The notes beneath the pieces were generated by a model. The model was not told the DNA's origin. It worked only from the letters and a program-made list of their open reading frames with translations, and made no database searches. This document shows, piece after piece, positions 1 through 64,000 of a stretch of DNA of 64,000 bases. Both the position numbers and the translations under genes were made by a program. The stretch comes from Streptococcus oralis. GTDB taxonomy: Bacteria; Bacillota; Bacilli; Lactobacillales; Streptococcaceae. The stretch covers positions 1,069,001 through 1,133,000 of the forward strand of contig NZ_CP065707.1 in NCBI RefSeq assembly GCF_016028255.1. The letters run 5' to 3'. Each line of letters starts with the position of its first letter. Positions within the stretch are counted from its first letter, which is position 1.

Positions 1-1196
1 TTTTGCATTTCCTTGTACTTGGCAATCTGATCACGGAAGTAGGCAGCTTTTTCAAAGTCTTCCTCTCGTGTAGCTTGTGCCTTGAGATTTTCAGCTTCAA
101 TCAAGCGTTGATCAATCACTTTAGGATCAACAAAGTTCAGCGTCAAATTCATCTTTGAACCGGCTTCGTCTAAAAGGTCAATAGCCTTGTCAGGCAAGAA
201 ACGATCTTGGATGTAACGATTGGAAAGAGTAGCAGCTGCTTCGATAGCAGCATCGGTATACTTGACGTGATGGTAGTCTTCGTATTTCTTTTGAACCCCT
301 TTGAGGATGGTAATGGTTTCTTCGACAGTTGGTTCATCTACCTTGACAGGCTGCATACGGCGCTCCAAAGCAGCATCTTTTTCAATGATGCGGTATTCAT
401 TGAGAGTAGTAGCACCGACCAGTTGCAATTCACCACGGGCAAGGGCAGGTTTGAGGATATTTCCTGCATCCATATTGCCATCGCCAGCAGATCCCGCACC
501 GACAATTTCATGGATTTCGTCGATAAAGAGAATGATATCCTCACGTTTGCGTATCTCTTCCATGAGCTTTTGCATACGCTCTTCAAATTGGCCTCGAATC
601 CCTGTTCCTTGAACTAGACTGACCACATCCAGACGGATGACCTGCTTGCCTTGGAGTTTATGGGGAACATCGCCATCGACAATCTTCTGAGCTAGACCTT
701 CCACAACGGCTGTTTTACCAACACCTGGTTCTCCGATGAGGACAGGATTGTTTTTTGTTCGACGGTTGAGGATTTCGATAACGCGAATAATCTCCTCATC
801 TCGACCGATAACAGGGTCAATATCTCCTCTACGAGCAATCTCAGTAATGTTGATACCATATTCCTCTAGGAGTCCTCTTTCTTGGCTAGGAGGTGTTTGA
901 AGTGGACCGCGGTTTTGAGGCCCATAACCCCCATTTCCACCGTGACCATCACCTGATTGAGTGGGAGGAATGTTATTAGAAGAAGGTCTGAAATTGTTCA
1001 AATCATTGAAAAAGTCTCCGAAAGGATCAAAGTCACGATTGTTTAGGTCAGTCATTCCTTTAAAGAGGGTATTGTTTGGGTCTGTTTTGATAATTTTATA
1101 GCAATTTTGACAGAGATCAATTTGTTTTTGCTGTCCATTGATATTGGTATACAGATGAATTGTTGAGTCGTTTATTTTACAGTTTTGACAGAGCAT
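1..1196 (-). CDS. clpE: ClpE, ATP-dependent Clp protease ATPase subunit (5' part, runs off the left edge)
   Basis: HSP100/Clp ATPase that unfolds substrates for the ClpP protease in the cytoplasm. Translating the minus strand from ATG at 1196 gives an N-terminal zinc-finger-like module (MLCQNCKIN, then CQNCYK), a Gly/Asn/Pro-rich linker, and the first AAA+ module with Walker A (GEPGVGKTA), Walker B (ILFIDEIHE) and sensor [10 protein letters not shown]. It then enters the UVR-like coiled region ([12 protein letters not shown]) and leaves the window open, so the second AAA+ module is missing here. The Cys4 N-terminus separates ClpE from ClpC and ClpL. The start has a GAGGTAG Shine-Dalgarno. CtsR control is indicated by the operator upstream. 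Confidence 0.95.
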
Positions 1197-1237
1197 ACAT
1201 CTACCTCATTTCATTCTTATTCTTGGCCTAAGAAAAA

Positions 1238-1254
1238 GGTCAAGAATAGTCAAA
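1238..1254. promoter_or_regulatory. CtsR operator upstream of clpE
   Basis: Two direct heptads GGTCAAG and AGTCAAA are separated by AAT. This matches the CtsR consensus RGTCAAANANRGTCAAA except one base. The site lies between the clpE -10 and start codon, as expected for heat-shock repression of clp genes in Gram-positive bacteria. Confidence 0.85.
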
Positions 1255-1267
1255 GTTTTATACTCTC

Positions 1268-1295
1268 ATTATAGCATGATTAAGGTGTAAAGCAA
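1268..1295 (-). promoter_or_regulatory. clpE promoter
   Basis: On the minus strand a perfect -10 TATAAT (1273-1268) is preceded at 16 bp by TTGCTT (1295-1290) as -35. Transcription would start about 10 bp before the CtsR operator. Confidence 0.65.
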
Positions 1296-1362
1296 GTAAA
1301 AAGATTGGGAAGTGGTCGTTTTTAAAAGAAGGATTTATGGAGAATCCAGCGACATTGAAGGT

Positions 1363-1396
1363 AAAAAAAATCCCATTTGTGGTGACAAAAAGGATT
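1363..1396 (-). terminator. Rho-independent terminator of the DUF1797 gene
   Basis: On the minus strand a 12-bp stem (AATCCTTTTTGT / ACAAATGGGATT, one mismatch and one G-U) closes a CACC loop and is followed by a run of T. Confidence 0.75.
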
Positions 1397-1432
1397 CTCA
1401 TTCATCGGGCCTTACTGCCCGTTGTTTTTATA

Positions 1433-1663
1433 CTAGTAAAGGAGTTCGTAGATCTCCATTGCAATCAAATCAATGCTATCAAAGGTATAAGTTTCACGTG
1501 CTTCAACATCGCGAAGGGTGAAGAGTGATCCGTTTTCTTCGTCATAGCTGTATGCAACTTCTGCAACAACAACTCCTTCACGTTCAAAATTACGTTTTAG
1601 ATTTCCGCCATCTTTTGTCATAGCTTCTAGGCGGTTGATGATTCTAACCAAATGTGATTCCAT
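1433..1663 (-). CDS. DUF1797 (YkuJ-like) family protein
   Basis: Small acidic 76-residue protein, MESHLVRIINRLEAM at the N-terminus, without signal peptide or membrane segment. It resembles the DUF1797/YkuJ family, short single-domain proteins of Firmicutes with no established function. The alternating pattern of the middle (VVVAEVAYSYDEENGSLFTLRD) suggests a small alpha/beta fold. It sits alone between clpE and a divergent amino-acid ABC transporter and has its own terminator. The start is supported by GGAGAAT a few bases upstream on the minus strand. Confidence 0.85.
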   Translation of the reverse strand: MESHLVRIINRLEAMTKDGGNLKRNFEREGVVVAEVAYSYDEENGSLFTLRDVEARETYTFDSIDLIAMEIYELLY

Positions 1664-1791
1664 TATGATTCTCCTCCATTTCTTATCGTTACTATTTTAC
1701 CATAAACCACGGGGACTTGACTAGAAAAAACTAAGATTTCTCGCTATTTCTCTTTTGCATAAAATTATTGGTGAAAATCAGTGAAAAAATA

Positions 1792-1820
1792 TTGAATTTT
1801 AATTCAAGATATGTTATAAT
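1792..1820 (+). promoter_or_regulatory. Promoter of the amino-acid ABC operon, with palindrome over the -35
   Basis: TTGAAT (1792-1797), 17-bp spacer and TATAAT (1815-1820) with an extended TG. The -35 is inside a perfect inverted repeat TTGAATT-TT-AATTCAA (1792-1807), a plausible repressor site whose protein I cannot name. Confidence 0.65.
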
Positions 1821-1853
1821 CATACAAACTAATGTTTAGAAAGCTGAGTTTAT

Positions 1854-2537
1854 ATGAATTTTTCCTTTTTACCAAAGTATTTACCTTATTTTAATTACGG
1901 AGCTCTTATCACTGTAGTGATTTCAATTCTGGTAGTCTTTTTCGGTACCATTCTAGGTGTCTTATTGGCCTTTGCTCAACGCTCACGTTTTAAACCTCTT
2001 GTCTGGTTTGCGAATATCTATGTATGGATTTTCCGAGGAACACCGATGATGGTTCAGATTATGATTGCCTTTGCTCTTATGCATATCAATGCTCCGACTA
2101 TTCAAGTGGGAATTTTAGGAGTTGATCTTTCTCGTTTGATTCCTGGTATTCTGATTATCTCGATGAACAGTGGAGCTTACGTTTCAGAAACTGTTCGTGC
2201 GGGGATCAATGCGGTTTCTAAAGGTCAGTTAGAGGCCGCATACTCTCTTGGGATTCGTCCGAAAAATGCCATGCGTTATGTCATTTTGCCACAAGCTATC
2301 AAGAATATTCTTCCAGCTCTGGGAAATGAATTTATCACCATTATCAAGGATAGTTCGCTTTTGTCAACAATCGGAGTCATGGAACTTTGGAATGGAGCTA
2401 CAACGGTAGCAACGACGACCTATCTACCTCTAACGCCTCTCTTATTTGCAGCCTTTTATTACTTGATTATGACTTCTGTTTTGACAGTGGCTTTGAAGGC
2501 ATTTGAAAATTACATTGGACAAGGAGACAAAAAATAA
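1854..2537 (+). CDS. Polar amino-acid ABC transporter permease (GlnP/HisM family)
   Basis: Inner-membrane subunit of an importer for polar amino acids, glutamine-type by family resemblance; the real substrate cannot be read from sequence. The 227 residues hold about five hydrophobic helices and the family's cytoplasmic EAA loop ([23 protein letters not shown] region, about residues 123-150) that docks to the ATPase. It lacks a fused binding domain and no solute-binding protein gene is adjacent, so one must be supplied from elsewhere. Its TAA overlaps the ATG of the next gene by one base, implying translational coupling. Confidence 0.9.
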
Positions 2538-3271
2538 TGACAGAAACCTTGATAAAAATTGAAGGCTTGCATAAGTCTTTTGGGAAGAATGAAGTCTTGA
2601 AAGGGATTGACCTTGAGATTAAACGAGGAGAAGTTGTGGTCATTATTGGTCCGTCAGGGAGCGGGAAATCAACTCTCCTTCGTTCGATGAATCTCCTTGA
2701 AGAAGCAAGTAAAGGTAAGGTTATCTTTGAAGGAGTCGATATCACAGATAAGAAAAATGACCTTTTTGCCATGCGTGAAAAGATGGGTATGGTATTCCAA
2801 CAATTCAACCTCTTTCCCAATATGACAGTGATGGAAAATATCACTTTGTCACCAATTAAAACCAAAGGTGAAAGCAAGGAAGTTGCGGAGAAAAGAGCAC
2901 AGGAACTGTTAGAAAAAGTTGGCTTGCCAGATAAGGCAAAGGCCTATCCTCAGAGTTTGTCAGGTGGTCAGCAGCAACGGATTGCCATTGCACGTGGACT
3001 TGCTATGGAGCCAGATGTTTTGCTCTTTGATGAGCCGACTTCAGCCCTAGACCCTGAGATGGTTGGAGAAGTTCTAGCTGTTATGCAAGACCTCGCTAAA
3101 TCAGGGATGACTATGGTGATTGTGACTCATGAAATGGGTTTTGCGCGTGAGGTAGCAGACCGTGTTATCTTTATGGCGGATGGAGTTGTTGTCGAAGATG
3201 GAAGGCCAGAGGAGATTTTCAATCAAACAAAAGAACAACGGACCAAGGAATTTTTAAGTAAGGTTTTGTAA
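2537..3271 (+). CDS. Polar amino-acid ABC transporter ATP-binding protein (GlnQ-like)
   Basis: Cytoplasmic ATPase that energises the permease encoded just upstream. Of 244 residues, Walker A is GPSGSGKST (38-46), followed by the Q-loop (VFQQFNLFP), the signature LSGGQQQR, Walker B with [11 protein letters not shown], and the switch histidine (VTHEM). Length and motifs are those of the PAAT subfamily (GlnQ/HisP). The gene starts at the A of the permease stop codon (TAATG), so the pair forms one operon. A second, separate pair of the same type lies at 50202-51745. Confidence 0.95.
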
Positions 3272-3304
3272 GACCTCATTTTTAGAAGAAATGGAGTAGG
3301 CATT

Positions 3305-3625
3305 ATGGCTTCCAGTAAAGAATATTTAGATTTTATTCTCGAACAGCTATCAGAGCTAGAGGAGATGAGTTATCGTCCAATGATGGGAGAGTATATTCTT
3401 TATCATCGTGGTAAGATTATTGTGGGAATCTATGATAATCGTCTGTTACTGAAGCCTGTGAAGGTAGTTTTGGGTCAACTGGGACAGACTAGGCTTGAAC
3501 GTCCTTATGAAGGAGCAAAAGAGATGATTCTACTAGAAGACCTTGAAGATAAGTCATTTCTAGCGAGATTAATCAAGGAGATGTATGAAGTCTTACCGGC
3601 TCCAAAAGTCAAAAAGAAAGCATGA
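3305..3625 (+). CDS. TfoX/Sxy N-terminal domain family protein
   Basis: 106-residue protein whose body (EEMSYRPMMGEYILYHRGKIIVGIYDNRLLLK) matches the N-terminal domain of TfoX/Sxy proteins. In gamma-proteobacteria that family affects competence; in streptococci the short single-domain form has no assigned role. The C-terminus is basic (APKVKKKA). It lies 33 bp behind the ABC ATPase gene and ahead of a terminator, so it probably ends that operon. GGAGTAGG upstream of the ATG supports the start. Confidence 0.8.
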   Translation: MASSKEYLDFILEQLSELEEMSYRPMMGEYILYHRGKIIVGIYDNRLLLKPVKVVLGQLGQTRLERPYEGAKEMILLEDLEDKSFLARLIKEMYEVLPAPKVKKKA

Positions 3626-3651
3626 CAAATTTACCTAGTATAAATAGGCAT

Positions 3652-3675
3652 AAAAGCTCGATACGAGCTTTTTCT
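3652..3675 (+). terminator. Rho-independent terminator
   Basis: Stem AAAGCTCG / CGAGCTTT with an ATA loop, followed by TTCTT. It ends the amino-acid ABC/TfoX operon. Confidence 0.85.
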
Positions 3676-3737
3676 TATAGTTTCAGACTATAGGGTCCAT
3701 TAGGCAAGAAGTGTTAGAATGGCGAGTTATTTTTTGA

Positions 3738-3743
3738 TATAAT
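3738..3743 (+). promoter_or_regulatory. folD promoter -10 (extended)
   Basis: TGATATAAT, a consensus extended -10, lies 30 bp upstream of the folD ATG. A weak TTAGAA 18 bp upstream may serve as -35. Confidence 0.6.
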
Positions 3744-3773
3744 AGAGGATATTTGATAGAAAAGAGAAGAGAT

Positions 3774-4631
3774 ATGGCTCAGATTATCGATGGGAAGGCT
3801 CTTGCGGCTAAGTTACAAGGACAGTTGGCTGAGAAGACGGCTAAACTAAAAGAAGAAACAGGTCTAGTTCCAGGCTTGGTGGTGATTTTGGTGGGGGACA
3901 ATCCTGCCAGCCAAGTCTACGTTCGCAACAAGGAACGGTCAGCTCTTGCTGCTGGTTTCCGTAGTGAAGTAGTGCGAGTTCCTGAGACCATTACCCAAGC
4001 GGAATTGTTGGACTTGATTGCTAAATACAATCAAGATTCAGCTTGGCATGGGATTTTGGTTCAGTTACCTTTACCCAAACATATCGATGAAGAGGCAGTT
4101 TTATTAGCCATTGACCCCGAAAAAGATGTGGATGGTTTCCATCCCCTAAACATGGGTCGCCTCTGGTCTGGTCATCCAGTTATGATTCCTTCGACACCTG
4201 CAGGAATTATGGAAATGTTTCATGAATATGGGATTGATCTAGAAGGTAAAAATGCGGTTGTCATCGGTCGTTCAAATATCGTTGGAAAACCGATGGCTCA
4301 GCTTCTTTTAGCCAAGAATGCTACTGTTACTCTAACTCATTCCCGTACAGAAGATCTAGCTCAAGTAGCATCGCAAGCAGATATTCTTGTCGTTGCAATC
4401 GGTCGCGCTAAGTTTGTGACTGCTGACTTTGTCAAACCAGGAGCGGTTGTCATTGACGTTGGGATGAACCGAGATGAAAATGGCAAGCTTTGTGGAGATG
4501 TTGATTATGATGCTGTTGCACCACTGGCTAGTCACATCACACCTGTACCTGGTGGAGTTGGTCCTATGACGATTACCATGCTAATGGAGCAAACCTATCA
4601 GTCAGCGCTTCGAACACTAAACAAGGACTAG
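3774..4631 (+). CDS. folD: Methylenetetrahydrofolate dehydrogenase/cyclohydrolase FolD
   Basis: Bifunctional cytosolic enzyme that converts 5,10-methylene-THF to 10-formyl-THF via methenyl-THF, supplying one-carbon units for purines. From ATG 3774 the product is 285 residues, the normal length. An in-frame TTG 21 bp upstream gives a longer frame, but the AGAAGAG Shine-Dalgarno lies in between, so I take the ATG ([10 protein letters not shown]). Family signatures are present: the catalytic YVRNKERSA Lys region, QLPLPKH, the nucleotide-binding [12 protein letters not shown], and the C-terminal PGGVGPMT. The HAD gene follows after 4 bp and is probably cotranscribed. Confidence 0.95.
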
Positions 4632-4635
4632 GAAA

Positions 4636-5409
4636 ATGAAATTCGTATTTGACCTGGATGGAACGCTATCTTTTGACTACATGACCATAGACGAGGAGAT
4701 TCAGCAGGTTCTTTTAAAGGCTGAAGATTATGGTCATGAGCTTGTGTTTGCATCAGCTCGCTCTTATCGGGATTGTTTGGGTTTATTAGGTTCCGAACTC
4801 AGTCAGCGCTTGGTCATAGGGTTGAATGGAGGCGTAGCCTATCATCTGGGGAAGGCTATCTTCGAAAGGAATCTCGATGCTAAAGTTTATCAGGCGCTAG
4901 TGGATTATTGCCAGACTTATAATCTCCCTTTCTTTGTAGATGATTGCTTTGACTATAGTGGTCAGATTGTGGAGAAGATTCCATTTTTCTCCAGTGTGGA
5001 CCCCCTAAAGGTAGCTCGTCATCAGAAACTCGAGGACTTAGGTACTCCGATTAAGATAGTCGTTTATATGGGCGACCACGAGGATTTGCTTGATGATCTG
5101 CTTGGTCAGTTAGAAAGACTGGGGCAGGCTCATCTGTCTTATCATGCGCATGAAAAGTGTCTTTATGTCAACCCCTTAGATACTCACAAGGCTACAACAG
5201 TTGAAACGTTATGTGGGGAAAACTTCATCGCCTTTGGAAATGATCAAAACGATATTGAACTGTTTAAGACATCTCTTTATTCAGTTCAGATAGGAGACTT
5301 TGCTGGCCTTACTCCATATGCAGATGAAACGTTAGAGCTAAAAGGAGCTCCTTCTCCAGCAGTAGCAGCCAAAATCTTACAGACTTTTGCGGAATTTAAG
5401 GGAAAATAG
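4636..5409 (+). CDS. Cof-type HAD-family hydrolase
   Basis: Haloacid-dehalogenase superfamily phosphatase of 257 residues. Motif I is FDLDGTLS (5-12, nucleophile Asp6 or so). A Cof-type C2 cap occupies the middle and motif IV is FGNDQNDIELF near the C-terminus. Such enzymes dephosphorylate sugar phosphates, nucleotides or flavins, and the substrate cannot be inferred. It follows folD after 4 bp, suggesting cotranscription. Two further HAD proteins of this general class occur at 23658 and 57281. Confidence 0.9.
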   Translation: MKFVFDLDGTLSFDYMTIDEEIQQVLLKAEDYGHELVFASARSYRDCLGLLGSELSQRLVIGLNGGVAYHLGKAIFERNLDAKVYQALVDYCQTYNLPFFVDDCFDYSGQIVEKIPFFSSVDPLKVARHQKLEDLGTPIKIVVYMGDHEDLLDDLLGQLERLGQAHLSYHAHEKCLYVNPLDTHKATTVETLCGENFIAFGNDQNDIELFKTSLYSVQIGDFAGLTPYADETLELKGAPSPAVAAKILQTFAEFKGK

Positions 5410-5412
5410 TGT

Positions 5413-5446
5413 AGAAGGAGGTAGAACAAGGTTCGCCTTCTTTTTA
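5413..5446 (+). terminator. Probable terminator of the folD operon
   Basis: AGAAGG (5413-5418) pairs with CCTTCT (5436-5441) and is followed by TTTT. The loop is large but can pair internally. Confidence 0.55.
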
Positions 5447-5637
5447 TGTAGAGTAATGCAGTCTATAAACTATAAATTTGAAGTTTGAAAAAGATATTAA
5501 TGGAATTCAATTTGTAGTAGAAAGAATCTAGAATCGAAAGCTATTTTCATTGCAACTATTCCTTTTAAATGACCCCTTCTTATATATCATTTTATTGGGT
5601 TAAATTAATGGAAAATAATTGCAATTTAAGGTGCGTT

Positions 5638-5667
5638 TTGATATATTTAATATATAAAATATATTAT
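5638..5667 (+). promoter_or_regulatory. Candidate promoter of the beta-galactosidase gene
   Basis: TTGATA (5638-5643), 18-bp spacer, TATTAT (5662-5667) in a very AT-rich stretch. Bases 5447-5637 show nothing else recognisable. Confidence 0.5.
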
Positions 5668-5716
5668 AAAACTTGGTACTTGTTTGTGTATTCAGAAGGA
5701 GGTTATTTTTTAAAAT

Positions 5717-5734
5717 AAAGTAAACGCTTACTTT
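5717..5734 (+). promoter_or_regulatory. cre-like catabolite operator before bgaA
   Basis: AAAGTAAACGCTTACTTT is an 18-bp near-palindrome with the central ANCGNT core of CcpA cre sites. It lies 28 bp upstream of the start codon, a typical roadblock position. Another LacI/GalR-family repressor could use the same shape. Confidence 0.75.
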
Positions 5735-5762
5735 GTATCAAGAAAAAGAAATGAGGATTTTA

Positions 5763-8700
5763 ATGAACAAAAGACTTTTTGATAAACGTTGTCATTATAG
5801 CATTCGTAAATTTGCAATAGGTGCGGCATCTGTAATGATTGGGGCTAGTATATTTGGTATTTCTGCTGTACAAGCTGAGGAGGTGGCTTCATCCAATGCT
5901 AAAACAGAAGAAACAACTGTTCATCAAGCTCAACCTTTAGATAAGCTTCCCGATGATGTGGCAGCTGCTATTGCAAAGGCTGATGAGAATGGTGGGCGTG
6001 AGTTTGTAAAACCAAAAGCTGAATCGGCAGAAGACAAAGTGACTAAGGATACAGAACCTACTACACCTACTAACGAGAGTAGTCGTGAATTGGTTAGTCC
6101 TAAAGGGGAAACTCCAAATAAAGTAGAAGAAGGAAACAAGGCTGATAACAAACAGAAATCTGAAGAGGCAAATCCAAAGCCTGTTGAATCTGCAGTAACA
6201 GCTGGAACAGAAGTGAAAGAGGATTCTAAAAAAACTTCTGAAAAGGACCAAGTGAAAGCAGACACAGAGATTAAACCTTCTTCTGAAAAATCGCAAGTGC
6301 TGTCTAGAGAGTCAAACAAAGCCGAAGTTGAAAAGGAAAAACAGCTATTATCGGAACGAAAACAAGATTTTAATAAAGATTGGTATTTTAAACTAAATGC
6401 CCAAGGAGATTTTTCAAAAAAAGATGTGGATGTTCATGATTGGTCTAAATTGAATCTTCCTCATGATTGGAGTATTTATTTTGACTTTGATCACAAGTCT
6501 CCCGCTCGTAATGAAGGTGGGCAGTTAAATGGTGGAACAGCTTGGTATCGTAAGACTTTCACATTAGACGAAGCAGACAAGAATAAGGATGTTCGTATCA
6601 ATTTTGATGGGGTTTACATGGATTCAAAGGTCTATGTAAATGGTAAATTTGTCGGACATTATCCAAGTGGCTATAATCATTTTTCATATGATATCACAGA
6701 ATTTTTAAACAAGGATGGTAGTGAAAATTCAATTACTGTTCAAGTGACCAATAAGCAACCAAGTAGTCGTTGGTATTCAGGAAGTGGGATTTATCGTGAT
6801 GTAACCCTTAGTTATCGTGATAAAGTCCATGTTGCCGAAAATGGTAATCATATCACTACTCCAAAACTTGCTGAGCAAAAAGAAGGGAATGTTGAAACAC
6901 AGGTTCAAAGTAAGATTAAAAATACGGATAAGAAGGCTGCTAAAGTCTTTGTGGAACAACAAATTTTTACTAAGGAAGGTAAGGTTGTTTCAGAATTAGT
7001 CCGCTCTGAAACGAAGAATTTAGCAGAAAATGAAACTGCAGATTTCAGACAAACAATCCTAGTTAATAAACCAACTCTTTGGACGACAAAAAGTTATCAT
7101 CCTCAACTGTATGTGTTGAAAACAAAGGTTTATAAAGAAGGTCAACTAGTTGATGTAACAGAAGATACATTTGGTTACCGTTATTTCAATTGGACTGCTA
7201 AGGAAGGTTTCTCTCTGAATGGTGAACGCATGAAATTCCACGGAGTAAGTATTCACCATGACAATGGAGCCTTGGGGGCAGAAGAGAATTATAAGGCTAC
7301 CTATCGTAAATTAAAACTCTTGAAAGATATGGGGGTTAACTCTATTCGAACAACCCACAATCCAGCGAGTCCTCAGTTGCTTGATGCTGCAGCTAGTTTA
7401 GGTCTTTTGGTTCAAGAGGAAGCTTTTGATACTTGGTATGGTGGCAAGAAGACTTACGACTATGGACGGTTCTTTGATCAAGATGCAACTCATCCGGAGG
7501 CTAAGAAGGGTGAGAAGTGGTCTGATTTTGATCTCAGAACAATGGTAGAACGTGATAAGAACAATCCCTCTATCGTCATGTGGTCTCTTGGAAATGAGGT
7601 AGAGGAGGCAAATGGTAGTCCTCGTTCTATCGAAACTGCTAAACGCTTGAAGGCAGTTATCAAAGCGATTGATACTGAGCGTTATGTAACCATGGGGGAA
7701 AACAAATTTAGTCGTGCGGCGACAGGTGATTTCTTGAAACTCGCAGAAATTATGGATGCTGTCGGTATGAACTATGGTGAACGTAATTATGATGCTGTTC
7801 GTAGAGCGCATCCAGACTGGCTCATTTATGGTTCTGAAACTTCTTCAGCTACTAGGACGCGTGATTCTTATTATAACCCTGCTCAAATCCTTGGACATGA
7901 CAATCGTCCAAATCGTCACTATGAACAATCTGACTATGGTAATGACCGTGTTGGATGGGGAAGAACAGCTACTGAATCATGGACTTTTGACCGTGATCGT
8001 GCTGGCTATGCTGGACAATTTATCTGGACAGGAATTGACTATATCGGTGAACCAACTCCATGGCATAACCAAGATAATACACCTGTAAAAAGTTCTTACT
8101 TTGGTATCATCGATACGGCTGGTTTACCAAAGAATGATTTCTACCTTTACCGTAGTGAATGGTATAGTGCTAAAGAAAAGCCAACTGTTCGCATTTTACC
8201 ACATTGGAACTGGACTGAAGAGACCCTTAAGGAACGCAAGATGCTGGTTAATGGAAAGGTTCCGGTTCGTACCTTCTCAAATGCTGCAAGCGTCGAATTG
8301 TTCTTAAATGGAGAGTCACTTGGTAAAAAGGAATTTACTAAGAAAACGACAGAAGATGGACGTCCATATCATGAGGGGGCTAAACCAAGTGAATTGTATC
8401 TTGAGTGGCTTGTGAAATACCAACCAGGTACACTGACTGCGATTGCTCGAGATGAAAATGGGAATGAAATTGCGCGTGATAGTGTGACAACTGCTGGGGA
8501 GCCAGCAAGAGTTCGTCTGACTAAAGAAGAGCATGTTATCACTGCAGATGGAAAGGACCTATCCTACATCCATTATGAAATTGTTGATGGCGATGGTAAT
8601 GTGGTTCCTACAGCTAACAATCTTGTTCATTTCAATCTTCATGGTCAGGGACAAATCGTTGGTGTGGATAATGGAGAACAAGCTAGTCGTGAACGCTACA

Positions 8701-11700
8701 AAGCTCAAGCAGATGGAACATGGCAAAGACGTGCTTTCAATGGTAAAGGGGTTGTCATTGTAAAATCAACAGAAAAAGAAGGTAAATTTACTCTTTATGC
8801 AGATTCTGCTGGTTTGACATCTGATAGCGCAACGGTCGCAACGGTGTCTGGTAAGAAAGAAAATCGTCACTTTGTAGCCTTTGCTCCTGTAAAAGCAACA
8901 ACTGATGTGACGACAAATCCTGAATTACCTCAAACAGTAACAGCTATTTATAGTGACGGTAGTGTTGAGGAAAAGACTGTAACTTGGGAAATGCCATCTG
9001 ACTTGCTTACAAGCGCAGGTGAGAAAAAAGTATCTGGACGTGTAGAAGGTTTGGAAACTAAAGCTGAGGCACTTGTTAAAGTGATTGCTTTAGATAGATG
9101 GTTACCAAAAGTTGCTACAGTTCCAGTTGGAACGAATGCGGCTGATTTGGATAAAACGGTCACAGCTGTTCTGACAGATGGTAGCTTGATTGATACTGAT
9201 GTTGTTTCTTGGACTTTGAAAGACCCTGCTGCTTTGAACAAGGAAGGTGGACGTACGGAGGCTACTGGTAAATTGGTAGATGACGACCGTGAAGTGACTG
9301 CAACCTTTATCGCAAGTAGTAAGGAAACAACAAGTAGCATTACAGGACTTACTGTTGGGGATAAAGCTCTTGAGAATTTTGAGTCTGGCAAGACCTATTA
9401 CCGTGTATCCCTTCCTTACACTGCAACTATTCCAAGTGTTGGAGCTCAGACTACCGGATATCAAGTAACTGTTCAGCAAGCTTCTGCTGATAATGGTTAT
9501 CAGGCTTCTGTCTTCTTGAGTGACCAAAAGGGTGACTTGGTTCAAACTTACTTAATTCAGTTTGTGAAGGAAGCTCCTGCTTTGAAACGTTTGGAAGTGG
9601 TTGTAGAAGGAAAAGAAACTGCCACTGAAGATCAAGTATTAACTTATCACGTCATTGGTCGTTATGAGGATGGTTCACAAACAGAGTTTTCGGCTTCAGA
9701 TATTCACTTAGAAGCTAAATCATCTGATGGGGGACATCTTGAGGTGAATGGTCAGAATCTATTGCTCTATACTAAGGGAAGAGTGACTTTGACACCTCGA
9801 ATCGATAATCAAACAGAGAAAACAGAATCTGTAACCACTGAAGTGGTGATTAAAGAAAATAAAGTCAGCAAGAAGATTGTGAAACTTCATCCTGTGTCTG
9901 TTTCTACAGATATCAATCAGCAACCGAATCTACCTAAAGAAGTTGGAGCAGAATTTGATAAGGGCTTGCCACGCAAAGTATCTGTAGCTTGGGATAAGGT
10001 AGATGAAAAAGAGTTGGGGCACTATCATAGCTTTACGCTTAAAGGACATGTGGAAGGCACAGATATTGAAGCTCAAGCGACTGTAACGGTTGAAGGATTG
10101 CAAGTTGCAGAGGAAATCAGTCTCACAGTACCTAAGGGTGAGACGGTTCAATTGCCAGCTAATGTTCGGGCTTACCATTCTAACGGAACAACTATCTATA
10201 AAGATGTTGTTTGGGATCAGGTTCCAGCCAACTTTAGTCAAACTGAAGGGGTCTATGAAATCAATGGTCGTTTAGTAGGTAGCAATCTGACAACTAAAGC
10301 TCATGTTCGAGTGTCTAGTCAAGTGGTTGCTGGAAATAATATCTCTAAACAATGGACAGGTTCACAATTACCAGCTGCCATTGTATCCAATACAGGAGGA
10401 GATGACACAGCCAACACCTTGAACGATTTGACTGTATCAAGAACGCCATCAGATGCTAAAAATAGATGGACTACTTGGAGAACAAATACTGATAATGACT
10501 GGGCTTCTATCTTATTTGGTAATTCAGGAGACTTGACGAAGCGTTTTGTCAACAATTTGTCGGTTGATTTCTATACTGATGGAGCAATTGGTCTTCCAAA
10601 AGAATATGTAGTTGAATATTATGTAGGTAAAGAAATTCCAGATTTACCAAGTGATGTCAGTCATGCGCAACGAGATAGCAATCATCCATTTAATAATCCA
10701 GACAATTGGAAAGCAGTTGAAAACTTACATGCTCCAAGTCAGCTGTCTGCAACTCAAACCAATCACTTCACATTTGACAAGGTCGAAACCTACGCTGTTC
10801 GTATTCGTATGAAGAAAGCAGATGGAACATCAGGTGTTGGTCTGACAGAGCTAACTGTGCTTGGAAACAAGGTCTTAAGTGAAACAAGTTCAGAGATTTC
10901 TATCAAGGTAGATGGCAAGGATCTTGAACATTTTAATCCATCTAAGACAGATTACTATATTCCTCAATCTAGCAAAGAAATCACAGCAACAGCTAGCAAT
11001 AATGGTTTGGTAACAGTTGTTCCTGCAACAAGTCCAAAAGGTGCAACACGTCTCATCTTGAAAGCAGAAGATGGTACGGTGTTGAAAGAATATCGAATTT
11101 TCCGCAATGATGAGAGAGAAACTAGTCAACCTCTTGCTGCAGAAAACAGTGCTAAAATCTTGAATGTTGGAGACAATCTTCAACTTCCTTCAGAAGTAAG
11201 TGTTTATTATCCAACTTCAACTAATTGGACTACAGATAAACTTGCAGTGAAGTGGGATGCTATTCCTGAACATGCGACAGAGCATGAGGGAACATTTGAA
11301 GTTACCGGTCATGTCATTGGTACAAATCTAACGACTAAAATGCAGGTGACAGTTGTTTCTAAAGGCAATCAAGTCATTTCAGAAAATCCAAGCAACAATG
11401 AAACTGATTCTAAAGCCTTTGCTTCGACAACGAACGATACTCAAGCAGCTTCACATGATCGAATTTTCTATATCAATGATGGAAAATACAATGAAGATGG
11501 ACGTTGGACAAACTGGTCTCGTACTCCGAAAAATCAAGAAACTTCTGTTGGATTACTCTTTAAGAAGGATGGAAAAATTGCTTCTCAATCTATTGGGAAA
11601 GTAGCCATTCAGTTCTTTAAAGATAGTGGCACAGATGCTCCAGAGAAAATGGTTCTAGAAAGATATATTGGTCCTGCTTTTACAGAACCAAGTACGATTT

Positions 11701-12926
11701 CTCGTTACGAAGAAAATGCCGATCATCCATTTAACAAGGCAGAAAATTGGGCACCAATTTCTTACAAAGCTTCTGGAGAATTAGTAGCTGGTAAACCAAT
11801 CGAGTTTAACTTTGAACCGGTTCAAACGACAGCTATTCGTGCGCGCATGACTCGTAAGGCTACCACCAATGGTCTTGCACTTGTAGAATTTACAGCCTAC
11901 TCTGCAGGCAAGGGATCAGAAGTGGAAACACCATCAGCGACTATTTCGATCGACGGAAAAGCATTGGAAAACTTTGATCCAAATGTGACAGATTATACTC
12001 TAACAACAATGGGTTCAAAACCAAAAGTCACTGCAACAACTAGTGGACATGGAGTTGTTACAGTTGTGGATTCTGGAAATGCCAATCTTCCAACACTAGT
12101 TCGTCTTGTTTCCAAAGATGGAAATCTAGTGAAAGAATATCGTTTACACTTTAAGTCTACCTTCCAAACAACACCGACAGAAGGCGTTAAGAACTTAGTA
12201 GCAGAAACTCCAAGTTTGGAAATTGAAAAGACTCCGCTTCCGTTTAAAGAAGTTATTCGTGAAAACCCTGAACTTGCTCAAGGTCAACGTCGTATCGTTT
12301 CTGAAGGACAAGATGGAGAAAAAGTTGATTATATTCAAGTTTTGGGTACTACTAGAAATCTTGTTCATTCTGAAGAAAGAAAGGCTCAGGATCGCATTGT
12401 TGAAGTAGGAGTGAAAGCATCTATTTCAAGTAGTAAAGGCGAGGAGCCAGCTCCAGTCAATGAAGTTCCAGAATTCAAAGGAGGTGCTAACTTTGTAGAA
12501 GCAGCAGTCAATGAAGTTCCAGAATTCAAAGGAGGTGCTAACTTTGTAGAAGCAGCAGTAAACGAAGTTCCAGAATACACAGGAACTCTTGCTACTGTAG
12601 GAGATCAAGCGGCACCAAGCGTTGAGAAACCTGAATTTAAGGGTGGCGTTAATGCTGTAATGGCTCTAGAACATAAACTTCCAGAGTATCATGGTGTTCT
12701 AGCCACGGTAGGAAATGAGGAAGCGCCTGTTCTTGAAAAACCAGATTATCCAGTAGAGCTATTAGCTCATGACCAGACTATAAAACCAAATGTTTCAGTA
12801 GTAAAAGAAGAGCAAAATAGATTACCAGAAACAGGTGAGGGAGAATCTGAAACAGCCATTTTCTTGGCAGGTGTTAGCTTGGCCTTGTCAGCAGCCCTGT
12901 TAACTGCAAAACGAAAAGAGGATTAG
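5763..12926 (+). CDS. bgaA: BgaA-type cell-wall-anchored GH2 beta-galactosidase
   Basis: Surface exo-beta-galactosidase that removes terminal galactose, mainly beta-1,4-linked, from host N-glycans. ATG 5763 (GAGGA 5 bp upstream) gives 2387 residues. The order is a YSIRK signal peptide (about 1-40), Glu/Lys/Pro-rich spacer, GH2 sugar-binding domain (from about 206), Ig-like domain, and GH2 TIM barrel (about 473-795) with acid/base Glu612 (WSLGNE) and nucleophile Glu692 (YGSETSS). Bacterial Ig-like modules follow, then two CBM71-like modules (about 1523-1700 and 1876-2060), wall repeats, and LPETG at 2354-2358 with hydrophobic segment and KRKED tail. The domain order matches pneumococcal BgaA, but signal peptide and C-terminal repeats differ and instead resemble the next gene. 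Confidence 0.93.
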   Translation: MNKRLFDKRCHYSIRKFAIGAASVMIGASIFGISAVQAEEVASSNAKTEETTVHQAQPLDKLPDDVAAAIAKADENGGREFVKPKAESAEDKVTKDTEPTTPTNESSRELVSPKGETPNKVEEGNKADNKQKSEEANPKPVESAVTAGTEVKEDSKKTSEKDQVKADTEIKPSSEKSQVLSRESNKAEVEKEKQLLSERKQDFNKDWYFKLNAQGDFSKKDVDVHDWSKLNLPHDWSIYFDFDHKSPARNEGGQLNGGTAWYRKTFTLDEADKNKDVRINFDGVYMDSKVYVNGKFVGHYPSGYNHFSYDITEFLNKDGSENSITVQVTNKQPSSRWYSGSGIYRDVTLSYRDKVHVAENGNHITTPKLAEQKEGNVETQVQSKIKNTDKKAAKVFVEQQIFTKEGKVVSELVRSETKNLAENETADFRQTILVNKPTLWTTKSYHPQLYVLKTKVYKEGQLVDVTEDTFGYRYFNWTAKEGFSLNGERMKFHGVSIHHDNGALGAEENYKATYRKLKLLKDMGVNSIRTTHNPASPQLLDAAASLGLLVQEEAFDTWYGGKKTYDYGRFFDQDATHPEAKKGEKWSDFDLRTMVERDKNNPSIVMWSLGNEVEEANGSPRSIETAKRLKAVIKAIDTERYVTMGENKFSRAATGDFLKLAEIMDAVGMNYGERNYDAVRRAHPDWLIYGSETSSATRTRDSYYNPAQILGHDNRPNRHYEQSDYGNDRVGWGRTATESWTFDRDRAGYAGQFIWTGIDYIGEPTPWHNQDNTPVKSSYFGIIDTAGLPKNDFYLYRSEWYSAKEKPTVRILPHWNWTEETLKERKMLVNGKVPVRTFSNAASVELFLNGESLGKKEFTKKTTEDGRPYHEGAKPSELYLEWLVKYQPGTLTAIARDENGNEIARDSVTTAGEPARVRLTKEEHVITADGKDLSYIHYEIVDGDGNVVPTANNLVHFNLHGQGQIVGVDNGEQASRERYKAQADGTWQRRAFNGKGVVIVKSTEKEGKFTLYADSAGLTSDSATVATVSGKKENRHFVAFAPVKATTDVTTNPELPQTVTAIYSDGSVEEKTVTWEMPSDLLTSAGEKKVSGRVEGLETKAEALVKVIALDRWLPKVATVPVGTNAADLDKTVTAVLTDGSLIDTDVVSWTLKDPAALNKEGGRTEATGKLVDDDREVTATFIASSKETTSSITGLTVGDKALENFESGKTYYRVSLPYTATIPSVGAQTTGYQVTVQQASADNGYQASVFLSDQKGDLVQTYLIQFVKEAPALKRLEVVVEGKETATEDQVLTYHVIGRYEDGSQTEFSASDIHLEAKSSDGGHLEVNGQNLLLYTKGRVTLTPRIDNQTEKTESVTTEVVIKENKVSKKIVKLHPVSVSTDINQQPNLPKEVGAEFDKGLPRKVSVAWDKVDEKELGHYHSFTLKGHVEGTDIEAQATVTVEGLQVAEEISLTVPKGETVQLPANVRAYHSNGTTIYKDVVWDQVPANFSQTEGVYEINGRLVGSNLTTKAHVRVSSQVVAGNNISKQWTGSQLPAAIVSNTGGDDTANTLNDLTVSRTPSDAKNRWTTWRTNTDNDWASILFGNSGDLTKRFVNNLSVDFYTDGAIGLPKEYVVEYYVGKEIPDLPSDVSHAQRDSNHPFNNPDNWKAVENLHAPSQLSATQTNHFTFDKVETYAVRIRMKKADGTSGVGLTELTVLGNKVLSETSSEISIKVDGKDLEHFNPSKTDYYIPQSSKEITATASNNGLVTVVPATSPKGATRLILKAEDGTVLKEYRIFRNDERETSQPLAAENSAKILNVGDNLQLPSEVSVYYPTSTNWTTDKLAVKWDAIPEHATEHEGTFEVTGHVIGTNLTTKMQVTVVSKGNQVISENPSNNETDSKAFASTTNDTQAASHDRIFYINDGKYNEDGRWTNWSRTPKNQETSVGLLFKKDGKIASQSIGKVAIQFFKDSGTDAPEKMVLERYIGPAFTEPSTISRYEENADHPFNKAENWAPISYKASGELVAGKPIEFNFEPVQTTAIRARMTRKATTNGLALVEFTAYSAGKGSEVETPSATISIDGKALENFDPNVTDYTLTTMGSKPKVTATTSGHGVVTVVDSGNANLPTLVRLVSKDGNLVKEYRLHFKSTFQTTPTEGVKNLVAETPSLEIEKTPLPFKEVIRENPELAQGQRRIVSEGQDGEKVDYIQVLGTTRNLVHSEERKAQDRIVEVGVKASISSSKGEEPAPVNEVPEFKGGANFVEAAVNEVPEFKGGANFVEAAVNEVPEYTGTLATVGDQAAPSVEKPEFKGGVNAVMALEHKLPEYHGVLATVGNEEAPVLEKPDYPVELLAHDQTIKPNVSVVKEEQNRLPETGEGESETAIFLAGVSLALSAALLTAKRKED
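12456..12557 (+). repeat. Perfect 51-bp tandem duplication in the wall-spanning region of bgaA
   Basis: Two identical 51-bp units (starting at 12456 and 12507) each encode a 17-residue VNEVPEFKGG... module. Identity at every base points to a recent duplication. Confidence 0.95.
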
Positions 12927-13000
12927 TTTGTGCGTCTAATGCTATCCTATTGGTATAGCTTGGTCGATGATAAAAAATCACATCGATAAATGAGTTGAAG

Positions 13001-13034
13001 AGATGGAGAGGACCGATTAGGCCTCTCCGTCTTT
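13001..13034 (+). terminator. Hairpin terminator after bgaA
   Basis: An 11-bp stem (AGATGGAGAGG / CCTCTCCGTCT, one G-U) is followed by only TT. It is strong in stem and weak in T tract, so some readthrough into the next glycosidase gene is possible. Confidence 0.6.
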
Positions 13035-13045
13035 ACTAGTAAAAA

Positions 13046-13059
13046 TGGAATCGTTTACT
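13046..13059 (+). promoter_or_regulatory. cre-like catabolite operator before the GH84 gene
   Basis: TGGAATCGTTTACT agrees with the cre consensus TGWNANCGNTNWCA at all but about two positions. It lies 33 bp before the start codon, mirroring the site before bgaA. Confidence 0.6.
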
Positions 13060-13091
13060 TTCGTGTTTGGATGAAAGGAGATAAGATAAAG

Positions 13092-16000
13092 ATGGATAAA
13101 AATTTTTTCAATAAACGTTGTCATTACAGTATTCGTAAATTCGCTATTGGAGTAGCTTCTATTATGATTGGTGCCAGTATCTTTGGTGTTAATTTAGTAG
13201 AGGCAGCAGAAACAGGTAGTGTAGGAGATAAAGAGGGAACTATAACTCAAGCTCAGCCATTGGAAAAGTTACCTGATGAACTTGCAGCAGTTTTGAAGAA
13301 AGCAGAAGAAAATGCTGGGAAGGAAGCTAGCTCGACAGTTGGAAATGGAGAAACTACAGGAACGATTGGTTCTACTGATTCGACAAATAATCTTAAACCA
13401 GCTGAAGCACCTGGAATTCCAGAGAATGAAACAAAGCCGTCTGAAGCCATGAGTGGAGGACAAAATGATAAAGAAATCGCTAAACCTAGTCAACCAATTA
13501 CACCTGAAACTCCAAAAGTAGAGCAAACAGGTGATGGAACAGTTGAATTGGCCAATCAATTTACGGCAAGCAAACCAGCTAGCGAAGCCAGTATTGAAGC
13601 TGCCAGCAAGAGCTCAGACTATCTCAAAAAAGAGTACAAGGTCTTTCCAACTCCACAAAAAGTGACTTATGGAGAAGGTGTCACAGCCCTTCGTAAGCAA
13701 GTCAATCTGGTAATGGGCGATCAACTCGATATCTATACTCGCAATCGCTTGAAGAGCGTTTTGCAGGACAATCAAGTATCTTACAAAACTAGTAAAACGG
13801 CCGTTTCTGGCGCAACTAATATCTATCTTGGAGTGCATGGACAAGGTTCACAAGCAGAACAAAACTTGTCCAAGGTTTCCGCGGGTCTCTTTGACAAAAT
13901 TGATGCTTATGCTCTGACCATCAAGGACAACTCTATCTCCATCGTCGGAAAAGACACAGATGCGGTCTTTTATGGTTTGACAACCTTGAAACATATGCTC
14001 AAGGAAAGTCAAGTGCCAGTCCTTCGCAATGTGACAGTGGAAGATTACGCTGAAATCAAGAACCGTGGGTTTATCGAAGGTTACTATGGAAATCCATGGT
14101 CTAATGAAAATCGTAAAGAATTGATGCGTTATGGAAGTGAATTGAAGTTAACTCAATACTATTTCGCACCAAAAGATGATCCATACCACAATAAGAAATG
14201 GCGTGAACTTTACCCAGAAGAAAAACTGGCTGAAATCCGAGAACTTGCACGTGTCGGTAATCAAACGAAAACACGTTATGTTTGGACCATCCATCCATTT
14301 ATGAACAATCGTATCCGCTTTGGCAATGAAGCGCATTACCAGGCTGATCTTGCAACCATAAAGGCTAAGTTTACTCAGTTGTTGGACGTGGGAGTGCGTG
14401 AATTTGGTGTGCTTGCAGATGATGCACCAAGCCCAGTTGGTGGTTACCATAGTTATGTTCGCTTGATGAAGGATATCACAAATTGGTTGACTGAAAAACA
14501 AACAACATACAGTGGTCTCCGTAAAGATATGATTTTTGTTCCTGCCTGGTACATGGGGCAAGGAACTGAAGCTGAACTTCGAACCTTGAATGAACATCTT
14601 CCTGAAAATGTCCATTTAACTCTTACTGGTGGAAAGGTCTGGGGGGCTGTTGACCAAACATTCTTAACGAACTTAAAGAAAAATTTAACAGAAGGTGGTA
14701 AGACTTACCGTCCAATTCAGTTCTGGATTAACTGGCCATGTAATGATAATACAAAACCCCACCTAATTCTTGGAGGTGGTGAAAAATTCTTACATCCAAA
14801 TGTTGATTTATCACTTGCACAAGGAATTATGCTAAATCCAATGCAACAATCTGAAGCATCTAAAGTGGCACTTTTTGATATGGCTCAGTATGGATGGAAA
14901 CAATGGAGAAGTGTAGAAGAAGCAGAACAAATCAACGATATGGCCTTTAACTATGTAGTTAATGATCATTTTGAAGAAAGCAGTGTTTCGAAGGCTTTTC
15001 GAGAACTCGGAAAACACATGCGCAATCAAAATAGACCTCCCCATGTCACTAAATTAGAAGAGTCTGTAGAATTGGCTCCAAAATTGACAGAATTCTATAA
15101 TAAACTCAAATCTGGTCAAAATCTGGATACTGAAAGAAAAGAGTTGAGGGAAATTTTTGCTGGTTTGAAAGCCAATGCTCTATTACTTAAAGAAAAAGGT
15201 GATCAGAAATTAATCGAACAAATTCACTATTGGTTAGAGAATACAGTAGATCAAATGAACGCGCTTGAAGCTTTCCTAACAGCTACAGAAGGTCTTACTG
15301 AAAAGAATGATGCCAAGGTGTGGGAGTATTATCAGGCCGGAGTCAAACATTATGACCAGTCAGTTAAGTATGCCTTCTTTTACGTTGACCATTATGAATA
15401 CGCAGAATTTGGTGTCCAACATATTCGACCATTTATCAATAATCTCAAAGAATACTTAGCCTTACATATCCAAGCAATGTTGAATCCAGATAAATTTGTG
15501 ACAACATTTATTACGAATCGTGCTGGAATAGAAGGCGGATTGAAAGAAGTCACAGATGGTGACTTTGATACACATGTGATTGCCAAAACAACCATTGTGA
15601 TTGAGAGAGGCGATTATGTAGGCTTGCGCTTTAATAAGGCAATTAAAATACACAAATTAGGTTTCGCTACGGGTACTAATACGGCCGATAATTATACCTT
15701 TAGTAATGCTCTTGTTGAATATCAAAATGAACATGGAGAATGGGTAGCCATAACGAGCCCCGCTTATACTGGTAGAGAACGTATTCTGGAATTTAATGAC
15801 CTCGATATCACAGCTCAAGCTGTTCGTATGATAGCAACAGCTAAGAAGGATAATGCTTGGCTTGCCATGCGTGAAATTGCTGTTAACAGACCCCTAGAAT
15901 TGGGTAGTAAGAAGGTTAGGGGCACTATTAGTTTAAGTCCAAACCTTGTTTACAAATATGGAACAAGTGTTGTTCAGATGCAAGATGGTCGAGAAAACAC

Positions 16001-18104
16001 AGAATCCATGATGGCACATGTTGATCAGACCAATGTCACACCAGCGCAAGCCTGGGTACAAATGGACTTAGGTGGACTGCACAAAGTAAAACGAGTTCAT
16101 CTGATGCAAGGGGAACGAGACAAACTAGCATCTGGTGTCATCGAATATTCTGCAGATGGTACAAATTGGACAACGCTTCAAAATTTATCAGGGCAACGAA
16201 CTTCTGATATTGTGCAAGAATTTACAACTCGTTTTGTTCGCATTCGCAATACACAAACCTTAAATAAGTGGTGGAGAATTGCGGAATTTACAGTAGATGT
16301 CGATAGTCCAAATCTTGACTTAACAGACACCAACGTGGAATCCTTGAAGGAAACGCCAGTAGTGGATAGCTTGGGCAGTTACGAGCTTCAAATTCCAGCT
16401 GGAACCAAACTCCCTGCTCATAGCTATCTAGGTATGAAGCTTGACCGTATCCATCAGATCAAGAGCATCCAGCTCCAAGGCTCAGCCAACCCTGCTCTTA
16501 GCCTAGAGTATTCTGCAAATGCACAAGAATGGACACCAGCCAGCCAGTTGACAGACAGAACTGTGGCAACCCACTTGGTACGTTATGTTCGTCTGGTCAA
16601 CAAAACGGATCAGGAACAAGCTGTGACAGCCACTTCTCTCCTTGTGACAACCAAAGAAGTACAACCAACCAAACTAGAATCTACAACTATGGGCATTCAT
16701 CCAACATACGGAAGCAATGATGTTCGTAAACTGAACAACCTAGATCAACTATTTGACGGTGTTTATAACAACTTCGTTGAGTTTTCAGACTATGCCCATA
16801 AAGATGGTCATGTGACCTTGAAACTTGGTAGCGAACGCACTATCAAGAAGATTAGAGCCTACATCCAAGACGGAACTCAAAACTACCTTCGTGATGGTAA
16901 GATTCAAGTCAGCCAAGACGGTAAAACTTGGACAGATGTTGTGACAGTAGGAGATGGTGTGGCTAATAGCCAACACGATGATTCACTGACAGATGGTTGA
17001 ACACATGATTCTAAGATGCCAGGAAATCGCTACATCGAAGGTGAATTGACGACACCAGTCAAAGCTAACTATCTCCGTGTCCTCTATACTGCAGACTATG
17101 ATGCCCGGTTTGTAGGCTTTACAGAATTGGTCATCAATGATGGCGAATTTGTCAAACCAATCAATGATCCAACGGTAGAAGGAAACGGTGGAGAAAGCCA
17201 AGGCAATCTTTACAATAATCTTGTAGACGGCAAAGTCTTGACCAGCTACAAGTCTGAAAAAGAGAAGGGCGAATTGGTGTATCACTTATCTGAGCCAACC
17301 AATGCCAACCACCTTCGTCTCGTTTCCAGTCTTCCTGAAGGAGCTAAGGCACGTGTTCTTGCTAGAACACTCAAGGATGGTCAAGACAGTTGGACAGACC
17401 TCGGTGCAATTACATCTAGTCTCCAAACCTTCGCTATCCGAAATGGTGGCTCTCTTCTAGATGTCAAATTAGTCTGGGAAGGTGGCAAGGCTGAGTTTTA
17501 TGAATTGGCGAGCTTCTATCAAGAATTGACAGAAGAATCGGTTCAATCAAGCAAGGGTGATGAACCAGCACCCGTGCTTGAAGTTCCTGAGTTCACAGGT
17601 GGTGTCAATGCAGTGATGGCTCTAGTGCATGAATTGCCAGAATACACAGGCCTGCTAGCAACAGTAGGTGACCAAGCTGCTCCAATGGTAGAGAAACCTG
17701 AGTTCCAAGGTGGTGTCAATGCAGTTGAAGCCTTGGTACATGAGCTTCCAGAGTACACAGGCCCATTATCAACAGTAGGTGACCAATCCGCACCTACAGT
17801 AGAAAAACCAGAGTTCCAGGGCGGAGTCAACTCCGTTATGGCCTTGAAACATGAGCTCCCAGCTTACACAGTTCCCTTATCAACAGTAGGCGACCAGGCA
17901 GCACCGACAGTAGAGAAACCAGAGTTCAAGCTAAGTTCGTTAGAAAAAACTCAGACTTCAGGAGCACCAGTTCAAATTGCCAAAGAAGACAAGAGATTGC
18001 CAGAAACTGGTGAGAAACAGTCAGAAACAGCTATTTTCTTGGCAAGTGTTGGACTAGCTCTATCTGCTATCTTTGTCTCAAAAAGTAAAAAAGAAATTAA
18101 TTGA
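13092..18104 (+). pseudogene. GH84 beta-N-acetylglucosaminidase surface protein, interrupted by an in-frame TGA
   Basis: O-GlcNAcase/hyaluronidase-like family (GH84, as in clostridial NagH/NagJ) that removes terminal GlcNAc. The frame from ATG 13092 has a YSIRK signal peptide, a GH20b-like N-domain (about 175-310) and a GH84 barrel (about 320-600) with catalytic Asp443-Asp444 (VLADDAPSP). F5/8-type carbohydrate-binding modules start near 803, 943 and 1200. TGA at 16998-17000 ends it at residue 1302 inside the third module. The same frame stays open to 18104, encoding wall repeats and LPETG, so one TGG-to-TGA change explains the break. The truncated product keeps the signal peptide and catalytic domain and could be secreted unanchored. 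The Shine-Dalgarno AAGGAG is 11 bp from the start. Confidence 0.85.
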
Positions 18105-18127
18105 CTTTGAAAAAAGAGATATTTCGT

Positions 18128-18152
18128 AGAGGGGCTTTGTCCCCTCTTTTTC
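18128..18152 (+). terminator. Rho-independent terminator after the GH84 gene
   Basis: AGAGGGG / CCCCTCT stem with a CTTTGT loop and a T run. Confidence 0.9.
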
Positions 18153-18230
18153 TATATGAACGAATAGATTTATGTTCAAGATGCAAGGTGTATAGACTTT
18201 ATAGTATAATGAATAGAGAGGAAAATAACG

Positions 18231-19082
18231 ATGAAGGTGATTGATCAAACTTTACTAGAAAAAGTCATTGTGGAACGTTCTCATCACAGTCATAAGGGAG
18301 ATTACGGTCGTCTGCTCTTACTGGGAGGGACCTATCCTTATGGGGGAGCTATTATCATGTCAGCCATTGCAGCTGTTAAAAGTGGGGCTGGTTTGGTGAC
18401 TGTCGGGACGGATAAGGAGAATATCCCAGCTCTGCACAGCCATTTACCTGAAGCTATGGCCTTTTCTCTTCAAGACCAGCAATTGTTGAAAGAGCAATTG
18501 GAGAAGGCAGAAGTTGTCTTAGTGGGGCCTGGTTTACGGGACGATGCTTTTGGAGAATATCTAGTAAAACAAGTCTTTGTTAATTTAAGCCAAAATCAGA
18601 TTTTGATTGTAGATGGAGGTGCTTTGGGCATCTTAGCAAAAGCTCATTTGTCTATACCTCCTAGTCAGCTCATCCTAACTCCCCACCAAAAGGAATGGGA
18701 AAGACTGTCTGGTATTGTGATTGAAAAGCAAAACGAATCTGCAACGGCTAGTGCCCTGACTTCCTTTCCTCAAGGAACAATTTTGGTGGAGAAAGGTCCA
18801 GCGACTCGTATCTGGCAGGCTGGCAAACCTGAATACTATCAATTACAGGTTGGAGGCCCCTATCAAGCAACTGGTGGGATGGGAGATACTTTGGCTGGGA
18901 TGATTGCAGGTTTTGCAGGTCAGTTTTCACATGTCAATCTCTATGAATGCGTAGTAGTAGCGACTCATCTGCACTCAGCTATTGCCCAAGAACTAGCCCA
19001 AGAACACTATGTGGTTTTACCAAGTCAGATTAGCTGTGAAATTCCAAAAATAATGAAAAAAATATCCCAAAAAGGCAATTGA
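18231..19082 (+). CDS. nnrD: ADP/ATP-dependent NAD(P)H-hydrate dehydratase
   Basis: Metabolite-repair enzyme that dehydrates damaged NAD(P)H hydrates back to NAD(P)H. At 283 residues it is the stand-alone C-terminal (carbohydrate-kinase-like) YjeF domain without the epimerase half. Visible signatures are GRLLLLGGTYPYGGA near the N-terminus, VVLVGPGL, LTPHQKEW and the anion-hole/catalytic TGGMGDTLAGMIAG. The start has a GAGGAAAA Shine-Dalgarno. TATAAT at 18205-18210 gives it its own promoter. The stop codon sits inside the terminator stem. Confidence 0.92.
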   Translation: MKVIDQTLLEKVIVERSHHSHKGDYGRLLLLGGTYPYGGAIIMSAIAAVKSGAGLVTVGTDKENIPALHSHLPEAMAFSLQDQQLLKEQLEKAEVVLVGPGLRDDAFGEYLVKQVFVNLSQNQILIVDGGALGILAKAHLSIPPSQLILTPHQKEWERLSGIVIEKQNESATASALTSFPQGTILVEKGPATRIWQAGKPEYYQLQVGGPYQATGGMGDTLAGMIAGFAGQFSHVNLYECVVVATHLHSAIAQELAQEHYVVLPSQISCEIPKIMKKISQKGN

Positions 19083-19100
19083 AATATTAATTGCCTTTTT
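19070..19100 (+). terminator. Terminator overlapping the nnrD stop codon
   Basis: AAAAGGCAATT / AATTGCCTTTT stem with a T run. The TGA stop at 19080-19082 falls at the stem/loop border. The gap 19101-19276 shows nothing recognisable. Confidence 0.9.
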
Positions 19101-19273
19101 TATGTTTTTACAGCTGATTTATTTTTCTGGTAAGATTTTTAAATACCTCAAAACCAGCAACCAACTGCTGAACTTACGAGGAATTCTCACTTTTAAGGTC
19201 TTGATTTTTACTCAAACTCAAAAGAAAAGCGAGATTGTTATCAAAGTTGAGGGGTGTCAAATCATGCTTTTTT

Positions 19274-19282
19274 TGATATAAT
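19274..19282 (+). promoter_or_regulatory. Extended -10 immediately before dinG
   Basis: TGATATAAT ends 5 nt before the first ATG and 8 nt before the second. The usual 6-8 nt distance to +1 puts transcription start at or within one codon of translation start. Confidence 0.65.
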
Positions 19283-19290
19283 TTTTAATG

Positions 19291-21780
19291 ATGAATGCGA
19301 GAAATGATCGGTATGTGGTCGTTGATTTAGAGGCGACCAGCACCGGAAGCAAGGCAAAAATTATTCAAGTAGGCATTGTGGTGATTGAGAATGGTGAAAT
19401 CATCGATCAGTATGCGACTGATGTCAATCCCCACGAACCCTTGGATTCTCATATCAAAGAATTAACAGGTCTGACCGATCAGCGTTTGGCTGCAGCGCCA
19501 GAGTTTTCTCAGGTGGCTGGAAAAATTTTTGAATTGGTTAAGGACGGTATTTTTGTTGCGCACAATGTACAGTTTGATGCCAACCTTCTTGCAGAATTTC
19601 TCTTTTTTGAAGGATATGAATTGCGCACACCGCGGGTGGATACAGTTGAGCTTGCTCAAGTTCTGTATCCTCAGTTTGAAAAGTATAACTTAGGAATCCT
19701 TTGTCAAGAGTTGGGCATTGAGCTGGAACATGCCCATACTGCCCTGTCAGATGCTCAGGCAACAGCAGAACTCTTGCTTTACATGCGTCAAAAACTTTTT
19801 GAGTTACCAAAAGGGCTCTTAGAAAGCTTATTAAACCTTGCAGACAACCTTCTCTATGAAAGTTATCTGGTGATTGAGGAGGTCTATCAGCAACAATCTC
19901 TCTTGTCTTTACCGGACTTGATGGAGCTTCATGGACTTTTCCTCAGAAAGGAAAGCAAAGGCTTAGTCCCACGAAAGTTATCCAAAGATTTTGCTAAAAA
20001 CATTTCCTTATTGGGACTGGAGGAGCGTCCGCAACAGTTGGAATTTGCTGAGAAGGTTGAGCGATTATTGGAAGAGCACCAGACTTCCTTTATCCAAGCT
20101 CAAACGGGACTGGGCAAGACTTACGGCTATCTCCTTCCAGCTTTGAATTTGAAGAGTGATACAAGGATTTTAGTGAGTGTTCCAACCAAAATTCTTCAAA
20201 ATCAGATTATGCAAGAAGAAGGTCAGCGTTTAAAAGAGGTTTTCCATCTGGAGATTCATAGTCTCAAGGGTCCTCAAAATTATATAAAACTGGATGCCTT
20301 TCACCGAGTTCTCCATCGATCTGAGTCCAATCGCCTTTTTACACGCTTTAAAATGCAACTGCTCATCTGGCTTACGGAGACAGAGACTGGTGACTTGGAC
20401 GAAATCGGGCAACTTTATCGCTATCAGCACTTTCTGCCTGAACTAGTCCACGACGGCAAGCTTTCAAAGAAAAGTTTATTTGCTACAGAGGATTTTTGGA
20501 AACGAGGGCAGGACAAGGCCACTACCAGTCGTGTTCTTCTGACCAATCATGCCTATCTGGTCACTCGTTTGGAAGACAATCCCGAGTTTGTCGACAACCG
20601 TTTGCTGATCTTGGATGAAGCTCAAAAAATGCTGTTAGCTCTTGAAAATCTAGCCCAACAGGCTTATCGCCTTGAGGATCTTGTTACTCAAATTGAAAAG
20701 TCCTTGGAGACAGAGGAAGATTTGATTCAGAAACGTTTGCTTGAGAGTATTGGTTTTGAATGTCGTTACTTGATGGACCAGTATCAGTCAAGTCTTAAGA
20801 ATGGAAAGTGGTTGGATTCTCTCGAACAGTTGCGCCAACATTTTTCGGAGCTAGTTCTCCCAGAGTATAGAGAGCTTGCAAACTTTTTTACGGCGGATCG
20901 TGAATTTTGGCTTGCTCCAGCAGAGAAATCTAGTAAGGATGTCCTGATTTGTTCAAGCAAAAACGGTCGCTTTATACTAGCAGACTTATTGCCAGAAGAT
21001 TGTAGGCTCCTAGGAGTATCTGCCACTCTTGAAATCAGCAATCGGGTTTCCTTAGCAGATTTACTGGGATTTCCAGATGCTCCACTTGTTAAGCTTGATG
21101 TAGCAAAGCAGGAGCAACAAGAAGTCTTTCTAATCGATGACTTTCCTCTTGTGACAGAAGTTTCGTCTTTTGATTACGCTAGTGAAGTGGCTTCTGTCAT
21201 TCGAAGTTTACAAGCCTTTCAAGAACCCTTATTGGTTTTGTTTACCTCAAAAGAGATGTTACTGGCAGTTTCGGACCTGCTAGACCAACCTCATCTAGCT
21301 CAATATAAAAATGGAGAACCAAGCCAACTGAAAAAACGTTTTGAAAAAGGTGAACGTCAGATCTTGCTTGGAACAGGTAGTTTCTGGGAAGGAGTTGATT
21401 TTTCAACCCATCCTTGCGTGATTCAAGTGATTCCGAGATTGCCTTTCCAAAATCCGCAAGAACCTTTAACCAAAAAATTAAACCAAGAACTACGTCGAGA
21501 AGGAAAAAATCCCTTTTATGATTATCAGTTGCCGATGGCTATTATTCGGCTAAAACAAGCCCTTGGTCGTACGGTTAGACGGCCTGACCAAGGTTCGGTT
21601 GCTGTAATCTTAGACAGTCGTGTCGTCAGCAAGCGCTATGGCAAACAAATCGCCCAAACCTTGTCAAAAGAAAGAACGGTTCGGGTTCTGGCTAGAGATC
21701 AGCTAGAGTCTGCAGTAGCAGATTTTCTCCAATCCCGTCGCAATAGAATGAAAGAAAAATCCCAGAAAGAGAAAAGGTAA
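19291..21780 (+). CDS. dinG: DinG-type helicase fused to a DEDD exonuclease domain
   Basis: Exonuclease-helicase of Firmicute DinG type, acting in DNA repair. An N-terminal DnaQ-like DEDDh exonuclease (about 1-165, VVDLEATSTG, then HNVQFDANLL and HAHTALSDAQAT) precedes an XPD/DinG superfamily 2 helicase with Walker A (QTGLGKTYG), DEAQ box (LILDEAQK) and C-terminal motifs (GSFWEGVDF, QALGRTVRR). Firmicute DinG lacks the four-cysteine FeS cluster of E. coli DinG, and no such cluster is visible. Length about 829. Two adjacent ATGs (19288 and 19291) lie 5 and 8 nt after an extended -10, with no Shine-Dalgarno, so the mRNA may be leaderless. Confidence 0.9.
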   Translation: MNARNDRYVVVDLEATSTGSKAKIIQVGIVVIENGEIIDQYATDVNPHEPLDSHIKELTGLTDQRLAAAPEFSQVAGKIFELVKDGIFVAHNVQFDANLLAEFLFFEGYELRTPRVDTVELAQVLYPQFEKYNLGILCQELGIELEHAHTALSDAQATAELLLYMRQKLFELPKGLLESLLNLADNLLYESYLVIEEVYQQQSLLSLPDLMELHGLFLRKESKGLVPRKLSKDFAKNISLLGLEERPQQLEFAEKVERLLEEHQTSFIQAQTGLGKTYGYLLPALNLKSDTRILVSVPTKILQNQIMQEEGQRLKEVFHLEIHSLKGPQNYIKLDAFHRVLHRSESNRLFTRFKMQLLIWLTETETGDLDEIGQLYRYQHFLPELVHDGKLSKKSLFATEDFWKRGQDKATTSRVLLTNHAYLVTRLEDNPEFVDNRLLILDEAQKMLLALENLAQQAYRLEDLVTQIEKSLETEEDLIQKRLLESIGFECRYLMDQYQSSLKNGKWLDSLEQLRQHFSELVLPEYRELANFFTADREFWLAPAEKSSKDVLICSSKNGRFILADLLPEDCRLLGVSATLEISNRVSLADLLGFPDAPLVKLDVAKQEQQEVFLIDDFPLVTEVSSFDYASEVASVIRSLQAFQEPLLVLFTSKEMLLAVSDLLDQPHLAQYKNGEPSQLKKRFEKGERQILLGTGSFWEGVDFSTHPCVIQVIPRLPFQNPQEPLTKKLNQELRREGKNPFYDYQLPMAIIRLKQALGRTVRRPDQGSVAVILDSRVVSKRYGKQIAQTLSKERTVRVLARDQLESAVADFLQSRRNRMKEKSQKEKR

Positions 21781-21785
21781 AAAAT

Positions 21786-23009
21786 ATGAAACGTTCTTTT
21801 GACTCTCGAGTCGACTATAGTCTCCTTCTGCCAGTGTTTTGTTTACTGGTGATTGGAGTAGTAGCCATTTATATAGCAGTTAGTCATGACTATCCAAATA
21901 ATGTATTACCAATTCTAGGACAGCAAATCGCATGGATTGCCTTGGGGCTTGTCATTGGGTTTGTCGTCATGTTCTTCAATACCGAGTTTTTATGGAAGGT
22001 GACTCCCTATCTTTATGGCTTAGGCTTGGCCTTGATGGTTCTCCCTCTTGTTTTTTACAATCCGAGTTTGGTAGCTTCTACAGGTGCCAAGAACTGGGTA
22101 TCAATCGGGGGAACCACGCTCTTTCAACCTTCTGAGTTCATGAAGATTTCCTACATCTTGATATTGGCTCGAGTCATTGTACAATTCACTCAAAAGCACA
22201 AGGAGTGGCGACGGACTATTCCCTTGGATTTCCTATTGATTGGTTGGATGATTGCCTTTACAATCCCAGTCTTGCTCCTCTTAGCCCTACAAAGTGACTT
22301 GGGTACTGCCTTGGTCTTCGTAGCTATTTTTTCCGGTATGGTTCTTCTTTCAGGAGTTTCGTGGAAGATTATCATTCCTGTTTTTGCGACAGGAGTGACT
22401 GCAGTTGCAGGCTTCATGGCCATCTTTATAAGCAAGGATGGACGTGCCTTCTTGCATCAGATTGGGATGCCAACTTACCAGATCAACCGTATCTTGGCTT
22501 GGCTCAATCCCTTTGACTTTGCGCAAACAACGACTTACCAACAGGCTCAGGGGCAAATTGCTATTGGAAGTGGTGGCTTGTTTGGACAAGGGTTCAATGT
22601 GTCCAATCTCCTCATTCCAGTACGTGAAAGTGATATGATTTTCACCGTAATTGCTGAAGATTTTGGCTTTATTGGTTCGGTCTTTGTCGTTGCCCTGTAC
22701 TTACTTCTCATCTATCGAATGTTGAAGATTACGCTCAGGTCAAATAACCAGTTCTACACCTACATTTCGACTGGTTTTATCATGATGTTGCTCTTCCATA
22801 TCTTTGAAAATATCGGTGCCGTAACAGGCTTACTTCCTTTGACAGGGATTCCTCTGCCTTTCATTTCTCAGGGGGGATCCGCAATTATCAGTAACCTCAT
22901 CGGTGTCGGTCTCCTCTTGTCTATGAGTTACCAGACCAATCTAGCAGAAGAGAAAAGTGGAAAAGTTCCATTCAAACGAAAAAAAGTCGTCTTAAAACAA
23001 ATCAAATAA
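21786..23009 (+). CDS. rodA: Rod-shape/peripheral peptidoglycan glycosyltransferase RodA (SEDS family)
   Basis: SEDS-family membrane glycosyltransferase that polymerises lipid II together with a class B PBP for peripheral wall growth in ovococci. The 407 residues form about ten transmembrane helices. Family landmarks are the GAKNWVSIGGTTLFQPSEF segment after TM3, the QSDLGTALV motif and the C-terminal LPLTGIPLPFISQGGS motif. The N-terminal order (FDSRVDYSLLLPV) is that of RodA rather than FtsW. It begins 5 bp behind dinG. Confidence 0.9.
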   Translation: MKRSFDSRVDYSLLLPVFCLLVIGVVAIYIAVSHDYPNNVLPILGQQIAWIALGLVIGFVVMFFNTEFLWKVTPYLYGLGLALMVLPLVFYNPSLVASTGAKNWVSIGGTTLFQPSEFMKISYILILARVIVQFTQKHKEWRRTIPLDFLLIGWMIAFTIPVLLLLALQSDLGTALVFVAIFSGMVLLSGVSWKIIIPVFATGVTAVAGFMAIFISKDGRAFLHQIGMPTYQINRILAWLNPFDFAQTTTYQQAQGQIAIGSGGLFGQGFNVSNLLIPVRESDMIFTVIAEDFGFIGSVFVVALYLLLIYRMLKITLRSNNQFYTYISTGFIMMLLFHIFENIGAVTGLLPLTGIPLPFISQGGSAIISNLIGVGLLLSMSYQTNLAEEKSGKVPFKRKKVVLKQIK

Positions 23010-23019
23010 GGAGGCCACT

Positions 23020-23574
23020 ATGGCAAAAGTTGCAGTTATCTTAGCAAATGGCTTTGAAGAAATTGAAGCCTTGACAGTAGTTGATGTTTTGCGTCGAGCA
23101 AACATTTCCTGTGATATGGTAGGATTTGAAGAGCAGGTGACAGGATCACATGGCATTCAGGTAAAAGCCGACCGTATCTTTGATGGCGATTTGTCAGACT
23201 ATGACTTGGTAGTTCTTCCAGGTGGCATGCCTGGATCGGCAAATCTACGAGATAATCAAGCCCTCATTTCACAGATTAAAGCGTTTTGCCAAGCAGGAAA
23301 GAAAATTGCTGCCATCTGTGCAGCTCCAATCGCCCTCCATCAAGCAGGTGTTTTGAAAGACAAGTGCTTCACCTGTTATGACGGTGTTCAGGAGAACATT
23401 ACTGACGGAACTTATCAAAAGCAAACAGTGGTTGTAGATGGTAATCTAACAACTAGCCGAGGACCGTCAACTGCCCTTGCCTTTGCCTATGAATTGGTGG
23501 AGCAGTTGGGAGGAGATGCTGAAAGTTTACGAGTCGGCATGCTCTATCGGGATGTCTTTGAAAATCAACAGTAA
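23020..23574 (+). CDS. DJ-1/PfpI family protein
   Basis: 184-residue member of the DJ-1/ThiJ/PfpI superfamily (class I glutamine-amidotransferase fold). The nucleophile elbow contains AAICAAPIALHQAG with the conserved Cys (about residue 104), the acidic partner lies in NGFEEIEA near the N-terminus, and VVLPGGMPGS forms the oxyanion region. Family members act in oxidative-stress defence, glyoxalase or deglycase reactions; which applies is unknown. It lies 10 bp behind rodA with a GGAGG Shine-Dalgarno and ends in a terminator. Confidence 0.9.
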   Translation: MAKVAVILANGFEEIEALTVVDVLRRANISCDMVGFEEQVTGSHGIQVKADRIFDGDLSDYDLVVLPGGMPGSANLRDNQALISQIKAFCQAGKKIAAICAAPIALHQAGVLKDKCFTCYDGVQENITDGTYQKQTVVVDGNLTTSRGPSTALAFAYELVEQLGGDAESLRVGMLYRDVFENQQ

Positions 23575-23598
23575 AACGAGGGTTAAACACTCGTTTTT
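23573..23598 (+). terminator. Rho-independent terminator after the DJ-1 gene
   Basis: AAAACGAG / CTCGTTTT stem with T run; it overlaps the stop codon. Confidence 0.88.
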
Positions 23599-23641
23599 GC
23601 TTGGAAAAATCTAGGAAATCATCGCTTTTTTCATAAAAAAA

Positions 23642-23650
23642 TGGTATAAT
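23642..23650 (+). promoter_or_regulatory. Extended -10 immediately before the HAD/gyrB operon
   Basis: TGGTATAAT ends 7 nt before ATG 23658, predicting a transcript that starts at or next to the start codon. Confidence 0.7.
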
Positions 23651-23657
23651 GAAGGGT

Positions 23658-26182
<2,525 letters not shown>

Positions 26183-26218
26183 AAAATGTGGGAAATAGTT
26201 CCCATGACCTAAAAAATA

Positions 26219-26227
26219 TGATATAAT
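26219..26227 (+). promoter_or_regulatory. ezrA promoter -10 (extended)
   Basis: TGATATAAT, 35 bp upstream of the ezrA ATG. Confidence 0.6.
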
Positions 26228-26262
26228 CAATACGATTGTTTCTAGTATAAAAGGAGTTTGAT

Positions 26263-27990
26263 ATGTCTAATGGACAACTAATTTATCTAATGGTTGCGAT
26301 TGCAGTCATTTTGATTCTGGCTTATGTAGCGGCAATCTTCCTACGTAAGCGTAATGTAAGTAGATTGACGGCCCTCGAAGAAAGAAAAGAAGAACTCTAC
26401 AACCTTCCTGTAAATGATGAGGTTGAAGCGGTTAAAAACATGCATTTGATTGGTCAAAGTCAGGTAACCTTCCGTGAATGGAATCAAAAATGGGTTGATT
26501 TATCGCTCAACTCATTTGCTGATATTGAAAATAACCTGTTTGAGGCTGAAGGCTACAATAATTCTTTTCGCTTTTTCAAAGCGACTCACCAAATCGATCA
26601 AATCGAAAGTCAAATTGATTTAATTGAAGAAGACATTGCGGCGATTCGCAATGCGCTTTCAGAGCTTGAAAAACAAGAGTCTAAGAATAGCGGACGTGTT
26701 CTGCATGCTTTGGACTTATTTGAAAATCTGCAACATACCGTAGCAGAAAATTCGGAACAGTATGGTAAAGCCCTTCCTGAAATTGAGAAACAATTGGAAA
26801 ATATCCAGTCAGAGTTTTCTCAATTTGTAACCTTGAACTCTTCAGGTGACCCAGTTGAAGCTGCAGCAATTCTTGATTCAACTGAAAATCATATTCTCGC
26901 TTTGACACATATCGTTGATCGTGTTCCATCTCTCGTGAAGACTTTGTCAACAGAACTTCCAGAACAATTGGAAGATTTGGAGGAAGGCTACCGTAAACTC
27001 TTGGATGCTAATTATCACTTCACTGAAACGGACATCGAGTCACGCTTCCAACTTTTACATGAATCCTTGAAAAATAATCAAGAAAACATCCGCCAGTTGG
27101 AATTGGATAATGCAGAGTATGAAAATACACAAATCCAAGAAGAGATTAATGCGCTCTACGATATCTTCACGCGTGAAATAGCTGCCCAAAAAGTCGTTGA
27201 AAGTCTCCTTTCAACGCTTCCAACCTACCTCAATCACTTGAAAGAAAATAATCAGGTTTTGGTACAAGATCTTGAACGCTTGAATAAAACCTATCTTCTC
27301 CCAGAAAGTGATGGGAACCATGTCCGCCGTCTTCAAGCTGAATTGTCAGGGCTTGATACAGCGATCACAGAGGCAACTGAAGATCAGACAGAACCTACTC
27401 AAGCCTACTCTGTTTTAGAGGAGCAGTTTAGTTCACTTCAAAGTAATCTAAAAGACATTGAAGACGAACAAGTTTCTGTTAGTGAACGCCTAGCTCAAAT
27501 CGAAAAAGACGACATCAATGCTCGTCAAAAAGCAAATGTCTATGTGAACCGTTTGCATACTATCAAACGTTACATGGAGAAGAGAAACTTGCCGGGTATT
27601 CCTCAAAGTTTCTTGAAACTTTTCTTCACTGCAAGCCATAACACAGAAGATCTGATGGCAGAGTTAGAACAAGCACAAGTTAATATTGAATCAGTTAAAC
27701 GAATTCTTGAAATTACGACTCATGACATGGAGGCTCTTGAAACAGAAACCTACAATATTGTTCAATACGCGACTTTGACGGAGCAACTCTTGCAGTATTC
27801 AAACCGTTACCGTTCATTTGATGAGCGTATCCAGCAAGCTTTCAATGAAGCACTTGAAATTTTTGAAAAAGAATTTGACTACAAGGCATCATTTGAGAAG
27901 ATTTCTCAGGCCTTGGAAGTTGCAGAACCAGGAGTCACAAATCGCTTTGTTTCTTCTTATGAAAAAACACGTGAAGCGATTCGCTTCTAA
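26263..27990 (+). CDS. ezrA: Septation ring formation regulator EzrA
   Basis: Membrane-anchored cell-division protein that binds FtsZ and coordinates septal and peripheral wall synthesis. An N-terminal transmembrane helix (about 5-26, YLMVAIAVILILAYVAAIF) is followed by a long, highly charged coiled-coil body of spectrin-like repeats, for 575 residues in total. It is the usual gene downstream of gyrB in this group. The Shine-Dalgarno is AAAGGAG. Confidence 0.95.
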   Translation: MSNGQLIYLMVAIAVILILAYVAAIFLRKRNVSRLTALEERKEELYNLPVNDEVEAVKNMHLIGQSQVTFREWNQKWVDLSLNSFADIENNLFEAEGYNNSFRFFKATHQIDQIESQIDLIEEDIAAIRNALSELEKQESKNSGRVLHALDLFENLQHTVAENSEQYGKALPEIEKQLENIQSEFSQFVTLNSSGDPVEAAAILDSTENHILALTHIVDRVPSLVKTLSTELPEQLEDLEEGYRKLLDANYHFTETDIESRFQLLHESLKNNQENIRQLELDNAEYENTQIQEEINALYDIFTREIAAQKVVESLLSTLPTYLNHLKENNQVLVQDLERLNKTYLLPESDGNHVRRLQAELSGLDTAITEATEDQTEPTQAYSVLEEQFSSLQSNLKDIEDEQVSVSERLAQIEKDDINARQKANVYVNRLHTIKRYMEKRNLPGIPQSFLKLFFTASHNTEDLMAELEQAQVNIESVKRILEITTHDMEALETETYNIVQYATLTEQLLQYSNRYRSFDERIQQAFNEALEIFEKEFDYKASFEKISQALEVAEPGVTNRFVSSYEKTREAIRF

Positions 27991-27997
27991 TACCTGA

Positions 27998-28025
27998 AAA
28001 GCTTAGATCATCTAGGCTTTTTATT
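27998..28025 (+). terminator. Rho-independent terminator after ezrA
   Basis: 10-bp stem AAAGCTTAGA / TCTAGGCTTT (one G-U), loop TCA, then T-rich. Confidence 0.85.
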
Positions 28026-28080
28026 ATTTCTTTCAAAAATAGAAGAATATCGATTTATCATTGAAATTATAGTTCTGATT

Positions 28081-28089
28081 TGATATGAT
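28081..28089 (+). promoter_or_regulatory. Extended -10 immediately before pgdA
   Basis: TGATATGAT ends 6 nt before ATG 28096. The intervening GGAGGT would otherwise look like a Shine-Dalgarno, but it is only 1-2 bp from the ATG, too close to work as one. Confidence 0.65.
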
Positions 28090-28095
28090 GGAGGT

Positions 28096-29487
28096 ATGAA
28101 GAAAAATAGAGAGAAGCGTGTTTCCCACGATAAAAAGAGAAATGTATTACTGGTTTTAGTAGGTATTTTAAGTCTTGCTATGCTCTGCCTAGGTGGCGTG
28201 ATTGGTTACAAGATTTTGCAGAAACAGTCCTATGAACAGAAAATTGAAACCTTAAAAAATGAAAAAGATCAACAATTCAACGTAGGCAGTCAGAGAGACC
28301 ATTTCCGAAAAGGTCAAGCTGAAGTGATTGTCTACTACCCTCTTCAAGGAGAGGAAGTCATTGCGCCTGTTAGAGAAAAGATCAACCAGGATATTAAGGA
28401 AAAGCTGGAAGATAAAGAAGATTTGGTTTTTTATTATACGGAGCAGTTGGATCCCGTCCTAAAGGGAGTTGTGGCTCGTAATATTAGTAAGCAAGTTTAC
28501 GATTTGTCTGCAGCAAAGGTTGAAGAAAAAGAAAAGACTTCTTTAGGAAAAATTTTCTTGACAGAAGACGGTAAAACTTTTACTCTTAGTCAATTTTTCA
28601 AAGATGCGACCAAGGCTAAGGAACTCTTGCTGAGTCAAATCAAAGCAACCCTAGAAGATAAGAAACTTAACCAGACAAAAATTGATCAGGTCCTAAAAAA
28701 CTTTACAGACCAAGATTTGTCGTCATGGAGCTTTGATTATAAAGATAGCCAACTCATTCTTTATCCAGCGAACTCAAGAGAGGCTCTGGAGGAAATTGCT
28801 TTACCAATATCCAGTTTCTTTGATGTTATTGAGTCATCCTATTTGCTTGAGAAAGATGCTGAACTTTACCAAGCTTACTTTGCTCAGAAAAATAAAAAAG
28901 TTGTAGCCTTGACTTTTGATGATGGTCCAAATCCATCTACAACTACTCAGGCTTTGGATACCTTGGCTAAGTATGGTGTAAAGGCAACCTTTTTTGTACT
29001 TGGTAAAAACATCGCGGGTAATGAAGAACTTCTGAAACGAATGAAATCGGAAGGCCATGTTGTAGGAAACCATAGCTGGGATCATCCCGTTCTTTCCAAA
29101 TTGTCTCTGGAAGATGCTAAAAAACAAATCACGGATACGGAAGATTCCTTGACAAAGGTTTTAGGTTCGAGTTCTAAACTTATGCGACCTCCTTACGGAG
29201 CGATTACAGATGATATTCGTAATAGTCTGGATTTGAGTTTTATCATGTGGAATGTAGATAGTTTGGACTGGAAGAGCAAGAATGAATCTGCTATTTTAAC
29301 AGAGATTCAGCATCAAGTTCGTAATGGATCGATTGTTCTTATGCATGATATTCATGGCGCTACAGTTAATGCTCTTCCAAAGATTATAGAATATCTAAAA
29401 GAGCAAGGTTATACGTTTGTAACGATTCCGGAAATGCTTAATTCTCGCTTGAAAGCTCACGAAATGTATTACGACCGTGATCAATGA
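28096..29487 (+). CDS. pgdA: Peptidoglycan N-acetylglucosamine deacetylase
   Basis: Removes acetyl groups from wall GlcNAc, giving lysozyme resistance. Membrane-anchored by an N-terminal helix (about 18-41), with a central domain and a C-terminal NodB deacetylase domain. Active-site motifs are TFDDGPNP (Asp275, Asp276), NHSWDHPVL (His326, His330), [13 protein letters not shown] and LMHDIHG. The length of 463 and residue numbers coincide with pneumococcal PgdA. It acts on the outer face of the membrane and has its own promoter and flanking terminators. Confidence 0.95.
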
Positions 29488-29491
29488 TTTT

Positions 29492-29550
29492 AAAATCTAA
29501 AGGAGCAAATGTGCTGATAATCAGGACTTTGTTTCTTTAGATTTTCTTCA
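29492..29550 (+). terminator. Hairpin after pgdA
   Basis: Perfect 11-bp inverted repeat AAAATCTAAAG / CTTTAGATTTT followed by a short T/C tract; a probable terminator. Confidence 0.6.
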
Positions 29551-29567
29551 CATAGAAAGGAAAAACG

Positions 29568-30410
29568 ATGAAGTCTTACACCCTTAATAATGGAATTTCA
29601 ATTCCTGTACTAGGATTTGGAACATGGAAAGCTGAAAGTGGAGAGGTGGCCTACCAAGCTGTTTTAGAAGCCTTAAAGGCTGGTTATCGTCATATCGATA
29701 CTGCGACCATCTATCGAAATGAGGAGAGCGTTGGCCGTGCTATACGAGATAGCGGTATTCCACGTCAAGAAATCTTTGTAACGACCAAACTTTGGAATAC
29801 CAATCACAGCTATGAAGAAGCTCGCCAAGCTTTTGAGGAATCAATGGAAAAACTGGGATTGGATTATCTAGACTTGTACCTTATCCATTGGCCAAATCCA
29901 AAACCACTAAGAGAAAATGACGAATGGAAAACTCGCAATGCTGAAGTCTGGAGAGCGATGGAGGAACTTTACAAAGAAGGCAAGATTCGTGCTATCGGAG
30001 TTAGTAATTTTCTCCCTCATCATCTGGATGCTTTGCTTGAGACAGCAAGAGTCATTCCAGCGGTTAATCAGGTGCGCTTAGCGCCAGGTGTTTATCAAGA
30101 GGAAGTAGTTGCATACTGTAAAGAGAAAGGAATTCTCCTAGAGGCTTGGGGACCTTTTGGGCAAGGGGAGTTGTTTGAACAGAAGGAAGTCCAAGAAATT
30201 GCTGCAAAGCATGGGAAGTCAGTAGCTCAAATCGCCTTGGCTTGGAGTTTATCAGAAGGCTTCTTACCTCTACCTAAGTCAGTAACGTCTTCTCGCATCC
30301 AGAGCAATCTTGACTGTTTTGGGATTGAACTCAGTAAAGGAGAGCGAGAGATCTTAAAGACTATCTCAGTGATTTCTGGCGCACCTCGTGTGGATGAGAT
30401 GGATTTTTAG
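29568..30410 (+). CDS. Aldo/keto reductase (2,5-diketogluconate-reductase-like)
   Basis: NADPH-dependent oxidoreductase of 280 residues with a TIM-barrel fold. The catalytic tetrad is visible: Asp and Tyr in RHIDTATIYRNEESVG, Lys in VTTKLWNT, His in YLIHWPNP. The C-terminal NADPH-binding segment PLPKSVTSSRIQSN is intact. Physiological substrate unknown; relatives reduce methylglyoxal and other small aldehydes. The Shine-Dalgarno is AAAGGA. Confidence 0.92.
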   Translation: MKSYTLNNGISIPVLGFGTWKAESGEVAYQAVLEALKAGYRHIDTATIYRNEESVGRAIRDSGIPRQEIFVTTKLWNTNHSYEEARQAFEESMEKLGLDYLDLYLIHWPNPKPLRENDEWKTRNAEVWRAMEELYKEGKIRAIGVSNFLPHHLDALLETARVIPAVNQVRLAPGVYQEEVVAYCKEKGILLEAWGPFGQGELFEQKEVQEIAAKHGKSVAQIALAWSLSEGFLPLPKSVTSSRIQSNLDCFGIELSKGEREILKTISVISGAPRVDEMDF

Positions 30411-30426
30411 AAAGTAAGAAAAAGAA

Positions 30427-30455
30427 TTGTAAATTTTCTCTCTTTCTGATATAAT
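30427..30455 (+). promoter_or_regulatory. Promoter of the T-box leader
   Basis: TTGTAA (30427-30432), 17-bp spacer, TATAAT (30450-30455) with extended TGA. Confidence 0.8.
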
Positions 30456-30459
30456 AATC

Positions 30460-30645
30460 AACAAGAAAGAAAGTTTTATGGCGTTCTTCAAGCGAGCTTG
30501 GGATAGTGGGAGCCAAGTAGGACAAGGTAAGAAACTGGCGCTTTCTGTCGTATTTAAAAAAACAATGAAGTAATAAATTAGGGTGGAACCGCGTTTCTGA
30601 CGCCCCTAGTCGCAAGACTTGGGTGTTGAAATTCGGTTCTTTTTG
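30460..30645 (+). ncRNA. T-box riboswitch, probably glycine-responsive
   Basis: The hallmark T-box sequence AGGGTGGAACCGCG is at 30580-30593. Stem I begins with AGAAAG pairing to CTTTCT (30541-30546) and carries the conserved distal AGCGAGCTTGGGATAGTGGGAG block. A GGC triplet (30537-30539) lies where the specifier is expected, decoding glycine. The T-box reads UGGA, whose A would pair with the U discriminator of bacterial tRNA-Gly. The terminator pairs GAACCG (30586-30591) with CGGTTC (30634-30639) before TTTTT. It precedes a GFA gene and glyQS, so uncharged tRNA-Gly should turn on all three. Confidence 0.85.
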
Positions 30646-30679
30646 AATTTGATCTAATACCTAAGTAGAAAGGAGCATA

Positions 30680-31051
30680 ATGCTTAAAGGATCTTGTTTA
30701 TGCAAAGCAGTGACCTACACTTTAGATGAGGAATTGTCGGAATTAGTTTTTTGTCATTGCTCATTCTGTCGGAAAGCAACTGCATCTGCTTATACAGTGA
30801 ATGCCAAAGTTAGCAGCAAAAATTTAGTATTGTATGGAGAAAAGAGTTTAGTTACTTATAGTTCATCTCCAGGGAAACAACGCTATTACTGCCAGAACTG
30901 TCACAGTCAAATTTTCACTATTCAAGAAGATGTAACAGAAGTTTGTGCTTTGAAATTGGGTACAGTAGATGAATGCAATCAGAATTTACAAACTGTTCCT
31001 AAACGTCATATTTTTCAGGATCCAGCTTTTTCTTGGTTGCTTGATAAATAA
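30680..31051 (+). CDS. GFA/CENP-V family zinc-binding protein
   Basis: 123-residue protein of the GFA (glutathione-dependent formaldehyde-activating enzyme-like) family. The zinc-binding cysteines are visible: CLCKAVTY near the N-terminus, CHCSFCRKATAS at about 29-40 and YYCQNCHSQIF at about 76-86. Most GFA-domain proteins have no proven reaction. It lies between a T-box leader and glyQ, so it is likely expressed in response to glycine starvation; the functional link is unknown. AAAGGAG precedes the ATG. Confidence 0.85.
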   Translation: MLKGSCLCKAVTYTLDEELSELVFCHCSFCRKATASAYTVNAKVSSKNLVLYGEKSLVTYSSSPGKQRYYCQNCHSQIFTIQEDVTEVCALKLGTVDECNQNLQTVPKRHIFQDPAFSWLLDK

Positions 31052-31086
31052 ATTTAAAAAGATAATATAAACTAAAGGAGTATTCA

Positions 31087-31164
31087 ATGTCTAAGAAATT
31101 AACATTTCACTGCGTCAGTGGCAGAGACCTCCTTACAGTCGGGCTGCCCCACGTTCAGCACTAG
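31087..31164 (+). other. 25-codon upstream ORF in repeat copy 1
   Basis: ATG with AAGGAG 6 bp upstream. The peptide begins MSKKLTFHCVSGRDLL and ends VQH before TAG. It has the same start as GlyQ, then element-encoded residues. It may be translated as a leader or decoy peptide; no function is known. Confidence 0.5.
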
Positions 31165-31260
31165 GGTGCTGAGCTAGACGCAGTACTAACTCGTCTTGCC
31201 TCGTATAATCGACGAGGCAGACTCGTTCGCAAGAAATCATTTTTTATTAAGGAGTATTCA

Positions 31261-31338
31261 ATGTCTAAGAAATTAACATTTCACTGCGTCAGTGGCAGAG
31301 ACCTCCTTATAGTCGGGCTGCCCCACGCTCAGCACTAG
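31261..31338 (+). other. 25-codon upstream ORF in repeat copy 2
   Basis: Same frame and length as copy 1, differing at two residues (T to I and V to A). Shine-Dalgarno AAGGAG. Confidence 0.5.
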
Positions 31339-31434
31339 AGTGCCTGAACTAGACGCAGTACTAACTCGTCTTGCCTCGTATGATCGACGAGGCAGACTAG
31401 TGTCGCAAGTAATTTATAAAAAAAGGAGTAAATA

Positions 31435-31512
31435 ATGTCTAAAAAATTGACTTTCCACTGCGTCAGTAGCATAGACCTCCTTACAGTCGGACTGCCCCAC
31501 GCTCAGCACTAG
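31435..31512 (+). other. 25-codon upstream ORF in repeat copy 3
   Basis: Same frame and length. Four codons of the MSKKLTF part differ synonymously from copies 1, 2 and glyQ (AAA, TTG, ACT, TTC). Shine-Dalgarno AAAGGAG with a different spacer. Confidence 0.5.
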
Positions 31513-31609
31513 GGTGCTGAGCTAGACGCAGTACTAACTCGTCTTGCCTCGTATAATCGACGAGGCAAACTCGTGTCGCAAGAAAACATTTTTTATTAAG
31601 GAGTATTCA

Positions 31610-32527
31610 ATGTCTAAGAAATTAACATTTCAAGAAATTATTTTGACTTTGCAACAATTTTGGAATGACCAAGGTTGTATGCTTATGCAGGCTTATGATA
31701 ATGAAAAAGGTGCGGGAACGATGAGTCCTTACACCTTCCTTCGTGCTATCGGTCCTGAGCCATGGAATGCAGCGTATGTAGAGCCATCACGTCGTCCTGC
31801 TGACGGTCGTTACGGGGAAAACCCTAACCGTCTCTACCAACACCACCAATTCCAAGTGGTCATGAAGCCATCTCCATCAAATATCCAGGAACTTTACCTT
31901 GAGTCTTTGGAAAAATTAGGTATCAATCCATTGGAACATGATATCCGCTTCGTTGAAGATAACTGGGAAAATCCATCTACTGGTTCAGCTGGTCTTGGAT
32001 GGGAAGTTTGGCTTGATGGGATGGAAATCACTCAGTTCACTTATTTCCAACAAGTAGGGGGATTGGCAACTGGCCCTGTGACTGCGGAAGTTACCTATGG
32101 TTTAGAACGCTTGGCTTCTTACATTCAAGAAGTTGATTCTGTCTATGATATCGAGTGGGCTGATGGTGTAAAATACGGAGAAATTTTTATCCAGCCTGAG
32201 TACGAGCATTCAAAATATTCGTTTGAAATTTCGGATCAAGAGATGTTGCTGGAAAACTTTGATAAGTTTGAAAAAGAAGCTGGTCGTGCCTTGGAAGAAG
32301 GTCTGGTTCACCCTGCCTATGACTATGTTCTCAAATGTTCACACACCTTTAATCTGCTTGACGCGCGTGGTGCCGTATCCGTAACGGAGCGCGCAGGCTA
32401 TATCGCTCGTATCCGTAACCTGGCCCGTGTCGTAGCCAAAACCTTTGTCGCAGAACGCAAACGCCTAGGCTACCCACTTTTGGATGAAGCAACACGAGCT
32501 AAACTCTTAGCAGAAGACGCAGAATAA
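31610..32527 (+). CDS. glyQ: Glycyl-tRNA synthetase alpha chain
   Basis: Catalytic chain of the alpha2beta2 glycyl-tRNA synthetase, charging tRNA-Gly. The 305-residue product starts [18 protein letters not shown] and contains class II motifs, for example [13 protein letters not shown] and [25 protein letters not shown] split across the active site. The frame remains open upstream into the third repeat, but only ATG 31610 has AAGGAG and the family N-terminus. The T-box leader, GFA gene and repeats lie upstream, and glyS follows after a structured gap. Confidence 0.96.
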
Positions 32528-32573
32528 AGAGAGTGACAAATTACGAAAATGGGCGAACAGAGTGAGCCTTGAG

Positions 32574-32707
32574 CCAGTTGCCGTAGTGATGAAGGTATCC
32601 TTAGTGAAGCTAAGGATACTAGGCAAAATTGGAGACTTTCGGCTCCAATTTTAGCAATGAAACAACGAAGTTGGTTGCTTACGTGCCAATCACATAAGGC
32701 AAACTGG
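32574..32707 (+). other. Structured intergenic element between glyQ and glyS
   Basis: CCAGTTGCC (32574-32582) can pair with GGCAAACTGG (32698-32707, one bulge), enclosing two perfect 10-bp hairpins: GTATCCTTAG/CTAAGGATAC (32595-32619) and AAAATTGGAG/CTCCAATTTT (32625-32652). No T run follows, so it is not a simple terminator. The 211-bp gap holds no ORF of note. A processing, pausing or regulatory RNA element is possible. Confidence 0.6.
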
Positions 32708-32738
32708 AAAATAAAAAGATACTTTTCGGAGAAAAAAC

Positions 32739-34775
32739 ATGACAAAAAACTTATTAGTAGAACTCGGTCTTGAAGAGTTACCAGCCTACGTAGTAACTCC
32801 TAGTGAAAAACAACTAGGTGAAAAAATGGCAGCCTTCCTCAAGGAAAACCGCCTGTCTTTTGAAGCCATTCAAACCTTCTCAACACCACGTCGTTTGGCT
32901 GTTCGTGTGACTGGTCTTGCAGACAAACAGTCTGATTTAACAGAAGATTTCAAGGGACCAGCAAAGAAAATTGCCTTGGATAGTGATGGAAACTTCACTA
33001 AAGCAGCTCAAGGATTTGTCCGTGGAAAAGGCTTGACAGTTGAAGATATTGAATTCCGTGAAATCAAGGGTGAAGAATATGTCTATGTTACTAAGGAAGA
33101 AGTGGGCCAACCGGTTGAATCCATTGTTCCAGGTGTAGTAGACGTCTTGAAGTCACTAACTTTCCCTGTCAGCATGCACTGGGCTAACAACACTTTTGAA
33201 TATATCCGCCCTGTACACACTTTGACAGTTCTCTTGGACGAGCAAGAGTTTGATTTGGATTTCCTTGATATCAAGGGCGGTCGTGTGAGTCGCGGCCATC
33301 GTTTCTTGGGACAAGAAACTAAGATTCAGTCAGCATTGAGCTATGAAGAAGACCTTCGTAAACAATTTGTAATTGCGGATCCTCGTGAACGTGAGCAAAT
33401 GATTGTTGATCAAATCAAAGCAATCGAAGCTGAACAAGGCGTACGCATCGAAATTGATGCTGACTTGTTGAATGAAGTCTTGAACTTGGTTGAATACCCA
33501 ACTGCCTTTATGGGAAGTTTTGATGCCAAATACCTTGAAGTTCCAGAAGAAGTTTTGGTGACTTCGATGAAGGAACACCAACGTTACTTTGTTGTCCGTG
33601 ATCAAGATGGTAAACTCTTGCCAAACTTCATTTCAGTCCGTAACGGAAATGCAGAGCATTTGGAAAATGTCATCAAGGGGAATGAAAAAGTCCTAGTTGC
33701 CCGCTTGGAAGACGGAGAATTCTTCTGGCGTGAAGACCAAAAATTGGTCATTTCAGATCTTGTTGAAAAATTGAACCATGTGACCTTCCACGAAAAGATT
33801 GGTTCTCTTCGTGAACACATGATTCGTACGGGGCAGATTGCCATTCTCTTGGCAGAAAAAGCTGGTTTGTCAGTGGATGAAACAGTTGACCTAGCGCGTG
33901 CAGCAGCTATTTACAAATTTGACTTGTTGACGGGTATGGTCGGTGAGTTTGATGAACTCCAAGGTATTATGGGTGAGAAATATGCCCTTCTTGCTGGTGA
34001 AACTCCAGCAGTTGCGGCTGCTATTCGTGAACACTATATGCCTACATCAGCCGAAGGAGAACTTCCAGAGAGCAAGGTTGGAGCCATTCTAGCCATTGCA
34101 GACAAATTGGATACGATTTTGAGTTTCTTCTCAGTAGGCTTGATCCCATCAGGTTCTAATGATCCTTATGCCCTTCGTCGTGCGACGCAAGGTGTGGTTC
34201 GTATCTTGGATGCCTTTGGTTGGCATATTGCTATGGATGAGCTGATCGATAGCCTTTATGATCTAAAATTCGACAGCTTAACTTATGAAAATAAAGCAGA
34301 GGTCATGGACTTTATCAAGGCTCGTGTTGATAAGATGATGGGTTCAACTCCAAAAGACATTAAGGAAGCGGTCCTTGCAAGTTTGAACTTTGTTGTGGCA
34401 GATATGCTAGAAGCAGCAAGTGCTCTCGTAGAAGCAAGCAAGCAAGAAGATTTCAAACCGTCTGTCGAATCCCTCTCACGTGCTTTCAATTTGGCTGAAA
34501 AAGCCGAAGGAACTGATACTGTTGATCCTGCCCTCTTTGAGAATGAAGAAGAGAAAGCCTTGGCAGAAGCAGTGGAATCACTCGTTTTGTCAGGTACTGC
34601 AGGTCAGCAATTAGAACAACTCTTTGCACTTAGCCCAATTATTGATGCTTTCTTTGAAAATACCATGGTAATGGCTGAAGATCAGGATGTCCGTCAAAAT
34701 CGCTTGGCTATCTTGTCGCAATTAACCAAGAAAGCCGCTAAACTTGCACGTTTCAATCAAATTAATACCAAATAA
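32739..34775 (+). CDS. glyS: Glycyl-tRNA synthetase beta chain
   Basis: tRNA-binding beta subunit of glycyl-tRNA synthetase, 678 residues. It contains the family N-terminus ([15 protein letters not shown]), the HD-like domain and a C-terminal anticodon-binding/DALR-type region ([20 protein letters not shown] followed by NRLAIL). It lies 211 bp after glyQ, an unusually long gap for this pair, filled by the structured element. The Shine-Dalgarno is CGGAGAA. Confidence 0.95.
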
Positions 34776-34823
34776 AAAATAAAATCTGTTAAACGGATTA
34801 AACCTTATCACAAAGGAGAAGAA

Positions 34824-35081
34824 ATGGATCCGAAAAAAATCGCTCGTATTAACGAGCTTGCCAAAAAGAAAAAAACAGAAGGCTTAACTTCTGCTGAAAA
34901 AGTGGAACAAGCTAAACTTCGTGAGGAGTACATCGAAGGCTATCGTCGTTCTGTTCGCCACCATATTGAAGGAATCAAAATTGTGGACGAGGAAGGAAAT
35001 GACGTCACACCAGAAAAACTACGTCAGGTACAACGTGAAAAAGGTTTGCATGGGCGTAGTTTAGATGATCCCAACTCATAA
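34824..35081 (+). CDS. DUF896 (YnzC-like) family protein
   Basis: 85-residue, highly charged protein ([17 protein letters not shown]) with helical N-terminal half and no membrane segment. It belongs to DUF896, which includes B. subtilis YnzC, a helical-hairpin protein of unresolved function. It follows glyS by 48 bp and ends at a terminator, so it is probably the last gene of the glyQS operon. AAAGGAG precedes the ATG. Confidence 0.88.
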
Positions 35082-35085
35082 AATG

Positions 35086-35122
35086 AAAGGGGTTTGTAGA
35101 TGATTTACATTCCCCTTTTCTT
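35086..35122 (+). terminator. Rho-independent terminator after the glyQS operon
   Basis: AAAGGGG / CCCCTTT with inner TGTA/TACA pairing, followed by TTCTTTT. Confidence 0.8.
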
Positions 35123-35130
35123 TTGCAATA

Positions 35131-35297
35131 AAAAAGAGTCTGGGACAAAAGTCTAACCTACAATATAAAAAGCGAACAAAACGAGTTATCTGACACTCAG
35201 AATTCTGTCTTGTTCGCTTTTTTGCTCTAATCTATCGATTTTAAAAATTTATAATAAGGAATTCCTAAAATCAAAATCTTTTTGTCTCAGACTCTTT
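35131..35297. repeat. Palindromic intergenic repeat element (MITE-like)
   Basis: AAAGAGTCTGGGACAAAA (35133-35150) recurs inverted as TTTTTGTCTCAGACTCTTT (35279-35297), about 165 bp end to end. Inside, AAAAGCGAACAA pairs with TTGTTCGCTTTT. No ORF is present. The shape, imperfect terminal inverted repeats around a smaller palindrome, suits a small non-coding mobile repeat. I cannot assign a named family. Confidence 0.7.
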
Positions 35298-35306
35298 GTT
35301 TTAAAC

Positions 35307-35474
35307 GAAGTAGTAAACCGCCAGCGGTTTGGCAGAAGCTTGCTTGAACAATGTTCAGCTAATCTTAGTTACCTGCCTCAGCGGGACTTCACTGTTGCCC
35401 TCTACAAGACCATCAATCAGATTAACAATCCATCTTTCTTGGTCATGATTGAGAAATTGAGAGAAGGAACTTGA
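35307..35474 (+). pseudogene. 3' fragment of an unidentified gene
   Basis: An open frame without a start runs to TGA 35472-35474 and encodes a coherent C-terminus (SYLPQRDFTVALYKTINQ, ending MIEKLREGT). It begins where the palindromic repeat ends, as though the rest was lost by insertion or deletion. I do not recognise the family. The stretch 35082-35713 has no intact gene: it holds a terminator, the repeat element, this fragment, a hairpin and a promoter. Confidence 0.4.
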
Positions 35475-35479
35475 GATAC

Positions 35480-35541
35480 AATAAGGATACAGAGAGAAAA
35501 GCCAGATAATAGGAGCTTTCAGTACTGTATCCTTATTTTTT
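35480..35541 (+). terminator. Long-loop terminator hairpin
   Basis: Perfect 13-bp inverted repeat AATAAGGATACAG / CTGTATCCTTATT followed by TTT. It lies 6 bp after the gene fragment's stop. Confidence 0.7.
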
Positions 35542-35638
35542 AAATCGTGAAAATCGAATAATTAGCTCTAAATGAAGAGAATTGAGGTGTGTGTAAATTT
35601 AAAATTTTATATTTTCTTACATAGAAGATATAAGACTT

Positions 35639-35667
35639 TTGACATTTTTCAATTTATATGATATTCT
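35639..35667 (+). promoter_or_regulatory. Promoter of the TetR/ABC cassette
   Basis: TTGACA (35639-35644), 17-bp spacer, TATTCT (35662-35667). A TetR-type operator is likely nearby, but I see no clean palindrome. Confidence 0.65.
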
Positions 35668-35713
35668 ATGACTATAAAATAAAAAAACGTCACAGAGTTT
35701 TTAGGAGGAAGTT

Positions 35714-36310
35714 ATGGCTACTGCTTTTACTACTGAAGAAAAAGAAGTAATTAGAAAGAAATTACATAAAGTTGCAAAGGAATGCCTTCAAAGATATGGG
35801 GTTAAGAAAACCACAGTTGACCAGATGGCAGCAATGGTAGATATTTCCAAAGGTTCTTTTTATAATTTTTATTCCTCAAAAGAAATGTTATTTTTTGCGG
35901 TCTTAGAAGAATATCAAATAGATGTTATGAATCGCCTGACAGAACAATTAGATATGGAAGCCAAGATAGATACAAGTCGTCTGGTAGAGTTACTTTATGA
36001 TTTTTATCAAGGTTTTCGCTATTCATTTATGTATACCATATTTAAAAATAATGAAATGGAATTACTCATAAGAAAATTGCCGAAAGAGGCGATAACAAAT
36101 CATCATCTGATAGACGATAGGATGGTTAAAAAAATTGTGTCTCGAATCAACATTAAAGAAAATGTATCGGTAGAAATCGTCTCTGCTTTATTTAGAACGA
36201 TTGCTATGACTATATTACACATCGAGGAAATCGGTGAAGAACAATTTGATATCGCATTGAAGTTCGTTATACAAGGAATTGTTGAGCAAATTACTAAGGA
36301 GGATAGGTAA
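35714..36310 (+). CDS. TetR/AcrR-family transcriptional regulator
   Basis: 198-residue regulator with an N-terminal helix-turn-helix (about 28-62: KKTTVDQMAAMVDISKGSFYNFYSSKEML) and a helical ligand-binding body. It heads a three-gene unit with an ABC ATPase and permease and probably represses it. Coding is AT-rich with frequent AGA and ATA codons, unlike the flanking core genes, consistent with horizontal acquisition. GGAGGAAG precedes the ATG. Its stop overlaps the ATPase start (TAATG). Confidence 0.88.
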   Translation: MATAFTTEEKEVIRKKLHKVAKECLQRYGVKKTTVDQMAAMVDISKGSFYNFYSSKEMLFFAVLEEYQIDVMNRLTEQLDMEAKIDTSRLVELLYDFYQGFRYSFMYTIFKNNEMELLIRKLPKEAITNHHLIDDRMVKKIVSRINIKENVSVEIVSALFRTIAMTILHIEEIGEEQFDIALKFVIQGIVEQITKEDR

Positions 36311-37254
36311 TGGTGAAAGAAGCAATTAGAACCGCAAAGCTTTCTAAAAGATATGGAACAAAAAATGTTGTCGACAACTTGAATCTTTCAATAAAACCTG
36401 GTGAAATAGTAGGTTTTTTAGGACTAAATGGTGCAGGGAAAACAACGACGATGAGAATGATGCTAGGATTGATAAAATCTACATCAGGAGAATGTTATAT
36501 CCAAGGAAGAAAGTTAGATCTAAGTAATTTAGAACTTCGAAACGAAATAGGTTATATTATTGAGACGCCTTATTCTTATCCAGACTTAACTGTGAGAGAA
36601 AATTTAGAAATAGTTAGTAAATTAAGAGGGATTAATAAAGATAATATTGACTGGGTAATTGAGAAATTAAAACTAAAGCAATATGAACATAAACAGGAGA
36701 AGCATCTTTCTTTAGGAAATGTTGCGCGTTTAGGAATTGCAAAAGCGATTATTCATAAACCTAAAATTCTAATTCTTGATGAGCCAACAAATGGATTAGA
36801 TCCTTTTGGAGTTATTGAAGTGAGAGAACTATTAAAGGAATTGGCGAATAATCTAGGCACAACTGTTCTTATTTCAAGTCATAATCTGGAAGAAATATCT
36901 AAAATTGCTACTAGGATAGTTATTGTACATGAGGGCAGACTTATAAGAGAAGTTGAAAGCAATGAATTAGAGCAGTACTTAGAAAAGAAGTTACTAGTAA
37001 GTGGCTCTAATAATAAGGCCATGAAAGAAGTATTATCTAACCAGGGCTATCATGTAAACATTCAATCAGACACAGAAAATAATATCGATTTCTTAGAATT
37101 AACTGATACAAAAGCTGTGGAATATCCGGAAAAAATTGCTACATTGCTAGTTAATGCAGGTTATCCACCTAAATCACTGACTGTTGAGAAAGAAGATTTA
37201 GAGCATTATTTCTTAAGAATACTGAATGACTATAATGGAGGTGTTTCGAATTAA
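36310..37254 (+). CDS. ABC transporter ATP-binding protein (BcrA-like exporter)
   Basis: 314-residue ATPase of a drug/peptide exporter type. Walker A is GLNGAGKTT (about 38-46), Walker B ILILDEPTNGLDPFG, and the switch ISSHNLEEI. The signature position reads LSLGNVARLGIAKAI, where the second glycine of LSGG-Q is changed, a variation often seen in this subfamily. A roughly 90-residue C-terminal extension is typical of BcrA-like ATPases. It works with the permease encoded by the overlapping next gene. Substrate unknown; lantibiotic or antibiotic export is only a family-based guess. Confidence 0.9.
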   Translation: MVKEAIRTAKLSKRYGTKNVVDNLNLSIKPGEIVGFLGLNGAGKTTTMRMMLGLIKSTSGECYIQGRKLDLSNLELRNEIGYIIETPYSYPDLTVRENLEIVSKLRGINKDNIDWVIEKLKLKQYEHKQEKHLSLGNVARLGIAKAIIHKPKILILDEPTNGLDPFGVIEVRELLKELANNLGTTVLISSHNLEEISKIATRIVIVHEGRLIREVESNELEQYLEKKLLVSGSNNKAMKEVLSNQGYHVNIQSDTENNIDFLELTDTKAVEYPEKIATLLVNAGYPPKSLTVEKEDLEHYFLRILNDYNGGVSN

Positions 37255-38026
37255 AAAGCTTAGTTCCTGTATTTTAATTGAATGGAAAAAGTTAATAAAA
37301 TCAAAACTTTCCATCGTAACTGCTTGTTCTATCTGTTTAGTTCCTTTTATTGTTGGGTTGTTTGCAACTATGATGAAATATCCAGAGAATTTCAAAAATC
37401 TTGGATTGATTTCTGCAAAAATGGAAATGATGAGGATAACAGACTGGTCGTCGTACTTAATGACCGTATCACAAGTCATTTCTGTTGGGGGATTGCTCAT
37501 TTTTGGATTTACAGCATCTTGGGTTTTTGGTAGAGAATATTCTGATAAAACGATGATAGACCTATTAGCGCTCCCGATGAAAAGAGATACAATCGTATTA
37601 TCCAAGTTTATCGTTATCGCTCTATGGAGCTATATTCTATCAATTTTTGCACTTTTATTAGGATTATTAGCTGGCAATCTGATTGGGCTTGAGGGTGGGA
37701 GCTTAACGGTGATTTTCAAAGGTATACTTACTTTTGGTTATTGTACTACTCTTACGATCATACTCTCTACTCCAGTAGCTTTTTTTGCTTGTTTAGGCAG
37801 GGGATATCTGTCACCATTGGCATTTATTATTTTTACAATTATTTTTTCTCAACTTGGTTCTGCTCTTAACTTTGGGAAATACATCCCATGGGCTATTCCT
37901 GCACTCGCAAGTGGTATTGCAGGAATAGCACTATTGAATTTTGGGAGCATTGTCAGTTTGTTTGGGGTAAGCATTCTAGGTCTTATCGCAACAATAGCTT
38001 GGTGGAGGTATGCTGATTATGATTAA
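37235..38026 (+). CDS. ABC-2-type permease of the exporter
   Basis: About 263-residue membrane protein with six predicted hydrophobic segments (from IVTACSICLVPFIVGLFA on), the partner of the upstream ATPase. The start is uncertain. ATG 37226 and 37235 lie inside the ATPase gene, while a strong GGAGG at 37237-37241 sits after them and points to a codon near 37250 (ATT), next to the ATPase stop. Either an upstream ATG or a rare non-ATG start is used. AT-rich like its two neighbours. Confidence 0.82.
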   Translation: MEVFRIKKLSSCILIEWKKLIKSKLSIVTACSICLVPFIVGLFATMMKYPENFKNLGLISAKMEMMRITDWSSYLMTVSQVISVGGLLIFGFTASWVFGREYSDKTMIDLLALPMKRDTIVLSKFIVIALWSYILSIFALLLGLLAGNLIGLEGGSLTVIFKGILTFGYCTTLTIILSTPVAFFACLGRGYLSPLAFIIFTIIFSQLGSALNFGKYIPWAIPALASGIAGIALLNFGSIVSLFGVSILGLIATIAWWRYADYD

Positions 38027-38196
38027 AATGAAGTGATGAAAAAGCTAATAACACAAAACTAAGTCTTATTCATTTCCATTCAAAATCCCTCCTCCTGTTC
38101 AGATTGAAAAATAAGAGGAGGTACATTATGACAATCGAAAGTTTTGGACGAGAGGGTATCATATAAGTCCCGTTGGCCTAAATGAAAAGATAGTTT
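38027..38196. other. Non-coding gap after the ABC cassette
   Basis: No gene is recognisable. A strong GAGGAGG (38115-38121) precedes an 11-codon ORF at 38129. An upstream CCTCCT (38088-38096) could pair with and hide that ribosome-binding site. It is possibly the remnant of a lost gene start. Confidence 0.35.
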
Positions 38197-38579
38197 CTAA
38201 ATATATAGGCGATTGGGAAAAAATGACCTTGTCTTTGATAAGTTAAGTGTCAAACCGTTCTCAGATGGTAGTTTTAGAACAAGGTAAAATCTCGTTACGG
38301 GCATCAGTCAAGTGAAGGACAAAATCCAAAAAAGATGCTTGGTCTGAACTTTTTCTAGCAGGGGCCGGATTAAAAAGAGGCTGAGGAGAAAGAGCAAGAG
38401 GATAGGATAGGATAGAAATACCAAGGATTACTGACGAATTGGACCCCTTCAGCAATCCTCAAAGGGATGTAAGTGTGGGACAGCAGACTCTGTCCAGATA
38501 GGAAAGGCAAGACAATCGCAGTCATGGTCAGAATCAGAAACTAGCCCAGGTTGAAGATAGTGTTAGAAAATTGCTTCAT
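38197..38579 (-). pseudogene. Degraded membrane-protein gene behind the ABC ATPase
   Basis: The ATG (38579-38577) overlaps the TGA of the upstream ABC ATPase, so this was a coupled second gene. The minus-strand frame starts MKQFSNTIFNLG, meets TAG, and continues FLILTMTAIVLPFLSG. It shifts frame at a (GGATA)3 repeat into LLLFLLSLFLIRPLLEK, then meets further stops. The hydrophobic pattern says membrane protein, perhaps the permease partner. At least two stops and one frameshift make it non-functional. Confidence 0.65.
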
Positions 38580-39370
38580 GAGGACCTGTTCTCCATCTTG
38601 ATGAAATAACGGTCTTCTCCCAGCTCAATCAGCTCGACTGGCTGAGGATAGAAGCGATCCATGACCTCTTTTTGAAGTATGTCTCCTTTAGGACCTTGGG
38701 CAATAATTTCAGCTTCTTTTAGGAGTAGGACATGATCCATAGCAGAAGTGATTTCCTCAACATGGTGGGTGACATAGAGGATAGTTGGAGCTTTCTCCGT
38801 CTGTGTAATCTTACCAATCTGATCCAGCAGGCGCTCGCGAGCAAAGAGATCCAGACCGCTGGTCGCTTCATCTAAGATAAGCAGTTCTGGCTTTTCCATG
38901 AGACTGCGCGCAATCAGCAAGAGCTGCTTTTCCCCTTGAGACAGACTGATGTAGCTCCGGCCAATCAAATCTTGTCCGCCAAGGGAGACCAGCATTTCCC
39001 TAGCTTGATCCAGCTCTGCTTGCCCGTAAGGAGCATAGAGAATACTGCTTTTATACTTTCCTGTCAGGACGATTTCTTCAGCAGAGAGATGGCTGGGCAG
39101 GCGCTCAGCAATGAAGGAGCCAACTACTCCAATCTTAGTTCGCAGCTGAGGAATGTCTCCAGCACCAAATTCCGTACCGAGAACTGTCACCTTGCCCTGG
39201 GTCTTCCAATGTTCAGCCATGAGTAAGCGCAGGAGAGTAGACTTTCCTGAACCGTTGAGACCGAGAATGGCCCAATGCTCCCCCTTTTTCACCTGCCAGT
39301 TGAGATCCTTTAAGATGGTTCGGCCTTGTTTAGCCAAGCTTACATTTTCTAGTTTGATAATCTTTTCCAT
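38576..39370 (-). CDS. ABC transporter ATP-binding protein (ModF/YlmA-like)
   Basis: 264-residue cytoplasmic ATPase. Walker A is GLNGSGKST (about 36-44), the signature LSQGEKQLLLIARSL, Walker B LLILDEATSGLD, and the switch YVTHHVEEI. The compact form with FGAGDIPQLRTKIG resembles ModF/YlmA-type proteins of unknown substrate. Its partner gene downstream is wrecked, so this ATPase may be an orphan. A minus-strand TTATAAT and AAGGAG lie upstream of the ATG. Confidence 0.88.
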   Translation of the reverse strand: MEKIIKLENVSLAKQGRTILKDLNWQVKKGEHWAILGLNGSGKSTLLRLLMAEHWKTQGKVTVLGTEFGAGDIPQLRTKIGVVGSFIAERLPSHLSAEEIVLTGKYKSSILYAPYGQAELDQAREMLVSLGGQDLIGRSYISLSQGEKQLLLIARSLMEKPELLILDEATSGLDLFARERLLDQIGKITQTEKAPTILYVTHHVEEITSAMDHVLLLKEAEIIAQGPKGDILQKEVMDRFYPQPVELIELGEDRYFIKMENRSS

Positions 39371-39442
39371 TTTTACTCTCTTTCGTTAAATCTCCTTTAT
39401 TATAACAAAATTTAGGAAAAAATAACCGATAGGAGGAGGCAG

Positions 39443-39696
39443 ATGTTTTATAAAAGTAAGCTGATGTAGGTCCTTTTGCTAATGATTATCTTCTTTATCT
39501 GGTGTTAGATGAGGTCCATCCTATTACCATCAGGGTGCTCTTGCTCTTATCCAGCAATATCCATGGCATGCTGGGGATGATTGTGGCAATCCCGACTCAT
39601 TTTATCCTCAAAGAAATCGCCAAGTTCTTGGTAGATCGCTATGATAATCACAAGGAAACCCAGCAGAAGAAGAAGGAAGAGCTTGGAATCGATTGA
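39443..39696 (+). pseudogene. Internally deleted AI-2E/PerM-family transporter
   Basis: AGGAGGAGG followed by ATG 39443 starts MFYKSKLM, a stop, then VLLLMIIFFIW. This joins directly to a C-terminal segment from about 39505 (VHPITIRVLLLLSSNIHGM, then IPTHFILKEIAKFL). The two pieces match the first helix and the last helices of the AI-2E family transporters (usually about 350-380 residues). Most of the middle is deleted and two stops lie near the junction, so it is non-functional. Confidence 0.7.
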
Positions 39697-39720
39697 TTCC
39701 AGAGTCTCGATACCAGAAAT

Positions 39721-39746
39721 AAGACGGAAGAAGGGTCTTCCGTCTT
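39721..39746 (+). terminator. Hairpin abutting the left end of the insertion sequence
   Basis: Perfect 11-bp stem AAGACGGAAGA / TCTTCCGTCTT with AGGG loop. Its expected T tract is missing because the insertion sequence begins at the next base. Confidence 0.7.
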
Positions 39747-41283
39747 AGATTGAAGACAAACATTCCAAATGGTGTTTGTCTTTTTCTGTTTGTCAGGCTA
39801 AAATTCCATCTTTTGATAGAATAATGGTCATTTGAACAAAATAAAAAGGCTTGTCCACCCTCATTTTTACTAGTTTTTTGAGATTCAAACACGCTAAAGT
39901 AAGCCCAATCTTATCTTCCATCTTGGACTTGCCTTTCCCTCTTGTATAACGGAGGTTGTGGTATTCTTTGGCAGTCCCAAAGAGTCGCTCAATTATTTCT
40001 TTGCGCTTCTTATAAAGCTCCTTCATCCCTCTTTGGTGTCGAATCTCTTCACAATATTCAAGGTCGTCTTTCCATACATGTCTTGTGATGACTTTCTGCT
40101 GATTCTGGCTCTGTATACAAACGGATAATAGGGGACAGGCGATACATACTTTTGGATCACTCTTATACTCACGATAGCCTGCTCGGGTCGTCGTGCGATA
40201 GGCTAATACTTGGTTCTCTGGACAGAGGTAACAGTCATAGAAGGCATCATAAACAAAATCACCGGGTCTTAAGTTCCCCCTTACTCCCTTGGGGCGGGTA
40301 TAGGGGAAGACAGGGATAATGTTTCGCTGTAATAAATAATGGGCAATAGCTGGGGTCTTATAGCCTGAGTCCGCAATAATGTAGCGTGGGGAGAAAGCTT
40401 CTAACTTTGAAAAAAGGGCAGGGAAAGCCTGACTGTCGTGTACATTTCCTGCTTCAACACTATAAGCCAAGGCCCAACCATGCTTATCACACGCTACTTG
40501 GGCAGAATAGGCAAATACTTCCTTGTGTTCCCCCTTGTGGAACCAACCACTCTCAGGATCTGTCCTTGAGATTTTCTTTTCCTTAGCCTCGCTTTCTTTT
40601 GCGGGCTTTAAGGACTTTTTTTCGTGTTTTCTCCTATCTACATCAATCTCAACTTCCAATTGCTCACTCATAAATTTAGCTTGTTGGGCAACCATTTCCT
40701 TATGATACTTGTGACTGTTAGCTGTAGCTTTGATATGGGTACCATCCACAAATATTTCCGAAGGATCCATTAAACCAGCAAATAAAGCTTGATGGAGTAC
40801 TTGTAAAAATATCTCGGTAATCAGTTCTTTATCTTGAAAGCGACGACTGTAATTCTTTCCATATATGGTAAAATGAGGCACCTTGTCATCCAAGCTTAGT
40901 CCAAGAAACCAACGATAGGCTACGTTTACTTCAATGTTTTTAATGGTTTGGCGCATGGAGCGAATGCCATAAAAGCATTGAATCAAAGGAATTTTGACTA
41001 ACATGACGGGATCGAGACTAGGACGACCATTATCTGGACTATAGGTATCCTCAACTAAGTCATAGATAAAGTCAAAATCAACCTCTGATTCCACTTGGCG
41101 AAGAAAGTGATCTCTTGGGACCAATTCGTCTATCGTATAGAAGCCATATTGGCAGAGATGATAATCTGGTTTTTCTTTGTGAAACATAGTTAGCACCTCA
41201 CAACTTTTCTTACCTCTATGATACAACTTTACAAAAAGAAAAGCCCTTAGAAAAGTGTCTTCTAAGGACTTTGTCTTCAATCT
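39747..41283 (-). mobile_element. IS1182-type insertion sequence
   Basis: About 1.54 kb bounded by inverted copies of AGATTGAAGACAAA (39747-39760 and 41270-41283) with one transposase gene on the minus strand. Both ends touch hairpins: an 11-bp hairpin on the left and a 9-bp GGAGCC hairpin (41285-41306) on the right. No clear target duplication is visible, so the exact ends may be off by a few bases. Confidence 0.85.
39793..41187 (-). CDS. IS1182 family transposase
   Basis: 464-residue transposase that moves the insertion sequence. ATG 41187 has GAGGT 7 bp upstream; the frame is open further but that part leaves the element. The N-terminal DUF772-type region (HFLRQVESEVDFDFIYDLVE, later GRPSLDPVMLVK) is followed by the DDE domain with FVDGTHIKATAN, IIADSGYKTP and a C-terminal ERLFGTAKEYHNLRY. 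A Cys cluster (YDCYLCPENQ, CIACPLLSVC) is typical of the family. Complete and probably active. Confidence 0.93.
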   Translation of the reverse strand: MFHKEKPDYHLCQYGFYTIDELVPRDHFLRQVESEVDFDFIYDLVEDTYSPDNGRPSLDPVMLVKIPLIQCFYGIRSMRQTIKNIEVNVAYRWFLGLSLDDKVPHFTIYGKNYSRRFQDKELITEIFLQVLHQALFAGLMDPSEIFVDGTHIKATANSHKYHKEMVAQQAKFMSEQLEVEIDVDRRKHEKKSLKPAKESEAKEKKISRTDPESGWFHKGEHKEVFAYSAQVACDKHGWALAYSVEAGNVHDSQAFPALFSKLEAFSPRYIIADSGYKTPAIAHYLLQRNIIPVFPYTRPKGVRGNLRPGDFVYDAFYDCYLCPENQVLAYRTTTRAGYREYKSDPKVCIACPLLSVCIQSQNQQKVITRHVWKDDLEYCEEIRHQRGMKELYKKRKEIIERLFGTAKEYHNLRYTRGKGKSKMEDKIGLTLACLNLKKLVKMRVDKPFYFVQMTIILSKDGILA

Positions 41284-41284
41284 G

Positions 41285-41306
41285 AAAGGAGCCAAATGGC
41301 TCCTTT
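41285..41306 (-). terminator. Terminator hairpin of the FMN-reductase/apbE operon, touching the IS
   Basis: Stem AAAGGAGCC / GGCTCCTTT, loop of 4. For minus-strand transcription the T tract is cut to TTT by the IS end one base further. Confidence 0.65.
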
Positions 41307-41314
41307 TTGGTTTC

Positions 41315-42559
41315 TTAGTTGCTTGCGCCAGAAGTAGCGTCAGCGTCACCACCGTGGCCTCCAGCATCCCCTGAATCAGAAGCGCCAGAAGTAGCATCGG
41401 CGTCTCCATGACCTCCAGCAGCTGGAGCAAATGGTCCGCTACCACCTACCAAACGTTGACCAGTTTCTTTTAGGTACCAGTCAAGCCATGGTTGGAAGTT
41501 AAACACGATTTCATTGATACCAGCGTATGATCCGTCAGGATAGTACATCGCTTGGTAGTTGTGGGTGTTGATGACACCTGTAGGAGAACCTGGAACGATA
41601 GTACGGACGTATTCTTGGTTTCCGTTGCGAAGTGTTCCGATAACCCACTCCACGTTCTTCATACGTGCTGGTGGAAGAGAATTATGAACAGTCGACATAC
41701 GGCTACCTGATTGAGGTGGCACACGTTTGGCAAACATGGTGTCTGGATCTTGGTGAGCGTTGTTGTAGTATAGGAATTGGTTGTTGTCGTCAGCGTATGT
41801 CAATTCAAATGGCATAGCTTTCAAGAACATATCAATTTGATTAACTGTCAAGATACCGTGGTCCAATTTGACATAGGTATCACCAGAAACAGCGCCAGTG
41901 ATTGCTGCAACTTTTTCTACCCATTCTGGATCGTCAGGATCAACTTCAGTAATGGTTGTAGCAATTGGTTTTCCACAATCCAAGTCTTCTGGTTCGATTG
42001 GTTTTGGTTTTTTCAATTTCGAAACGACTCCTACGTATTTTACAAAGTTATCTAAGCAAGTTTCAAGGAATTTAACAGTTCCTTCGTTGGTGATATTTCC
42101 GTTGTTATCAAAAGCTTCCTTAGCTTTACCAAGAAGGAATTCGTTACCTGGAAGCGTGTAGGCATTGACACCTGGAGCATCAAGGATTTTACGAAGGTGA
42201 ACTTGGGCACGTGATGTTCCTTGGTCATAGTATGATGCACCCACAATCATAACAGGCTTGTTTTCAAATGGATGAACTTCGTATGAAAGCCATTCGAGTA
42301 CAGATTTAAGTGAAGCTGAGATAGTGTGGTTGTGCTCAGGAGTAGCGATAATAACACCATCAGCACGTGTAATCTTGTTATACAAGAAACGCAATTGGAA
42401 GCTTTCGTCCCATTTTTCGTCTTGGTTAAACATTGGAACTTCGTCGATTTCAAGGACTTCTAATTCAAATTTGAATTTGAAATTGCGACGAATAAATTCC
42501 AAGAGTTTGCGGTTATATGATTGATCGTAGTTTGATCCAACAAGTCCAACAAATTTCAT
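41315..42559 (-). CDS. NAD(P)H-dependent FMN reductase with PAS-like domain and twin flavinylation tail
   Basis: 414-residue three-part protein. Residues 1-190 are an NADPH-dependent FMN reductase fold (GSNYDQSYNR near the N-terminus, TPEHNHTISASLK). About 215-365 resembles a PAS_10/DUF438-type sensor domain (LKAMPFELTYADDNNQFLYYNN split from NVEWVIGTLRNG). The Gly/Ala/Asp tail holds DATSGAS twice, at 388-394 and 407-413, separated by a GGHGG linker. This fits the ApbE acceptor pattern D(G/A)x(S/T)GA(T/S), in which FMN is esterified to the last Ser/Thr. No signal peptide, so it should be cytosolic. It lies in one operon with an FMN-reductase paralogue and apbE. Confidence 0.85.
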   Translation of the reverse strand: MKFVGLVGSNYDQSYNRKLLEFIRRNFKFKFELEVLEIDEVPMFNQDEKWDESFQLRFLYNKITRADGVIIATPEHNHTISASLKSVLEWLSYEVHPFENKPVMIVGASYYDQGTSRAQVHLRKILDAPGVNAYTLPGNEFLLGKAKEAFDNNGNITNEGTVKFLETCLDNFVKYVGVVSKLKKPKPIEPEDLDCGKPIATTITEVDPDDPEWVEKVAAITGAVSGDTYVKLDHGILTVNQIDMFLKAMPFELTYADDNNQFLYYNNAHQDPDTMFAKRVPPQSGSRMSTVHNSLPPARMKNVEWVIGTLRNGNQEYVRTIVPGSPTGVINTHNYQAMYYPDGSYAGINEIVFNFQPWLDWYLKETGQRLVGGSGPFAPAAGGHGDADATSGASDSGDAGGHGGDADATSGASN

Positions 42560-42576
42560 TCTTTCGGTCTCCTATC

Positions 42577-43182
42577 TTACAAATTTTCCCAGTCAAATTC
42601 TTCTGCATCTTTGCGAAGCAATTCTTGTGCATTGCGCAATTTCTCAGTAATCTTCACGAAGATACGGAAGTCATCAAAGATGGCATCCAATTTCTTGATG
42701 ACGTCAAGATCAACCAAGTCACCACTTGGGTTAAATGCTTGAAGAGAGTGTGAGAGCAAGAATTCATCTGGTAGAACATTTGCCTTGATTTCAGGAGCGT
42801 TCAAGATTTGACGAAGTTGCAATTGGGCACGAGATGAACCAAGTGTACCGTAGGAAGCACCAGTGATCATGATTGGTTTGTTCAAAAGTGGGTAGATACC
42901 GTAAGATAGCCAAGCAAGAGCGCTCATCAAAACTGCAGGGATAGAGTGGTCGTACTCAGGAGTACCGATAATCACACCATCAGCCTCTTCAATTTTAGCT
43001 GCAATCTCAAGAATTTCAGCTGGAAGTTGCTTATCTGCTGGTTTGTTGAAAACAGGGATATCCTTGATTTCAACGAGTTCAATTTCAGCTTTATCAGCAA
43101 AGTGTTTTTGCATGTATTGGAGCAATTGGCGGTTTGTAGAACGTTTAGAGTTCGTTCCAACAATGGCAATAAGTTTTAGCAT
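42577..43182 (-). CDS. NADPH-dependent FMN reductase family protein
   Basis: 201-residue flavodoxin-fold reductase, clearly paralogous to the N-terminal domain of the next gene in the operon (GTNSKRSTNRQLLQYM, then TPEYDHSIPAVLMSALAWLSYG). It lacks the PAS-like domain and the flavinylation tail. It presumably uses NAD(P)H to reduce flavin or a flavin-bound partner. It lies 18 bp after apbE in transcription order and 17 bp before the fused reductase. AAAGGAAA is upstream of the start. Confidence 0.88.
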   Translation of the reverse strand: MLKLIAIVGTNSKRSTNRQLLQYMQKHFADKAEIELVEIKDIPVFNKPADKQLPAEILEIAAKIEEADGVIIGTPEYDHSIPAVLMSALAWLSYGIYPLLNKPIMITGASYGTLGSSRAQLQLRQILNAPEIKANVLPDEFLLSHSLQAFNPSGDLVDLDVIKKLDAIFDDFRIFVKITEKLRNAQELLRKDAEEFDWENL

Positions 43183-43200
43183 GAGATTTCCTTTCTCTTT

Positions 43201-44163
43201 TTACATAATACAATTTTGAAGGCCTGAAGAACATGCAAGGCGTCCTTCTTTGTCGATGAGGATGGCTTCAATACCATCTATACTTTCGACTTGCCAGAGG
43301 ATAGAAGCGCTTCGCTCTCCGAATAGGCGAGTTGTCCAAATCTCACCATCAACGGATTTATCAGAGATAATCGTTAGGCTAGCGAGATCGGTTTCGACAG
43401 GGAATCCTGTCTCACTATCAAAGATATGGTGATAGTCTTTTCCATCTACTGTCAGGTGGCGTTCATAGATACCTGAAGTGACAACGGATTTGTTAGAAGC
43501 AGGGATAGTTAGGAGATGATTGCCACGAGGATTTCGCGGATCTTGAATCCCAATCTGCCAGGCTTTCCCGTCTTTGACTTGATTGTTCCCGATGGTGAGG
43601 ATATTTCCTCCGAGATTGATCAAGGCAGAGGTGACACCGTGTTCTTTCAAATACTGGGCAACCTTATCTGCACTATAGCCCTTAGCTAAACAACCTAAAT
43701 CAAGCTTCATTCCTTTCTTCTCTAAAAAGACAGTAGAGCTAGTCGGATCCAACTTGATAAAATGCGGGTCAACTAGTGGCAAGACAGCTTCGATTTCTTT
43801 GGAGTCTGGAAGCCGTGCATCTGCAAATCCGATTCGCCAGGTTTGAATCAAGGGACCAATACTGATATTTAGATGGCTAGATGGAGCTAGACTATGTTCT
43901 AACCCTAGAGCAATCAGTTCAAACAGGTCAGGATGAACCTTAACAGGTTTGATTCCAGCCTGGTAGTTGATTTCCATCAGTTCGGATTCTTGACTGTTGG
44001 CGTTAAAGCGGTATTCGAGTTCCTTGAGCAAATCAAAGGCTCCTTGAAGTAGGCAATCAGCCTGTTCATCTACTAATGAAATCGTGATCGTTGTTCCCAT
44101 TAGCCGTTCAGAACGTGAATGAAGAGGCAAGCTACCAGCTCCTTTCTCTTTATAGGAAATCAT
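43201..44163 (-). CDS. apbE: FAD:protein FMN transferase (ApbE family)
   Basis: 320-residue enzyme that transfers FMN from FAD to Ser/Thr of target proteins. Family motifs are [35 protein letters not shown] and [12 protein letters not shown], the last two in the Mg/FAD site. The first 20 residues ([16 protein letters not shown]) contain no signal peptide or lipobox, whereas most ApbE proteins are exported, so this one should act in the cytosol. It is first in an operon with two FMN reductases, one of which carries two acceptor motifs. Confidence 0.92.
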
Positions 44164-44370
44164 TCAATATAAGGTCGTTAAAGAAAAATTAAACCCCTTA
44201 CATTTTCTTTCCATGTATCTAGCATATCATAAAGTCAGCGTTTTCACAAATAAATTTTGACAAAAAGTCAAGAAATATGCTCAGAATTAATATGAAAACG
44301 ATAGAAAAATTAGATTTATCAATGTTAAGTGTATTTTTTTCTGAAAAAAAGAGAATTCTGAGCAAATGCC

Positions 44371-44399
44371 TTGTAAACGCTAACAGTAAATGATATACT
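44371..44399 (+). promoter_or_regulatory. nox promoter
   Basis: TTGTAA (44371-44376), 17-bp spacer, TATACT (44394-44399) with extended TGA. The rest of 44164-44370 is AT-rich, with nothing else recognisable. Confidence 0.7.
44372..44385 (+). promoter_or_regulatory. cre site overlapping the nox -35
   Basis: TGTAAACGCTAACA matches the cre consensus TGWNANCGNTNWCA at every position. Covering the -35, it would block RNA polymerase when CcpA binds. Confidence 0.85.
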
Positions 44400-44437
44400 A
44401 GAAAGGTAAATCAAAAATTAAAGGTAGGAATTTTTCT

Positions 44438-45817
44438 ATGAGTAAAATCGTTGTAGTTGGTGCTAACCACGCTGGTACAGCATGTATCAACACTATGTTG
44501 GACAACTTTGGACATGAAAATGAAATCGTTGTATTTGACCAAAACTCAAATATTTCATTCCTTGGTTGTGGAATGGCGCTTTGGATTGGGGAACAAATTG
44601 ATGGCCCAGAAGGTCTCTTCTACTCTGATAAAGAAAAATTGGAAGCAAAAGGTGCTAAAGTTTACATGAACTCACCAGTTCTTTCAATTGACTACGATAA
44701 CAAAGTTGTGACAGCAGAAGTTGAAGGTAAAGAACACAAAGAGTCTTATGATAAATTGATCTTTGCAACTGGTTCAACTCCAATCTTGCCTCCAATCGAA
44801 GGTGTTGAAATCGTTAAGGGCAACCGCGAATTCAAAGCAACTCTTGAAAATGTACAATTTGTTAAATTGTACCAAAACGCTGAAGAAGTTATTGAAAAAC
44901 TTGAAGACAAGAGCAAACACCTTGAGCGCATTGCCGTTGTTGGTGGTGGTTACATCGGTGTTGAGCTTGCTGAAGCTTTCGAGCGTCTTGGAAAAGAAGT
45001 TGTACTTGTTGACATCGTAGACACTGTTTTGAACGGCTATTACGACAAAGACTTCACTCAAATGATGGCGAAGAACTTGGAAGACCACAACATCCGCTTG
45101 GCTCTTGGTCAAACTGTTAAAGCAATCCAAGGTGACGGCAAAGTAGAACGCTTGGTAACAGACAAAGAAACATTTGATGTGGACATGGTTGTTCTTGCAG
45201 TTGGTTTCCGTCCTAACACAGCTCTTGCTGATGGTAAGATTGAACTCTTCCGCAACGGTGCCTTCCTTGTAGACAAGAAACAAGAAACTTCAATCCCAGG
45301 TGTTTATGCAGTAGGTGACTGTGCGACTGTTTATGATAACGCTCGTAAAGACACTAGCTACATCGCGCTTGCATCTAACGCTGTACGTACTGGTATTGTT
45401 GGTGCTTATAACGCTTGTGGTCATGAATTGGAAGGAATCGGAGTTCAAGGATCAAACGGTATCTCTATCTACGGTCTTCACATGGTTTCGACTGGTTTGA
45501 CTCTTGAAAAAGCTAAAGCTGCTGGTTACAACGCAACTGAAACAGGCTTTAACGATCTTCAAAAACCAGAATTTATCAAACATGACAACCACGAAGTTGC
45601 CATCAAGATTGTCTTTGACAAAGACAGCCGTGAAATCCTTGGTGCGCAAATGGTATCTCATGACTCATCAATCGGTATGGGAATCCATATGTTCTCACTT
45701 GCTATCCAAGAGCATGTGACAATTGACAAGTTGGCATTGACAGACCTATTCTTCTTGCCACACTTTAACAAACCATACAACTACATCACAATGGCTGCAC
45801 TTACAGCTGAAAAATAG
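44438..45817 (+). CDS. nox: NADH oxidase, water-forming
   Basis: FAD enzyme that reduces O2 with NADH, regenerating NAD+ and removing oxygen during fermentative growth. 459 residues with an N-terminal FAD fold ([13 protein letters not shown]), the redox Cys44 in FLGCGMALW that cycles through sulfenic acid, an NADH Rossmann fold ([16 protein letters not shown]), [12 protein letters not shown] and a C-terminal dimer domain. Length and Cys44 position match streptococcal Nox. Single gene with cre-controlled promoter and own terminator. Confidence 0.95.
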
Positions 45818-45826
45818 AAATGGATG

Positions 45827-45863
45827 AACTATCTGGCCTCAACTGAAGGTCAGGTAGTTTTTT
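45827..45863 (+). terminator. Rho-independent terminator after nox
   Basis: 12-bp stem AACTATCTGGCC / GGTCAGGTAGTT (two G-U) followed by six T. Confidence 0.88.
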
Positions 45864-45967
45864 ATACTTTTGTACCCAGACAATTGTAGTTTTTCTATCT
45901 TGTACTTCATTCTAATCTGACATAAAATAAAATGGTAGCTACCAATACAAATGATGAGGATTAAGAA

Positions 45968-46843
45968 ATGACTGAAAATCGTTATGAACTAAATAAAAAC
46001 TTGGCACAGATGCTCAAAGGTGGGGTTATCATGGACGTTCAGAACCCTGAACAGGCTCGTATCGCAGAGGCTGCCGGTGCGGCAGCTGTTATGGCCTTGG
46101 AGCGGATTCCAGCTGATATTCGTGCAGCTGGTGGAGTTTCCCGTATGAGCGACCCAAAGATGATTAAGGAAATCCAAGAAGCGGTCAGCATTCCAGTGAT
46201 GGCCAAGGTCAGAATCGGGCATTTTGTTGAAGCTCAGATTTTAGAGGCTATTGAGATTGACTATATCGATGAGAGTGAAGTGCTGTCTCCAGCTGACGAC
46301 CGTTTCCATGTGGACAAGAAAGAATTCCAAGTTCCTTTTGTCTGTGGAGCTAAGGATTTGGGTGAAGCCTTGCGTCGTATCGCTGAAGGAGCTTCTATGA
46401 TTCGTACCAAAGGAGAACCGGGGACAGGAGACATTGTTCAAGCCGTTCGCCATATGCGCATGATGAATCAGGAAATTCGTCGTATTCAAAATCTACGTGA
46501 AGATGAGCTCTACGTAGCTGCTAAGGACTTGCAAGTCCCTATTGAATTGGTTCAGTATGTCCATGAACATGGAAAATTGCCGGTTGTAAACTTTGCAGCT
46601 GGAGGCGTTGCAACGCCAGCAGATGCGGCCTTGATGATGCAACTGGGGGCAGAGGGCGTCTTTGTCGGTTCAGGTATTTTCAAGTCAGGAGATCCTGTTA
46701 AACGAGCAAGTGCTATTGTCAAAGCCGTAACCAACTACCAAAATCCTCAAATTCTGGCTCAAATCTCTGAAGACCTAGGGGAAGCCATGGTTGGTATCAA
46801 TGAGAATGAAATCCAAATTCTCATGGCAGAGCGAGGAAAATAG
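45968..46843 (+). CDS. pdxS: Pyridoxal 5'-phosphate synthase subunit PdxS
   Basis: Synthase subunit of the deoxyxylulose-independent vitamin B6 pathway: builds PLP from ribose 5-phosphate, glyceraldehyde 3-phosphate and ammonia supplied by PdxT. 291 residues, TIM barrel, very conserved ([46 protein letters not shown]). The catalytic lysines are in VMAKVRIG and MIRTKGEPG. It is followed immediately by pdxT (TAG then ATG), forming the usual pdxST operon. Confidence 0.97.
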
Positions 46844-47425
46844 ATGAAAATCGGAATATTAGCCTTGCAAGGTGCCTTTGCAGAACATGCAAAAGTGCTA
46901 GAAAAGTTAGGTGTTGTTAGTGTCGAAATCAGAAATTTAGAGGATTTTCAACAATATCAGAGTGACTTGGCGGGTTTGATATTACCTGGTGGTGAGTCTA
47001 CAACCATGGGCAAGCTCTTGCGTGACCAGGACATGCTGATTCCCATTCGAGAAGCCATTCTTTCTGGCCTTCCCGTTTTTGGAACCTGTGCGGGTTTGAT
47101 TTTGCTGGCTAAGGAAATCACTTCTCAGGAAGAAAGCCATCTAGCGACTATGGACATAGTAGTAGAGCGCAATGCCTATGGGCGCCAACTGGGAAGTTTC
47201 TATACGGAAGCAGAATGTAAGGGAGTCGGTCAGATTCCCATGACCTTTATTCGTGGACCGATTATCAGCAGTTTTGGAGAAGGTGTAGAAATTCTAGCAA
47301 CAGTAGACGATCAAATCGTTGCTGCGCAAGAACTGAATATGCTGGTAACCTCTTTTCATCCAGAATTGACAGATGATGTGCGCTTGCATCAGTATTTTAT
47401 CAATATGTGTAAACAAAAAAGTTGA
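46844..47425 (+). CDS. pdxT: Pyridoxal 5'-phosphate synthase glutaminase subunit PdxT
   Basis: Class I glutamine amidotransferase that makes ammonia for PdxS. 193 residues with [16 protein letters not shown], the nucleophile Cys in [11 protein letters not shown] (about residue 79), and the His/Glu pair in SFHPELTDD. The start is directly after the pdxS stop. A bidirectional terminator downstream separates it from the convergent haemolysin-III gene. Confidence 0.96.
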
Positions 47426-47446
47426 GAAAAGATTCTCAACTTTTTT
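47415..47446. terminator. Bidirectional terminator between pdxT and the haemolysin-III gene
   Basis: Perfect 14-bp stem AAAAAAGTTGAGAA / TTCTCAACTTTTTT with AAGA loop, usable in both directions. Confidence 0.92.
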
Positions 47447-48092
47447 ACATGTAATAAACAATGGCAATGTACTGAAGTGCAGACGCAGCTAGGATAAAGA
47501 GATGCCAAATCATATGGAAATAAGGCTTTTTCTTAGCGTAAAATCCAGCTCCAACTGTGTAACAGAGTCCGCCAGTTACCATGAGACCCCAGAAAATTGG
47601 CGTTGTTTGACTGATAATGGCAGGAATGATAGCCAGAACCAACCAGCCCATGATCAAATAAAGAGCAAGGCTGAATTTCTCATTGACCTTTTTAGCAAAG
47701 ATTTTATAGAGGATGCCAAAGATGGTCGTTCCCCACTGAATGGCAATGATCAGATAGCCAAACCAGTTATTCATCAAAGTCAATACGACCGGCGTATAAG
47801 AGCCTGCGATAGCCACGTAAATCATAGAATGGTCGATGATTCGCAAGACGTATTTGTGGGTCGAACCATAGGCCATAGAGTGGTAAATGGTTGACGAGAG
47901 GAACATGAGAAATAGACTGATAACAAAGATAGAAACACCAAAAGATGATAAAAATCCGTGTGCTTCATAACTATAGGTGGATGAGATGGGGAGTAAGATG
48001 AGCATGATAACGGCACCCACAGCATGGGTTACGCTATTAGCAATCTCCTCTCCAAAACTGAGTTTTTTACTGAGTTTTAGACTGGTATTCAT
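47445..48092 (-). CDS. Haemolysin III family (PAQR-type) membrane protein
   Basis: 215-residue protein with about seven transmembrane helices, a PAQR/YqfA/HlyIII family member. The conserved N-terminal SFGEEIANSVTHAVGA, the LFLSSTIYHS segment and the C-terminal PYFHMIWHLFILAAS carry the Ser/His/Asp residues that form a zinc site in PAQR hydrolases. The name reflects old haemolysin tests on Bacillus homologues; the role here is unknown. Its ATG overlaps the stop of the upstream DUF1836 gene by 4 bp. Confidence 0.9.
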   Translation of the reverse strand: MNTSLKLSKKLSFGEEIANSVTHAVGAVIMLILLPISSTYSYEAHGFLSSFGVSIFVISLFLMFLSSTIYHSMAYGSTHKYVLRIIDHSMIYVAIAGSYTPVVLTLMNNWFGYLIIAIQWGTTIFGILYKIFAKKVNEKFSLALYLIMGWLVLAIIPAIISQTTPIFWGLMVTGGLCYTVGAGFYAKKKPYFHMIWHLFILAASALQYIAIVYYM

Positions 48093-48535
48093 TGGATTTC
48101 CTCCTCTTCTTTGATAAGGATTAAGTCTAGAGTTTGATGATAGAGTTTAACCGTTTGACAGCTGGTTTGGATAATAGGATTTTCTGGATCAATCCCATGG
48201 TTCATATAGTCCACAAAAGCGTCGTAGAGCTGGTCTGAACTTGCCTGACTTTGTAGAGTATTGAGTGTGTGAGCGATTTCTTGGATCGAAAAGACAGACT
48301 TGAGAGTAGTGATGGCAATCAAACGGGCAATTTGTTTGCGTTGGTATTTTTTCTTATCTGGCTTTGTTAGGTAACCATGTTTGACATAATTATTGACCAT
48401 GGATGCTGTTAGACCCTTGTCCTTATCTGGAGAGATAGGGGCGCAGACTTGATTGACATAAAGTAAAACCTGATCCAGATAGAGGTCAATGTTTGGAATG
48501 TCTTCCCATTTTGGGTAGGAAAAGTTAGAATTCAT
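48089..48535 (-). CDS. DUF1836 family protein
   Basis: 148-residue soluble protein of the DUF1836 family, which carries a MerR-like winged-helix region (LTASMVNNYVKHGYLTKPDKKKYQRKQIARL at about 42-72). DNA binding is plausible but unproven. It is translationally coupled to the haemolysin-III gene (ATGA overlap), suggesting that the two work together. The family commonly accompanies HlyIII genes in streptococci as far as I recall. AAGGAG is upstream. Confidence 0.85.
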   Translation of the reverse strand: MNSNFSYPKWEDIPNIDLYLDQVLLYVNQVCAPISPDKDKGLTASMVNNYVKHGYLTKPDKKKYQRKQIARLIAITTLKSVFSIQEIAHTLNTLQSQASSDQLYDAFVDYMNHGIDPENPIIQTSCQTVKLYHQTLDLILIKEEEEIQ

Positions 48536-48669
48536 TTCGAACTCCTTTTTATCTAGTTTTGATAACTAGATTATAAAATAATAAAAGACAAAAGTCAAGT
48601 TTCAACTGCTTGTAGAAAGTTTTAAATTATGCTATGATGAGAGAAAATAGTTAGAAATGAGGGGAAAAG

Positions 48670-49164
48670 ATGAAGATTCGTTTAGCTTTTCCAAACGAAG
48701 TGGATGCGATTATGCAGGTGATGGAGGATGCCCAAAAGTGCTTAGCTGAGTCTGGTAGTGACCAGTGGCAAAATGGCTATCCAAATGCAGATATCATTAT
48801 TGATGATATCATCTCAGGCCAAGCCTATGTGGCCTTGGAAGAAGGAGAACTACTAGCCTATGCTGCTGTGACCAAGAGCCCAGAGAAATCCTATGAAGCC
48901 ATTTATGAAGGAAGTTGGCAAGGAGGAGAATCAGAATACCTGGTCTTTCATCGTATCGCTGTGGCAGCAGATGTACAAGGACAAGGTGTTGCTCAGACGT
49001 TCCTAGAAGGCTTGATTGAAGGTTTTGATTATCTAGATTTTCGTTCAGATACGCATGCTGAAAACAAGCCCATGCAGCATATCTTTGAAAAGCTAGGTTT
49101 TCAACAGGTTGGTAAGGTTCCGGTTGATGGGGAACGTTTGGCCTATCAGAAATTAAAAAAATGA
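48670..49164 (+). CDS. GNAT-family N-acetyltransferase
   Basis: 164-residue acetyltransferase with the GNAT core. Motif A is VFHRIAVAADVQGQGVAQTFLEGL (about 95-118), the acetyl-CoA pyrophosphate loop being QGQGVA, and the C-terminal HAENKPMQHIFEKLGFQ completes the fold. Acceptor unknown. Its TGA overlaps the ATG of ogt (ATGA), so both are cotranscribed. GAGGGGA precedes the start. Confidence 0.9.
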   Translation: MKIRLAFPNEVDAIMQVMEDAQKCLAESGSDQWQNGYPNADIIIDDIISGQAYVALEEGELLAYAAVTKSPEKSYEAIYEGSWQGGESEYLVFHRIAVAADVQGQGVAQTFLEGLIEGFDYLDFRSDTHAENKPMQHIFEKLGFQQVGKVPVDGERLAYQKLKK

Positions 49165-49676
49165 AGCAGAATAAGTACGCAAAAATGCTCTACCCGTCGC
49201 CAATTGGAACCTTATCCTTAGTTGCTGACAAGCAATATCTGTATGGAATTTGGGTACAGGACCAGAAGCATTTTGAGAGGGGAATCGCTGGAGATAGTAT
49301 AGAAGTAGTTAAGAAACATCCTGTCCTAGACCAGGTTATTTCCTATTTAGATACTTACTTTGATGGATGTGCTCAAGATTTGTCTTCCTTGCCTCTGGCT
49401 CCCATTGGAACGGATTTTGAAAAGCGAGTCTGGGCTTACTTACAGAGCATTCCTTATGGTCAAACAGTAACTTACGGACAAATAGCTCAAGATCTGCAAG
49501 TGGCTTCTGCTCAAGCGATTGGCGGAGCAGTGGGGCGTAATCCTTGGTCCATCCTCGTACCCTGTCACCGTGTGCTGGGATCAGGCAATCGCTTGACAGG
49601 CTATGCATCGGGAGTCGAAAAGAAAGCCTGGCTCTTGCAACATGAAGGTGTAGCATTTCAAGAAAATAAAAAATAG
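49161..49676 (+). CDS. ogt: Methylated-DNA-[protein]-cysteine S-methyltransferase
   Basis: Suicidal repair protein that takes O6-alkyl groups from guanine onto its active-site Cys. 171 residues. The helix-turn-helix region (IPYGQTVTYGQIAQDL) and the active-site motif VPCHRVLGSGNRLTGYASG are intact. Translationally coupled to the GNAT gene upstream, with a Spx/ArsC-type gene 12 bp downstream. Confidence 0.94.
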   Translation: MKQNKYAKMLYPSPIGTLSLVADKQYLYGIWVQDQKHFERGIAGDSIEVVKKHPVLDQVISYLDTYFDGCAQDLSSLPLAPIGTDFEKRVWAYLQSIPYGQTVTYGQIAQDLQVASAQAIGGAVGRNPWSILVPCHRVLGSGNRLTGYASGVEKKAWLLQHEGVAFQENKK

Positions 49677-49688
49677 AAAGAAAAGAAG

Positions 49689-50045
49689 ATGTTAGAATTT
49701 ATTGAATACCCAAAATGTTCAACTTGTAAGAAAGCAAAAAATGAATTGGATCAACTTGGACTGGAATACCAAGATGTCCACATCGTAGAAGAAACACCAA
49801 GTGAAGACGTGATTTTGAACTGGTTAGAAACATCCGGTTTTGAAGTGAAACAATTTTTCAATACTAGCGGGATTAAGTACCGCGAACTGGGCCTAAAAGA
49901 TAAGGTGGGAAGTTTGTCAAAACAAGAAGCAGCCAAGCTTCTAGCGAGTGATGGCATGTTATTGAAACGTCCAATTTTGGTGGAGAATGGTGCTGTTAAA
50001 CAAATTGGCTATAGAAAACCCTATGAGGACTTAGGTTTGAGATAG
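49689..50045 (+). CDS. Spx/ArsC-family thioredoxin-fold protein
   Basis: 118-residue protein of the Spx/MgsR/ArsC-like family. The redox motif Cys10-Ser-Thr-Cys13 (EYPKCSTCKKAKNEL) is at the N-terminus and the conserved RPILV is near residue 95. Family members are either arsenate reductases or RNA-polymerase-binding regulators. The short length and absence of the typical Spx RPI/lysine context leave the choice open, and YffB/Spx-like is the safest label. It is the last gene of the GNAT-ogt unit. The gap to 50202 shows nothing definite. Confidence 0.85.
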   Translation: MLEFIEYPKCSTCKKAKNELDQLGLEYQDVHIVEETPSEDVILNWLETSGFEVKQFFNTSGIKYRELGLKDKVGSLSKQEAAKLLASDGMLLKRPILVENGAVKQIGYRKPYEDLGLR

Positions 50046-50201
50046 TTTTTATCTATCTCCTTGATAGGTAAAATATATAGCCTCCCTGTTTTAAAGTGTG
50101 ATAAACTAGAAGATAGACAAAGTCTGATCAGCCCGTAGCAAATAATTTGCTTGCGAGCAGAAGTATGATAGAATGAATCATTATCAGGAGAGGATGTTTT
50201 T

Positions 50202-51002
50202 ATGACTGTTACAACATTTTTAGCATCAGATTGGTACCAAAGTTTGATGCAACTCATTCCGGATGGTAAGCTCTTTAGTTTGCGTTCGGTCTTTGATGGA
50301 ATTCCAAGGATTGTCCAACAACTGCCTACAACCTTGATGTTGACGCTTGGAGGTGCGATTTTTGGCTTGGTGCTGGCCTTGGTTTTCGCCATTGTTAAAA
50401 TCAATCGTGTTAAGATTCTATATCCCTTGCAGGCCTTTTTCGTTAGCTTTTTAAAAGGGACACCGATTTTGGTTCAGCTCATGTTGACCTACTACGGGAT
50501 TCCACTTGCTCTGAAAGCACTCAATCAACAATGGGGAACTGGTTTTAATATCAATGCGATTCCAGCAGCGCTTTTTGCGATTGTGGCCTTTGCTTTTAAT
50601 GAGGCTGCTTATGCAAGTGAAACGATTCGTGCAGCGATTCTCTCAGTTAATCCTGGTGAGATTGAGGCGGCACGCAGTCTGGGCATGACACGAGCACAAG
50701 TTTATCGTCGTGTGATTATTCCAAATGCAGCGGTGGTAGCGACACCGACTTTGATTAACTCCCTCATCGGCTTGACCAAGGGAACTTCTCTAGCCTTTAG
50801 CGCAGGTGTTGTGGAGGTCTTTGCTCAAGCTCAGATTTTGGGTGGAGCAGATTATCGTTACTTTGAGCGTTTCATCTCCGTAGCCCTTGTTTATTGGGTA
50901 GTCAATATCGGAATTGAAAGCCTCGGTCGTTTCATCGAGAAGAAAATGGCTATCTCAGCGCCGGATACAGTGTCTACAGATGTGAAAGGAGACCTTCGTT
51001 AA
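50202..51002 (+). CDS. Polar amino-acid ABC transporter permease
   Basis: 266-residue membrane subunit of a His/Glu/Gln/Arg-type importer. Hydrophobic helices start at about residue 45 (TTLMLTLGGAIFGLVLALVF). The EAA loop is EIEAARSLGMTRAQVYRRVIIP. No binding-protein gene is adjacent. Its TAA overlaps the next ATG (TAATG). AGGAGAGG precedes the start. It differs from the pair at 1854-3271, so the window encodes two separate importers. Confidence 0.92.
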   Translation: MTVTTFLASDWYQSLMQLIPDGKLFSLRSVFDGIPRIVQQLPTTLMLTLGGAIFGLVLALVFAIVKINRVKILYPLQAFFVSFLKGTPILVQLMLTYYGIPLALKALNQQWGTGFNINAIPAALFAIVAFAFNEAAYASETIRAAILSVNPGEIEAARSLGMTRAQVYRRVIIPNAAVVATPTLINSLIGLTKGTSLAFSAGVVEVFAQAQILGGADYRYFERFISVALVYWVVNIGIESLGRFIEKKMAISAPDTVSTDVKGDLR

Positions 51003-51745
51003 TGATTAAGATTTCGAATTTAAGCAAATCCTTTTCAGGTCAGACTGTCTTGGATCATCTGGACTTGGATATCCAAAAAGGAGAGGTAGTGGCCTTGATT
51101 GGTTCATCTGGAGCTGGGAAATCAACTTTTCTTCGTAGTTTGAACTACCTTGAAACTCCAGATAGTGGAACGATTCAGATTGACAATTTTAAAGTTGATT
51201 TTTCTCAGATTAGCCAAGAAGAAATCCTAACCCTTCGTCGCAAGTTGTCCATGGTTTTTCAACAGTTTAATTTGTTTGAACGTCGAACTGCTCTTGACAA
51301 TGTCAAGGAAGGTTTGGTTGTCGTTAAAAAATTATCGGACGAGGAAGCAACAAAAATCGCTAAGGAAGAGTTGGCCAAGGTTGGACTTTCTGACCGTGAA
51401 AACCATTACCCTCGCCACTTATCAGGTGGACAAAAGCAACGGGTTGCCCTTGCGCGTGCTCTCGCTATGAAGCCAGATGTCTTGCTCTTGGACGAGCCCA
51501 CTTCAGCCCTTGACCCAGAATTGGTCGGTGAAGTAGAGAAGTCTATTGCAGACGCTGCCAAGTCAGGTCAAACTATGATTTTGGTCAGTCATGACATGTC
51601 TTTTGTAGCCCAAGTGGCAGACAAGATTTTGTTCCTAGATAAGGGGAAAATCATCGAGTCAGGTACACCGGATGAAATCATCAATCATCCGAAAGAAGAA
51701 CGGACAAAAGAATTCTTCGCTAGTTACAAACGGACTTATATTTGA
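51002..51745 (+). CDS. Polar amino-acid ABC transporter ATP-binding protein
   Basis: 247-residue ATPase coupled to the overlapping permease. Walker A is GSSGAGKST (about 34-42), Q-loop VFQQFNLFE, signature LSGGQKQR, Walker [14 protein letters not shown], and switch VSHDM. A consensus extended -10 (TGATATAAT) begins at its stop codon and would serve the following gene. Confidence 0.95.
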   Translation: MIKISNLSKSFSGQTVLDHLDLDIQKGEVVALIGSSGAGKSTFLRSLNYLETPDSGTIQIDNFKVDFSQISQEEILTLRRKLSMVFQQFNLFERRTALDNVKEGLVVVKKLSDEEATKIAKEELAKVGLSDRENHYPRHLSGGQKQRVALARALAMKPDVLLLDEPTSALDPELVGEVEKSIADAAKSGQTMILVSHDMSFVAQVADKILFLDKGKIIESGTPDEIINHPKEERTKEFFASYKRTYI

Positions 51746-51751
51746 TATAAT
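51743..51751 (+). promoter_or_regulatory. Extended -10 at the end of the ABC ATPase gene
   Basis: TGATATAAT; the TGA is the ATPase stop codon. Transcription would begin near 51758, just before a strong hairpin. Confidence 0.6.
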
Positions 51752-51761
51752 AGAAAAAGGA

Positions 51762-51797
51762 AAACTCAGTTAGTTGGACTAGCTGAGTTTACTCTTT
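51762..51797 (+). terminator. Terminator or attenuator before the DUF4059 gene
   Basis: 12-bp stem AAACTCAGTTAG / CTAGCTGAGTTT (one G-U), loop TTGGA, followed by ACTCTTT. The broken T tract suggests partial readthrough. Confidence 0.65.
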
Positions 51798-51822
51798 AAA
51801 AAAGATAGAAACGAGAGAGATC

Positions 51823-52047
51823 ATGCTGCTGCAACTGTTTTCTTTATACTTCGAGAGTTTGATCTTAACGACCATCCTAGTTGTGATTTTTCTGGGGATT
51901 TGGATTGGATTGAGAGCCATGTCTGGTGTGGATAAGACAGCCAAGGCTCGCCAAGCTCATCTCTATGATATGATTATGATTGGAGTTTTGGTCGTTCCGG
52001 TGTTATCCTTTGCCGTCATGAGTTTGCTCTTGGTTTTCAAGGCATAA
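51823..52047 (+). CDS. DUF4059 small membrane protein
   Basis: 74 residues with two hydrophobic helices (about 6-28 and 49-71) separated by a charged loop (RAMSGVDKTAKARQAHLYD). It resembles DUF4059, a streptococcal family without known function. It lies between an amino-acid ABC transporter and trxB. ACGAGAGAG precedes the ATG. Confidence 0.82.
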   Translation: MLLQLFSLYFESLILTTILVVIFLGIWIGLRAMSGVDKTAKARQAHLYDMIMIGVLVVPVLSFAVMSLLLVFKA

Positions 52048-52050
52048 TTC

Positions 52051-52079
52051 TTGCGTGACTAGCAAGAATGAGTTAGAAT
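52051..52079 (+). promoter_or_regulatory. trxB promoter
   Basis: TTGCGT (52051-52056), 17-bp spacer, TAGAAT (52074-52079). Confidence 0.55.
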
Positions 52080-52112
52080 AAAGATAGTTACAACAAGAAA
52101 GAAGGAATCGAA

Positions 52113-53024
52113 ATGTACGATACGATTATTATCGGTGCTGGACCTGCGGGAATGACCGCTGCCTTATATGCCGCTCGAAGCAATCTGAAAGTGGCTTTGA
52201 TAGAAGGTGGCCTGCCAGGCGGGCAAATGAATAACACATCTGACATTGAAAACTATCCAGGTTATGCCAACATCAGTGGACCTGAATTGGCTGAGAAGAT
52301 GTTTGAACCACTTGAAAACCTTGGAGTAGAGCACCTTTATGGATTTGTCGAAAAGATTGAAGACTGTGCTGACTATAAGAAGGTGATCACTGATGATCAA
52401 GTTTACGAAACCCGTACTGTCATCGTGGCAACTGGGTCAAAACACCGTCTCTTGGGTGTTCCCGGAGAAGAAGAACTGAACAGTCGTGGTGTTTCTTACT
52501 GTGCAGTCTGTGATGGAGCTTTCTTCCGTGACCAAGACTTGCTTGTAGTTGGTGGTGGAGATTCAGCGGTAGAAGAAGCTCTCTTCTTGACTCGCTTTGC
52601 CAAGACTGTTACCATTGTTCACCGTCGGGATGAACTTCGTGCTCAAAAGGTTTTGCAAGACCGTGCTTTTGCAAATGAGAAAGTCAACTTTATCTGGGAT
52701 TCTGTCGTCAAGGAAATCAAAGGTGAAAACCGAGTAGAATCTGTCGTATTTGAAAATGTAAAAACAGGTCAAGTGACAGAGCAAGCCTTCGGTGGTGTCT
52801 TTATTTATGTTGGTTTGGATCCTGTTAGCGATTTTGTTAAGGATTTGAATATCCAAGACCAGGCAGGCTGGATCCTAACAGATAACCACATGAAGACTGC
52901 AGTTGATGGTATCTTTGCGGTTGGAGATGTTCGTCAGAAAGATCTTCGTCAAGTAACAACAGCAGTTGGAGATGGGGCTATCGCTGGTCAAGAAGCCTAT
53001 AAATTTATCACAGAACATAGTTAA
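52113..53024 (+). CDS. trxB: Thioredoxin-disulfide reductase
   Basis: NADPH- and FAD-dependent enzyme that reduces thioredoxin in the cytoplasm. 303 residues, low-molecular-weight type. FAD fold IIIGAGPAGMTAALYAAR, redox-active disulfide CAVCDG (about 134-139), NADPH fold VVGGGDSAVEEALFL, and C-terminal FAVGDVRQKDLRQV. GAAGGAA precedes the ATG. It ends in a perfect bidirectional terminator. Confidence 0.95.
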   Translation: MYDTIIIGAGPAGMTAALYAARSNLKVALIEGGLPGGQMNNTSDIENYPGYANISGPELAEKMFEPLENLGVEHLYGFVEKIEDCADYKKVITDDQVYETRTVIVATGSKHRLLGVPGEEELNSRGVSYCAVCDGAFFRDQDLLVVGGGDSAVEEALFLTRFAKTVTIVHRRDELRAQKVLQDRAFANEKVNFIWDSVVKEIKGENRVESVVFENVKTGQVTEQAFGGVFIYVGLDPVSDFVKDLNIQDQAGWILTDNHMKTAVDGIFAVGDVRQKDLRQVTTAVGDGAIAGQEAYKFITEHS

Positions 53025-53026
53025 GC

Positions 53027-53062
53027 AAAAAAGTTTCCAATCAATTGATTGGAAACTTTTTT
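53027..53062. terminator. Bidirectional terminator between trxB and the rRNA methylase
   Basis: 36-bp perfect palindrome, A6-GTTTCC...GGAAAC-T6 around ATTG. Confidence 0.92.
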
Positions 53063-53789
53063 ATAGTCGGTTTCGGAAAACTTCGTACATGAGAATAGCC
53101 GCAGCAACACTGGCATTGAGGCTTTGAACATGTCCATTCATCGGAATGGTAATCATCTCATCGACCTGTTTTTTGATATTGCTAGAGATGCCTTTTCCTT
53201 CATTTCCGATGATGAGGGCGATTTTCCCTTTTGTATTCCACTTGTGGTAAGGAGTACCGTTCATATCCGTTCCAAAGGTCCAAAATCCTTCATCCTTGAG
53301 TTTATCTAGGGTTTGACTGAGGTTGGTCACTCGCGCAATCGGTACATGCTCAATAGCACCTGTGGCCGTTTTGGCAACGACAGGAGTCACTCCGACAGCA
53401 CGGTGCTTGGGAATGATGACACCTGAAACATTGGTCGCATCGGCTGTTCGCAAGATAGAACCCAGATTATGGGGGTCAGTTAGCCCGTCTAGAATCAATA
53501 GAAGTGGATTTTCTTCTTGTCGTGTTTTTGCAAGGATGTGATCCAGCTCGCTATAGGCAAATTCAGAGACTCGTAGAACAAAACCTTGGTGGACAGCGCC
53601 TTCGGTCATTTCAGAGAGGGATTTTTTTGAGGTCCAAGAGATGGAGACTTTTTTCTCAGCAGCCAGTTTCTTGACTTTCTCAACATTCTTTCCCCTTAGA
53701 TCTTCTTGGAGGTAGAGTTTGTTTCCAGTGTTTGCAAGGAGGGCTTCTGTAACGGCGTGGACGCCATAGACAATATCATTTGTTTTCAT
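53061..53789 (-). CDS. rlmB: SpoU-family 23S rRNA 2'-O-methyltransferase (RlmB-like)
   Basis: SPOUT methyltransferase that 2'-O-methylates a guanosine of 23S rRNA. The start at 53789 (MKTNDIVYGVHAV) gives 242 residues; a longer frame begins upstream of the promoter and is rejected. An N-terminal substrate-binding domain is followed by the SpoU fold with LDGLTDPHNLGSILRTA, IIGNEGKGIS and SLNASVAAAILMYE, the knot that binds AdoMet. An extended -10 ends only 6 nt upstream, so the mRNA may be leaderless. Exact target (G2251) is inferred from family. Confidence 0.9.
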   Translation of the reverse strand: MKTNDIVYGVHAVTEALLANTGNKLYLQEDLRGKNVEKVKKLAAEKKVSISWTSKKSLSEMTEGAVHQGFVLRVSEFAYSELDHILAKTRQEENPLLLILDGLTDPHNLGSILRTADATNVSGVIIPKHRAVGVTPVVAKTATGAIEHVPIARVTNLSQTLDKLKDEGFWTFGTDMNGTPYHKWNTKGKIALIIGNEGKGISSNIKKQVDEMITIPMNGHVQSLNASVAAAILMYEVFRNRL

Positions 53790-53795
53790 GCCTCT

Positions 53796-53804
53796 ATTAT
53801 AACA
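53796..53804 (-). promoter_or_regulatory. Extended -10 immediately before rlmB
   Basis: Minus strand TGTTATAAT, 6 nt before the ATG. It lies in the T tract of the def terminator. Confidence 0.68.
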
Positions 53805-53830
53805 CAAAACCCCGTTTTGCAACGGGATTT
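53805..53830 (-). terminator. Terminator of def, overlapping the rlmB promoter region
   Basis: Minus strand: CCCGTT-GCAA-AACGGG followed by GTTTTG. Confidence 0.75.
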
Positions 53831-53833
53831 TCT

Positions 53834-54445
53834 TTATTCAAGGATGAGTAGTCCATCTTTGACAGCAAATGGGTCTTTTTCATTGATACGATCGTAAAAC
53901 ATGATTCCGTTTAGATGATCAATTTCGTGTTGGACAACGATTGAGTTGTAGCCTTTGAGTTTGAGGCGGTGTTTTTCTCCATCCTTATCAAAATAGTCAA
54001 TCGTTACACGAGCATGACGAACGACATAGCCCGGAACTACACGATCAACAGACAGGCAACCTTCTCCTTCGCCAAGAGCAGCGTCCTGAACAGAGTGGGA
54101 TACGATTTTGGGATTGTACATAATAGCTTGCAGGTCGTAGGCTTCCTGAGGAGTTTCACCTTCTTCAACAATATTTGGTACTAAAACAGTGATAATGCGT
54201 TTTGAGATATCTAACTGAGGAGCAGCCAGTCCAACCCCACCGCGTAGCCCCATCTTTTCAGCCATGACAGGATCTTGGGAATGTTTGAGGAATTGCATCA
54301 TCTTTTCTCCAAGGATGATTTCCTGGTCAGACAGTGGGAAAGTGACCTCCTCAGCAACTGCACGTAGAGTTGGGTTCCCCTTACGGATAATATCTTTCAT
54401 ATCAATTAAGTGAGCAGCTTTTGTAATACGTTCTATAGCAGACAT
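53834..54445 (-). CDS. def: Peptide deformylase
   Basis: Metalloenzyme removing the N-formyl group from nascent proteins. The start at 54445 ([16 protein letters not shown]) has GGAG and gives 203 residues, the pneumococcal length. The frame continues 12 codons upstream without Shine-Dalgarno. The three deformylase motifs are intact: [14 protein letters not shown] (metal Cys) and QHEIDH (metal His pair and catalytic Glu). Type II deformylase by its insertions. Confidence 0.96.
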
Positions 54446-54552
54446 TTTCTCTCCTTTCATTACCTCTACATGATAACACAAAATAGACGAGAAAGAAAGT
54501 CGCAGAAGTTTCTAAAAAATAATATAATAAACGATATTCCCCTTTTGTCTGT

Positions 54553-54561
54553 GGTATAATA
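54553..54561 (+). promoter_or_regulatory. Promoter -10 of the capA-like gene
   Basis: TGGTATAAT, 39 bp upstream of ATG 54601; a normal leader with AAGGGGGG follows. Confidence 0.6.
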
Positions 54562-54600
54562 AAAGAAAAGACTTGCAGTAAAAGCAAGGGGGGAATACAG

Positions 54601-55920
54601 ATGGAAAAGCGGCAAGATAGACGGTCTCATGGTCCTATTTTTGGATTGTTGAAGAGTAGTATTGGTTTTTTTAGGAATTATAAATCTTGGACCAATGCTC
54701 AGTTTATTATTGTGTTGTTGCTTGCAGTTGCCTTGTCCATGGGATTGAACTTGCTGGTTCGAGCAGTACAAGGTAGTAAGGGAACGAGTCCTAGAAGTCA
54801 AACTCTTGATTCTGCTCGGACGTCTAGTCAGTCCAAGGAAAATCAGTCTGACGAAACGACAGCCCGTATCATGGCAAATGGAGACCTTCTCTACCATATT
54901 CCCATCTACCGAACAGCTCTAAAAGAAGATGGGACCTATGATTTCTATGAAAATTTTGAGTATGTAAAACCCTGGCTCAAACAAGCGGATTTGGTAATTG
55001 GTGACTTTGAAGGAACTGTGAACAAGGACCACTATTTGGCAGGTTATCCATTGTTTAATGCACCCGGAGAAGTCATGGATGCGATCAAAGATGCAGGCTA
55101 TCAAGTTCTAGACTTGGCTCACAATCACATCTTGGATTCTCAGATAGAGGGAGTGGTTTCAACGGCTCAGGCTATTGAAAAGGCTGGAATGACACCCATC
55201 GGAGTCTACTCACATGAATCCCGTGACCAAGCCCCTATAGTCATCAAGGAAGTCAATGGTATCAAGGTAGCTCTCCTGGCCTATTCCTACGGTTTTAATG
55301 GCATTGAGCAGTATATCTCTCAAGAGGACTATAATCGCTATCTTTCTGACCTGAATGAAGATAAGATGAAGGCGGAAATCGAGCGTGCAGAGAAGGAAGC
55401 GGATATTACTGTCATCATGCCTCAGATGGGAATTGAGTACCAGCTAGAACCGACGGAAGAACAGAAAACACTGTACCACAAGATGATTGACTGGGGAGCC
55501 GATATTATCTTTGGAGGGCATCCTCACGTCGTTGAACCTGCTGAAACAGTTGAAAAGGATGGTGACAAAAAATTGATCATCTATTCCATGGGAAATTTCC
55601 TTTCAAACCAGCGCATTGAAACCATGCAAGATGAGGAAAATGCCAAGTGGACGGAGCGCGGTGTTCTCATGGATGTGACCATTAAGAAGAAAGATGGCAA
55701 GACTAGGATTGAAACTGCCAAAGCGCATCCTACTTGGGTCAATCGAACACCCAAAGGAACTTACTCCCCAGAAGGCTATCCGCTCTTCCTCTATCAGACC
55801 TATATCCTAGAGGACTTCATTGAGGGAGGCAGTCACCGTGATAAGTTGGATGAGGCGACCAAGGAACGAATTGACACGGCCTATAAAGAAATGAATGAAC
55901 ATGTGGGATTGAAGTGGTAG
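54601..55920 (+). CDS. CapA-family (PGA_cap) membrane-anchored metallophosphatase-fold protein
   Basis: 439-residue protein with one N-terminal transmembrane helix (about 36-57) and an extracellular PGA_cap domain. Visible motifs are MANGDLLYH, LVIGDFEGTVN, LDLAHNHILDS, VIMPQMGIEY and IIFGGHPHVVEPAE, the metal-binding set of the calcineurin-like fold. In Bacillus, CapA is needed for poly-gamma-glutamate; streptococci lack the rest of that pathway here, so the substrate is unknown. Its end is followed by a mobile-element scar. Confidence 0.88.
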   Translation: MEKRQDRRSHGPIFGLLKSSIGFFRNYKSWTNAQFIIVLLLAVALSMGLNLLVRAVQGSKGTSPRSQTLDSARTSSQSKENQSDETTARIMANGDLLYHIPIYRTALKEDGTYDFYENFEYVKPWLKQADLVIGDFEGTVNKDHYLAGYPLFNAPGEVMDAIKDAGYQVLDLAHNHILDSQIEGVVSTAQAIEKAGMTPIGVYSHESRDQAPIVIKEVNGIKVALLAYSYGFNGIEQYISQEDYNRYLSDLNEDKMKAEIERAEKEADITVIMPQMGIEYQLEPTEEQKTLYHKMIDWGADIIFGGHPHVVEPAETVEKDGDKKLIIYSMGNFLSNQRIETMQDEENAKWTERGVLMDVTIKKKDGKTRIETAKAHPTWVNRTPKGTYSPEGYPLFLYQTYILEDFIEGGSHRDKLDEATKERIDTAYKEMNEHVGLKW

Positions 55921-55943
55921 GTGCTCACCCTAAAGGAGATAGG

Positions 55944-55997
55944 ATGACGATTAAATTAATTGCAACAGAAATAGAGATTAAATGGATAATACAATAG
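55944..55997 (+). pseudogene. Possible 5' remnant of a HAD hydrolase gene
   Basis: AAAGGAG and ATG open a 17-codon frame starting MTIKLIATEIEIKW, close to the N-terminus MIKLIATDMDGT of the HAD gene at 57281. It looks like a displaced or diverged start left when the following segment was inserted. 55998-56169 has no recognisable gene. Confidence 0.4.
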
Positions 55998-56169
55998 AAG
56001 CAAGAAATTCCTTGGAATAAAGAGAGTTAGAGTTAAGGTGAAATTTGGTGCGAATGAAATAATTTGATTCGCAGAAGATGAAATTTAAAACGTTAAAAGA
56101 ATTGGTATAAGGCAGTTTATCTTCCACAGGAACAAGCTGCGAATACACCGTCACGTTAGGACGTAGCTT

Positions 56170-56436
56170 ATGATTGAAAAAACAGTAACAGTTAACGACA
56201 AAGAAGTGAAGTTCAAATCATCAGCTACCATTCCACGTTTGTATCGTATCAAGTTCAAGCGTGATATTTTTAAAGATTTAGCTAAACTAGAAAAATCATT
56301 TAAAGTCAACGAACAAAGTTTTGAGATTGAAGATTTAGAGATTTTTGAGAATGTGGCATGTATTATGGCGTATCACGCAGATAAAACTATTCCTCCAACC
56401 ATTGATGAATGGTTAGATGAGTTTGATAGGTTTTAG
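56170..56436 (+). CDS. Phage tail assembly chaperone-like protein
   Basis: 88 residues (MIEKTVTVNDKEVKF, then PRLYRIKFKRDIFKDL) resembling tail-assembly chaperones (G-type) of streptococcal siphophages, normally encoded before the tape-measure gene. No other tail gene is near, so this is an isolated remnant of a prophage, intact as an ORF. Only a weak AGGA precedes the ATG and expression is doubtful. Confidence 0.6.
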   Translation: MIEKTVTVNDKEVKFKSSATIPRLYRIKFKRDIFKDLAKLEKSFKVNEQSFEIEDLEIFENVACIMAYHADKTIPPTIDEWLDEFDRF

Positions 56437-56492
56437 AAATAGGTATTTAGTAGTATAATAAGAGTTACAATACACATGGAGGTAGCTTATAT

Positions 56493-57002
56493 ATGAATGT
56501 AATATGTTCTGAATTATTTTGGACAGCATTATCTGCTGTAGGGACAATTGGAGCCGTTATTGTAGCTTTATGGCAAATATTAAGACCTAAATCAAGAAAA
56601 TTATTAGTAAGTAGTACATTCTCTCAGTATCTGGATAAGAAGATGCTGGAGTTTGTAATTACATTGGAAAACATGGGTGATGTTCCCATAATTATAAAAG
56701 AATGTGGATTTGGAAAGTTTACAACTAAGGAAGGGAATCAAAAGTTTCTTACAGGTAAAAATGTTAAATTTATAGATAAGAAATTAATCAATGTAATTGA
56801 TACTTCTATGAATAATTATGTCAATGATGCTAAATTTCCTTTATTAATAAAATCAGGAGAAGCTGTTTTAATTACTTATGAATATATAAGCGAAAAATCT
56901 TTTGAATTTGATGATGAATTTATCACTCAACAAACAGAATATAAGTATTTCACTAAAGGAATAGCAGCAGTGAGAGATTCGAGAAATAGGATTTATCTAT
57001 AA
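56493..57002 (+). CDS. Unknown single-pass membrane protein
   Basis: 169 residues. One N-terminal hydrophobic helix (about 8-28, FWTALSAVGTIGAVIVALW) is followed by a basic stop-transfer (RPKSRK) and a beta-rich domain without recognisable motif. Strong GGAGG and AT-rich coding. It lies between a phage tail-chaperone remnant and a recombinase fragment, so it is mobile-element cargo. I do not recognise the family. Defence or superinfection-exclusion roles are possible but nothing in the sequence shows it. Confidence 0.7.
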   Translation: MNVICSELFWTALSAVGTIGAVIVALWQILRPKSRKLLVSSTFSQYLDKKMLEFVITLENMGDVPIIIKECGFGKFTTKEGNQKFLTGKNVKFIDKKLINVIDTSMNNYVNDAKFPLLIKSGEAVLITYEYISEKSFEFDDEFITQQTEYKYFTKGIAAVRDSRNRIYL

Positions 57003-57010
57003 AACAATAC

Positions 57011-57124
57011 ATGATCACGGCATTTAATGAAAAACTCTTCAACACATTAGTGGAAAAAATGGTCATACACACAAAAGATAAAGTAGAAGTCCACTTCAAA
57101 AACGGTCAGGTCATAGAAATATGA
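57011..57124 (+). pseudogene. 3' end of a large serine recombinase
   Basis: 37-codon frame MITAFNEKLFNTLVEK...VEVHFKNGQVIEI. The pattern FN-LF--LVEK-----KD-V-V-FK-G is the C-terminus of phage/ICE large serine recombinases. The rest of the gene is missing. Its stop lies inside the following terminator. Confidence 0.7.
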
Positions 57125-57138
57125 TCTGACTGTTTTTA
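57098..57138 (+). terminator. Terminator of the recombinase remnant
   Basis: 17-bp stem (AAAACGGTCAGGTCATA / TATGATCTGACTGTTTT, two G-U), loop GAAA, then T run. Confidence 0.85.
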
Positions 57139-57163
57139 TGAATGGAATGAGACATTCATTTTA

Positions 57164-57172
57164 TGATATAAT
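57164..57172 (+). promoter_or_regulatory. Promoter -10 of the HAD/SGNH operon
   Basis: TGATATAAT, about 108 bp upstream of ATG 57281. The leader between them shows no clear fold. Confidence 0.55.
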
Positions 57173-57280
57173 ATAAAGGATTAACAGAGATGAGAAATGA
57201 TGGGGGTTGCCTAAATCGTTAAAAGATGCACACCCTAAATGCCCTTTGCACAGCCCTAATAATAAAAAGGAGCTAATTGT

Positions 57281-58105
57281 ATGATAAAACTCATTGCAAC
57301 AGATATGGATGGAACCTTGTTGGATCCAAGAGGGCAACTGGACTTGCCACGTTTAGAAAAGATTTTAGACCAATTAGATGAACGAGGTATCCGTTTTGTC
57401 ATTGCGACGGGAAATGAGGTTCATCGAATGAGGCAATTATTAGAACACTTGGCGAGTCGAGTGATCTTGGTTGTTGCTAACGGCGCTCGTATATTTGAGT
57501 ATGATACATTACTTCAAGCTCAGACCTGGGATGATGCTATGGTTGACAAGGCTCTCCTTCATTTTAAAGGGAGAGAGTGTCGAGATCAGTTCGTCGTTAC
57601 CAGTATGAATGGGAGTTTTGTCAAGAAAGGAACTGTTTTTACAGAACTTGATAAATTTATGACTCCTGAGATGATTGAAAAACTCTATCGGCATACAAAC
57701 TTTGTTGAAGAGCTCAGATCGGATCTCTTTGGTGGAGTGCTTAAAATGAGCATGGTCGTTGGTGAAGAACGATCAAGTTCTGTTTTGCGGGAAATCAATG
57801 ACCTCTTTAATGGGCATGTAAGAGCTGTTTCCAGTGGTTATGGTTGTATCGATATCCTACAGGCTGGTGTTCACAAGGCTTGGGGATTGGAAGAATTACT
57901 CAAGCGCTGGAATTTGCAATCGGAACAAGTCATGGCTTTTGGTGACAGTGAAAATGATGTCGAAATGTTAGAGCTGGCTGGAATTGCCTATGCGATGGAA
58001 AATGCAGATGATAATGTCAAGGCAGTTGCGACTGCCCTAGCACCAGCTAACAGCCAGGCGGGCGTTTATCAAGTTCTAGAGAATTGGTTAGAGAAAGAGG
58101 GATAG
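57281..58105 (+). CDS. Cof-type HAD-family hydrolase
   Basis: 274-residue HAD phosphatase with motif I TDMDGTLLD (about 7-15), motif II VIATGNE, a C2-type cap and motif IV AFGDSENDVEML. The conserved lysine lies in HKAWGLEELL. Substrate not inferable. An SGNH hydrolase gene follows after 1 bp and is surely cotranscribed. AAAGGAG precedes the ATG. Confidence 0.92.
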   Translation: MIKLIATDMDGTLLDPRGQLDLPRLEKILDQLDERGIRFVIATGNEVHRMRQLLEHLASRVILVVANGARIFEYDTLLQAQTWDDAMVDKALLHFKGRECRDQFVVTSMNGSFVKKGTVFTELDKFMTPEMIEKLYRHTNFVEELRSDLFGGVLKMSMVVGEERSSSVLREINDLFNGHVRAVSSGYGCIDILQAGVHKAWGLEELLKRWNLQSEQVMAFGDSENDVEMLELAGIAYAMENADDNVKAVATALAPANSQAGVYQVLENWLEKEG

Positions 58106-58106
58106 G

Positions 58107-58742
58107 GTGGCAGTACAGTTATTAGAGAATTGGCTCTTAAAGGAGCAGGAAAAAATTCAAACCAAGTATCGTGAATTGAATCAAGTATCTGTTCTAGAGC
58201 CAGATATCATCTTTATTGGTGATTCGATAGTGGAATATTACCCTCTTCAAGAGTTGTTTGGGGTTGCCAAGACGATTGTTAATCGTGGCATCCGAGGTTA
58301 CCAAACTGGACTTTTAATAGATAACCTTGATGCACATCTGTATGGTGATGCTGTCGATCAGATTGTTCTCTTAATTGGGACAAATGATATTGGAAAAGAT
58401 ATTCCCATGAATGAAGCCTTGGATAATCTCGAGCGTGTAATCCAATCGATTGCCCGAGAATATCCGCTGTCACAAATAAAGCTCCTTTCTATTCTGCCAG
58501 TCAATGAGGGAGAGAAATACAAGCAGACTGTTTATATCCGAACCAATGAAAAGATTAGAGAATGGAATCAAGCCTATGAGGCTCTAACATCCGCCTATAT
58601 GCAGGTAGATTTTGTGCCTGTTTATGATAGTTTGATAGATTCAGAAGTACAACTCAAAAAAGACTATACAACAGATGGCCTTCATCTAAGTGTAGCCGGT
58701 TATCAAGTCTTATCGGAAGCCTTAAAAGGGGTTCTTTTCTAA
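58107..58742 (+). CDS. SGNH/GDSL-family hydrolase
   Basis: 211-residue esterase/lipase-like hydrolase. Block I with the nucleophile Ser is IFIGDSIVEYYP (about residue 37), block II NRGIRGYQTG, block III LLIGTNDIGKD with its Asn, and block V DGLHLSVAGY with Asp and His. Resembles platelet-activating-factor acetylhydrolase-like streptococcal proteins. GTG start at 58107 with AGGGATAGG nearby. No signal peptide, so it acts in the cytosol. Confidence 0.9.
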   Translation: MAVQLLENWLLKEQEKIQTKYRELNQVSVLEPDIIFIGDSIVEYYPLQELFGVAKTIVNRGIRGYQTGLLIDNLDAHLYGDAVDQIVLLIGTNDIGKDIPMNEALDNLERVIQSIAREYPLSQIKLLSILPVNEGEKYKQTVYIRTNEKIREWNQAYEALTSAYMQVDFVPVYDSLIDSEVQLKKDYTTDGLHLSVAGYQVLSEALKGVLF

Positions 58743-58757
58743 AGAGGTGGCTTGATT

Positions 58758-58786
58758 TTGCATTTTTCATGAAGATAGGTTATAAT
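58758..58786 (+). promoter_or_regulatory. ssrA promoter
   Basis: TTGCAT (58758-58763), 17-bp spacer, TATAAT (58781-58786); the tmRNA start lies 17 bp further. Confidence 0.65.
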
Positions 58787-58802
58787 GGTTCTATCGTCTT
58801 TT

Positions 58803-59147
58803 GGGGTCGTTACGGATTCGACAGGCATTATGAGGCATATTTTGCAACCCGTGTGGCGACGTAAACGCTCAGTTAAATATAACTGCAAAAAATAACACTT
58901 CTTACGCTTTAGCTGCCTAAAAACCAGCAGGCGTGACCCGATTTGGATTGCTCGTGTTCAATGACAGGTCTTATGATTAGCGAGATACGATCAAGCCTTG
59001 TCTAGTGGTTTGATAAGAGATTAATAGACTCGCAGTTCCTAGGCTTGAGTTATGTGTCGAGGGACTGTTAAAACAATACATAACCTATGGTTGTAGACAA
59101 ATATGTTGGCAGGTGTTTGGACGTGGGTTCGACTCCCACCGGCTCCA
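58803..59147 (+). ncRNA. ssrA: tmRNA
   Basis: Rescues stalled ribosomes by trans-translation. GGGGTCG at the 5' end pairs with CGGCTCC at the 3' end, and the T arm GGGTTCGACTCCC is present. The tag reading frame GCA...TAA at 58885-58920 encodes AKNNTSYALAA. The 3' CCA is not encoded. Length 345 nt before CCA addition. Confidence 0.97.
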
Positions 59148-59169
59148 TTATTCTTTCACCCACCTTGGA

Positions 59170-59196
59170 AAAACGTTGTTAAATCAACGTTTTTTG
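59170..59196 (+). terminator. tmRNA terminator
   Basis: AAAAACGTTG / CAACGTTTTT stem with six-base loop and T run. Confidence 0.9.
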
Positions 59197-59242
59197 TTTT
59201 TGCCTTTGGTATTCCTTGGTATTCTTTTTTTAAAAAGGGATA

Positions 59243-59271
59243 CAAAAAAAGATACAACATTTGTTGTATCT
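59243..59271 (-). terminator. Terminator of tRNA-Ser
   Basis: Minus strand stem AGATACAAC / GTTGTATCT, loop AAAT, followed by T6. Confidence 0.85.
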
Positions 59272-59294
59272 AAAAAAATAATTTTTCTTTTCTA

Positions 59295-59382
59295 CGGAAG
59301 ACATGGGATTCGAACCCACGCACGCTGTTACACGCCTACCGCGTTTCCAACACGGCCTCTTAAGCCTCTTGAGTAATCTTCC
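59295..59382 (-). tRNA. tRNA-Ser (anticodon GGA)
   Basis: 88-nt minus-strand cloverleaf. The acceptor GGAAGAT pairs with GTCTTCC, discriminator G, T loop GGTTCGAATCC, and the long variable arm of class II tRNAs. Anticodon GGA (59348-59346) within TTGGAAA reads UCC/UCU. CCA not encoded. Confidence 0.95.
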
Positions 59383-59450
59383 AATACTTACTCAAATAGT
59401 CTACCATAAAGCCACTTATCTTGCAATAAAAATTTTGGAAATAAGAAAAA

Positions 59451-59500
59451 TGATAGAATTTGAAAGAAAATGATAAAAAATGCTTGACTTTGATAGAAAT
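59451..59500 (+). promoter_or_regulatory. Three 20-bp-phased TGATARAA boxes, candidate FruR operator
   Basis: TGATAGAATT (59451), TGATAAAAAA (59471) and TGATAGAAAT (59491) start exactly 20 bp apart and span the -35. DeoR-type fructose repressors commonly bind phased direct repeats near their own promoter. Confidence 0.5.
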
Positions 59501-59511
59501 TGTGCTAGAAT
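59484..59511 (+). promoter_or_regulatory. fru operon promoter
   Basis: TTGACT (59484-59489), 16-bp spacer, TAGAAT (59506-59511). Confidence 0.7.
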
Positions 59512-59517
59512 GAATAG

Positions 59518-59531
59518 TGTAAACGATAACA
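59518..59531 (+). promoter_or_regulatory. cre site of the fru operon
   Basis: TGTAAACGATAACA fits the cre consensus at every position and lies at the transcription start, just before the AGGAGG of fruR. Confidence 0.85.
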
Positions 59532-59543
59532 GGAGGTGATTTG

Positions 59544-60284
59544 GTGTTAAAAACTGAGCGGAAGCAACTGATTTTAGAGGAGTTAAATCAACATCATGTA
59601 GTTTCCCTAGAAAAATTGGTTAGTCTATTAGAAACATCAGAATCAACGGTACGAAGAGATTTGGATGAGTTGGAGGCGGAAAACAAGCTTCGCCGTGTGC
59701 ATGGTGGTGCAGAATTGCCCCACTCCTTGCAGGAAGAAGAAACCATCCAAGAAAAATCTGTCAAAAACCTTCAAGAGAAGAAGCTACTGGCTCAGAAAGC
59801 AGCCTCTCTTATTAAGGAACAAGATGTTATCTTTGTTGATGCTGGAACGACAACTGCTTTTTTAATCAAGGAATTGGTTAATAAGAATATTACAGTTGTG
59901 ACTAACTCCATTCATCATGCGGTTCAGTTGGTTGAAAAGCAGATTCCGACGGTCATGGTTGGAGGAAGCGTCAAGACAGCGACGGATGCTAGTATCGGGG
60001 GCGTTGCTCTTAACCAGATTAACCAATTGCACTTTGACCGTGCCTTTATCGGGATGAATGGTGTAGACGATGGCTATTATACGACTCCTGATATGGAAGA
60101 GGGAGCTGTGAAACGTGCCATTTTGGAGAATGCCAAACAAACCTATGTCTTGGTGGATTCGTCAAAGATTGGTCAAACTTGCTTTGCCAAGGTAGCACCA
60201 CTTAAACGCGCCATTATCATCACAAGTCAAGGGCATGAGCTCTTGCAGGCCATTAAGAAGAAAACGGAGGTAATAGAAGTATGA
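59544..60284 (+). CDS. fruR: DeoR-family fructose operon repressor
   Basis: 246-residue regulator. The N-terminal DeoR helix-turn-helix (HHVVSLEKLVSLLETSESTVRRDLDELE, about 16-43) precedes a DeoR sensor domain (DAGTTTAFLIKEL, MVGGSVKTATDASIGG) that binds a sugar phosphate. GTG 59544 is 7 bp from AGGAGG, a better start than TTG 59541 at 4 bp. Its stop overlaps the ATG of fruK (ATGA). Expected to repress the operon until fructose 1-phosphate accumulates. Confidence 0.93.
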   Translation: MLKTERKQLILEELNQHHVVSLEKLVSLLETSESTVRRDLDELEAENKLRRVHGGAELPHSLQEEETIQEKSVKNLQEKKLLAQKAASLIKEQDVIFVDAGTTTAFLIKELVNKNITVVTNSIHHAVQLVEKQIPTVMVGGSVKTATDASIGGVALNQINQLHFDRAFIGMNGVDDGYYTTPDMEEGAVKRAILENAKQTYVLVDSSKIGQTCFAKVAPLKRAIIITSQGHELLQAIKKKTEVIEV

Positions 60285-61192
60285 TTTATACAGTCACACT
60301 CAATCCATCCATTGACTATATCGTTCGCTTGGACCAAGTCCAAGTCGGTAGTGTCAATCGTATGGACAGTGATGATAAGTTTGCTGGTGGAAAAGGAATC
60401 AATGTCAGTCGTGTTTTGAAACGCTTGGGTATTCCAAATACAGCGACTGGATTTATCGGAGGCTTTACTGGTAAATTTATCACAGATACTTTGGCAGAAG
60501 AGGAAATCGAGACACGTTTTGTTCAAGTAGCAGAAGATACTCGTATCAATGTCAAAATTAAAGCAGACCAAGAAACGGAAATCAACGGAACGGGTCCAAA
60601 TGTGGAACCAGCTCAGCTAGAAGAATTGAAAGCTATTTTATCTAGTCTGACAGCAGATGATACGGTCGTGTTTGCGGGTTCGAGTGCTAAGAACCTAGGC
60701 AATGTTATCTATAAGGATTTGATTGCATTGACACGCCAGACTGGTGCGCAAGTCGTTTGTGATTTTGAAGGACAGACCTTGATTGATAGTTTGGCCTACC
60801 AGCCCCTTTTGGTTAAACCAAATAATCACGAACTTGGAGCTATCTTTGGAGTGAAACTCGAAAGTTTAGATGAAATCGAGAACTATGCTCGAGAATTGTT
60901 GGCTAAAGGTGCTCAAAACGTTATCATCTCTATGGCTGGAGACGGTGCACTTCTTGTCACATCTGAGGGAGCTTACTTCGCTAAACCAATCAAGGGAACA
61001 GTGAAAAATTCAGTTGGAGCTGGCGACTCTATGGTTGCTGGATTTACCGGTGAGTTTGTAAAATCTAAAGATGCAGTAGAAGCCTTCAAATGGGGAGTGG
61101 CTTGTGGAACAGCAACGACCTTCTCGGATGACTTGGCAACAGCGGAATTTATTAAAGAAACATATGAAAAAGTTGAGGTAGAAAAACGATGA
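60281..61192 (+). CDS. fruK: 1-phosphofructokinase
   Basis: PfkB-family kinase converting fructose 1-phosphate to fructose 1,6-bisphosphate. 303 residues with GGKGINVSRVLKRLG near the N-terminus, LVKPNNHELG and the catalytic NSVGAGDSMVAGFTGEF. It overlaps fruR and fruA by 4 bp each, so the three genes are translationally linked. Confidence 0.95.
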   Translation: MIYTVTLNPSIDYIVRLDQVQVGSVNRMDSDDKFAGGKGINVSRVLKRLGIPNTATGFIGGFTGKFITDTLAEEEIETRFVQVAEDTRINVKIKADQETEINGTGPNVEPAQLEELKAILSSLTADDTVVFAGSSAKNLGNVIYKDLIALTRQTGAQVVCDFEGQTLIDSLAYQPLLVKPNNHELGAIFGVKLESLDEIENYARELLAKGAQNVIISMAGDGALLVTSEGAYFAKPIKGTVKNSVGAGDSMVAGFTGEFVKSKDAVEAFKWGVACGTATTFSDDLATAEFIKETYEKVEVEKR

Positions 61193-63141
61193 AAATTCAA
61201 GACCTATTGAGAAAAGATGTCATGTTGCTGGATTTGCAGGCAACTGAAAAAACAGCTGTCATCGAAGAGATGATTAAAAGCTTGGTAGATCACGGTTATG
61301 TGACGGATTTTGAAACATTTAAAGAAGGCATTTTAGCGCGTGAAGCTCTCACTTCCACTGGTTTGGGTGACGGAATCGCTATGCCTCACAGCAAGAACTC
61401 TGCTGTCAAAGAAGCAACGGTTCTCTTTGCTAAGTCAAACAAGGGTGTTGACTACGAAAGCTTGGATGGGCAATCAACAGACCTCTTCTTCATGATTGCA
61501 GCTCCAGAAGGTGCCAATGATACCCACTTGGCAGCCTTGGCAGAATTGTCTCAATACTTGATGAAAGACGGTTTTGCAGACAAACTTCGTCAAGTAACAT
61601 CAGCTGACCAAGTCATCGAACTTTTTGACCAAGCTTCAGAAAAAGCTGAGGAACCTGTTCAAGCACCTGCCAATGAATCTGGTGACTTTATCGTAGCTGT
61701 TACAGCTTGTACGACAGGTATTGCCCACACTTACATGGCCCAAGAAGCCCTTCAAAAAGTAGCCGCCGAAATGGGTGTTGGGATCAAGGTAGAAACCAAC
61801 GGTGCCAGCGGTGTTGGGAATCAATTGACTGCAGAGGACATTCGCAAGGCTAAAGCTGTTATCATCGCAGCAGACAAGGCTGTTGAGATGGATCGTTTCG
61901 ATGGCAAACCATTGATCAATCGTCCAGTTGCAGACGGTATCCGTAAGACAGAAGAGTTGATTAACTTGGCTCTTTCAGGAGATGCTGAAGTTTATCGTGC
62001 TGCTAATGGAGCAAAAGCTGCAACAGCATCTAATGAAAAACAAAGCCTTGGTGGTGCCTTCTACAAACACTTGATGAGTGGTGTATCCCAAATGTTACCA
62101 TTCGTTATCGGTGGTGGTATCATGATTGCCCTTGCTTTCTTGATCGACGGAGCTTTGGGTGTTCCAAATGAAAATCTTGGCAATCTCGGATCCTACCATG
62201 AACTAGCTTCTATGTTCATGAAAATTGGTGGCGCTGCCTTTGGCTTGATGCTCCCAGTCTTTGCAGGTTATGTAGCCTACTCTATCGCTGAAAAACCAGG
62301 TTTGGTAGCAGGTTTCGTGGCAGGTGCTATTGCCAAAGAAGGTTTTGCCTTTGGTAAAATCCCTTATGCTGCAGGTGGTGAAGCAACTTCAACTCTTGCA
62401 GGTGTCTCATCTGGTTTCCTAGGTGCCCTTGTTGGTGGATTTATCGCAGGTGCCTTGGTTCTTGCTATCAAGAAATATGTTAAAGTTCCTCGTTCACTTG
62501 AAGGTGCTAAATCAATCCTTCTCTTGCCACTTCTTGGAACAATCTTGACAGGATTTGTTATGTTGGCTGTTAACATTCCAATGGCAGCAATCAACACTGC
62601 TATGAATGACTTCCTAGGCGGTCTTGGAGGAGGTTCAGCTGTCCTTCTTGGTATCGTTCTTGGTGGAATGATGGCTGTTGACATGGGTGGACCAGTTAAC
62701 AAAGCAGCTTATGTCTTTGGTACAGGTACGCTTGCAGCGACTGTTTCTTCAGGTGGTTCTGTAGCCATGGCAGCAGTTATGGCTGGAGGAATGGTGCCAC
62801 CGCTTGCCATCTTTGTTGCAACTCTTCTCTTTAAAGATAAATTTACCAAAGAAGAACGTAACTCTGGTTTGACAAATATTATCATGGGATTGTCATTTAT
62901 CACTGAGGGAGCGATCCCATTTGGTGCCGCTGACCCAGCTCGTGCGATCCCAAGCTTCATTCTTGGTTCGGCAATAGCAGGTGGTCTCGTTGGTCTTGCA
63001 GGAATCAAACTCATGGCGCCACACGGAGGAATCTTCGTTATCGCTCTAACTTCAAATGCCCTACTTTACCTAGTCTTTGTTTTGATTGGAGCAATTGTAA
63101 GCGGTGTGGTTTATGGTTACCTACGCAAACCGCAAGCATAA
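61189..63141 (+). CDS. fruA: Fructose-specific PTS enzyme IIABC
   Basis: Membrane transporter that imports and phosphorylates fructose to fructose 1-phosphate. 650 residues. The EIIA domain (about 1-150) has phospho-His67 in AMPHSKNSA. The EIIB domain (about 165-260) has phospho-Cys174 in [16 protein letters not shown]. The EIIC membrane domain follows (from about 290, [15 protein letters not shown] on). It works with fruK just upstream, and the operon is under FruR and CcpA. Confidence 0.95.
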
Positions 63142-63157
63142 AAAAGTATCAAAATAG

Positions 63158-63187
63158 AAAGATTGTACCCTTTGGTGCAATCTTTTT
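63158..63187 (+). terminator. Terminator of the fru operon
   Basis: 12-bp stem AAAGATTGTACC / GGTGCAATCTTT (one G-U), loop CTTT, then T run. Confidence 0.88.
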
Positions 63188-63212
63188 CTCTGTTCGAAAT
63201 GACTGTGAAATA

Positions 63213-63221
63213 TGTTATAAT
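63213..63221 (+). promoter_or_regulatory. Extended -10 immediately before ftsK
   Basis: TGTTATAAT ends 6 nt before ATG 63228, with no room for a leader. Confidence 0.7.
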
Positions 63222-63227
63222 AGAAGA

Positions 63228-64000
63228 ATGGCAAACAAGAATACTACAAAAACAAGACGGAGACCGTCTAAAGCAGAACTTGAAAGAAAACAGGCTATCC
63301 AGAGGATGCTGATTTCCTTAGGAATTGCCTTATTGTTGATTATTGCAGCCCTCAAACTTGGTGCGGCAGGTATTACTCTTTATAATCTCATTCGACTGGT
63401 GGTCGGAAGTTTGGCCTACGTGGCTATAGGTGCCCTCCTCATCTATCTTTTTCTTTTTAAATGGATACGCAAGAAAGAGGGACTTCTGTCAGGATTTCTT
63501 TGTATCTTTGCTGGCTTGCTCTTGATTTTTGAGGCCTACTTGGTATGGAAATATGGCTTGGAGCAGTCAGTTCTAAAAGGGACCCTGTCTCAAGTTATGA
63601 CGGATCTGACTGGTATGCGGGTGACTAGCTTCGCTGGTGGAGGCCTGCTTGGTGTTGGACTTTATATCCCCATTGCCTTTCTTTTCTCAAATATCGGGTC
63701 GTACTTTATTGGAGTTCTCTTGATTCTAGTTGGGGCACTCTTGGTTAGTCCTTGGTCTATTTATGATGTTGCAACCTTTATTGGAGCTCGGTTCAGATCC
63801 TTCATGGAAAAACAGGAACAGAGAAAACAAGAACGCTTTATCAAGAGAGAAGAAGCGAAGGCTCGTCAAGAAGCTGAAGAAGCAACCAGAATTCAGAGAG
63901 AACAAGAAGAACAGGATGCCCTACCGCTTCCTCCTGTAGATCCTGAAACTGGAGAAATCTTATCAGAGGTACCAGTCTACGATCTCCCACCAATTCCTGA
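63228..64000 (+). CDS. ftsK: FtsK/SpoIIIE DNA translocase (5' part, runs off the right edge)
   Basis: Septal DNA pump that clears chromosomes from the closing septum. The visible 257 codons ([15 protein letters not shown] start) cover the basic N-terminus and four hydrophobic segments (from [19 protein letters not shown] to the last near residue 175). A charged coiled linker ([13 protein letters not shown]) and the start of the Pro/Glu-rich linker follow. The motor domain lies beyond the window. No Shine-Dalgarno is visible and the mRNA may be leaderless. Confidence 0.92.

Follow-up and report, generated by a model that had tools for sequence, protein, structure and literature searches.

A three-gene operon of Streptococcus oralis appears to encode an intracellular flavinylation system, in which a signal-less ApbE would load FMN onto the C-terminal tail of an FMN reductase-PAS fusion protein. 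Intracellular flavinylation of this tail is strongly supported by comparison, and on balance we favor reading the operon as a module for flavinylation in the cytosol, with a single evident substrate whose tail FMNs would serve as a tethered carrier fed by a reductase heterodimer. A tailed, ApbE-flavinylated FMN reductase is not a first, having been reported and tested in 2024 (PMC11334425); that the tail goes with the PAS module is an addition of the present analysis.

The window, meaning the whole stretch of 64,000 nucleotides that was analyzed (contig NZ_CP065707.1, positions 1,069,001 to 1,133,000), holds the operon at positions 41315-44163, with all genes on the minus strand in the order apbE, tailless FMN_red, and FMN_red-PAS_10-tail reductase (Table 1), separated by 18 bp (apbE/partner) and 17 bp (partner/reductase). 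The coordinates, strand, lengths, and gene order given in a first-pass annotation, together with the twin DATSGAS of the reductase, were confirmed, and Pfam resolved what it had called a reductase/PAS-like fusion into FMN_red and PAS_10. ApbE scores 261 bits against PF02424 (curated cut-off 25.6); its best PDB match is 7esa, a FAD:protein FMN transferase (1.7e-81), and PDB FMN transferases align over aa 15-316. Both reductases contain FMN_red (PF03358, 121 bits in the 201-aa partner), and the PAS_10 part of the larger one has a Foldseek match to 2qkp, the C-terminal domain of S. mutans SMU_1151c (E 8.1e-11). In an AlphaFold2 model of the 414-aa reductase built from a 75-sequence alignment (mean pLDDT 82), aa 377-407 of the tail fall below pLDDT 50, and among homologues the tail linkers vary in both length and sequence. 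The host genome is a single contig of 2.02 Mb with one ApbE only, and a profile search found FMN_bind (PF04205) neither in the 414-aa protein nor elsewhere in this genome. The stem-loop beyond the operon end was listed for the plus strand only; being an inverted repeat, it can fold on both strands, and the T run that follows the stem on the operon strand is weak.

Table 1. Features of the apbE operon, in window positions
Feature	Position	Strand	Description
apbE	43201..44163	-	320 aa, FAD:protein FMN transferase; first gene of the operon
Partner FMN_red	42577..43182	-	201 aa, without tail; presumed small heterodimer subunit
FMN_red-PAS_10-tail protein	41315..42559	-	414 aa; presumed ApbE substrate
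FMN_red domain of the 414-aa reductase	42119..42559	-	aa 1-147
PAS_10 domain of the 414-aa reductase	41495..41836	-	aa 242-355; PF13596, 76 bits
Flexible tail of the reductase	41318..41461	-	aa 367-414; Gly/Ala/Asp/Ser-rich
ApbE motif 1, DATSGAS	41378..41398	-	aa 388-394; candidate acceptor Ser394
ApbE motif 2, DATSGAS	41321..41341	-	aa 407-413; candidate acceptor Ser413
Stem-loop, possible terminator	41284..41307	-	just beyond the operon end; 10-pair stem

The two DATSGAS copies agree with the substrate pattern D-x-x-[S/T]-G-A-[S/T] given in the available part of a review (PMC12052999). When the 43-aa tail was shuffled 20000 times, at least one motif arose in 1.5% of shuffles and two motifs in 1 of the 20000. 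With the C-terminal 50 residues of 120 homologues shuffled, 0.74 tails on average carried a motif, compared to 101 in the real sequences. On these results we rejected a chance origin. The first 340 residues of the 120 fusion frames (40800 aa) contain no motif. Within the whole host genome, the strict motif occurs in frames of at least 60 aa only as the two copies in the reductase tail. The corresponding DNA pattern has 22 matches, 2 in the reductase tail and 20 elsewhere; six-frame reading of 14 of the latter found 8 that spell the strict motif, all confined to stop-to-stop frames of 11-53 aa, and 6 that do not, while the other 6, judged from the matched letters alone, have a stop (4) or Trp at position 4 (2). 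The acceptor serine is encoded by TCT in one copy and AGC in the other, so recent DNA duplication of the motif was rejected; across homologue motifs the acceptor codons are TCN in 155, AGY in 58, and Thr in 7, both serine codon families being used.

Mapping the fusion across Lactobacillales, we found FMN_red-PAS_10 proteins in at least 120 of 295 genomes, a lower bound since the fusion set consists of the matches listed. Their tails carry the strict motif in 101 of 120 and the relaxed motif in 118, with up to 6 motifs per tail. Among the 19 that lack the strict form, 17 keep the relaxed one, in most cases with S in place of G (DxxSSAS, for example), and in the other 2 it is gone, ApbE still being present in both genomes. 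Degraded versions such as DATAGAS and DATSSAS are seen in homologues. A separate protein count placed the motif in 119 of 120, including two short forms (P0049 and P0098) whose tail motif falls before aa 340. ApbE is encoded in all 120 fusion genomes, compared to 144 of the 175 others (Fisher p 5e-8). Thus, both the retention of the tail alongside apbE and the genomic co-occurrence that the first-pass annotation anticipated are borne out. At 97 of 120 fusion loci ApbE lies within the retrieved flank (on the opposite strand in 2 of the 97), a count limited by flanks of only 1.5 kb at 30 of the 120 loci.

The tail in fusion operons is accompanied by a signal-less ApbE. The first 45 aa of the operon ApbE contain no strongly hydrophobic stretch and no lipobox, in agreement with the earlier reading, and a stricter signal test was negative for all 67 complete neighboring ApbEs. 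A wider, more permissive test of the same 67 found one weak hydrophobic stretch (1.89 in L050, cut 1.8) and no lipobox. Twenty control ApbEs away from fusions all have a signal; they were hand-picked as likely second or exported copies from the 150 best matches listed, and they demonstrate that the signal test works, not how frequent signals are. An extracytosolic operon was rejected, since ApbE is signal-less by this test and both reductases start straight at the FMN_red domain.

An FMN_red frame without the relaxed motif stands directly upstream of the fusion at 120 of 120 loci, and all 26 sampled partners form one clade (support 0.94). The first-pass annotation had described this gene as a tailless paralogue; it does lack the tail and adjoin the reductase, and with such constancy and a clade of its own we prefer to see it as a partner subunit that always accompanies the fusion. 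The partner clade groups with HcrA-type proteins (support 0.96), and the fusion reductase domains group with HcrB-type proteins such as L171 (support 0.99), which combines FMN_red, FMN_bind, and FAD_binding_2 and has an ApbE motif at 252. We ourselves assigned L171, L172, and L176 to the HcrA/B type, going by domain content and gene pairing rather than by a named match. In the available part of PMC10295242, the hydroxycinnamate reductase HcrA/HcrB pairs a small FMN_red partner with a large protein that begins with FMN_red. Of the HcrB-type domains FMN_red, FMN_bind, and FAD_binding_2, the window protein shares only FMN_red; it has PAS and tail, and no such substrate domain.

Another counterpart is FRedA/FRedB of Lactobacillus johnsonii, which have to pair as a heterodimer to be active; the pair is an NADH oxidase that uses FMN as substrate and forms H2O2 (PMC4500961, 2015). 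That study, which had already pointed out FMN reductase-PAS fusions in other species and published LjPAS as a regulator, does not contain the words ApbE, covalent, or flavinyl-. Both systems combine two consecutive FMN reductases with PAS_10, but LjPAS is encoded by a separate gene, whereas PAS is fused in the window, and Lactobacillus FReds group with neither the partner nor the fusion. Eight FRed sequences (of ten; two were removed by a filter) fall outside the 58-sequence partner/HcrA/fusion/HcrB clade (support 0.99). Orthology with FRedA/B was rejected on this placement, and FRedA/B biochemistry therefore transfers by analogy only.

Also close to the window reductase are the FMN_red proteins that carry one or two motifs at the C terminus and lie near apbE, mostly in Firmicutes, described from Lactococcus (PMC11334425). 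Those of L. lactis and L. taiwanensis were flavinylated by the cognate ApbE on co-expression, and Ala mutants demonstrated that Ser/Thr at the predicted site is required. The window protein fits this description, with FMN_red, a C-terminal extension bearing two motifs, and an apbE in the same operon; it probably differs in the PAS_10 domain that separates its reductase from the tail and in its partner gene, and the word PAS is absent from the text of that paper. We infer the architecture of the tested WP_021723379.1 and WP_205872264.1 from same-family relatives. Among 16 same-family FMN_red loci, mainly Lactococcus and chosen as non-PAS-fusion, 14 have motif-like tails (198-337 aa), 12 with the strict motif and 2 with DADTGST only. 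Thus, tailed FMN_red without PAS is common in the Lactococcus set, and other members of the genus have the fusion. A protein search with a Lactococcus-type relative returned L. garvieae, L. fujiensis, and others, and not L. lactis, among the best 120 of 778 matches.

A signal-less cytoplasmic ApbE is also described with the soluble fumarate reductase of Klebsiella, in the available part of the review (PMC12052999). The window operon resembles that system in having a cytosolic ApbE and a soluble enzyme as presumed target. In Klebsiella fumarate reductase, FMN presumably sits on a folded domain, FMN_bind, whereas a disordered tail is the candidate site in the window. The window protein also differs from Nqr/Rnf-type FMN_bind flavoproteins in lacking that domain. 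The design proposed as new in the first-pass annotation is thus preceded in part by the C-terminally flavinylated FMN_red and the cytoplasmic Klebsiella ApbE. Among the literature matches listed, no title or opening abstract line links such a tail with pyruvate oxidase, lactate oxidase, or PAS proteins, and the literature search found no paper that joins at least four of FMN reductase, flavin reductase, PAS domain, ApbE, and Streptococcus.

We propose that ApbE uses FAD to link FMN, through a phosphoester bond, to both Ser394 and Ser413 of the disordered tail; motif, operon, and conservation make covalent FMN on the tail very probable. By analogy with FRedA/B, and given the relatedness to HcrA/HcrB, the FMN_red domain likely forms a heterodimer with the 201-aa partner, which would oxidize NAD(P)H and bind FMN non-covalently at its interface. 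The tail FMNs could then be a tethered, non-diffusing acceptor that swings to the reductase site, becomes reduced, and passes electrons on, a role for which we see roughly even chances. PAS is the tail's companion, probably positioning it or docking the next partner, and the most likely candidate final acceptor would be O2 (yielding superoxide/H2O2) or another flavoprotein. The whole corresponds to the first half of an HcrB-type protein, with PAS and tail where FMN_bind would be.

The tail is not confined to fusions. Stand-alone Lactobacillus PAS proteins carry the same tail with up to three motifs, LjPAS ends in SGASEY as read from a published primer (PMC4500961), and Lactobacillus pyruvate oxidase and lactate oxidase also have C-termini with a DxxSGAS-type tail. 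In one genome, the tailed PAS protein, pyruvate oxidase, and lactate oxidase all adjoin acetate kinase. Matches in an FtsH-like protein (named by eye) and an HTH protein were set aside as chance or in-domain. In all 5 Lactobacillus genomes examined, the FRed pair is closely followed by a single ApbE, which is signal-less. It is conceivable, although we hold this only tentatively, that lactic acid bacteria possess a portable cytosolic flavin arm in the form of the DxxSGAS tail, with one signal-less ApbE loading FMN onto several enzymes at their disordered C-termini. These would be FMN_red-PAS in streptococci and, in Lactobacillus, pyruvate oxidase, lactate oxidase, and PAS proteins of the LjPAS type. 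NADH reductase and H2O2-forming lactate-to-acetate oxidases would exchange electrons through tethered flavins, in a soluble network without membrane or cytochrome.

The tail could instead merely secure the reductase's own FMN, with covalent FMN filling the usual FMN_red site and no relay. This is how the Lactococcus FMN_red was read, its sites being predicted on an unstructured C-terminal extension near the flavin site (PMC11334425), and we estimate that a disordered stretch of some 40 residues would be long enough to get there. We consider it unlikely, since single tails have as many as 6 motifs, the Lactobacillus tail sits on the PAS protein and not on the FRed reductases, and the tailed pyruvate and lactate oxidases have flavin sites of their own. 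Less probable still is a PAS-tail that acts as a regulatory or assembly device, for heterodimer formation and docking to membrane or partner, with the flavin as redox sensor rather than carrier. Consistent with such a device, LjPAS slowed FRedA/B start-up in vitro and raised FRedA solubility (PMC4500961), and in the available part of PMC7245740 truncating L. delbrueckii pyruvate oxidase by its C-terminal 34 aa lowered lipid activation from about 6-fold to about 2-fold. However, the strain table of PMC4500961 indicates that LjPAS was produced in E. coli in the absence of its own ApbE, so the tail under study was probably unmodified, and a sensor does not obviously need 2-6 motif copies. That the motifs are low-complexity look-alikes or a decayed site, as the Gly/Ala/Asp/Ser-rich composition and the degraded homologues might suggest, is very improbable given the shuffling counts, the acceptor serine kept in both codon families, the ApbE in every fusion genome, and the Lactococcus precedent.

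ApbE flavinylation is often explained as guarding against flavin loss outside the cytosol (PMC11334425, discussion). That explanation does not fit a conserved cytosolic system whose disordered tails have two or more sites each, and another is called for, such as tethered electron carriers. Related tails on other lactobacillar redox enzymes hint at an unrecognized flavin-arm system in these bacteria. Like LjPAS, L. delbrueckii pyruvate oxidase may have been studied unmodified, if its C-terminus resembles the tails found here. Should flavinylation extend to the pyruvate oxidase and lactate oxidase tails, a component would be missing from the current picture of how lactobacilli control H2O2 formation.

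Scanning the S. oralis genome (one contig of 2,024,323 bases), we found that, once frames shorter than 60 aa are set aside, real ApbE motifs are confined to two copies in the tail of the window FMN_red-PAS_10 fusion protein. The first-pass annotation had described this twin-motif reductase tail in an apbE operon, an observation that is confirmed here, with two motifs arising in 1 of 20,000 shuffles of the tail. When the motif was written as a degenerate DNA pattern, the genome gave 22 matches, two of which are the tail itself. Fourteen of the remaining 20, read in six frames, yielded the strict motif (D-x-x-[S/T]-G-A-[S/T]) in eight cases, all in stop-to-stop frames of 11-53 aa, and the other six, judged by the matched letters, contain a stop (four) or Trp at position 4 (two). 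Since the genome has a single ApbE gene, no match to FMN_bind, and two real motifs in one protein, the only evident substrate of the window ApbE is this protein, which offers it two sites.

The tail is conserved together with its gene neighborhood. At least 120 FMN_red-PAS fusions occur among 295 Lactobacillales genomes, and we took all 120 loci and read their tails. A strict motif is present at least once in 101 tails (none in 19, one in 18, two in 56, three in 20, four in 6, and six in 1). The first-pass annotation had held that loss of the tail from most homologues keeping the apbE operon would speak against its proposal; the relaxed pattern D..[ST][GAST][AS][ST] is found in 118 of the 120, the exceptions being L110 (N and H in place of D) and L124 (degenerate). 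Directly upstream of every fusion (120/120), on the same strand, lies a partner FMN_red frame without even a relaxed motif. ApbE is encoded in the fetched flank of 97 of the 120 loci, on the same strand in 95, with flanks of only 1.5 kb for 30 loci; at the genome level, it is present in 120/120 fusion genomes versus 144/175 others (Fisher p = 5e-8). In the protein database, at least one strict motif was found in 119 of the 120 homologues listed, out of 1,404. In nine of these homologues (P0010, P0015, P0016, P0019, P0045, P0049, P0050, P0055, and P0098), four labelled S. pneumoniae, the second motif is DATAGAS and only the first is strict.

Coordinates of features in the window and in fetched loci
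Feature	Location	Strand	Remarks
Transposase gene (DUF772, DDE)	window 39793 to ~41187	-	~130 bp beyond the reductase gene end; mechanical ORF runs into the tail codons, likely start by eye near 41187
FMN_red-PAS_10-tail fusion	window 41315-42559	-	414 aa
Partner FMN_red	window 42577-43182	-	tailless
apbE	window 43201-44163	-	
Candidate cre site	window 44371-44385	+	perfect match to the CcpA cre consensus (2 matches in the window vs 1.25 expected by chance); overlaps a promoter-like site that precedes the divergently oriented NADH oxidase gene
Fusion frame, 539 residues	L132:3812-5428	+	six strict motifs, most among the 120
YtxH-like small protein	L322:1057-1545	+	short hydrophobic N-terminus; Pfam run on this locus only
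YtxH-like small protein	L327:1060-1554	+	short hydrophobic N-terminus
Oxidase cluster of genome G406	L402:3366-8509		lysR, lactate oxidase, pyruvate oxidase, PAS protein, acetate kinase, consecutive; middle three tailed
Tailed pyruvate oxidases	L343-L367, L371		
Lactate oxidases with C-terminal motifs	L373-L396		

FMN_red proteins with C-terminal extensions of one or two motifs and an adjacent apbE, mostly in Firmicutes, have been reported, and those of L. lactis and L. taiwanensis are flavinylated, which is lost in Ala mutants (PMC11334425). The annotation proposed a new electron-shuttling design, but given this precedent the window protein is a new variant of a type already described; the word PAS is absent from the text of that study. 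We chose 16 loci of this family as non-fusion FMN_red, most of them from Lactococcus, and 14 end in motif-like tails (198-337 aa; 12 strict, two with only DADTGST), and the PAS fusion itself is found in L. hircilactis and other Lactococcus members.

The system is cytosolic by the measure of N-terminal sequence. At the narrower setting, neither a hydrophobic stretch at the N-terminus nor a lipobox is seen in any of 67 complete neighboring ApbEs, and the wider setting finds a weak hydrophobic stretch in one (L050); 20 other ApbEs picked by hand from related genomes as controls have, at the wider setting, the stretch in 20/20 and a lipobox in 18/20. Cytosolic flavinylation of the window reductase tail is very likely, as there is close experimental precedent for covalent FMN at such motifs. 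Neighboring ApbEs, including that of the window, read D[GA]E..[ST]T, with E in 73 of 97 and no regex match in 24, and exported ApbEs read DGD...T, with D in 13 of 20 and no match in 7. The second Asp of DGD...T is a metal ligand, and the E could mark a cytosolic ApbE clade. Two exported-type ApbEs (L284 and L285) carry DVTSGAS directly after the signal peptide, as if able to flavinylate themselves.

A midpoint-rooted FastTree phylogeny of 73 FMN_red domains included 26 of the 120 partner/fusion pairs, 8 Lactobacillus FRed, 7 tailed Lactococcus-type, 3 HcrA-type, and 3 HcrB-type proteins. Every one of the 26 partners clusters with the HcrA type (0.96) and every one of the 26 fusion domains with the HcrB type (0.99), so the partner-plus-carrier pair is old; Lactobacillus FRed and Lactococcus-type domains fall outside both groups. 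In the HcrB-type branch the carrier flavin module is FMN_bind (the L171 protein combines FMN_red, FMN_bind, and FAD_binding_2 and has DAVSGAS at position 252), whereas the fusion branch has PAS and the tail instead.

Within Lactobacillus, the PAS protein is encoded by a gene of its own, and 27 of 31 genomes have a PAS relative. Of 29 frames read, 27 bear one to three C-terminal motifs (e.g., DATTGAT, DTATGAS, and DTSSGAS), which are absent from L158 and L160. Of the 120 database homologues listed (200 found), 85 are 220-299 aa long; the strict motif occurs at least once in 84 of these 85, and 58 have three. The primers published for L. johnsonii LjPAS specify a protein that begins with MAEPKWL and finishes with SGASEY (PMC4500961), matching the Lactobacillus PAS loci, so LjPAS, published as a regulator of FRedA/FRedB, is likely an ApbE substrate; the words ApbE, covalent, and flavinyl- are absent from that paper. 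In 5/5 Lactobacillus genomes examined, the FRed pair is followed on its own strand by the genome's single ApbE gene, whose product is signal-less by the same test; the pair and ApbE are separated by a phosphatase-like gene (named by eye) and, in G009 and G087, one more gene.

Two Lactobacillus genomes were scanned for the strict motif, which yielded 31 pattern matches, and loci were obtained for 30 of them. In-frame matches include FMN_bind, PAS, and YtxH-like proteins and the C-termini of an SpxB-type pyruvate oxidase (617 bits, just below the NCBIfam cut-off of 638; frame open at the start) and an L-lactate-oxidase-like FMN_dh protein (388 bits, well below the cut-off of 646). Across 31 Lactobacillus genomes, 31 pyruvate oxidase entries include 26 intact near homologues, all with a strict C-terminal motif and 24 with two; three pieces (L368, L369, and L393), L372 with an internal stop, and the distant L370, which has no motif, were set aside. 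The 29 lactate oxidase entries include 24 intact near homologues, 23 with a strict motif and one with a relaxed DAVSSAS; four pieces (L400 with two motifs) and the distant, motif-free L397 were set aside. Among the papers listed by literature searches, none links either oxidase to ApbE in its title or opening abstract lines. Removal of the last 34 aa of L. delbrueckii pyruvate oxidase is reported to abolish much of its lipid activation (PMC7245740). The YtxH-like proteins have DSNSGAS or DTNSGAS near the C-terminus and are possible membrane-anchored flavin carriers.

Together, the partner and fusion FMN_red would form a heterodimer, as suggested by their constant adjacency, HcrA/HcrB-type kinship, and analogy with FRedA/FRedB, whose FMN binding and NADH oxidation need the heterodimer, in a reaction that uses FMN as a substrate and yields H2O2 (PMC4500961). 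The tail FMNs would serve as a tethered electron carrier, which accounts for the multiple motifs, loose linkers, and Lactobacillus split better than mere anchoring of a cofactor would. More surprising than the window itself is that the tail has spread elsewhere to pyruvate oxidase, lactate oxidase, and LjPAS.
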